A stretch of DNA of 32,586 nucleotides. Source: Candidatus Falkowiibacteriota bacterium (lineage in GTDB: Bacteria; Patescibacteriota; Patescibacteriia; Patescibacteriales; UBA12465). The notes beneath the pieces were generated by a model. That model saw only the letters and a list, made by a program, of their open reading frames with translations. It had not been told where the DNA came from and ran no database searches. Of the stretch, positions 1 through 32,586 are shown piece after piece. The position numbers and the translations under genes are program-made. The stretch's first letter is position 1. Every line of letters begins with the position of its first letter. The DNA lies in NCBI GenBank assembly GCA_009885285.1, contig VFKX01000014.1, forward strand, positions 1 to 32,586, in the 5' to 3' direction.

Positions 1-35
1 GAGTGCTACGCTCTAACCAGCTGAGCTACCCAGCC
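1..35 (-). tRNA. tRNA, 5' half only (truncated by window edge), anticodon begins with C; possibly elongator Met(CAU)
   Basis: Reverse complement GGCTGGGTAGCTCAGCTGGTTAGAGCGTAGCACTC has an acceptor strand, T8, D-arm GCTC/GAGC and the 5' anticodon stem. Position 34 is C at the window edge. Confidence 0.85.
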
Positions 36-59
36 AAATACCGGATTTAATCCGGTGTG

Positions 60-133
60 TGCGCCCGACAGGATTTGAACCTGTAACCCCTTGGTCCGAA
101 GCCAAGTACTCTATCCAGTTGAGCTACGAGCGC
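60..133 (-). tRNA. tRNA-Arg(UCG)
   Basis: Reverse complement GCGCTCG-TA-GCTC...GAGT-A-CTTGG-CTTCGGA-CCAAG...ACAGG-TTCAAAT-CCTGT-CGGGCGC. Full cloverleaf, anticodon TCG, no encoded CCA. Confidence 0.93.
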
Positions 134-195
134 TAATAATAATACCCTAGCGGTCAGGATGCAAATTTCCTAAGGAATGCTCCAGGTATTATATT

Positions 196-483
196 TTATC
201 TATTGCCCTTTAAGGCTTGTTTAAGGTGATAACCAGTCTTAAACTTCGCTACTTTAACGGCCGGAATAGTGATTCGTTCGTTCGGCTTTTGTGGATTAAC
301 GCCGCCTCGAGCATAGCGGACCCGGGACAAGAAAGTTCCGAAACCGGCGATGGTCACTTCGCGGTCATTTTTTAATTCTTCCACAATTGTGCCGGTCAAG
401 ACGTCTAACATCTTTTCCGCTTGCTTTTTGTTGAGGCCCTCGACATCATGATGAATTTTGTCGATTAGTTGTGCCTTGTTCAT
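196..483 (-). CDS. hup: HU/IHF-family DNA-binding protein
   Basis: MNKAQLIDKIH...KKQAEKMLDVLTGTIVEELKNDREVTIAGFGTFLSRVRYARGGVNPQKPNERITIPAVKVAKFKTGYHLKQAL matches the HU fold and signature. Confidence 0.95.
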   Translation of the reverse strand: MNKAQLIDKIHHDVEGLNKKQAEKMLDVLTGTIVEELKNDREVTIAGFGTFLSRVRYARGGVNPQKPNERITIPAVKVAKFKTGYHLKQALKGNR

Positions 484-553
484 ATTTTTGTTTTAGCTTA
501 ATTTTTAAGCTCGATTACGCAAATAATGGGCTTTTTAAAGGCTTTTTTACTTG

Positions 554-2077
554 TTAGCGGGCATATTCGGTCACCCTCATTTCCCGGATAACATTAACCT
601 TAATCTCCCCTGGGTATTTTAACTCACTTTCTATCTTTTTTGCAATATCTCTAGCCAAATTGTGAGCCTTGAAATCGTCGACCTGGTCAGGTTGGACAAA
701 AACGCGCACTTCGCGGCCGGCCTGAATGGCATAAACTTTCTCAATACCATCGAAAGTCATGGCGATTTTCTCGAGTTCCTCTAAGCGTTGTAAGTAATTT
801 TCGTAATTATCTTTGCGGGCTCCTGGACGGGCAGAGGAGATGGCGTCGGCGACTTTAACGATAACAGAAATAAGGGTGGCCGGTTTATCATCGTGATGGG
901 TGGCAATTGGAGCGATGATTTCGGCAGGTAAATTGAATTTCTTGGCAATATCGCGACCAATCTCGGTATGATTTCCTTGAACCTCGTGATCGACGGCTTT
1001 GCCGATATCGTGTAATAAGCCGCCTTTCTTGGCTAAAGTGACGTCAGCGCCTAATTCTTCAGCTAACATAGCAGCTAAATGGGCGACTTCAATAGAATGC
1101 TTTAAAGCGTTTTGGCCATAGCTGGTGCGGTATTTTAAGCGGCCCAAGATTTGGACCAGCTTCGGATCAAAGCCGGCCACGCCGACTTCATACATTGCTT
1201 CTTCGCCAGCTTTCTTGATATCAATAGCAATATCTTTCTTGGCGTTTTCGACAGCATCTTCAATCTTGGTCGGATGGATGCGACCGTCCTTAATTAAATA
1301 TTCTAAAGTTTTCTTAGCGATATGACGGCGGATTAAGGAGAAACCGGAAACTGTGATGGCGTTCGGGGTATCATCAACGATGATTTCTACGCCGGTCATG
1401 TTTTCGATAGCCTTGATATTTCGGCCTTCGCGGCCGATAATGCGGCCCTTCATTTCATCGTTAGGCAATTCTACAGAAGTGGTGGTGAGTTCAACGGTGT
1501 AATTTGATACCATCCGCTGCATAGCCAGAGCCATGATATCTTTAGCCTTATCATTTAAAGTTTCTTCAGCAAAATTATCAAGCTTATTGACCCGGACCAT
1601 TAAGTCCTCGGTACTATTAGCTTCAATATTTTTCATCAGAATCTCTTTGGCTTCAGCTTGAGTTAATCGGGAGACGCTTTCGAGCTTGGCTTCCTGCTCG
1701 ACTTTAATATTCTTAATTCTCTCTTTGATCTCTTGAACCTCGTTGACTTTGTCAAACAGCTTTTGCTGTTTTTCTTGCAGGTCTAAAAGCTTCTGAGAGA
1801 AAGAGGTTTCTCTCTGCTCGAGTCTTTTTTGAAGATCGTTAATCTCATTGCGACGGGTTATTTCTTCACGCTTAGCTTCGTCGATAATTTTCAAGGCTTT
1901 GTCTTGGGCCTTTAAAAGCAGGTCTTTTTCCTTGGTTTTTGCTTCGTTGATGAGCTTGTCGGCTTTATCGGCGGCATTACTGATTTTGGAATTGGCAGAC
2001 TTTTTGTAGAAAAGATAGCCAACTAAAAAACCACCCGCAATAAAGACTACATACAAGACATAGTTCAAATATTCCAT
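554..2077 (-). CDS. rny: Ribonuclease Y (TM anchor, coiled coil, KH, HD)
   Basis: N-terminal TM helix, long coiled coil, KH motif GRIIGREGRNIKAIENMTGVEIIVDDTP, HD motif GGLLHDIGKAVDHE, C-terminal REMRVTEYAR. Confidence 0.97.
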   Translation of the reverse strand: MEYLNYVLYVVFIAGGFLVGYLFYKKSANSKISNAADKADKLINEAKTKEKDLLLKAQDKALKIIDEAKREEITRRNEINDLQKRLEQRETSFSQKLLDLQEKQQKLFDKVNEVQEIKERIKNIKVEQEAKLESVSRLTQAEAKEILMKNIEANSTEDLMVRVNKLDNFAEETLNDKAKDIMALAMQRMVSNYTVELTTTSVELPNDEMKGRIIGREGRNIKAIENMTGVEIIVDDTPNAITVSGFSLIRRHIAKKTLEYLIKDGRIHPTKIEDAVENAKKDIAIDIKKAGEEAMYEVGVAGFDPKLVQILGRLKYRTSYGQNALKHSIEVAHLAAMLAEELGADVTLAKKGGLLHDIGKAVDHEVQGNHTEIGRDIAKKFNLPAEIIAPIATHHDDKPATLISVIVKVADAISSARPGARKDNYENYLQRLEELEKIAMTFDGIEKVYAIQAGREVRVFVQPDQVDDFKAHNLARDIAKKIESELKYPGEIKVNVIREMRVTEYAR

Positions 2078-2406
2078 ATAAGGGCGGCTGTCTTTAGAAG
2101 TTCGGTGGTGGTTTTAGGGCCTATTTAATTATTGAAAATATTGCAACCTCAGGGCTGAAATGCAGCTTATTTTAGAGGCGAGTAGCTACTCGCTTGATTT
2201 TTAGCTAATTTTAGATTAAAAACCAGGTTAAACATAAATGATGTGACACTCAAAAATAATTTTAGGGCTAGATTCCAGGGGTTAATTCTTTCAACAACTT
2301 CTAAAAACAGAACTAATTAATAATAATGTTAATTACAGGTTCACTTTAGCACTATTTTTAAGATTTGGGAAGAGCTGGGGCGGCTCCGGCAGATTTAACT
2401 GAGTAA

Positions 2407-2436
2407 TAAAAAAGAGATGCTTGGAGAGCATCTCTT
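2407..2436 (-). terminator. Rho-independent terminator downstream of the 2456-2914 gene
   Basis: Reverse complement AAGAGATGC-TCTCCAA-GCATCTCTT followed by a T-run (plus strand aaaaaaagagatgcttggagagcatctctt). Confidence 0.8.
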
Positions 2437-2455
2437 GGTGACGTAAATGATTTTT

Positions 2456-2914
2456 TTAGGGAGCTTTTAGAGTGGTGAACTCAATGTTGGCTCCGATTGT
2501 TTCTCCGGTCGAGTTTTTGGCCTTGATAGCGGCTAAATACTTGGTCTCGGGCTGTAATTCTTTGATCTTAATGGTAATGCGCACACTTTGACGGCCACTA
2601 TAGGTCGAATCCAGGTTATGCTTTTCCCATTGAATACTATCGGCCCGTGATAATTCAAACCAGACCTTAACAGCTTTGTCATTAGGGGTTACCGCTGCTT
2701 TTAATAGAGCTTCGCAATCCGTTATCGCATTGGCGCCATCTAGAATGACTATCGGATTAGAAGCGGTGATAACTGAGTCTTGATGGGAATTAGTAATAGT
2801 GTCTAGCGGTTCAAGATTCTCAACTAATTGTAGTTCGCAAGCAGAGGCTAAAAGCATCATCCCCAGAGAAATTGCAATGATAAAGGCAATCCAAAGTCTA
2901 AATAATTTTTTCAT
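2456..2914 (-). CDS. Putative lipoprotein with a fibronectin-III-like C-terminal domain
   Basis: Signal peptide with lipobox-like LLASAC near residue 26. C-terminal VRITIKIKELQPETKYLAAIKAKNSTGETIGANIEFTT resembles an FN3 strand pattern. Confidence 0.65.
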   Translation of the reverse strand: MKKLFRLWIAFIIAISLGMMLLASACELQLVENLEPLDTITNSHQDSVITASNPIVILDGANAITDCEALLKAAVTPNDKAVKVWFELSRADSIQWEKHNLDSTYSGRQSVRITIKIKELQPETKYLAAIKAKNSTGETIGANIEFTTLKAP

Positions 2915-3005
2915 GTTCTATATAGGTATTTGATTGTGAAAGAGCAAGCTGACTTGTCTTAATGTTGAAATATTGTCACATTATATTATATTTGTCAAAT
3001 TCTGG

Positions 3006-3034
3006 TTGACTAAAGACGAAAAACACCGTAATCT
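3006..3034 (+). promoter_or_regulatory. sigma70-type promoter for infB
   Basis: TTGACT, 17-nt spacer, TAATCT, about 32 nt upstream of the infB ATG. Confidence 0.6.
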
Positions 3035-3066
3035 TAAAGAATAAGTAAACTTTTAATAAAAAGACC

Positions 3067-5040
3067 ATGAACATAACCGAATTAGCCAGAATTTTACGAA
3101 TCCCCCCTCAAGAACTGCGCGATTTGCTGCCTCAGCTCGGTTTTGCCATTGGCCAAAAGGCCATTAAGGTTGATAATAATACCGCCAAGAAGATTATTAA
3201 GGAATGGCCGTTCTTGCGCCGTCAATGGGAACAGAAAAAAATGGCAGCGGCTATGAAAAAGCAGGACGAGGTTTTACCGAAAGAGAAGAAGACAATCTCT
3301 GTTCCAAGGGTTATCACTGTTCGTGCTTATGCAGAATTAGCCGGCATCCCAGTTAACCGCGTTTTAGCAGAACTGATGAAAAACGGCGTTTTTACTTCCA
3401 TTAACGAAAAGATTGATTTTGACACTGCTTCTATTATTGGGGAAAATTTAAATTTAGATGTTCAGCTAGCCGAGGCTAAGGTTGAAGAAAATGATAAGGA
3501 GGATAAGAAGTTGGAAAATATTTTAGCGGGTGAAAAAGAAGCAGACATGCAAGATCGTCCGCCAGTCATCGTTGTCATGGGTCACGTCGATCACGGTAAG
3601 ACTAAATTATTAGATTCTATCCGCAGTACTGACGTAGTTGCCGGCGAAGCTGGTGGCATTACTCAGCATATTGGTGCTTATCAGATCATCCGCAAAAATC
3701 GGACTTTAACTTTTATTGATACTCCGGGGCACGAAGCTTTTACCGCTATGCGTAGTCGCGGCGCCAAGGTGGCTGATATTGCTATTCTTGTGGTAGCAGC
3801 TGATGACGGTGTGAAACCGCAGACCGTGGAAGCCTATCGCATTATTGAGGCGGCTAAGATCCCATTCTTAGTGGCTATTAATAAAATCGATAAGCCGGCG
3901 GCCGATGTTAATCGTGTTAAACAGGAATTATCAACTCAATTAAATATTACTCCGGAAGATTGGGGCGGCAAGACTATCTGCTCGCCGATTTCTGCTAAAG
4001 AAGGGACTGGTATTGAAGAATTATTAGACATGGTTCTATTGGTAGCGGAAACTGAAGGCGTAGCTTTAAAGGCCAACCCGAATACTGAGGCGGCGGGCAC
4101 AGTAATTGAATCAAACGTGGATAAAGCCGCTGGTCCTTTAGCTACTATTCTTGTTCAGAATGGGACCTTACGAGTCGGCGATCAGCTTTGCTTTAATGAA
4201 GTTGTCTATGGCAAAGTTAAATCTTTAAAAAATTATAAAGGCGAAGAAGTTAAGGAAGCTGGCCCGTCTAGCCCGGTTAAAATATTAGGCCTGAAGATTT
4301 CTCCAGCTGTCGGCGATATCTTAAATGTCGGCGAAGGCGAGAAGGTGAAAATTAGAAAAATAAAATCCAATTCTCAGAATGCTGATAACTTCTTAGTGGC
4401 AGGCGAGGAAGCCGGCGAAGATAAAATTCCGAAAGTTAACGTGGTGATTAAGACTGATTTTTTAGGATCAGCTGAAGCGATTGAAGAGTCTTTGATGAAG
4501 TTGAATAATGAAAAAGTTAAGGTTAAGGTTATTAGTAAGGGCTTGGGCTATATTACTGAAGGTGATGTTAAGCGCGCCGAAGACGCCGGCGCTAAAGTGC
4601 TCGGCTTTAATGTCCGTATGTCTCCAGCGATGGAAAATCTCGTTCGCGAAAAGCAAGTGACCGTCAAGATTTTTTCCATTATTTACGACCTGATTAAATA
4701 CATTAAAGATGAAATGCAATTACTCGTTAAGCCGGAAATCAACCGCATTGATTTGGGCCGCTTGAAAGTGCTCGCTGTCTTCAGAACCGAAAGTAATAGT
4801 CAGATTGTCGGCGGCAAAGTTCTCGACGGAATTTTGAAAAATAATAGCTTGGTGGCGGTGAAGCGCGGCGATGATTTTATCGTCTCCGGCAAGCTGACCC
4901 GGTTGCAGTCCGGTAAACAAGATGTGGATATGGTTGAGCAGGACACGGAAGCCGGCATTAAGTATGAAGGCAAGCCGCTCATCGTTGAGGGCGACATCTT
5001 GTATGTCTATCAAGAAGAGCGCGTAGTCGATAAAATATAA
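3067..5040 (+). CDS. infB: Translation initiation factor IF-2
   Basis: G1 GHVDHGKT, G3 DTPGHEAF, G4 NKID, two IF2-N-like segments, C-terminal IF-2 domains. Confidence 0.98.
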
Positions 5041-5043
5041 ACT

Positions 5044-5412
5044 ATGTCTAAAGTTCCACGTTTAAACGAAATGCTGAGAGAAGAACTAGCCGCGGTGATT
5101 AACCGAGAGGTTGGTTTGCCGAACGCTTTAATTACCGTCACTTACGTCGAGTGTAGCGAAGACTTGAAGCAGGCTCGGATTGGCGTTTCTGTTTTACCAG
5201 ACAACTTAGCTGGGACTGCTTTGCGCAAGTTAAGGTCAGAATCCGGTCAGATTGTCGGTCTTTTGCGCCAGCGGGTGAAGCTGCGCCGCTTGCCGAAATT
5301 CGTCTGGGAATTTGATGCCACCGAAAGGGAAGCGAGTAAAATTGAAAGATTAATTGCCGGTATTGATGAAGAGGATAATGAAGATAATGATGACGAGCGA
5401 CCGGGAATGTAA
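5044..5412 (+). CDS. rbfA: 30S ribosome-binding factor A
   Basis: Downstream of infB; RLNEMLREELAAVINREV...LITVTYVECSEDLKQARIGVSVLP...RLPKFVWEFDATEREASKIERLI. Confidence 0.93.
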   Translation: MSKVPRLNEMLREELAAVINREVGLPNALITVTYVECSEDLKQARIGVSVLPDNLAGTALRKLRSESGQIVGLLRQRVKLRRLPKFVWEFDATEREASKIERLIAGIDEEDNEDNDDERPGM

Positions 5413-5434
5413 ACTATATTGGCGGTTAAATAAG

Positions 5435-5460
5435 AAGTCCAGCTAGTCTGGACTTTTTTT
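5435..5460 (+). terminator. Rho-independent terminator after rbfA
   Basis: aagtccag-ctagt-ctggactt stem followed by a T-run. Confidence 0.85.
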
Positions 5461-5485
5461 GTTAAATCAGCTAGGATAATTGATT

Positions 5486-6493
5486 ATGAATTTAACAGAA
5501 AAGTTTCAATTTGCTTACGAAAAAATCCGCTCGTCCCGGCGGCTTTTAATCGTGAGCCATGTTTCTCCGGATGCTGACGCTCTGTCTTCAATCGGTGCGA
5601 TGATTGAAGTGGCGCGACCGCTCAGTTTGGATATTTCGGCCTATGCCGATAAGAAGCCAGTTGGTGCCTACGCCTTTATTCCGAATGAAGCTCTGGTTTT
5701 TTCCGAGCTACCTGAGAACTTGGAATTATTTGACACTATTATTATCCTGGATTGCGGCTCGATTGCGCGGACTGGTTTAGAATCTGGACTGAGAAAGATG
5801 ATTAAGGATAATAATGAAGGGAGGTTGATTAAGCGTCCGTTTATCATGGAATTTGACCACCACCAACCCCAGGAGGCCTATGCTGACTTAGAAATTCGTC
5901 TGCCGGAGAAAGCCTCGACAACAGAAATCATCTATCATTTCTTGAAAGCCAATAACCTGGAAATCACGAAGGAGCTAGCGAATTGCATTCTTATCGGTTT
6001 AATGACTGATACCGGGCATTTCATGCACGCCAATTCTTCCAAAGAGGCGATTGCTGTTTCTTCAGAAATGCTTTTGCGCGGCGCCTCCATTCCGAAAATT
6101 ATCAGCCACACGGTCAATAACAAGAGCTTTGGCTCGTTGAAAGTTTGGGGTCGGGCGATGGAGAATATGCATTTTAATACCGAGACAGGACTCGCCTCTT
6201 CTGGATTATCTGTTTCTGATTTGGAGGAGCTAGTCAGTGAAGACACTGATTTGGGTTTGGATATTTTCGGCGATATTGTTTCATTTCTTAGCCGCTTGGC
6301 GGATGTTAAAGTCGCGCTTTTGATGCGCGAGGAAGGCGGCCGGGTCAAGTGTAGTTTGCGGGCTAATGATGACGGGGCCGATGTTGAGGCGATTGCCAGA
6401 GGTTTTGGCGGTGGCGGACATAAGAAGGCGGCTGGCTTCTCCTTAGAGGGGAGACTGGCGAGAACTGAAAAAGGTTGGAAAGTTGTGAAATAA
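5486..6493 (+). CDS. nrnA: DHH/DHHA1 phosphoesterase, NrnA-like oligoribonuclease/pAp phosphatase
   Basis: LIVSHVSPDADALSSIGAM, ILDCGS, MEFDHHQP, C-terminal GGGGHKKAAGF. ATG at 5486 preferred over TTG at 5480. Confidence 0.9.
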   Translation: MNLTEKFQFAYEKIRSSRRLLIVSHVSPDADALSSIGAMIEVARPLSLDISAYADKKPVGAYAFIPNEALVFSELPENLELFDTIIILDCGSIARTGLESGLRKMIKDNNEGRLIKRPFIMEFDHHQPQEAYADLEIRLPEKASTTEIIYHFLKANNLEITKELANCILIGLMTDTGHFMHANSSKEAIAVSSEMLLRGASIPKIISHTVNNKSFGSLKVWGRAMENMHFNTETGLASSGLSVSDLEELVSEDTDLGLDIFGDIVSFLSRLADVKVALLMREEGGRVKCSLRANDDGADVEAIARGFGGGGHKKAAGFSLEGRLARTEKGWKVVK

Positions 6494-6522
6494 AAAAACC
6501 ATCTTTTTATTAAAGATGGTCA
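6494..6522. terminator. Bidirectional-looking terminator hairpin
   Basis: aaaaaaaccatctttttattaaagatggt stem between two convergent genes. Confidence 0.6.
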
Positions 6523-6536
6523 ATTTGATGCTGTTA

Positions 6537-6734
6537 TTAAAACATGATAAGTACTCCGTCACACATAGCGCTGCCCGTACTCTTGGTTGGGTAGGCTTCA
6601 TTGAAGTTCAGTTCAATCTCAGTTAGCCCTATTTGTTTTAAGCCTTTCATGGCTTCGCTGTAGAAATTTGCAGTTTGCAGAATTTCTGTGGCCATTTCTT
6701 CTACTTCTTTTCTGGCCTGAGTTTTTTCATCCAT
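6537..6734 (-). CDS. Small hypothetical protein (65 aa)
   Basis: ORF of 65 codons, MDEKTQARKEVEEMATEILQTANFYSEAMKGLKQIGLTEIELNF; between a terminator and an AT-rich upstream region. Confidence 0.5.
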   Translation of the reverse strand: MDEKTQARKEVEEMATEILQTANFYSEAMKGLKQIGLTEIELNFNEAYPTKSTGSAMCDGVLIMF

Positions 6735-6839
6735 GATTCTATATTTTTATAAAGTTCTAATGAAATAATACAATTAATCTTATAATAAGTCAAGTATTAA
6801 AAAAGACTCTAATTGCTTAAAGCCTTTTATATATGGGCA

Positions 6840-7511
6840 TTATTGCTTCTTCATCTCTCCCTCCCGCCATTCTTTTATCTTCTTATGATCTCCAGAGAGG
6901 AGGACTTTTGGTACCGGATATTTTTTCTTGTTGGCGATAAATATTTCAGGACGGGTATATTGTGGATATTCTAAAACACCAGTTTCTGAATGTGATTCCT
7001 CAATGATACTTTGCTTATTACCTAGAACTCCAGGCAGGAGGCGAGTAATGGAGTCAATGATTGTTAGGGCCGGTAATTCGCCGCCGGTTAGCACATAGTC
7101 GCCGATTGATATCTCTTCGTCAATAAACTTCTTGATGCGGGCGTCAACACCCTCATAGCGGCCACAGACGAAGATGACCTCATCCAGCTTGGAATACTTC
7201 TGAGCTAGGGCTTGGTTCCATTTTTGGCCGCTGGCAGACATCAAGAGAACCTTTCGTTTCTTCGGATTAACTTTCTTATTTGTTTTCTTGATAGCCTCCA
7301 GGGCTTTATAGAGTGGCTCAATTTTCATCAGCATGCCCGCGCCGCCGCCATAGGGCGTGTCATCGACAGTTTTATGGTTATCGGTCGTCCAATCGCGCAG
7401 ATTGTGAATTTTAAAGCTGGCCGCTTTTTTTTCTCGGGCCCGCTTTAAAATACTCTCATTGAGATAAGAGTCGAAGATGCCAGGGAAGATGGTTAAGAGA
7501 TGGAATTTCAT
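6840..7511 (-). CDS. trmD: tRNA (guanine-N1-)-methyltransferase TrmD
   Basis: MKFHLLTIFPGIFDSYL, HKTVDDTPYGGGAGMLMK, CGRYEGVDARI, EISIGDYVLTGGELPAL. Confidence 0.97.
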   Translation of the reverse strand: MKFHLLTIFPGIFDSYLNESILKRAREKKAASFKIHNLRDWTTDNHKTVDDTPYGGGAGMLMKIEPLYKALEAIKKTNKKVNPKKRKVLLMSASGQKWNQALAQKYSKLDEVIFVCGRYEGVDARIKKFIDEEISIGDYVLTGGELPALTIIDSITRLLPGVLGNKQSIIEESHSETGVLEYPQYTRPEIFIANKKKYPVPKVLLSGDHKKIKEWREGEMKKQ

Positions 7512-7721
7512 ATGTTTAGTTCAGTACATTTGCGTATAAAGCCTTAAATTTAAGCCGAATATAGTAATTATAGCATTGCTCGGCGTGATAACAATGGTTC
7601 TAGGCAGTTTTGATGCTGTCTATATAAACGTTTTACTTTATGATTAATAACATATTATCTAATATTAAGCAAATAATCTATATAATCATGTTTATGAGCT
7701 TGTGATAAAACTAAGTCCTGA

Positions 7722-7750
7722 TTGACAAATATGCTATCTTATGTTATAAT
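7722..7750 (+). promoter_or_regulatory. Perfect-consensus sigma70 promoter
   Basis: TTGACA (7722-7727), 17-nt spacer, TATAAT (7745-7750), upstream of the 7835 CDS. Confidence 0.85.
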
Positions 7751-7834
7751 AAACCCAGATCATTTAAAAATTAATAGAGTCAGCCGAAAATCTATCAGAC
7801 AAAAAGAGTAGGCCAAACAAATAAATTTAGAGAA

Positions 7835-8431
7835 ATGAAAGCATTAGTTATTAAGACCAGGAGCGGAAGATTGCTCGTTAAACAAGGCAGTGATTATGGT
7901 TTTTTCCAAAATGGTATTCTATTAAGAAGAACATCGGAAATGTTCTGGAATGAGGCTTCAAATAATTGGTTCACGGTCACCTTGACTGGTGAGAAACGTA
8001 TTGAGATAATGCGTCCCAGGAAAAGAAAAACAGTTAATGGAATAGTCCTGGAAGAAAGAAAGGCTCGCGAGGTTCCTGTTAAAAAAATTACACCTGTTGA
8101 AGTAATAGAAATGGAAGGCACATTTATCTTTCCGGTTACATCAGATTGGGAAGTCATTAAGATTCTGACAGACTATGAAGAAAACTTTCAGTATGGTAAG
8201 TCTCTTGTAAAAGATACCTACTATCTGATTAGAATGAAAAACAACGAAAGTCAATACGGAAAAATCCCCTACATTGTGGATCAGTCAGATGTCTCTAACT
8301 ATCAAAATATTCCAAAACTGACATTTTTGGATGCACCTGAATTGCCGGGATGGTATGACGGTTGTCATCAGGCTTCTATAGTATTAGAGGCTCATCCGGA
8401 TTTTAATTTCTGTGCCAAGGATTTGGAATAA
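7835..8431 (+). CDS. Hypothetical protein (198 aa)
   Basis: Intact ORF with a consensus promoter upstream and a terminator downstream; no family recognised. Confidence 0.75.
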   Translation: MKALVIKTRSGRLLVKQGSDYGFFQNGILLRRTSEMFWNEASNNWFTVTLTGEKRIEIMRPRKRKTVNGIVLEERKAREVPVKKITPVEVIEMEGTFIFPVTSDWEVIKILTDYEENFQYGKSLVKDTYYLIRMKNNESQYGKIPYIVDQSDVSNYQNIPKLTFLDAPELPGWYDGCHQASIVLEAHPDFNFCAKDLE

Positions 8432-8466
8432 GTGTAAAACAATTTTTCTTTAAGCTTTTTAGAACT

Positions 8467-8494
8467 AGGACAATCAATCGATTGTCCTTTTTTA
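8467..8494 (+). terminator. Rho-independent terminator
   Basis: aggacaat-caatcg-attgtcct followed by a T-run. Confidence 0.85.
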
Positions 8495-8540
8495 TTGCTT
8501 AACACTGTGTTCGTTTATCATAAATATGCCCATATATAAC

Positions 8541-8563
8541 AAAAAAGCCCTTGCGGGCCTTTC
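8541..8563 (-). terminator. Rho-independent terminator for the KH-domain gene
   Basis: Reverse complement aaggcccgcaagggcttttttg. Confidence 0.75.
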
Positions 8564-8585
8564 TGTTTATTTTATCTTCTAAAGA

Positions 8586-8960
8586 TTAGATGTTTAAATC
8601 ATCAATAGCAGACATATCAATATCGTCGCGGCTAGTGTCGCGGACAGCTTCGTGAGATTCACGAGCTTCGTGACGGGCCGGACCCTCAGGGTCATAGATC
8701 TTCAAGTTAACGCGAGAGTTATTCTTAGCACCGATGATTTTGAGCAGGGTGCGGATTGACTGTGCGGTCTGACCTTTGCGTCCGATAACGTAACCCATGT
8801 CAGCCGGGTTAGTCTTGAGGGTCAATAAGACACCTCTTTCATCGATAGTCCGGTCTACGACTACGTCGTTAGGATTAGCGACAATGGCTTTTACCACCAT
8901 TTCCAGGAACTGTTTGTCTTCCATAGTTTTCATTCGTCTTTCGAATTTCTTCAGACTCAC
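8586..8960 (-). CDS. KH-domain RNA-binding protein (KhpA-like)
   Basis: MEDKQFLEMVVKAIVANPNDVVVDRTIDERGVLLTLKTNPADMGYVIGRKGQTAQSIRTLLKIIGAKNNSRVNLKIYDPEG. GXXG is GRKG. True start may be Met10 or Met13. Adjacent to rpsP. Confidence 0.92.
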   Translation of the reverse strand: MSLKKFERRMKTMEDKQFLEMVVKAIVANPNDVVVDRTIDERGVLLTLKTNPADMGYVIGRKGQTAQSIRTLLKIIGAKNNSRVNLKIYDPEGPARHEARESHEAVRDTSRDDIDMSAIDDLNI

Positions 8961-9070
8961 GTCCGTTTAAACTGAAAGAATTTTTATTAAATAACTGCCA
9001 CATCAGCAGCCTTATAACATCAATTATATCATTATCAGGTATCCTGTCAATTTACAATTTTTTGCTGGTA

Positions 9071-9481
9071 TTATTCAGCTTTTACTTCCTCAGTCGGAGC
9101 CTCGGCTACAACTTCTTCTTCTACCTTCGCAACTTCTTCAACTACTGGAGCAGCTTCACGAGCAGACTTCTTTTCAGCTTTCGCTTTTAATTGGCCTAAA
9201 CGTTTTTCGCTGGTCTTCTTAGCTTTAGAAGCGGAAGTCTTAGCGCCATCAATAATTTTCTTTTCAACTAAAAGGTTATTAATGGTATCAGTCATCTGAG
9301 CGCCTTTAGACAACCAGTACTTGATACGGTCAGCTTTGACAGCTAAGTCCTTGGAGTGAGGGTTATAGGAACCTAAGATTTCTAAAACATCACCATATGG
9401 ATCACGTCCTTTTTCAGAAATGATCACCCGGAACATTTTTTTGTTGGTCTTGCCAGTTTTTGCTAATTTAATTGCTAACAT
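9071..9481 (-). CDS. rpsP: 30S ribosomal protein S16 with an acidic/alanine-rich C-terminal extension
   Basis: MLAIKLAKTGKTNKKMFRVIISEKGRDPYGDVLEILGSYNPHSKDLAVKADRIKYWLSKGAQMTDTINNLL. Confidence 0.95.
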   Translation of the reverse strand: MLAIKLAKTGKTNKKMFRVIISEKGRDPYGDVLEILGSYNPHSKDLAVKADRIKYWLSKGAQMTDTINNLLVEKKIIDGAKTSASKAKKTSEKRLGQLKAKAEKKSAREAAPVVEEVAKVEEEVVAEAPTEEVKAE

Positions 9482-9565
9482 AAGATTTTTTTTCGGTATT
9501 ATTTTTATGGGAAAATAATAACTTATTCTTAAATAAAAGTCAATATCCAGAGTTTAACCGGTCGC

Positions 9566-11824
9566 TTAGAAGCGGCTCGGTCGGGCTGGACCGCTCGGAC
9601 GGCGATTACCGCCGAAACTTGGCCGGGATGTACCTCCGCCGAAGGAAGTGCCTGTGGATTTACCCTTTTCGGCTACCCAGAGAGGGGCATTATCCTCTAA
9701 TCCCTTCATGGTCAGGTTAACGCGGCCCTGGTCGTCGATTTCCTTGATCTTGACGCTGACGATATCGCCGACGGTCAGGAAGTCTGAAGGTTTTTCAACG
9801 CGGTAAGGAGCGAGTTCTGAGACATGGACCATGCCGTCCTGACTAGCATTAAGAGAGACGAAAGCGCCGAAGTCCAAAATACGGACGACTTTGCCTTTAA
9901 CAATCTCACCAGCTGCGAAGACATGCACAATTTCTTTGACCTGTCTGACGGCTTCATCAACCATAGCGGCATCAGTGCCGCAGATCATCACTAAGCCGGA
10001 ATCTTCAATGTCGATGCTGACGCCAGTTTCATCAATAATCTTGTTAATGATTTTGCCACCGGGACCAATGATGGCGCCGATCTTCTCAGGATCAATACTG
10101 AAGCTGATAAGACGTGGGGCGTATTTTGATAATTCAGCGCGGGGTTCAGCAATGGCTGATTTCAGGACGCCAAGAATCTGGTTTAAAGCGGCGCGTCCCT
10201 GAGTCAAGGTCTGAGCAATGATAGCATCATTTAAGCCAGTAGTTTTAGTGTCTAACTGAATAGCGGTTAAACCGAGTTCAGTACCGGTAATTTTGAAGTC
10301 CATGCCACCTTCACCATCTTCTAAGTCCTGGATGTCGGTTAAGACAGTCCACTCACTCATATCTTTGTTAGACGCTAAGCCCATGGCGATACCGACTACT
10401 GGGCGCTTAATTGGGACGCCAGCGTCCATTAAGGCTAAGGTTGAAGCACAAGTGGAAGCCATGGAAGATGAGCCGTTTGAGCCCATGGTTTCGCTGACAA
10501 CGCGGACAGTGTAAGGGAATTCTTCTTTTGTAGGGATGACTGGCATCAAAGCCTTTTCAGCTAAAGCGCCGTGACCGACTTCACGTCTGCCGGTACCGCG
10601 TAGCGGGGAAGCTTCACCGACTGAGTATGGCGGGAAGTTATAATGATGCATGTATCTCTTCTTGCTTTTGCCTTCTAAGCCTTCCAAAGATTGTTCTAAG
10701 CCGGGAGCGCCTAAAGTCAGGATAGACATGACTTGAGTCTCGCCTCTAGAGAAAAGGGAGGTGCCATGATCACGAGGCAGAATAGCTACTTCAGCGGTTA
10801 GGTTGCGGATTTCATCAATGGCGCGGCCATCAACACGGTGCTTATCTTTAAGAATAGCTTCGGTAATTTCCGTATCAATCATTTTCTCGACGAGTTTCTT
10901 AATGATAAAGCCGCGCTTGTCGCCAGCTAAGCCCTGGGAAATCAAATATGCTTCCAAGCCTTCTTTAATAGCGCCGACGGCCAACTTTCTTTCGCCTTTG
11001 GTATAATAATTCTTATCGAATAAAGTTTGTTTAATGTTTTCCTTTAACCAGGCAGCTCCAATTTCCAATAAGGCCTGTTTATCGGTTGCGGCCTGCATTT
11101 CTTCCGGAGTGCCAGCCTTCTTGTTATCACCGGCGATTTTTTTCGGGGTGACATTGGCTTTTAACTCATTAATTAAATCAATAGCACCCTGCATCTGGTC
11201 GCGGCCGGCGAGAATCGCCTTTAACATCACATCTTCTGGAACTTCATTGGCGCCCGCTTCAAGCATGATCACCTGGCCGGTTGTGCCGGCGACAATTAAA
11301 TCGAGAGTGCTCTTAGCTTGTTCTTCATAAGTCGGGTTGAAAACGAATTCACCTTCAATCATGCCGACACGAATACCGCCAATCGGTCCGTGCCATTTCA
11401 GGCCGGAGATAGATAAGACAGCGGAAGCGGCAATTAAAGCCACAATATCATAGTCATTTTCTTGATCGACAGCTAAAGTCGTGATAATAACCTGGATATC
11501 GCGCTTGTCCTCAGTTTCAAATAAAGGGCGGATAGTGCGGTCAATCATCCGGCCAGTCAGGATTGATTGGTCAGTTGGACGGCCTTCACGCTTAATCCAC
11601 TGGGATCCTTTGATAATACCAGCAGCATATAATTTTTCCTCGAAATCCACCATTAACGGGAAGAAATCGATGCCGTCCCGTTCAGTCTTGGACTGGACGA
11701 CAGTAGCTTGAACTACAGTCTCGCCATATTGGACCCAGACTGCAGCATCGGCCTGCAGGGCGATATGCCCTGTAGTAATAGTGAGAGGGCGGCCTAGCCA
11801 CTCTCCGGTAAATACTTTTTTCAT
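9566..11824 (-). CDS. pnp: Polyribonucleotide nucleotidyltransferase (PNPase)
   Basis: Two RNase PH domains, KH motif IGAIIGPGGKIINKIIDETG, S1 domain GEIVKGKVVRILDFGAFVSL, R/G-rich tail. Confidence 0.98.
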   Translation of the reverse strand: MKKVFTGEWLGRPLTITTGHIALQADAAVWVQYGETVVQATVVQSKTERDGIDFFPLMVDFEEKLYAAGIIKGSQWIKREGRPTDQSILTGRMIDRTIRPLFETEDKRDIQVIITTLAVDQENDYDIVALIAASAVLSISGLKWHGPIGGIRVGMIEGEFVFNPTYEEQAKSTLDLIVAGTTGQVIMLEAGANEVPEDVMLKAILAGRDQMQGAIDLINELKANVTPKKIAGDNKKAGTPEEMQAATDKQALLEIGAAWLKENIKQTLFDKNYYTKGERKLAVGAIKEGLEAYLISQGLAGDKRGFIIKKLVEKMIDTEITEAILKDKHRVDGRAIDEIRNLTAEVAILPRDHGTSLFSRGETQVMSILTLGAPGLEQSLEGLEGKSKKRYMHHYNFPPYSVGEASPLRGTGRREVGHGALAEKALMPVIPTKEEFPYTVRVVSETMGSNGSSSMASTCASTLALMDAGVPIKRPVVGIAMGLASNKDMSEWTVLTDIQDLEDGEGGMDFKITGTELGLTAIQLDTKTTGLNDAIIAQTLTQGRAALNQILGVLKSAIAEPRAELSKYAPRLISFSIDPEKIGAIIGPGGKIINKIIDETGVSIDIEDSGLVMICGTDAAMVDEAVRQVKEIVHVFAAGEIVKGKVVRILDFGAFVSLNASQDGMVHVSELAPYRVEKPSDFLTVGDIVSVKIKEIDDQGRVNLTMKGLEDNAPLWVAEKGKSTGTSFGGGTSRPSFGGNRRPSGPARPSRF

Positions 11825-11946
11825 GTTTTTTTTGGCCTGGCCGCTAAATTACAGGACTGTATGGAGATACAGCACTATCTATTTAACGGTCAAGCTGATT
11901 ATTTTTCTTAATTTCTAATTTATATAAACAAACGCCCCCTCTACCA

Positions 11947-12447
11947 TTAGCGATAAAGGAGGAATTTTTTGTTCGCGCTTAAATCGGTAAAATCATCCGC
12001 TTCTTCAATCAATTTTGAAGAACAGGTTTTCCGGAAAGCCATAATTTCAACCAAACAACCCTTATTATTCTGCAAATAAGAGACTAGGGGTAAATAATCG
12101 CCGTCGCCCGAAACGATCACGATAACGTCGAGCTTATCGGCTAATTTAATGGCATCAATCGCGATACCCACATCCCAGTCGCCTTTTTTGGCGCCACCGG
12201 CAAAGATTTGCAGGTCCTTAACTTTAACCTCGAAGCCTTGCTGGCCGAGAGCCTCGATAAATGGAGCCTCTTCTTTATTTTCTGTCCGGATAGCATAAGC
12301 AGTGGCCCGGATGAGCTTCCGGTCGGCCACTGCTTTGGCTAATATTTCTTTAAAATTGGCTTTCTTATTATACAGATTTTTCGCCGAATGATACATGTTT
12401 GACACATCTACCAGAATTCCGACTCTTTGTTCCGTATGTTTTATCAT
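11947..12447 (-). CDS. NYN-domain (LabA/DUF88-like) PIN-fold putative RNase
   Basis: VGILVDVSNMYHSAKN...KGDWDVGIAIDAIKLADKLDVIVIVSGDGDYLPLVSYLQNNKGCLVEIMAF. Confidence 0.92.
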   Translation of the reverse strand: MIKHTEQRVGILVDVSNMYHSAKNLYNKKANFKEILAKAVADRKLIRATAYAIRTENKEEAPFIEALGQQGFEVKVKDLQIFAGGAKKGDWDVGIAIDAIKLADKLDVIVIVSGDGDYLPLVSYLQNNKGCLVEIMAFRKTCSSKLIEEADDFTDLSANKKFLLYR

Positions 12448-12477
12448 ATAATGATTATTTTTCTCTCTTTTTGATGA

Positions 12478-12852
12478 TTATTTGTCTTCTTCAACGACGT
12501 CTTCTTTAATTTCCTCGCCTTCTTCAACTTCAATATACTTTTTTTCTTTCTTTTTTTCTTCTTCATCCTCTTCAACTAATTTCTGGGCGATCTTTAATTT
12601 CAGTTTTTCAGCCAATTCCTTGAACTGTTCAGCGCTTTCTTTCTGCAAATATTTCAGTAATTTACGTCTTTCACTCACTTTCTTTAGTAAACCGCGGCGG
12701 GAAGAGAAGTCATGCTTATGCTTCTTTAAGTGTTCGGTTAATTCTTTGATTTCCTCGGTTAAGATAGCGATCTGAACCTGGGAAGAACCGGTGTCGGTGT
12801 CATGGACGCGGAATTTTTTGATGATTTTTTCTTTGCTTTTTTTGTCTAACAT
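12478..12852 (-). CDS. rpsO: 30S ribosomal protein S15 with an acidic C-terminal tail
   Basis: [72 protein letters not shown]. Start trimmed to Met21 of the supplied ORF. Confidence 0.95.
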
Positions 12853-12949
12853 AGCATTGATTCGCTCTATCCGAGAAACGGTTAATCGATCCGTATCCAA
12901 GAAAGAGTACATTATTTATTAAATTGCCTGTTTAAAGGCATAAAATCGC

Positions 12950-13210
12950 TTATTTTAAAGCGTTGATTTTTTTCATTAAACTAGATTTCTTGCGGGAAGC
13001 GGTATTTTTCTTGATAACGCCTTTTTTAGTAGCCTTATCAATAGCCTTGATAGTCTTAGAGTAGTCGATTTTAGCCTGTTTATCGCCGGCCTTGATCTGT
13101 TTTAGGCTGGTTTTAACGGAATCCTTGAGCTTGTTGACAGCTTTTTTGTTGGCTGCGCTTCTTTTAACCGCTTTACGCAGTTCTTTAGCAGCCGATTTCT
13201 TATTTGGCAT
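12950..13210 (-). CDS. rpsT: 30S ribosomal protein S20
   Basis: MPNKKSAAKELRKAVKRSAANKKAVNKLKDSVKTSLKQI...KATKKGVIKKNTASRKKSSLMKKINAL. Confidence 0.95.
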   Translation of the reverse strand: MPNKKSAAKELRKAVKRSAANKKAVNKLKDSVKTSLKQIKAGDKQAKIDYSKTIKAIDKATKKGVIKKNTASRKKSSLMKKINALK

Positions 13211-13289
13211 ACGGAATTTCTAAATTATTATTTATTAATATAAGTAAAGATTAACATAATAATAAACAAAAATCAAGACTGGTTAATAT

Positions 13290-13319
13290 TTGGGAAAATA
13301 TCGCAGTTTAGTATATAAT
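13290..13319 (+). promoter_or_regulatory. Putative promoter immediately abutting the SGNH hydrolase start
   Basis: TTGGGA, 18-nt spacer, TATAAT (13314-13319); ATG at 13326. Confidence 0.5.
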
Positions 13320-13325
13320 GGTGAT

Positions 13326-14105
13326 ATGAATATGCCTAAAATCAAAAAAAGCCTAAAAATTGTAATTTTCACCTGTTTGGGTATTATTGTTCTGGCTGGC
13401 CTCGGATACTATTTAAATCGGAGTTATTCCTATATCTATCAGGTTATTGGAGATGCGAAATTAAGCCCGGTTGAAGATCAGGGCACTTATCTTATTAATA
13501 ACCCTAGTCATATGGCTACTTCCACTCTTTTTTACGTGGCTCTCGGCGATAGCCTGACTGCCGGAGTCGGGACTGAGAGTTATACTGAAATCCTGCCTTA
13601 TCGGCTGGCGGAAAAACTGACCGGGGCAGATAGGCAAGTGGAATTAAGTAATTTTTCTGTGTCTGGCATTACTACGGTCGACCTGGTTAATTATTTGGTG
13701 CCGAAAGCTATAAAAGCTCAACCCGAGGCCATAACAATTCTAATCGGTGTAAACGATATTCATAACATGGTTTTAGCTGATGAGTTCGCTAAGAATTACG
13801 AGGAAATGCTCAGCCGCTTAACTAAAGAAACAAAAGCTCAGATTTATGTCATTAGTATTCCTTTTATTGGTTCCGATAAGTTAATGTCGCCGTTTTATCA
13901 GACCCTGTTTGGTACGCGCACTCAGCAATTCAATGCTATTATAAAGAAATTGGCCGATAAGTATCAAGTTAAATATATTAATTTATACGGACCAACTGTT
14001 AAGCTTTTTAAGAGTTCTGGTAGTCATTATTCAGCAGATTTATTTCATCCTTCCGCCGCCGGTTATCAGCTTTGGGCGGATATAATTTATGATCATCTCA
14101 ATTAG
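13326..14105 (+). CDS. SGNH/GDSL-family hydrolase with N-terminal TM anchor
   Basis: Block I VALGDSLTAGVGTE, block III IGVNDI, C-terminal DLFHPSAAGYQLWAD. ATG at 13326 chosen because TATAAT lies inside the longer ORF. Confidence 0.9.
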   Translation: MNMPKIKKSLKIVIFTCLGIIVLAGLGYYLNRSYSYIYQVIGDAKLSPVEDQGTYLINNPSHMATSTLFYVALGDSLTAGVGTESYTEILPYRLAEKLTGADRQVELSNFSVSGITTVDLVNYLVPKAIKAQPEAITILIGVNDIHNMVLADEFAKNYEEMLSRLTKETKAQIYVISIPFIGSDKLMSPFYQTLFGTRTQQFNAIIKKLADKYQVKYINLYGPTVKLFKSSGSHYSADLFHPSAAGYQLWADIIYDHLN

Positions 14106-15207
14106 TAATCCGGTCCTGGCGACCGAAATTTTTTCCGCCATTCTTTTTCTGATCCTGCTTTTTTCGATGCGGTCGCGGCGAATCAGCGAGTGGCTACCCA
14201 CTTCACTAACTACTGAACTCAAAGGGGCGGCAATTCTTATGATTGTGATTTCCCATATCGGTTATTTTTTAGTAGATGACCACCGCTTCTTGTGGCCGCT
14301 ATCGATTATGGCCGGCGTCGGCGTCAATCTTTTTCTATTTTTGTCCGGCTTCGGTTTGACGGCTAGTAATTTACAGAAAGAATTAAGCGCTGGTAAATTT
14401 TACCAGCGTCGCCTCTTTAAATTATTAGTGCCTTTTTGGCTGGCGGTAGTAACTTTTTTGTTAACGGATTTTTTTATTTTAGGAAAAACTTATTCCTTGG
14501 CTTTTATTGGTCAGGCATTTGTCGGAATATTTAAGAGCGCTGACCTGTATCGCGATTTGAATTCACCGCTCTGGTACTTTACCTTTATTCTTATTTACTA
14601 TTTATTGTTCCCGATATTTTTTTCTAAAAAAAGATTGTGGCTGACTGCTCTCCTATTATTTATCGCCGGTGATGTTTTTGTCCGTATTAATCCGGCCTAT
14701 TTTAGTAATGTCATGCATCTGTACCGCGTTCATACTTTTGCCTTTCCTTTAGGCATCCTGGCTGCCTGGGCGGTTACAAAATTACCTAGTGCCAGTATTT
14801 TGGAAAAATTGTCTCAGGGCTGGCGAGCGGCGGGTTATTATTTACTAATCATGATTTCCTTAGCTGCTTTTGTGTATACTAATTTTAATTCCGGCATCGG
14901 CGAGAGCGCTACTAAAGAACAGTGGATGAGCTTGATGGCTGTCTTGGCGATTATTATTGTTTTTGTGATGAAGAAAAGGGAGTTCCGTTTATTCACCATT
15001 TTTGGGCTTTATTCTTATGAAATATATCTTTGGCATTGGCCGATTCTATATCGCTATGACGTTATTTATGGCCATATGCCGGCTTGGCTGGCGACGATTG
15101 TTTATTTAGTTTTATTTATCGGTATTGCCTGGTTGGTACAGAAAGTATCCAGCGGTATCTTTAATCTGGCTGGCCGGCTGATGAAGAAAGAGCCTATTAA
15201 ATGTTAA
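14089..15207 (+). CDS. Acyltransferase 3 family integral membrane protein
   Basis: ELKGAAILMIVISHIGYF, GVGVNLFLFLSGFGLT, YQRRLFKLLVPFWLAV, about 10 TM segments, YSYEIYLWHWPILYR. Overlaps the hydrolase ORF by 17 bp. Confidence 0.88.
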   Translation: MIISISNPVLATEIFSAILFLILLFSMRSRRISEWLPTSLTTELKGAAILMIVISHIGYFLVDDHRFLWPLSIMAGVGVNLFLFLSGFGLTASNLQKELSAGKFYQRRLFKLLVPFWLAVVTFLLTDFFILGKTYSLAFIGQAFVGIFKSADLYRDLNSPLWYFTFILIYYLLFPIFFSKKRLWLTALLLFIAGDVFVRINPAYFSNVMHLYRVHTFAFPLGILAAWAVTKLPSASILEKLSQGWRAAGYYLLIMISLAAFVYTNFNSGIGESATKEQWMSLMAVLAIIIVFVMKKREFRLFTIFGLYSYEIYLWHWPILYRYDVIYGHMPAWLATIVYLVLFIGIAWLVQKVSSGIFNLAGRLMKKEPIKC

Positions 15208-15229
15208 AAGCAGGCGAAAAAAAAGATAA

Positions 15230-15266
15230 ATAAAAAAGCTCGCTTTTATTAGCGAGCTTTTGATTT
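15230..15266. terminator. Bidirectional terminator hairpin
   Basis: aaaaaagctcgctttta-ttagcgagctttt between convergent genes. Confidence 0.8.
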
Positions 15267-15281
15267 TGTCGGTGCTTAAAT

Positions 15282-15878
15282 TTAATAATCCAATGATTCC
15301 TGGGACGCTTCATGGTTGCGGATGATGACAATATTTCTGTCAGTCCAGAAGCGATTATCCTCCCGCGAATAAACAGAGGCACAGAGGCTGCCGTCAAGCA
15401 ATTTAGCGACACTGATCATATAGTAGTCAGGGAAGTCTAAATCCAGACAAGTTAGGAATAGCGTCGATTTGTCAGATAAATATTGCGGATATTTTTTACA
15501 AAATGTGATTATCTGATTTTGTGACATTGCTCCTTCGCCGGGACGGTCAGTTAAGAAATCTAAGATTTGATTAAAGGTGCCGCCGGAAATTATTCGGTAT
15601 ACTTCAAGGCTGGCCTTCGGCGTGGCAGCATGCAGTTGGTTGAAACCGAGGTAGCTCAGATTTGCTGCAATCTCTCCGCGATTAGTGTCGGGCTGCTCAG
15701 TGCCAATAGCCAGATAAGGAAAAGTTTTTTTACTGGTAATTAAATCATCTTTCCCGTCCTGAGAGCTTAAGTGCACGTCTTTGTTAAAAGACAGCATCTG
15801 GGTTTCGACTTTGTTTTTTTGGCTGAAGCCGGTAATGGCCAGTCCAATCATGATTGCTAAAATGTAAAATTTTTTCAT
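15282..15878 (-). CDS. Secreted hypothetical protein, paralog of the 15895-16494 product
   Basis: Signal peptide MKKFYILAIMIGLAITGFSQ. Shared core GGTFNQILDFLTD...AMSQNQIITFCKKYPQYL...CASVYSRED. Confidence 0.75.
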   Translation of the reverse strand: MKKFYILAIMIGLAITGFSQKNKVETQMLSFNKDVHLSSQDGKDDLITSKKTFPYLAIGTEQPDTNRGEIAANLSYLGFNQLHAATPKASLEVYRIISGGTFNQILDFLTDRPGEGAMSQNQIITFCKKYPQYLSDKSTLFLTCLDLDFPDYYMISVAKLLDGSLCASVYSREDNRFWTDRNIVIIRNHEASQESLDY

Positions 15879-15894
15879 TTTTTACTCCTCCATG

Positions 15895-16494
15895 TTAATT
15901 GCGTGAAATTTTAAAGGGAACGAAGACTCTATGCTTATCGCTGCCTTCGAATGTTTTCGATCCGCCCAGATGATTGACTGAAGCAGATAAGCAGTCAGCT
16001 TTAACGGTGATATTTACTACCAAGTAAGCCCCGTCCATTTTGATCAGGAACAGGTTCATGTATTCTTCTTGGCGCAGCCATTCAGGGTACATCGTGCAGA
16101 TGCTGATGATCTGCTCCTGAGTCATCGCTAAGTCATTGGTGTCATTGGTCAGAGAGACGAAATATTGCAGGAAATTTCCGTTGCCGCAGGTTTCGTAAAC
16201 CCTGAAGGTTGTTTTTTTGGTGGCGACTGATGGTTTATTCAGGTCCCAGTTTTTGAAGCTTGGACTGATGCCGGCCGTGAAGAGCATCTGGCTTTCGCCA
16301 ATTAGCATTTGGCCGCTGGCTGGTTCGATGGTTAGTTCGTAGCCGTCTGATATTAATCGCGGCGTGGGTGGGATTTTTTTTGCCTTTTCTGTAATCTTCT
16401 TTTCTGATCGTTTTTCAATCATTCTTTCTCCGTCAGTTCTTGCGTAGGCAAAGGTAATCACAAGTGCAATCAACAATAACCCAAATTTTTTCAT
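15895..16494 (-). CDS. Secreted hypothetical protein, paralog of the 15282-15878 product
   Basis: Signal peptide MKKFGLLLIALVITFAYA. Core GNGNFLQYFVSLTND...AMTQEQIISICTMYPEWL...CLSASVNHLGG aligns with its neighbour. Confidence 0.75.
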   Translation of the reverse strand: MKKFGLLLIALVITFAYARTDGERMIEKRSEKKITEKAKKIPPTPRLISDGYELTIEPASGQMLIGESQMLFTAGISPSFKNWDLNKPSVATKKTTFRVYETCGNGNFLQYFVSLTNDTNDLAMTQEQIISICTMYPEWLRQEEYMNLFLIKMDGAYLVVNITVKADCLSASVNHLGGSKTFEGSDKHRVFVPFKISRN

Positions 16495-16656
16495 TTTTCT
16501 TTTTTTTAGTTATTAAATTGTAAAAGTTCTTCGCTAATTTAAACAAATATACCTTACAATAATTATTGATGTCTGTCAATAGGGAGTTCATTGACATGAA
16601 TCGGATGCATGGTTTAACCTGTGATTAGTAAGTTAATAATCAAAGATGGAGGAATT

Positions 16657-16869
16657 ATGATAGAAATAGATGTGAAATCATTGGAGAAGATAATCGATGT
16701 GTATAATCCTAATATCAGCGAGGAAGCTCGGAAATTAGCAGATTCGCTAAGTAAATACGGATTTGTCGGTGAGGTGTCAATTAACTTAATAGTTAAGGTT
16801 GAGGATAAGGAAACTAGAGTCGAGGATGGAGTAGTAAAGAGATTTTTTAAATTTTGCTTTAAGCGCTAG
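16657..16869 (+). CDS. Small hypothetical protein (70 aa)
   Basis: ATG at 16657 preceded by a GGAGGA SD; MIEIDVKSLEKIIDVYNPNISEEARKLADSLSKYGFVGEVSINLIVKVEDKE. Confidence 0.6.
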   Translation: MIEIDVKSLEKIIDVYNPNISEEARKLADSLSKYGFVGEVSINLIVKVEDKETRVEDGVVKRFFKFCFKR

Positions 16870-16901
16870 CTGGAGTCCAGGTAGATGCCGCGTTAATATG
16901 G

Positions 16902-16931
16902 GGCCATACTTAAAATGTGTGGCCTTTTTTT
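16902..16931 (+). terminator. Terminator after the small hypothetical gene
   Basis: ggccatac...gtgtggcc followed by a T-run. Confidence 0.6.
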
Positions 16932-16971
16932 AAAACAAAAAACAACCAATGTAATTGATTGTTTCCGTTTG

Positions 16972-17042
16972 TCGGGGCGCTGGGAATTGAACCCAGTCAG
17001 CATGCTCCCAAAGCATGTGTACTACCGGTATACGACGCCCCG
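16972..17042 (-). tRNA. tRNA-Pro(UGG)
   Basis: Reverse complement CGGGGCG-TC-GTAT...GTAC-A-CATGC-TTTGGGA-GCATG-CTGA-CTGGG-TTCAATT-CCCAG-CGCCCCG-A. Confidence 0.92.
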
Positions 17043-17060
17043 TAATTCCTGCTTGCTATG

Positions 17061-17132
17061 TGCCCCGGGTCAGAATCGAACTGACGACACAAGGATTTTC
17101 AATCCTTTGCTCTACCACTGAGCTACCGAGGC
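17061..17132 (-). tRNA. tRNA-Phe(GAA)
   Basis: Reverse complement GCCTCGG-TA-GCTC...GAGC-A-AAGGA-TTGAAAA-TCCTT...TCAG-TTCGATT-CTGA...CCGGGGC-A. Confidence 0.93.
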
Positions 17133-17157
17133 CTATTTTATTGTTAAAACAAGGATG

Positions 17158-17230
17158 TTGCGGGGGTCGGACTCGAACCGACGACCTCTAGGTTATGGGC
17201 CTAGCGAGCTGCCAACTGCTCTACCCCGCT
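17158..17230 (-). tRNA. Initiator tRNA-fMet(CAU), variant
   Basis: Reverse complement AGCGGGGTAGAGCAGTTGGCAGCTCGCTAGGCCCATAACCTAGAGGTCGTCGGTTCGAGTCCGACCCCCGCAA. Unpaired 1/72 (A-A) and A11:U24 are initiator hallmarks. Confidence 0.92.
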
Positions 17231-17250
17231 ATTATTTATCTTGGCTCTAG

Positions 17251-17324
17251 TGGGCAATGGTGGATTCGAACCACCGACCTCAACATTATCAGTGTTGCGC
17301 TCTAACCAACTGAGCTAATTGCCC
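17251..17324 (-). tRNA. tRNA-Ile(GAU)
   Basis: Reverse complement GGGCAAT-TA-GCTC...GAGC-G-CAACA-CTGATAA-TGTTG...GGTGG-TTCGAAT-CCACC-ATTGCCC-A. Confidence 0.94.
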
Positions 17325-17385
17325 TTAAATTTACGAGTAAAAATATAACAAAGAATAAATAAAAAGGCAAGCGCTTAGAGCGAAC

Positions 17386-18351
17386 TTAGAGCGAAGAAAT
17401 CAGTAAGCTTAGCTCAGTTTTAATGTCCCCGTGTCCGGTTTTATTCAAAAAGTCCAAATGAATTAGGCGATTCAGGTAGTTTTTGAGACTCTCGGCGGTA
17501 AAGTTCCGGGCCTGGAGAGCCCCCTTTTTGGCGACGTAGGGGTGGATTTTTAAGCGGCTAGCCATGGCCGCCTGACTCATGTTTGCGTCTAGAGCATTTC
17601 TGATCTGTAAGAGAATCTTGAATTGGCGGGTCAGCATGGTTAGGAGGTATTCGTCGCTTAGCCCGGCGGCGTACTGCTCCTCTAAAAGACTGATAGCTAC
17701 TTTCTTGTTTTTGGAGCTGATGGCGTCAGTTAGACCGAAAATATTCTCATCATAAGCGCCGGGCACCATTTCTTTGATAAGGCGGAGACTGATGGCGGAA
17801 TCATCGTTGCTAAAAGATAATTTTTTTATTTCGGCAGCTATTTGCCACAAGTCACTGCCTGTTAAAGCAATTAGGAGACTGGCTTCAGAGGCCCCGATAT
17901 TTTTATCGTATTGGGCGACCTCTTTCTTAATGAAGGTGGCTAGCTGTGCTGGGGTCAGAGTTTTGAATTCTTGGGTATAGGGCTGGGCTTTCAAGAAAGA
18001 TAATAATTTTTTAGCGGCGCTCTTCAAAGATTTTTGCGCCTCAACATCATCATCATGAAAAATAAGGATATTATCGTCGCTCTTGGTAAATTTTTCCAGA
18101 TATAATGTCAGTTCGGTAAAAGTTTTTTCTGTCTTATTTTTGAAAATATTTTCAATGACTACAAATCTTTTTTTGACGAAGAGGGAGCCAGTATTTATCT
18201 GCTCGCTAATCTGGCCGAGGGTCGCGCTGGCGCCGTCGACCGAGCTGAAGCTATGCGAATCACGATCCACATCTTGGATAAATTTATTTTTTAGTTCATT
18301 GAGGAAACGGCGGGACCGGAAGGTGTCGGCGCCGTAAAGGGAAATAATCAT
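17386..18351 (-). CDS. holA: DNA polymerase III subunit delta
   Basis: MIISLYGADTFRSRRFLNELKNKF..., AAEIKKLSF, central VPGAYDENIFGLTDAI, C-terminal helical domain. Confidence 0.88.
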   Translation of the reverse strand: MIISLYGADTFRSRRFLNELKNKFIQDVDRDSHSFSSVDGASATLGQISEQINTGSLFVKKRFVVIENIFKNKTEKTFTELTLYLEKFTKSDDNILIFHDDDVEAQKSLKSAAKKLLSFLKAQPYTQEFKTLTPAQLATFIKKEVAQYDKNIGASEASLLIALTGSDLWQIAAEIKKLSFSNDDSAISLRLIKEMVPGAYDENIFGLTDAISSKNKKVAISLLEEQYAAGLSDEYLLTMLTRQFKILLQIRNALDANMSQAAMASRLKIHPYVAKKGALQARNFTAESLKNYLNRLIHLDFLNKTGHGDIKTELSLLISSL

Positions 18352-18354
18352 AAC

Positions 18355-19206
18355 TTATAATTCGGTTAACACTGTTCGTGATAAATCATTAATAGTTCGG
18401 CCTAGAAATTTCTCGCCCATTAACTTGAAGCGTTCCGGGCTGTCGGTCGTATAGAATTTATAGGCCGGATGGGCTAACTGTGTCAACCCTAATTCCGGAT
18501 GGCGCTTTAGGTAAGAGTTTAAGCTACGGGAGATTATTTCTCCGGGTTGCGGCACCATTATCTGACGGCCCATGATCTGCTTGATTTGGGTATGCAAGAA
18601 GGGATAATGCGTGCAGCCGAGAATGAGGGCGTTGATTTGTTTTTCCTTTAGGGGGCGGAGATATTTTTTTAGAATCATTTTCGTTTCCGGTTTTTCGGCC
18701 CAACCCTCTTCGATTAAGGGAACTAGTAATGGAGTGCCCACCTGCTCAATTCTGAGACTCGGTTTTAACTTTTCCAGTTCCGATTTATAAGCATCTGATA
18801 ATATAGTCGCCTTGGTGCCAATGATGCCGACGGCTTTAATGTTCTTATCAGCCGTAATACTCTCAACGAGCGGCCGGATGACTCCGAGAATACGCCGACC
18901 GGGATAAGCGACGGGCAGGTATTCTTGCTGCAAACGTCGGAGCGCTTGAGACGATGCAGTATTACAGGCAATGATGATTAGGTTGCAGCCGACAGAAAAA
19001 AGGAAGTCGACTGCTTCGCGGGTATAATTATAGATAGTTGCTTGTGATTTCTCGCCATATGGCAAGCGGGCACTGTCTCCGAGATAAATATAATTATAGT
19101 CAGGCAAATCACGCAAGAAATATTTTAAGACTGTTAATCCGCCGAGGCCGGAATCAAAAACGCCGATAATGTTCTGGGCATCTTTTTTATTTACTGCCGC
19201 TGACAT
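18355..19206 (-). CDS. murI: Glutamate racemase
   Basis: IGVFDSGLGGLTVLKYF, LIIIACNTASSQALR, LILGCTHYPFL. ATG at 19206 preferred over the 19344 extension inside murD. Confidence 0.95.
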   Translation of the reverse strand: MSAAVNKKDAQNIIGVFDSGLGGLTVLKYFLRDLPDYNYIYLGDSARLPYGEKSQATIYNYTREAVDFLFSVGCNLIIIACNTASSQALRRLQQEYLPVAYPGRRILGVIRPLVESITADKNIKAVGIIGTKATILSDAYKSELEKLKPSLRIEQVGTPLLVPLIEEGWAEKPETKMILKKYLRPLKEKQINALILGCTHYPFLHTQIKQIMGRQIMVPQPGEIISRSLNSYLKRHPELGLTQLAHPAYKFYTTDSPERFKLMGEKFLGRTINDLSRTVLTEL

Positions 19207-20530
19207 ATTTTTTAAATAAATCACCGCGCTCTTTATAATTTTTAAACAGGCCAAAGCTAGCGCAGGCAGTCGATAGGAGAATGACGTCGCCCGGAGCGCT
19301 ATTACGATTGGCCAGCTTAACGGCTGCCGCCATGCTGGTGACAATCTGAAATTTTGCCGGAGAAAAGCCGGCGGCGATGATGTTTTTTTGTAAACGCGGC
19401 GTGGCCTGGCCGTCTAACAAAACTAAGTATTTTACATACTGCTTGATTTTTTTGGCTAGCGGACGAAAATCCGCCCCTTTATCAGCTCCGCCGGCAATAA
19501 GAATTATCGGCTGAGCGAAAGATTGTAAGTCAAGGGCTGTACTTTCCGGCGTAGTGGAAAAGCTATTGTCAAAATATTTGACACCTTTTATTTCAGTGAC
19601 AAATTCTAGGCGATGTTCCAGGTTCGTAAAGCCGGCAATCGTTTTCTTATATGAGGCGGGTTTGATTTTTAAAAGATCGGCTATGTCAACGGCGGCCGCA
19701 ATATTCTGGCCGTTAAATTCTCCGACCAGGCGGGTCGGTAAAGAACTGGTCAAGAAGGGAAGGAGCTGGCTTTCTATTTTTGCTCCTTTCATTTTCTGGA
19801 CCAGGTTTTGGTTGATGACTAAATATTTATTATCAGCGTGTTTGGCGATTTGCAGCTTAGCTTGCCAGTAAGCGTTGAAGGAGCGGTGATAATTCGGATT
19901 ATTAGGGTCGGCAGGCGCTAAATGCTCTTTGAATAGGTTGGTTATGACTGCATAACGCGGGGAATGCTTTAAGTCCTCGAGTTGGAAGCTGGAAAGTTCG
20001 AGAACGACATAATCTGACGGCTTAATCTTATCTAAGAAGCTGAGCGGCGGGATACCGATATTGCCGCCGAGCCAGACTGTTTTTTTAGCGTCTTTTAATA
20101 TTTGATAAATCAGGCTGGCGGTCGTGCCTTTGCCTTTAGTGCCGGTCACGCCGATAATATTTTTTGAAGGGCAGAGTTCAAGAAAAAGGTCGAGCGGATT
20201 AATTAATTTTGTCCGTTTATTCTTCAGGGCGGCACGGACTCCAGGGCAGGCGATTGGCCAGCCGGGGGCACGGAAGAGTTGGTCGAATTGCCCTAGGTTC
20301 TTATTAAATGAAGTACCGAGTTGGAAGCTGATTTTTGAGTAGGCGGCTTTGACTGGTGGCAGCTTGGTAATGGGTCGCTGATCACAGATAGTTACATGTG
20401 CTTTGATGCGATGTTTTTCCAGCCAAGCTAAAAAGGCTTGGTTGTCCAGACCAAATCCGAGTAGGGCAATTTTCTGGCCCTGCAATTCCGCTATTTTGAT
20501 TTTATTGGCAGCTTTTATCATTCTCGACAT
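19187..20530 (-). CDS. murD: UDP-N-acetylmuramoyl-L-alanine:D-glutamate ligase
   Basis: NIIGVTGTKGKGTTASLI, VLELSSFQLE, FDNSFSTTPESTALDLQSF, ILIAGGADKGADF. Confidence 0.94.
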   Translation of the reverse strand: MSRMIKAANKIKIAELQGQKIALLGFGLDNQAFLAWLEKHRIKAHVTICDQRPITKLPPVKAAYSKISFQLGTSFNKNLGQFDQLFRAPGWPIACPGVRAALKNKRTKLINPLDLFLELCPSKNIIGVTGTKGKGTTASLIYQILKDAKKTVWLGGNIGIPPLSFLDKIKPSDYVVLELSSFQLEDLKHSPRYAVITNLFKEHLAPADPNNPNYHRSFNAYWQAKLQIAKHADNKYLVINQNLVQKMKGAKIESQLLPFLTSSLPTRLVGEFNGQNIAAAVDIADLLKIKPASYKKTIAGFTNLEHRLEFVTEIKGVKYFDNSFSTTPESTALDLQSFAQPIILIAGGADKGADFRPLAKKIKQYVKYLVLLDGQATPRLQKNIIAAGFSPAKFQIVTSMAAAVKLANRNSAPGDVILLSTACASFGLFKNYKERGDLFKKYVSGSK

Positions 20531-20580
20531 TTATTAGCTTGTATGGTTAGATATTAACAGTTTTTTAAAAAAAGAAAACC

Positions 20581-21075
20581 ATGGAAAATAAAGAGGTTAA
20601 AATTAGCGACCGACTCAGGCAGGAGTTTCTGTCGCCTGAAGGCCGGATATTTTCAAAACGAGTCGGCATCAAGAGGGAAATACTGATAGTTTTAACAGTT
20701 GGGGCTTTGGTTTCAGCAGTAGTTATCATTATAATTTGCCTGGCGAACGGCTATTTGCTACCGATGACCGATAACGATATCCAGTCTTATAGTCGAATCA
20801 AGATTAAATATTCGATTCCTTTCTGGTGGAATATAGGCTTTGGTATCATTTGGACTTTTCAGCTTTACTGGATGTATATTTCTCCTTGGCTCGAAAAGCA
20901 AGTCGGAAAATTCATTAAGGTTTGTTTGATAGCAACGGTCTTTGTTGCCGGCCTGAGCTGCTCTATTATCTACGGAGGTATCTTTTATGGATTAATATTA
21001 TCCTTAACCTTTGTTACTTTATTGTGTTTTATGATTTTTACTTATCCCTGGATAATAAAAACTTTGTTCTATTAA
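20581..21075 (+). CDS. Hypothetical integral membrane protein (164 aa, about 4 TM)
   Basis: Hydrophobic segments in ILIVLTVGALVSAVVIIIICLA, FWWNIGFGIIWTFQLYWMYI, VCLIATVFVAGLSCSIIYGGIFYGLILSLTFVTLLCFMIF. Confidence 0.6.
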   Translation: MENKEVKISDRLRQEFLSPEGRIFSKRVGIKREILIVLTVGALVSAVVIIIICLANGYLLPMTDNDIQSYSRIKIKYSIPFWWNIGFGIIWTFQLYWMYISPWLEKQVGKFIKVCLIATVFVAGLSCSIIYGGIFYGLILSLTFVTLLCFMIFTYPWIIKTLFY

Positions 21076-21087
21076 AAATGTCTTAAT

Positions 21088-21117
21088 TAGCCGTGTTATA
21101 ATACGCGGCTTTTTTAT
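21088..21117 (+). terminator. Terminator after the 20581 gene
   Basis: agccgtgttataatacgcggcttttttatt. Confidence 0.6.
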
Positions 21118-23897
21118 TTCAGCTCACCCCAGCTATGACCAATATTGCCTTCGACAAGAATGGGTACGCGCATCTTCAGCCCGTTTTCCATGATGTTTTT
21201 TATTTTCGGCAGGTAATATTCAAGCTTATCTTTTTTTATTTCAAAGATTAATTCATCGTGCACCTGCAGAATCATGCGGATATCGTTCTCGTGGCCAGCG
21301 ATTAACTCGGCGATGCTTATCATGGCGATTTTAATCAGGTCGGCGGCCGTACCTTGGAGTGGAGTATTAATAGCCATGCGCTCGGCACTGCGGCGGATTG
21401 TTGGCATTGACGAATTTATTTCCGGTAAGGAGCGCTTGCGGCCGAAGAGGGTGATGGCGTAGCCGTTTTCTTGAGCTTCCTGGATTGAGGAATCCATCAT
21501 TTTTTTGACGCTTGGGTAAGCGATAAAATATTTTTTGATGAATTCGCTGGCTTGGGCATATGGTATGCCGGCTGCTTGGCTGAGGCCGTGTGGACCTTGG
21601 CCGTAGATAATGCCGAAGTTTGTCGCCTTGGCCTCTTGGCGCATTTGCTTCGTCACGTCCGCCAGAGGGATTTCGTTGATTTCGGCGGCTGTCGCTCGAT
21701 GAATGTCTAGTCCGTCATTAAATGCGGCAATCATTTTTTTATCTCCAGAAATATGGGCCGCTAAGCGCAATTCAATCTGGGAATAATCGAAACCAGCCAG
21801 CTCATAGCCTTTCGCGGCCACGAAGGCTTTACGAATCCTTTGTCCCTCTTCAGTCCGTGTCGGAATGTTCTGCAGATTCGGCTCGGCCGATGATAGGCGG
21901 CCAGTGGCGGCAACGGTTTGATTGAAACTGGTGTGGATGCGGCCGGTGAGCGGGTTGATCATTTTTGGCAGAGCGCTGAGATAAGTGGTCTGTAACTTAT
22001 TCAATTCTCGGTAGTCTTGGATGAAAGCAATAATAGGATGCAAATCATGCATTTTGATGAGTTCGTCTTCAGCCGTAGAGAAGCCGGTTTTTGTTTTCTT
22101 TAAGTTGTCAGTGGGTATTTCTAATTTTTCAAAGAGAACCTCTTTTAATTGTTTAGTGGAATTGATATTGAATTTTGAGCCGGCTAACTTATGTATTTCT
22201 TTTTCTAACTTTTCCAATTTTCCGGCCACTTCGGCACTTAATTTTTTTAGCGGCGCTGTTTCCATAATAATGCCGTTATTTTCCATGGCACCCAAAACCG
22301 GCACGAGCGGCATTTCAATCTTATGAAAAAGATCTGTCAGTTTTTCCTCTTTTAACCTTTTTGATAATTTTTCAACCAAGCGGCGGGTAAAATCTGCGTC
22401 CTCGCAAGAATAGCGGCTAACTTTATCAAGATCTAGCGCCTGAAAATCCAAGGTTAACTGAGCTGGTTGCGGATTAGCGGAGTCGCTCTTATTCATCTTT
22501 TCGTAGCCAAGTTCGGTAAAGGCTAAAGTGTCGAGGTTGTGTTGGCGGTTGGCCGGGTTAAGGAGGTAAGAGGCGATCATCGTGTCGAAATATAAGCCGT
22601 CCAGGCTAATACCTTTAATCTTTAAAATTCGCCAATCAAATTTTAGGTTATGGCCGTATTTTTTAATTTTTTTATTTTCGAGAATCGGGCGGAGCGCTTC
22701 TAAACGATCAGCAGTAATGGTAATAAAATATGCTTCGCCGTCTTTCCAGGAAAAACTGATGCCGAGCAGATTGGCGCTGATTGGATCAGGACTTGAGGTT
22801 TCGCAATCGAGAGCGAAAGCTTTTTGTTTTTGCAGCTTTTTTAGAAATGAGGCAAATTTTTTGTCTTCGTCGATTAATTCATAGGCAAATTTTTCAGCGG
22901 GCCGGCTTGAACCTGTACTCCCTTTGACTGTTTCTGTCTGAACTGATGACTGACTGCCATCTTCTTTATTCTCTTCTTTTTGGCCGTGCGCTTTATTTAA
23001 GGCATCGCGCACATCTTTAACTTTAGCTAACAGGGATTTGAAACCGAGTTCGCTAAATAGTTCGAGAACGGTCTCAAGTTGGAAAGAAGAAAATTCAGCA
23101 GCTTTTAAATCAAATTCAATCGGAGCTTGCAGATTAATGGTGGCCAGTTCTTGGCTTAAATATGCCTCAGACTCATGGGTTTTTAATAGCTCTAAAATTC
23201 TGGGTCTGATTTTTCCATCGTTCTTCTTGACGGCAGCGTAAACGCCATCCAGGGTTTGGAATTCTACTAATAAATCGCTGGCGGTCTTTTCGCCGATTCC
23301 TTTGACGCCCGGAATATTATCACTCACATCGCCCCGCAGAGCCTTATAGTCTATCACTTGAACAGGTAAAAGATTGTATCGCGCCTTGACTTCATTGGCG
23401 CCATACAAGACGCTGTCCGACAAGCCGCGGCTCATCGTATAAACCTTGGTTTTCTCGTCAATCAATTGCAAGGTATCAAGATCGCCGGTCATAATGATGT
23501 TTTCCAGGTCTTTGTACTTTTTTGTCTGTTCGCAGATGGTGCCGATCAAATCGTCGGCTTCATAGCCGTCGAGCTCAAAAATCGGGATATTGAAAGCAGT
23601 CGCTACCTTTTTGACATAAGGGATTTGTTCATAGAGCTCATCTGGCGCTTTCGTGCGGGTAGCCTTATAGGCGTCATAAACGAGATGGCGGAAGGTCGGC
23701 GCTTTGCGGTCGAGAGTTAGGACAACATACTCCGGATGAAATTCATTCAAGGCTTTTAATAAGAAGGAGGTAAAGCCGTAGACAGCATTAACCAGTTCGC
23801 CGTCTTTAGTTCTAAGAGTCGGCGGGATGGCATGAAAACTTCGATGAATCAGGGCATTGCCGTCAATAATGATAAGTTTGGGTTTTGATTTGGACAT
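21114..23897 (-). CDS. polA: DNA polymerase I with 5'-3' exonuclease and motif-complete 3'-5' exonuclease
   Basis: FEN domain IIDGNALIHRSFHA; ExoI ALDCET, ExoII HNLKFDW, ExoIII YSCED; Pol motifs DYSQIELR, RQEAKATNFGIIYG, QVHDELIFE. Confidence 0.98.
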   Translation of the reverse strand: MSKSKPKLIIIDGNALIHRSFHAIPPTLRTKDGELVNAVYGFTSFLLKALNEFHPEYVVLTLDRKAPTFRHLVYDAYKATRTKAPDELYEQIPYVKKVATAFNIPIFELDGYEADDLIGTICEQTKKYKDLENIIMTGDLDTLQLIDEKTKVYTMSRGLSDSVLYGANEVKARYNLLPVQVIDYKALRGDVSDNIPGVKGIGEKTASDLLVEFQTLDGVYAAVKKNDGKIRPRILELLKTHESEAYLSQELATINLQAPIEFDLKAAEFSSFQLETVLELFSELGFKSLLAKVKDVRDALNKAHGQKEENKEDGSQSSVQTETVKGSTGSSRPAEKFAYELIDEDKKFASFLKKLQKQKAFALDCETSSPDPISANLLGISFSWKDGEAYFITITADRLEALRPILENKKIKKYGHNLKFDWRILKIKGISLDGLYFDTMIASYLLNPANRQHNLDTLAFTELGYEKMNKSDSANPQPAQLTLDFQALDLDKVSRYSCEDADFTRRLVEKLSKRLKEEKLTDLFHKIEMPLVPVLGAMENNGIIMETAPLKKLSAEVAGKLEKLEKEIHKLAGSKFNINSTKQLKEVLFEKLEIPTDNLKKTKTGFSTAEDELIKMHDLHPIIAFIQDYRELNKLQTTYLSALPKMINPLTGRIHTSFNQTVAATGRLSSAEPNLQNIPTRTEEGQRIRKAFVAAKGYELAGFDYSQIELRLAAHISGDKKMIAAFNDGLDIHRATAAEINEIPLADVTKQMRQEAKATNFGIIYGQGPHGLSQAAGIPYAQASEFIKKYFIAYPSVKKMMDSSIQEAQENGYAITLFGRKRSLPEINSSMPTIRRSAERMAINTPLQGTAADLIKIAMISIAELIAGHENDIRMILQVHDELIFEIKKDKLEYYLPKIKNIMENGLKMRVPILVEGNIGHSWGELK

Positions 23898-23961
23898 ATT
23901 GTAATGATTTTAACATTTTTGCCGGGGAGCGACCAGCCCGGGCGACGGACAAGGGAATAAT

Positions 23962-24015
23962 AAAAAAGGGCGCCATATTGGTACCCTTAAGTTTAGAAAC
24001 ATGGTTGGCGCCCTT
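23962..24015 (-). terminator. Rho-independent terminator (or attenuator) upstream of polA
   Basis: 10-bp perfect stem aagggcgcca (23966-23975)/tggcgccctt (24006-24015). On the minus strand it is followed by a T-run. The 5' arm overlaps the end of the 24014-24139 sORF. Confidence 0.75.
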
Positions 24016-24139
24016 ATCCGGCCGAGGGGTCTTTATTATGCAAGCAATAATCATGCATGATTAACCCAAAAAGCGGGAAGAGGGAGTCTTGAAAAAGAAC
24101 GATTGCCGGTAAAATGAGGCAAAACAAAAATACTGTCAT
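24014..24139 (-). CDS. Unlisted 41-aa hydrophobic small protein or leader peptide
   Basis: MTVFLFCLILPAIVLFQDSLFPLFGLIMHDYCLHNKDPSAG*. SD AAGGAGG 8 nt upstream; promoter TTGACA-17-TATATT; terminator overlapping the stop. Confidence 0.6.
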   Translation of the reverse strand: MTVFLFCLILPAIVLFQDSLFPLFGLIMHDYCLHNKDPSAG

Positions 24140-24162
24140 AAGCGCTTCCTCCTTTTGCCTAT

Positions 24163-24191
24163 AATATAGGCCATGCTACCGGGGCTGTCAA
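24163..24191 (-). promoter_or_regulatory. sigma70 promoter for the sORF
   Basis: Minus strand TTGACA (24186-24191), 17-nt spacer, TATATT (24163-24168). Confidence 0.75.
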
Positions 24192-24270
24192 ATTCATAAA
24201 TTAGATTTTAATATTAATCATAATATGATAAAATAATAAAAAAGGAATTAAAAAATCAATTATAAAAAGT

Positions 24271-25332
24271 ATGAACAAAAAAATTTTGATTGGCGCGGTA
24301 GCCATTTTAGTAGTGGCTGCAGCCGCAGGCGGATGGTTCTTTATGAAACCGAAACCGGCACCAGTAGCACAACAAGTACCACAAAGAGATATCTTAATCG
24401 GGTTCTCGATGGGTACTCTTCAGGAAGAGCGCTGGCAGCGCGATCGTGATGAATTTTTAAAGAAAGCGGATGAACTCGGTGTGGTCGTTGACTTGCAGGC
24501 CGCCAATAATAATGTCGAAACTCAGATTTCTCAGATTGAGGGCATGATTTTTAAAGGAGTGGATGTTTTAGTGATTGCTCCTCATGACGCCGATAAACTG
24601 ACGGCGGTGATTGATAAGGCGCATCAGGCTGGTATTAAAGTAATGTCTTATGACCGCTTAATCACTAAAGCCGATATTGATCTATATTTATCATTTGATA
24701 ATGTCAAAGTCGGCGAGTATCAGGCTACTTATATTTTACAGGCAGTCGCCGCTAAGATTGCAGCCGGCCAGAAAGTCAAGATTGCTTATATTGGCGGCGC
24801 TAAAACCGATAATAATGCCTTTTTATTTAAAAAAGGCGCTTTTAATATCTTGCAGCCGGCCATTGATAAGGGGCAGGTGGAGATCGTGGTGGATAAATTT
24901 AGCGACAATTGGGATCCGCAGAATGCTTATAAGAATTTGAAGGCATACTTGGACAAGAATGATGGCTTAATTGATGCAGTGGTGGCCGCTAATGATGGCA
25001 CAGCTTTTGGTTCAATTTCCGCTCTCAAGGAATATGGCTTGGATGGCAAGGTACCAGTGTCTGGCCAGGACGCAGAACTCTCGGCTATTAAAAGAATTAT
25101 CGCCGGCACTCAGAGCATGACTGTCTATAAACCGATTTCGAAGTTGGCGGCTGCCGGAGTCGAGCTGGCTATTAAATTAGCCGAGGGCGCACCGATTAAT
25201 TCAGTTAGTACGGTTAATAATGTTAAGATGGATGTGCCGTCTATTCTGCTCGAATCAATTGCAGTCACTAAAGATAATATCGATCAGACAGTGATGACTG
25301 ACGGATATTATAGCAGTAAGGATATCTACTAA
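24271..25332 (+). CDS. XylF/ChvE-like periplasmic sugar-binding protein with an N-terminal membrane anchor
   Basis: ILIGFSMGTLQEERWQRDRDEFLKKADELG..., VDVLVIAPHDADKL, IKVMSYDRLI, AANDGTAFGSISALKEYGLDGKVPVSGQDAELSAIKRI. TM near residues 5-24, no lipobox Cys. Confidence 0.9.
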   Translation: MNKKILIGAVAILVVAAAAGGWFFMKPKPAPVAQQVPQRDILIGFSMGTLQEERWQRDRDEFLKKADELGVVVDLQAANNNVETQISQIEGMIFKGVDVLVIAPHDADKLTAVIDKAHQAGIKVMSYDRLITKADIDLYLSFDNVKVGEYQATYILQAVAAKIAAGQKVKIAYIGGAKTDNNAFLFKKGAFNILQPAIDKGQVEIVVDKFSDNWDPQNAYKNLKAYLDKNDGLIDAVVAANDGTAFGSISALKEYGLDGKVPVSGQDAELSAIKRIIAGTQSMTVYKPISKLAAAGVELAIKLAEGAPINSVSTVNNVKMDVPSILLESIAVTKDNIDQTVMTDGYYSSKDIY

Positions 25333-25342
25333 AAAAATCTCG

Positions 25343-27355
25343 ATGAAAACGATTAAAAGTAAAATAATTGTTGCTTTTTCAGCAGTGATTCTGACCATGA
25401 TTCTAGTGCTGTTGTTTGTCATGTATATTAACTTTAACCTGATTAATCAGTTTAACAGCGTTAACGAAAATATCGTTTTCGAGCAGGACCTAAAAGATAA
25501 CATAAATAATGTCGGTCAGGATTGGTATAACGGCTCTAAAAGCGGTGATTTCTCTAATTATTACGTCCGGGTGGCGAAGATTAAGAGCGTTCAATCTGTC
25601 CTGAACAATCGCTTTATTGGTTATGTGTCGAGCCAGGAAGTTAAAGTTGCGCATCGCAGTCTGAATAATTCTGTTACCTTAATTCTTCAAGATTTGGAAG
25701 AGGCTAGAAAAAATTTAAATAGAGAGGATCAAGCTCTGTCAGCGGCGGCGAACGCCTTAGAGATAAATATCAAACTGGGATTCGTCCAGCAGAACGTCAC
25801 AAATTTACTAGTTGCAGAAACAGGTAATATTGCCGAGATTACTCAGCATATCAAGCAACAGCATTTAAATGTTTTCACAATCGTGGGTTCGATAATTTTT
25901 ATAGTTTCCCTGGTTTTGGTAGTTTTATCACTCTGGTTTGCAAAAAAAATATCTGATCCGATCGTTAATCTGTCAAAAACTGCGAGAAAAATTAGCGACG
26001 GTGATTTGACGCTCAGTGTTAGTCAGAACTTGTTCAAGAAGAGGGACGAAATCGGTAGTTTATCGCGGTCTTTTGCTGCAATGATCGCTTCTTTGCGGGA
26101 AAAAATGGTGGCTCTGGAAAAATCCAGTCGGGACTTGGCTGGTAAAATGACTGAGCTGTCAAAAAATAATCAAGAATTGCAGAGCGCCCAGTCGGCCATC
26201 ACTAATGTGCTTGAGGATTCTCGATCCTTAGGCGAGAACTTAAAACAGGAGCGTGATCGGAGCGAAGCTATTATTTCTTCAATGGGCGAAGGCTTAGTAG
26301 TGGTTGATAAGGACAATAATATTATCATGGCCAATCCCGCCGCCGTTAGGCTTTTGGAAACGCCGGCTGAAAAGTTCATCGGTAAAAATATAATAGAGGC
26401 TATTCCTTTATTTATCGGCAACGACTTAATTGCGCTTGAGGACCATCCAATTATTATGGCGGTTAAGAGCAAAAAGACTATTATCTCGAATCTTGGCGAC
26501 GATTTATATTTATCAAAATCCAGCGGTCAGAAATTTTCTGTCTTTATGGTTTCTGCGCCCTTGTCTTTCGAAGAAGACAGCGGGGCTGTGGTCATGTTCC
26601 GTGATGCCAGTGAAGAAAAAGCTTTGGATGATGCGAAGATTGGCTTTATCTCCATCGCTTCTCACCAGCTGCGCACGCCGCTAACCTCCATTCGCTGGTT
26701 TTCCGAGATGTTGATGGATGGCGATGCCGGTGAGATTAATGGCGAACAAAAGGGCTTTGTTGAGCTGATATATAATGGCACGGAGCGCATGATAAATTTA
26801 GTTAACTTGCTTTTGCAGATTGCTCGCGTTGAAGCGGGGCGCCTGAAGATTATTCCGGTCATGATAGATTTTAAAAATACGACGAATGGCGTAGTGGCCA
26901 CCTTGAAAACAATTTTAGCAAACAAAGAACAGACGGTCGAAATTACGACTAATCCAACGCCATTACCGTCTATACCGATGGATCAAGAGGTTATCTGGCA
27001 AGTTATCCAGAACTTATTATCCAATGCTTCCCGTTATTCTCCGGTCAAGTCAGTTATCAATGTGGCCGTAATTAAGAAAGATGACCATATTGAGTACTCG
27101 GTGAAGGATAGCGGTATCGGCATTCCCGAGGAGTATCGGCCACGTATTTTTGAAAAGTTTTACCGTGCCGATAACGCCTTGAAGCTGGTGCCTGAGGGGT
27201 CAGGCCTCGGATTATCATTAGTAAAAATGCTGGTGGAAAGATGGGGCGGAAAAATTTGGTTTGAATCAGAAGAGGGAAAGGGAACCACTTTCTTCTTTAC
27301 TATTCCTTTTGCCGGCATGAAGCCGAAAGAAGGTGATGTGGGCCTGAAGGTTTAG
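25343..27355 (+). CDS. Sensor histidine kinase (periplasmic helical domain, HAMP, PAS, HisKA, HATPase)
   Basis: Two TMs flanking a helical sensor, HAMP ISDPIVNLSKTARKISDGDL, PAS AIISSMGEGLVVVDKDNNIIMANPAAVRLL, H-box SIASHQLRTPLTSIRW, DSGIGIPEEYRPRIFEKFYR, GSGLGLSLVK. Confidence 0.96.
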   Translation: MKTIKSKIIVAFSAVILTMILVLLFVMYINFNLINQFNSVNENIVFEQDLKDNINNVGQDWYNGSKSGDFSNYYVRVAKIKSVQSVLNNRFIGYVSSQEVKVAHRSLNNSVTLILQDLEEARKNLNREDQALSAAANALEINIKLGFVQQNVTNLLVAETGNIAEITQHIKQQHLNVFTIVGSIIFIVSLVLVVLSLWFAKKISDPIVNLSKTARKISDGDLTLSVSQNLFKKRDEIGSLSRSFAAMIASLREKMVALEKSSRDLAGKMTELSKNNQELQSAQSAITNVLEDSRSLGENLKQERDRSEAIISSMGEGLVVVDKDNNIIMANPAAVRLLETPAEKFIGKNIIEAIPLFIGNDLIALEDHPIIMAVKSKKTIISNLGDDLYLSKSSGQKFSVFMVSAPLSFEEDSGAVVMFRDASEEKALDDAKIGFISIASHQLRTPLTSIRWFSEMLMDGDAGEINGEQKGFVELIYNGTERMINLVNLLLQIARVEAGRLKIIPVMIDFKNTTNGVVATLKTILANKEQTVEITTNPTPLPSIPMDQEVIWQVIQNLLSNASRYSPVKSVINVAVIKKDDHIEYSVKDSGIGIPEEYRPRIFEKFYRADNALKLVPEGSGLGLSLVKMLVERWGGKIWFESEEGKGTTFFFTIPFAGMKPKEGDVGLKV

Positions 27356-27390
27356 GTATTTAATTTAATCACTTATAATAACTGGAATCT

Positions 27391-27786
27391 ATGTCAAACG
27401 AATTGAATGGCAATGAAAAAAAGACCATCTTAGTAGTTGAGGATGAAGAGTCGTTGCAGCTGGCCATTAAAACTAAGCTGAAGGCCTCGCCGTATAAGTA
27501 CGTGTCAGCCAGGACAGCCGAGGAGGCGATTGAGCTTTTGAATGGTGGATTAAAACCAGATTTAATCTGGCTAGACTTATTAATGCCTGGTATGGGCGGT
27601 CTGGCGTTTTTGGAAAAGATTCGAACAAATAAGGAATGGAGCGCTTTGCCTGTGGTTATCGTTTCGGTTTCAGCCGGAGCAGAGAAAATTCGTCATGCTT
27701 TTGAACTTAATGTTGTTGATTATATTGTGAAAAGCCAGTATAGACTCGAAGATATTATTAGTAAGATTAACGGCTTTATTTCCTAG
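27391..27786 (+). CDS. Single-domain (REC-only) response regulator
   Basis: ILVVEDEESLQ, LIWLDLLMPGMGG, VVIVSVSA, DYIVKSQ; no output domain. Confidence 0.94.
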   Translation: MSNELNGNEKKTILVVEDEESLQLAIKTKLKASPYKYVSARTAEEAIELLNGGLKPDLIWLDLLMPGMGGLAFLEKIRTNKEWSALPVVIVSVSAGAEKIRHAFELNVVDYIVKSQYRLEDIISKINGFIS

Positions 27787-27793
27787 AGATTTG

Positions 27794-27822
27794 TATTGAC
27801 ATTTATTTAAAAATAGGTTAAG
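27794..27822 (+). promoter_or_regulatory. Possible promoter for the second response regulator
   Basis: TTGACA, 17-nt spacer, TAAGCT (weak -10), followed by a GC-rich hairpin gcgtctcc...ggaggcgc. Coordinates approximate. Confidence 0.35.
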
Positions 27823-27867
27823 CTCCAAGCGTCTCCGTTTCTGGAGGCGCAGGGGTAAGCATATGTT

Positions 27868-28263
27868 ATGGCCCTTACAAAAGCTTTAAAAAAAGAAAAA
27901 AATAAAGACATTCTTATTATTGAGGATGACATTTATCTAGTCGAAGCCTATCAGCGAAAATTTCAGAAGGAAGGGCTGGAGGTTAATGTTATTTCCGATG
28001 GCCGGACAGCTTTAGCTGTTCTTGATCAGGCACCACCCAGTTTAGTATTACTAGACCTGATGTTGCCTGGCGTCAGTGGGCTCAGTATCCTGGAGGCAAT
28101 CAAGAAGAATGACCGCTGGAAAAATGTGCCGGTCATTATTCTTAGTAACTTGGGTCAGCCTCAGGATGTTGATAAGGCCTTGGCAGCCGGCGCGGCTGAC
28201 TTCATGATTAAGGCTAACGTCAAGCTCGGCGAAATCATTGAGAGGGTGAGAAAATTCCTTTAA
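27868..28263 (+). CDS. Single-domain (REC-only) response regulator
   Basis: ILIIEDDIYLVEAYQRKF, LVLLDLMLPGVSG, VIILSNLG, DFMIKANVK. Confidence 0.95.
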   Translation: MALTKALKKEKNKDILIIEDDIYLVEAYQRKFQKEGLEVNVISDGRTALAVLDQAPPSLVLLDLMLPGVSGLSILEAIKKNDRWKNVPVIILSNLGQPQDVDKALAAGAADFMIKANVKLGEIIERVRKFL

Positions 28264-28286
28264 GCCCCTATAAAATCAATTCAATT

Positions 28287-28310
28287 AACGTGCCGAGTAG
28301 GCACGTTTTG
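28287..28310 (+). terminator. Possible terminator after the second response regulator
   Basis: aacgtgcc-gagta-ggcacgtt followed by a short T-run. Confidence 0.5.
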
Positions 28311-28359
28311 ATATATTGGAATGTTCATTAATAACTAAATAAAAGAAAGGAAATAGACA

Positions 28360-29703
28360 ATGGAAAAAAGTAAAACTGGATTAGTTAAAAAAAGGAAAGC
28401 GGAGGCCGCGGGCTTCTGGAATTTCTACGCTAGAATTTATGATCTTCTTAATACTTTCAGTCCCTATATTAAGATGCAGAAGGCGGTTATCAAGAGTTTG
28501 CAGCTGATAAACAATCTGACTATTATTGATGCCAGTTGTGGTACCGGCAATACTTTAAAGCGTCTACTGGTTAGTCGAAAAGAATATTTCGGGCTGAAGC
28601 TTGTTGGCTTGGATTTCTCTCGAGCCATGTTACAGCGGGCCAAAAAGAAACTGGCCGGAATTGCTCAACTTAGACTATGGTTAGGGAATTTCGATAATTT
28701 ACCTGAACCGAATACGTGTCCGACTGAAGGTGAGAAGCTGACTCAGGACGAGGCGCTGGGATTTGGAAAAAAATATGATCGCATTATTTCAGTTAACAGC
28801 TTGTATATCAGTCCGAACCCTCAGAAAACACTGAGGCATTGGTATGAATCCCTGGAGGATGGTGGCTTGGCTGTTATTGCTAACCCCTTCGTCCCTAAGC
28901 TGGGTCCAATTTGGCGGGAATTCTTTATGAGTCTGTGGCGTGATAAGAATGTTAAGGATTTAATGGTCTTCATTCTTCTCTCTCCGGCCTGGTTGACACT
29001 GACTGCTATCAATGTTTGGATTGCTTATCAAGGCAGGAAAAATGTTTATCATTTTCTTGAGCCGGAAGCTTTAGAAGCGCTGGTAATAGCGGCTGGATTT
29101 AAAGTTTTGAGCAGAGAGTTGATATATGGCGGCGGTTCAGTTTTGCTCTGCTTGCAGAAAGAAACCGGGTCCGCAATTCGTCGCGCTCAGACGCCGTCAG
29201 AAATTGAAGAAGTATACAGATTAAGGTATACTGTATACTGTGAAGAGATGAAGAGCGTAGACTCAGCATTATTTTCTAATCGACAGGAAATTGATTGCTT
29301 TGATTTATATGCAATTCATTTTATTGTCCGTGATGGTGATGAAATTGTTGGCTCCGCCAGGGTTATTACAGACTCAGGTATGGGATTTCTTTTGGAAGAA
29401 TTTTTTTGCCTTCCAGTTGAAATAAGCAATCAAGCAGTTAGAAAAAAAACATTGGAAATTTCGCGCGTTGCATTAATACCAGAGTACAGAGGGGGAGGGT
29501 ATTTCATAGAATTAATGTCGGAAGTTGTATGTTATGGTAATAGTCATGGGTACTTCTCTTATATCGGTGTATCAACTGCTAGGATATGGAATACATTTAT
29601 TAAAAACAAATGGCGGATTGCTATTTGGGATTCCTATATAGAGTATCATAATACAATTTCATGCCCGGCGATTATAAGCCGGCCGATTAAATCACATGAG
29701 TAA
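28360..29703 (+). CDS. Fusion: SAM-dependent methyltransferase domain + LuxI/FeeM (exosortase-associated acyltransferase)-like GNAT domain
   Basis: N-terminal FYARIYDLLNTFSPYIKMQ, motif I IIDASCGTGNTLKRL, LVGLDFSRAMLQRAKKKL. C-terminal EEVYRLRYTVYCEEM...EIDCFDLYAIHFIVRDGDEIVGSARVI...LEISRVALIPEYRGGG. Confidence 0.82.
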   Translation: MEKSKTGLVKKRKAEAAGFWNFYARIYDLLNTFSPYIKMQKAVIKSLQLINNLTIIDASCGTGNTLKRLLVSRKEYFGLKLVGLDFSRAMLQRAKKKLAGIAQLRLWLGNFDNLPEPNTCPTEGEKLTQDEALGFGKKYDRIISVNSLYISPNPQKTLRHWYESLEDGGLAVIANPFVPKLGPIWREFFMSLWRDKNVKDLMVFILLSPAWLTLTAINVWIAYQGRKNVYHFLEPEALEALVIAAGFKVLSRELIYGGGSVLLCLQKETGSAIRRAQTPSEIEEVYRLRYTVYCEEMKSVDSALFSNRQEIDCFDLYAIHFIVRDGDEIVGSARVITDSGMGFLLEEFFCLPVEISNQAVRKKTLEISRVALIPEYRGGGYFIELMSEVVCYGNSHGYFSYIGVSTARIWNTFIKNKWRIAIWDSYIEYHNTISCPAIISRPIKSHE

Positions 29704-31780
29704 CTTAGTAATTTTCATTTTAATTCTGCAGATTCTGGTTTTCATTGTGAACTCATTTTTAGGCATTCTGGTGTTTCAATCAGAATCTAAATCTCGGTTC
29801 AATATTCTTTTCTGTGTCTTTACGCTGAGTTTAGCACTCTGGAACTTAGCATTATTTTTTACAATCGCAGCAATAGGCGGGCCCGTTATGCAACTTTGGT
29901 GCAGTCGGCTCGCCTTTTCTTTTGGTGTTATTCTCTTTAACAGTTTTTTATACTTTGCTTCTATTTACCCGAATGTCACTCGGGTTAGACTTTGGCTCGA
30001 TATTGTTATTGGACTTGGAACCGCGGCTATTTTCTACCTAACCCTGACTCCGTCTCTTATTAAGGGCAACATTGTCATTATTAACGGTGCTATTACTGGT
30101 GAGGTTGGCGCCTTGATGCCGATTTTTAGTCTATATCTCCCTTTGTTTATCATTATTAGTTTAGTGACTTTAATATGGAAGCTTTTTAAGTATAGAGGTG
30201 TAGTTAGGGTGAGAATCTGGTATACGCTGATTGGTTTTGTTTTTTTTGCCGTGCCGATGATTATTACCAATCTCATCTTGCCAATCTTCTTTGGTAACTT
30301 CAGTTTGAATAACTTAGGCCCGATCTTCTCCTTGCCAATGGTCGCCACCATCGCTTATGTTATGGTGCGTCACCGTTTCATGGGTATTCGCCAGGCTGTG
30401 GCTCGCTTAGTCACGTATTTTTTTGTCATTACCTTCTTAGGTTTTTTCTATGCAGCCGGCGTCTGGGTTATGACCGCCTTGATTGTTAAAGGGTCTGGCG
30501 TTATGGATAACCTCTGGGTCTCCATCCTATTTGCGGTCGTCGCCTCTTTCTCGTTTCAGCCGCTTCGCTCCTCGTTCGAGAAGACGACTAATCGGATGTT
30601 CTATCAGCATCATTATGACGGCAATCGGCTCTTGTACAATTTGGCTTTGATTATGTCTTCCAGTCTCCGCTTAAAAGATTTGACCAGCGGCTTAATCAAT
30701 CAGATTATGTCAGAAATGCATATCGCACGCGGCGCTTTCATTTTAGTCGGCGATAAGAGGATTTCGCATTTGAGCTATGGCGGATACGAGCAGGAGCCGG
30801 TATTTACCGAAAAGGAATTAAGCAGTCTGGCGAGTCAATCTAAAATAGTTATCTTTGATGAGTTACCGGAGAATTCTTTAAAGAAAGTGATGCGCGATTT
30901 ACGCATCAAAGCCTTGCTTCCTCTACGGACCAAGAAGGCTCATAATAATATCCTAATTTTGGGAGAAAAACTTTCCGGCGAGCCGTACAGCGTCCAGGAT
31001 GTAAGTCTCTTGGAAGTATTCGCCCCTTCAGCTGCGGTAGCTATTAATAACACAGTTAGCATTGAGCAGATTATCCGCTTAGATGATTTGAAGTCAGAAT
31101 TCATTACTGTCGTTTCGCACCAGCTGCGCACGCCACTATCTGTTGCCCGCTGGAATTTCGAATTACTGCTCGACGGTTCATTCGGTGAGATTAATAAGGA
31201 AGTGAAGAACTTCGCTACAACGACCTATCAGGCCGTTATGGATCTTAATAAGGGGTTGAACAACTTGATGCTGTCTTTGGAGATTGAAGAAAACAAGCTG
31301 ATTATCAAGTTTGATGCTGTAGACTTTAGCCGGGATATTATCGATGAGGTTCTTAAATCATGCCAAAAAGAATTGGCCTTTAAAGGCATTACTGTCGATA
31401 AAAGCTTTGGCTTCAAAAAGGAAGTTAAGATCGATAGTCGTAAAATCCTGGAGGCCGTTAAAGCTCTTTTGAGTAATGCGATTGAGTATTCGCCGGCCGG
31501 ATCAAGAATTAAGATAACCACCTCTTTACTGAGAAAGGATAAGGGTAACGAATTACTGTTTACTATCTGTGATCAGGGCAGCGGCATTCCGGAAGAGAAT
31601 AAGAAATTTATTTTCCAGAAATTTTTCCGCGGTGAGATGGCGAAAAAAATTTCGCCGAATGGCTTCGGCCTCAGTCTTTTTATTGCTCGGTCGTTTGTCG
31701 AGTCTCATGGAGGTGTAATCTGGCTGGAGAATCAGAAGACCCCGGGCGCCGCTTTTAGTTTTACTTTACCGTTAAAATAA
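29696..31780 (+). CDS. 7TM-type sensor histidine kinase (N-terminal 7TM, GAF, HisKA, HATPase)
   Basis: Multiple N-terminal TM helices, GAF-like region about residues 310-450, H-box TVVSHQLRTPLSVARW, DQGSGIPEENKKFIFQKFFR, GFGLSLFIARSFVESHGG. Starts 8 bp inside the upstream CDS. Confidence 0.94.
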   Translation: MSNLVIFILILQILVFIVNSFLGILVFQSESKSRFNILFCVFTLSLALWNLALFFTIAAIGGPVMQLWCSRLAFSFGVILFNSFLYFASIYPNVTRVRLWLDIVIGLGTAAIFYLTLTPSLIKGNIVIINGAITGEVGALMPIFSLYLPLFIIISLVTLIWKLFKYRGVVRVRIWYTLIGFVFFAVPMIITNLILPIFFGNFSLNNLGPIFSLPMVATIAYVMVRHRFMGIRQAVARLVTYFFVITFLGFFYAAGVWVMTALIVKGSGVMDNLWVSILFAVVASFSFQPLRSSFEKTTNRMFYQHHYDGNRLLYNLALIMSSSLRLKDLTSGLINQIMSEMHIARGAFILVGDKRISHLSYGGYEQEPVFTEKELSSLASQSKIVIFDELPENSLKKVMRDLRIKALLPLRTKKAHNNILILGEKLSGEPYSVQDVSLLEVFAPSAAVAINNTVSIEQIIRLDDLKSEFITVVSHQLRTPLSVARWNFELLLDGSFGEINKEVKNFATTTYQAVMDLNKGLNNLMLSLEIEENKLIIKFDAVDFSRDIIDEVLKSCQKELAFKGITVDKSFGFKKEVKIDSRKILEAVKALLSNAIEYSPAGSRIKITTSLLRKDKGNELLFTICDQGSGIPEENKKFIFQKFFRGEMAKKISPNGFGLSLFIARSFVESHGGVIWLENQKTPGAAFSFTLPLK

Positions 31781-31800
31781 TTTACATCGACTTTATATGC

Positions 31801-31826
31801 AAAAGACCGGTTAATATCGGTCTTTT
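31801..31826. terminator. Bidirectional terminator between the 7TM kinase and hemerythrin genes
   Basis: aaaagaccggttaatatcggtctttt. Confidence 0.8.
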
Positions 31827-31840
31827 GATTTCCTAAAATT

Positions 31841-32254
31841 TTAGAATAAGCCGTGAGCATTAAAGAAATCGGAATATTCCTGATCAACGTTATTGATGTG
31901 CTGAATCCACCAGTCCTGGAGGAAGCGGCGCAAGCTTTGAGAAATTTCTTCCCGTGTCTCGACGCTTGAGGCTACCAAGAACTGACTCTCGAAATCTTGG
32001 ACAATGCCGCGGTAATAGTCATGGATCTTTTTGTGGACTCCGCCTTGATCGTATTGCAGTTCAAGAAAATGTTTCTCTTCGGTGGCTAAATGATAGTCGG
32101 CGTAATTGACTAATTCCTTAATGACCGCTCTGAGGTCGTCAGCTTCACTGGCTTGGATTTTGAATAGTTTATTGATGATTTCGACTAATTTTTTATGTTG
32201 CTGGTCGAGCTCTTTCACATTAACAGAGTGGATGTCGTTCCACTTGATAAGCAT
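31841..32254 (-). CDS. Bacteriohemerythrin
   Basis: Canonical di-iron ligand spacing: DQQH, HLATEE, HKKIH, HINNVD. Confidence 0.95.
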   Translation of the reverse strand: MLIKWNDIHSVNVKELDQQHKKLVEIINKLFKIQASEADDLRAVIKELVNYADYHLATEEKHFLELQYDQGGVHKKIHDYYRGIVQDFESQFLVASSVETREEISQSLRRFLQDWWIQHINNVDQEYSDFFNAHGLF

Positions 32255-32322
32255 ATGTTTCTGGTTAGTTTATTTATATCATTTATAGTATAGCAAAGTC
32301 CGGGCCATGATTGAATGATGGT

Positions 32323-32381
32323 CTCGCTTCTGCCTAGTTCGAATCCCTCGGTTGCGAATCTCTAAATAAAAAGACCTGACA
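32323..32381. repeat. 59-bp direct repeat, copy 1
   Basis: ctcgcttctgcctagttcgaatccctcggttgcgaatctctaaataaaaagacctgaca; identical at 32528-32586, offset 205 bp. Confidence 0.95.
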
Positions 32382-32397
32382 TTCGTCAGATCTTTTT
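32368..32397. terminator. Terminator-like hairpin within the repeat unit
   Basis: aaaaagacctgac-attc-gtcagatcttttt (one mismatch). Confidence 0.65.
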
Positions 32398-32427
32398 ATC
32401 TAGTGGACCCCAAGGGATTTCCGCCTC

Positions 32428-32522
32428 GCAACACTAAGTGTTGCTCGTTGTCCTGAGGCAGCGCTGAATGCCTCCTATAGTCGCATTCATCGGCGCTCAG
32501 CTGCTATTTCGCACTGCGAAAT
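32428..32522. repeat. Array of three consecutive palindromes
   Basis: gcaacact-a-agtgttgc (32428-32444); agcgctgaatgc...gcattcatcggcgct (32460-32497); atttcgca-c-tgcgaaat (32506-32522). Confidence 0.85.
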
Positions 32523-32527
32523 ATTGC

Positions 32528-32586
32528 CTCGCTTCTGCCTAGTTCGAATCCCTCGGTTGCGAATCTCTAAATAAAAAGACCTGACA
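32528..32586. repeat. 59-bp direct repeat, copy 2 (runs to the window end)
   Basis: Exact match to 32323-32381. Confidence 0.95.

Follow-up and report, generated by a model that had tools for sequence, protein, structure and literature searches.

Analysis of a 32,586-nucleotide stretch of a Candidatus Falkowiibacteriota contig (the window) identified two overlapping genes that, in our judgement, probably form a modular signal synthase/receptor, with a homoserine lactone less likely as the product than a capped N-acyl amino acid. This reading draws on computed domain identities, fold and conserved catalytic residues, together with near-universal pairing with a 7TM receptor, exchange of tailoring enzymes, repeated fusions and synthase–sensor co-variation. 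Patescibacterial genomes are very small, and life attached to other cells is the usual mode. A conserved enzyme/receptor module that is small enough for transfer to E. coli makes the question of how these bacteria communicate testable.

A methyltransferase–acyltransferase gene overlapping a 7TM kinase gene

The first gene (28360..29703, + strand; ORF with Pfam and NCBIfam matches) encodes an MT::GNAT fusion of 447 aa, the candidate signal synthase. The second (29696..31780, + strand) encodes a 7TM-GAF-HisKA-HATPase histidine kinase of 694 aa, a candidate receptor on the basis of its Pfam domains and conserved pairing. A preliminary description of this DNA had placed the start of the kinase gene 8 bp within the 3' end of the synthase gene, and the overlap, coordinates and lengths proved exact. 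That description had also recognized a SAM methyltransferase in the N-terminal half from motif I, IIDASCGTGN. Profile searches agree, in that this UbiE/BioC-like class I domain (28360..29150, + strand) matches PF13489 (2.2e-12; 47.4 bits against a cut-off of 27) and PF08242 (7.6e-11), both above their cut-offs. Residues G61, G63, G169 and N218 are invariant among 15 relatives, where G61 and G63 form the GxG of motif I.

The kinase had been described as a multi-TM sensor joined to a GAF domain, and its catalytic part was confirmed. The core (31091..31777, + strand) matches HisKA (PF00512, 5e-8) and HATPase_c (PF02518, 3e-22) and carries the motifs VSHQLRTP, NAIEYS and GSGIPE, as expected for an H-box HisKA followed by HATPase_c. 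The GAF-like domain (30674..31045, + strand) gives a weak match (GAF_2, E 0.035), while GAF matches are stronger in 7TM-GAF relatives (PF01590, 1.2e-9 in L052). The HisKA_7TM-like sensor domain (29711..30448, + strand) matches PF16927 at 4.4e-5, below the cut-off of 28.6 bits (23.9 bits in the window kinase, 27.9 in the genome search); most relatives at the same position pass this cut-off, with matches up to 4.5e-22. The AF2 model of the domain (pLDDT 91) consists mostly of helices, with a beta hairpin separating helix 4 from helix 5. Sequence searches with the 7TM family returned no solved relative, and homology to GPCRs is unsupported (best Foldseek E 0.003, TM about 0.5-0.6, without a sequence match). 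No established ligand of PF16927 is known to us; if the synthase/receptor reading is true, it suggests a ligand class for these orphan HisKA_7TM sensors.

Two stand-alone receiver proteins are encoded upstream on the same strand, one immediately 5' of the MT-GNAT gene (27868..28263, +; PF00072, 2.7e-23) and a second at 27391..27786 (+; PF00072, 1.3e-19). Receiver genes adjoin the module in many relatives, and these two are possible partners of the 7TM kinase. RNA folding revealed a hairpin (28287..28307, + strand; 8-bp stem, 5-nt loop, then a short T run) in the gap that separates the MT-GNAT gene from the response-regulator gene upstream of it. The surrounding segment, 28262-28325, folds at -16.3 kcal/mol (z -2.98 versus shuffles). 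The hairpin is absent from the terminator scan list and its T tail is short, and it is no more than suggestive of a possible terminator parting the MT-GNAT/kinase pair from the upstream genes. Because this hairpin intervenes, a single long operon including the upstream kinase genes was not assumed.

Family placement of the acyltransferase domain

The C-terminal GNAT N-acyltransferase domain (29170..29700, + strand) belongs to the LuxI/FeeM/OlsB superfamily, in line with its earlier description as a LuxI/FeeM/exosortase-type GNAT. PF13444 (3.8e-13 for the whole protein, 6e-14 for the domain alone) and FeeM PF21926 (5.4e-7 and 9e-8; 30.0 and 32.4 bits against a cut-off of 27) both exceed their cut-offs. 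The best NCBIfam match is TIGR03694, the exosortase-associated acyltransferase (8e-17), which falls below its curated cut-off (61.4 versus 111.95 bits). All 26 relatives match PF21926, and every family member matches TIGR03694 as well as the FeeM model.

The order of residues highlighted earlier (R, E-x-D-x-x-D, R, E-x-S-R) aligns with the AHL synthase BjaI through R19, D42, D45, R64, E96 and R99. Across 26 relatives R19, D45, R64 and R99 are invariant and D42 and E96 near-invariant; the LuxI catalytic and structural residues to which they correspond we take to be R24, D45, D48, R68, E97 and R100 in EsaI numbering. Foldseek searches with the AF2 model (pLDDT 95) placed BjaI (1.9e-9), LasI (3.0e-9) and FeeM (2.4e-8) at or near the top, so that the outcome foreseen as damaging to the assignment, a best match to ordinary acetyltransferases, was not borne out. 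The GNATs SACOL1063 and YjcF score nearly as well as the AHL synthases structurally, and fold alone is therefore indecisive. A generic acetyltransferase is instead ruled out by the whole-length profile match to AHL synthases: the family profile finds AHL synthases in the PDB at 3e-18 and hits BjaI, RpaI, LasI, TofI and EsaI. Because of this match, and because the gene pair recurs phylum-wide, the resemblance is not due to chance.

These profile hits also speak for quorum sensing by genuine acyl-homoserine lactones through a LuxN-like kinase receptor, a system of the kind already predicted for CPR bacteria (PMC7567580), and LuxI PF00765 is matched at E<=0.01 by 18 of the 26 relatives, with LuxI-type catalytic residues kept. 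We nevertheless hold this explanation to be improbable for the window. Here PF00765 gives 0.035 against the MT-GNAT protein alone, which is not significant, and 16.5 bits against the GNAT domain, under the cut-off of 24; the protein also falls below the AHL-synthase model cut-offs. The aromatic residue of LuxI at the W34 position, which most ThiF-linked relatives possess, is Ser in the window GNAT and in that of L059. An AHL lacks a free carboxylate, moreover, which makes an adjoining methyltransferase or ThiF enzyme hard to explain.

Judged by curated profiles, the window enzyme is nearer to FeeM, exosortase-linked and OlsB N-acyltransferases than to true LuxI, which makes an N-acyl amino acid the likelier product. 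Family assignment does not separate a signal from a membrane lipid, and the main rival to a signalling module is an aminolipid pathway. In such a pathway an OlsB-like GNAT would make an N-acyl amino acid or lyso-aminolipid, an OlsG-like methyltransferase would modify it, and the kinase would monitor membrane or lipid supply as opposed to a released signal. OlsB models match the window protein at 1e-8, and the tree groups the GNATs of the window and L059, on a long branch, with an OlsB-like clade (99/93) that we take to be OlsB. A precedent exists in a planctomycete, where the N-methyltransferase OlsG and the GH3 enzyme OlsH are encoded in one operon (PMC12493201). The OlsB equivalog cut-offs are missed widely, however (NF052554/NF052555, 35.2 versus 350 and 33.8 versus 320 bits), and the genomic survey described below bears further on this rival.

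Pairing and co-variation of synthase and sensor in Patescibacteria

A survey with the GNAT profile (PF13444) only, covering about 700 Patescibacteria genomes (the same phylum, about 1 Mb each), yielded 31 sites in 27 genomes. At 29 of these a 7TM receptor follows on the same strand within three genes, and the remaining two sit near contig ends; the gene pair, whose conservation in relatives had been proposed as a check, is thus conserved. Given the rarity of 7TM genes, with 63 matches to PF16927 in 28 genomes, adjacency by chance is expected at less than about 1% per site. Outside the phylum, none of some 46 GNAT relatives has a 7TM neighbour.

A methyltransferase or ThiF/E1-like enzyme is present at 25 of the 31 sites. 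The MT::GNAT fusion recurs in L059, a fusion is also found in L025, and L062 carries one in reversed order; one genome (G403) contains four synthase/receptor units in tandem. Acyl- or carboxylate-activating enzymes (GH3, AMP-ligase, PaaK-like) adjoin modules. The GH3 enzyme beside L067 and the PlsC acyltransferase beside the reversed fusion of L062 are consistent with an aminolipid pathway, but an OlsA/PlsC partner was seen at a minority of sites only. An enzyme of bulk lipid synthesis would also leave unexplained that almost all sites have a 7TM receptor of their own, that four units occur in tandem and that methyltransferase alternates with ThiF, and we regard the aminolipid explanation as unlikely overall. 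Hidden GNATs were sought in L013 and L014 and not found, a PaaK-like adenylating enzyme being there instead; if the 242-aa protein of L012 is a GNAT at all, it is a very divergent one.

Pairwise distances provide a further view of the proposed synthase/receptor module. GNAT and 7TM distances are correlated (rank r 0.46, Mantel p 0.0005), in contrast to those of the 7TM and kinase domains within the same protein (r 0.06), with shared ancestry left in for both comparisons. The MT/ThiF label separates in 7TM distances (p 0.001) and shows no separation in kinase (0.41) or GNAT (0.90) distances. On trees the label requires 4 changes for the 7TM domain versus 5 for the kinase and GNAT, a weaker result than the distance test. 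The window GNAT and 7TM domains are both closest to those of L059, another MT::GNAT system, while the window kinase domain is closest to that of L067.

Adjacent two-component systems commonly act as local regulators, and several loci have type IV pilus genes close by. The kinase might then only regulate the enzyme or a nearby surface or pilus operon while sensing something unrelated, such that adjacency reflects operon regulation. We give this little credence, given that the GNAT co-varies with the 7TM domain beyond the kinase and that 7TM-only proteins and non-kinase outputs are found beside the same enzymes.

Known systems and a proposed signalling scheme

The preliminary description knew of no described system of this architecture, but the general idea is not new. 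LuxI homologues adjoining sensory kinases in CPR/DPANN genomes have been published as predicted complete quorum-sensing systems (Bernard et al. 2020, PMC7567580); those pairs come from the same lineage and likewise place a LuxI-like acyltransferase beside a membrane kinase, an adjacency that the window shares. The main text of that article makes no mention of methyltransferase or ThiF, and fusions, arrays and co-variation were not found in it. Relative to that text, the interchangeable tailoring enzymes, fusions, arrays and sensor–enzyme co-variation are new.

Other comparisons are more distant. FeeM- and exosortase-type acyltransferases sit with PEP-CTERM/exosortase or natural-product genes (Craig et al. 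2011, as cited in PMC4897644 and PMC7293339). By profile they share the GNAT subfamily and a single-domain acyltransferase core with the window enzyme, which differs in its adjoining 7TM kinase, its fused methyltransferase and its score under the TIGR03694 cut-off. OlsB/OlsG/OlsH resemble the module as proposed here in that an amino acid is N-acylated, whether by GH3 or by a PF13444 enzyme, and N-methylated (PMC12493201, PMC11631085); they differ in that window-type modules have a 7TM kinase, no consistent OlsA partner and OlsB scores far under cut-off. FilI of Methanosaeta harundinacea links a LuxI homologue to a histidine kinase and response regulators, with synthase activity and kinase in a single archaeal protein as opposed to the two genes of the window; that study detected no direct action of the carboxyl-AHLs of FilI on phosphorylation (PMC3991700).

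In Vibrio, the gene for a small-molecule synthase likewise adjoins that of a multi-TM sensor kinase in LuxM/LuxN and CqsA/CqsS. The likeness is one of arrangement; the synthase folds are unrelated to the window GNAT and no methyltransferase is involved.

A co-translated synthase/receptor with methyltransferase tailoring, as first proposed, remains the best-supported reading in view of the conserved pairing, whereas its ligand, product and signalling are inferred. By family analogy, the GNAT domain would N-acylate an amino acid, or a comparable amine, with a fatty acyl group. The fused methyltransferase may then add a cap to this product, the simplest being a methyl ester on the carboxylate, with N-methylation as an alternative. 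The co-translated 7TM kinase would sense this product through its membrane domain and phosphorylate a receiver protein to relay the signal. If so, capped N-acyl amino acids would be an added chemical family among bacterial signals.

More tentatively, and with somewhat less than even confidence, we propose that Patescibacteria use a family of modular synthase/receptor pairs. In each, an N-acyl transferase, or in its place an enzyme of the GH3, PaaK-like or PlsC type, would act with an interchangeable capping enzyme, MT or ThiF, to produce lineage-specific lipid signals for co-evolving 7TM receptors with swappable output domains. Were this true, some genomes would run several signal channels side by side.

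Relatives of the enzyme also occur in other settings. A scan of viral contigs with the GNAT alignment returned no relatives. An Actinomycetota MAG encodes a GNAT-MT with a multi-TM GGDEF-HD protein in place of the kinase. A plasmid search gave distant matches only, among which two Sulfitobacter plasmids carry MT-GNAT; the one examined has the order MT-GNAT-HK-HK.

Locus and GNAT assignment

The forward strand of the window, which is contig C77 (one of 118) in a 1.43-Mb genome, carries an ORF for a 447-aa fusion of a methyltransferase to a GNAT-type acyltransferase (MT::GNAT, 28360-29703). The next ORF, also read by Pfam, encodes a 694-aa 7TM-GAF-HisKA-HATPase kinase (29696-31780) and overlaps the first by 8 bp. 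Pfam identifies the N-terminal part of the fusion as a SAM methyltransferase (PF13489, 2.2e-12) and the part after it as GNAT (PF13444, 3.8e-13; FeeM PF21926, 5.4e-7), with no significant match of LuxI PF00765 to the window protein alone. Upstream of the fusion gene, the genes encoding a substrate-binding protein, a PAS kinase and two receivers (24271-28263) may be set apart from the pair by a hairpin (28287-28307; fold z -3 versus shuffles), making the pair a possible transcription unit of its own. Just upstream of the pair, at 24271-27355, the gene for a sugar-binding-type protein (Peripla_BP_4, 2.7e-58) lies 10 bp ahead of that for a HAMP-PAS histidine kinase, an order that recalls LuxP/LuxQ. 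At 13290-15207, the overlapping genes for a GDSL lipase and an Acyl_transf_3 membrane acyltransferase may form a pair that acylates surface glycans.

Inspection of an alignment of 26 GNAT relatives reveals that R19, D45, R64 and R99 are invariant and D42 and E96 nearly so, and all six line up with the AHL synthase BjaI. Searched against the PDB, the family profile matches BjaI at 2.8e-18, as well as RpaI, TofI, LasI and EsaI, and FeeM at only 0.035. Among curated models, TIGR03694 and FeeM each match 26/26 GNATs and PF00765 matches 18/26. The AF2 model of the window GNAT (pLDDT 95) matches the structures of BjaI, LasI, FeeM, TofI and MesI, along with two small GNATs, SACOL1063 and YjcF. The superfamily assignment is firm; that of an exact product is tentative. 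In the tree, the GNATs of the window and of L059, a second MT::GNAT locus, adjoin a long-branched clade presumed to be OlsB because its members have the highest PF13444 scores. An N-acyl amino acid therefore ranks above a homoserine lactone as the likely product. Where LuxI has W34, residue 29 of the GNAT domain (29254-29256) is Ser in the window protein as in its closest MT-linked relatives, and most ThiF-linked relatives have an aromatic residue there, a possible specificity marker.

Pairing with a 7TM protein

The surveys were selected by GNAT (PF13444) only, the kinase not serving as a criterion. The domain occurs in 8/380 genomes phylum-wide and 21/381 in the class, and the combined surveys yield 31 GNAT sites in 27 genomes, whose neighbors were scored with locally built profiles. 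At 29/31 sites a 7TM protein is encoded on the GNAT's strand no more than three genes downstream; of the other two, L070 is on a 5.7-kb contig and L068 lies by a contig end, near which a 7TM fragment is detectable. PF16927 (HisKA_7TM) is so rare, with only 63 matches spread over 28 surveyed genomes, that we estimate chance adjacency at below ~1% per site, assuming ~1,000 genes per genome. Tailoring genes comprise a methyltransferase at 14 sites and a ThiF/E1-like gene at 12, with both at one site. Two loci from other searches also fit: L015 (MT-GNAT-7TM-GAF-kinase) and L111 (ThiF-GNAT-7TM kinase). The ~46 GNAT relatives retrieved from other phyla by a pattern scan have no 7TM neighbor as judged by a 7TM profile trained on Patescibacteria.

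The chief rival to a signaling role, an OlsB/OlsG-like aminolipid pathway, would account for the enzymes nearly as well (PMC12493201), but it leaves a dedicated receptor at almost every site unaccounted for. Pairs of this kind were already predicted: Bernard et al. 2020 describe 18 LuxI homologues adjoining sensory kinases in CPR genomes and term the pairs candidate complete systems; their main text makes no mention of methyltransferases or ThiF (PMC7567580). A literature search for MT or ThiF modules, with most subscription journals outside its coverage, found no paper describing them. The window system is therefore a new form of an already predicted LuxI/kinase kind. The nearest tested case of a LuxI homologue coupled with a kinase is archaeal FilI, where carboxyl-AHLs had no direct effect on phosphorylation (PMC3991700).

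Co-variation and proposed mechanism

Rank correlation of distances over 26 pairs, a small sample in which the tests remove shared ancestry only in part, gives 0.46 for GNAT-7TM (Mantel p 0.0005), 0.35 for GNAT-kinase core and 0.06 for 7TM-kinase core within one protein. With the kinase held constant, the partial GNAT-7TM correlation is still 0.46 (p 0.0005). Distance in the 7TM splits MT-linked from ThiF-linked systems (p 0.001), with no separation by kinase (p 0.41) or GNAT distance (p 0.90). The tree form of this test shows a smaller effect, with 4 changes for 7TM (8/500 shuffles) and 5 for kinase and GNAT (37-39/500). In one clear case, L059 is the nearest relative of both the window GNAT and the window 7TM, and L067, from the same family as the window, is that of its kinase core. 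That is to say, judged by sequence, the output part is swapped while the putative synthase and sensor remain together. In the AF2 model of the 7TM domain (29711-30448) a beta hairpin separates helices 4 and 5; the model's best 50 Foldseek matches are GPCRs, at weak E-values of 0.003 and up.

Domain identity, fold, conservation, pairing and co-variation are the observed elements of a route in which the GNAT would join an acyl donor (CoA or ACP) to an amino acid, yielding an N-acyl amino acid. MT would then cap the carboxylate as a methyl ester, and ThiF in sister systems would cap by adenylation-dependent chemistry. Because two unrelated enzymes alternate at one step, MT and ThiF may act on the same group, presumably a free carboxylate modifiable by both enzyme kinds. 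The lipophilic product would partition into the membrane, bind the 7TM domain and alter kinase activity, and a receiver would carry the output. The inferred elements of the route are its substrate, which atom is methylated, product release, binding and output.

Module architectures

Variation in module architecture suits signaling. L059 keeps the window's MT::GNAT order beside genes for a 7TM kinase and an OmpR-type regulator; fusions are reversed at L062 (GNAT::MT) and joined to ThiF at L025 (GNAT::ThiF). L052 (G403:C2:52000-71999) holds four GNAT / ThiF or MT / 7TM units in tandem, as well as 7TM-GAF proteins without a kinase. Neither such tandem units nor the exchange of tailoring enzymes is accounted for by an aminolipid pathway. 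The first and last L052 GNATs are identical across the aligned domain, from either recent duplication or an assembly effect. L067 reads GH3-GNAT-7TM kinase, and L069 adds an AMP-binding acyl ligase. Stand-alone 7TM proteins lacking a kinase, often ~220 aa and in runs, adjoin modules L056, L057, L060 and L064. The window's own genome has more side-by-side 7TM ORFs on C101 (L124, G000:C101:5014-7436).

Loci without a GNAT still have the 7TM kinase next to other enzymes that handle acyl groups or carboxylates. A PaaK-like adenylating family, with no Pfam match in the two members scanned, lies beside the 7TM kinase at L013, L014 and L129, and apparently takes the place of GNAT at some loci. PaaK-like genes adjoin a methyltransferase and a 7TM protein at these three loci and at L052:10833-12353. 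PlsC-type acyltransferase and HAD phosphatase genes precede the 7TM kinase at L130 (4633-9387), as do HAD and PlsC-like ORFs at L126 (8741-10825), a second, lipid-like enzyme set for the receptor type of the GNAT modules. L131 has a methyltransferase beside the 7TM kinase.

Outside Patescibacteria, a Lentisphaerae MAG carries GNAT-MT-HK/RR and a Sulfitobacter plasmid MT-GNAT-HK-HK. An Actinomycetota MAG (L073:6546-12014) encodes a GAF-phosphatase-like protein, GNAT, MT and a multi-TM GGDEF-HD protein, thus sharing the enzyme pair but with a cyclic-di-GMP type output. By plain count, five modules have type IV pilus genes (PilM, T2SSE, T2SSF, pilin-like) nearby, at L010:12428-14617, L014:13935-16157, L026:11360-16499, L025:190-3199 and L023:965-2968.
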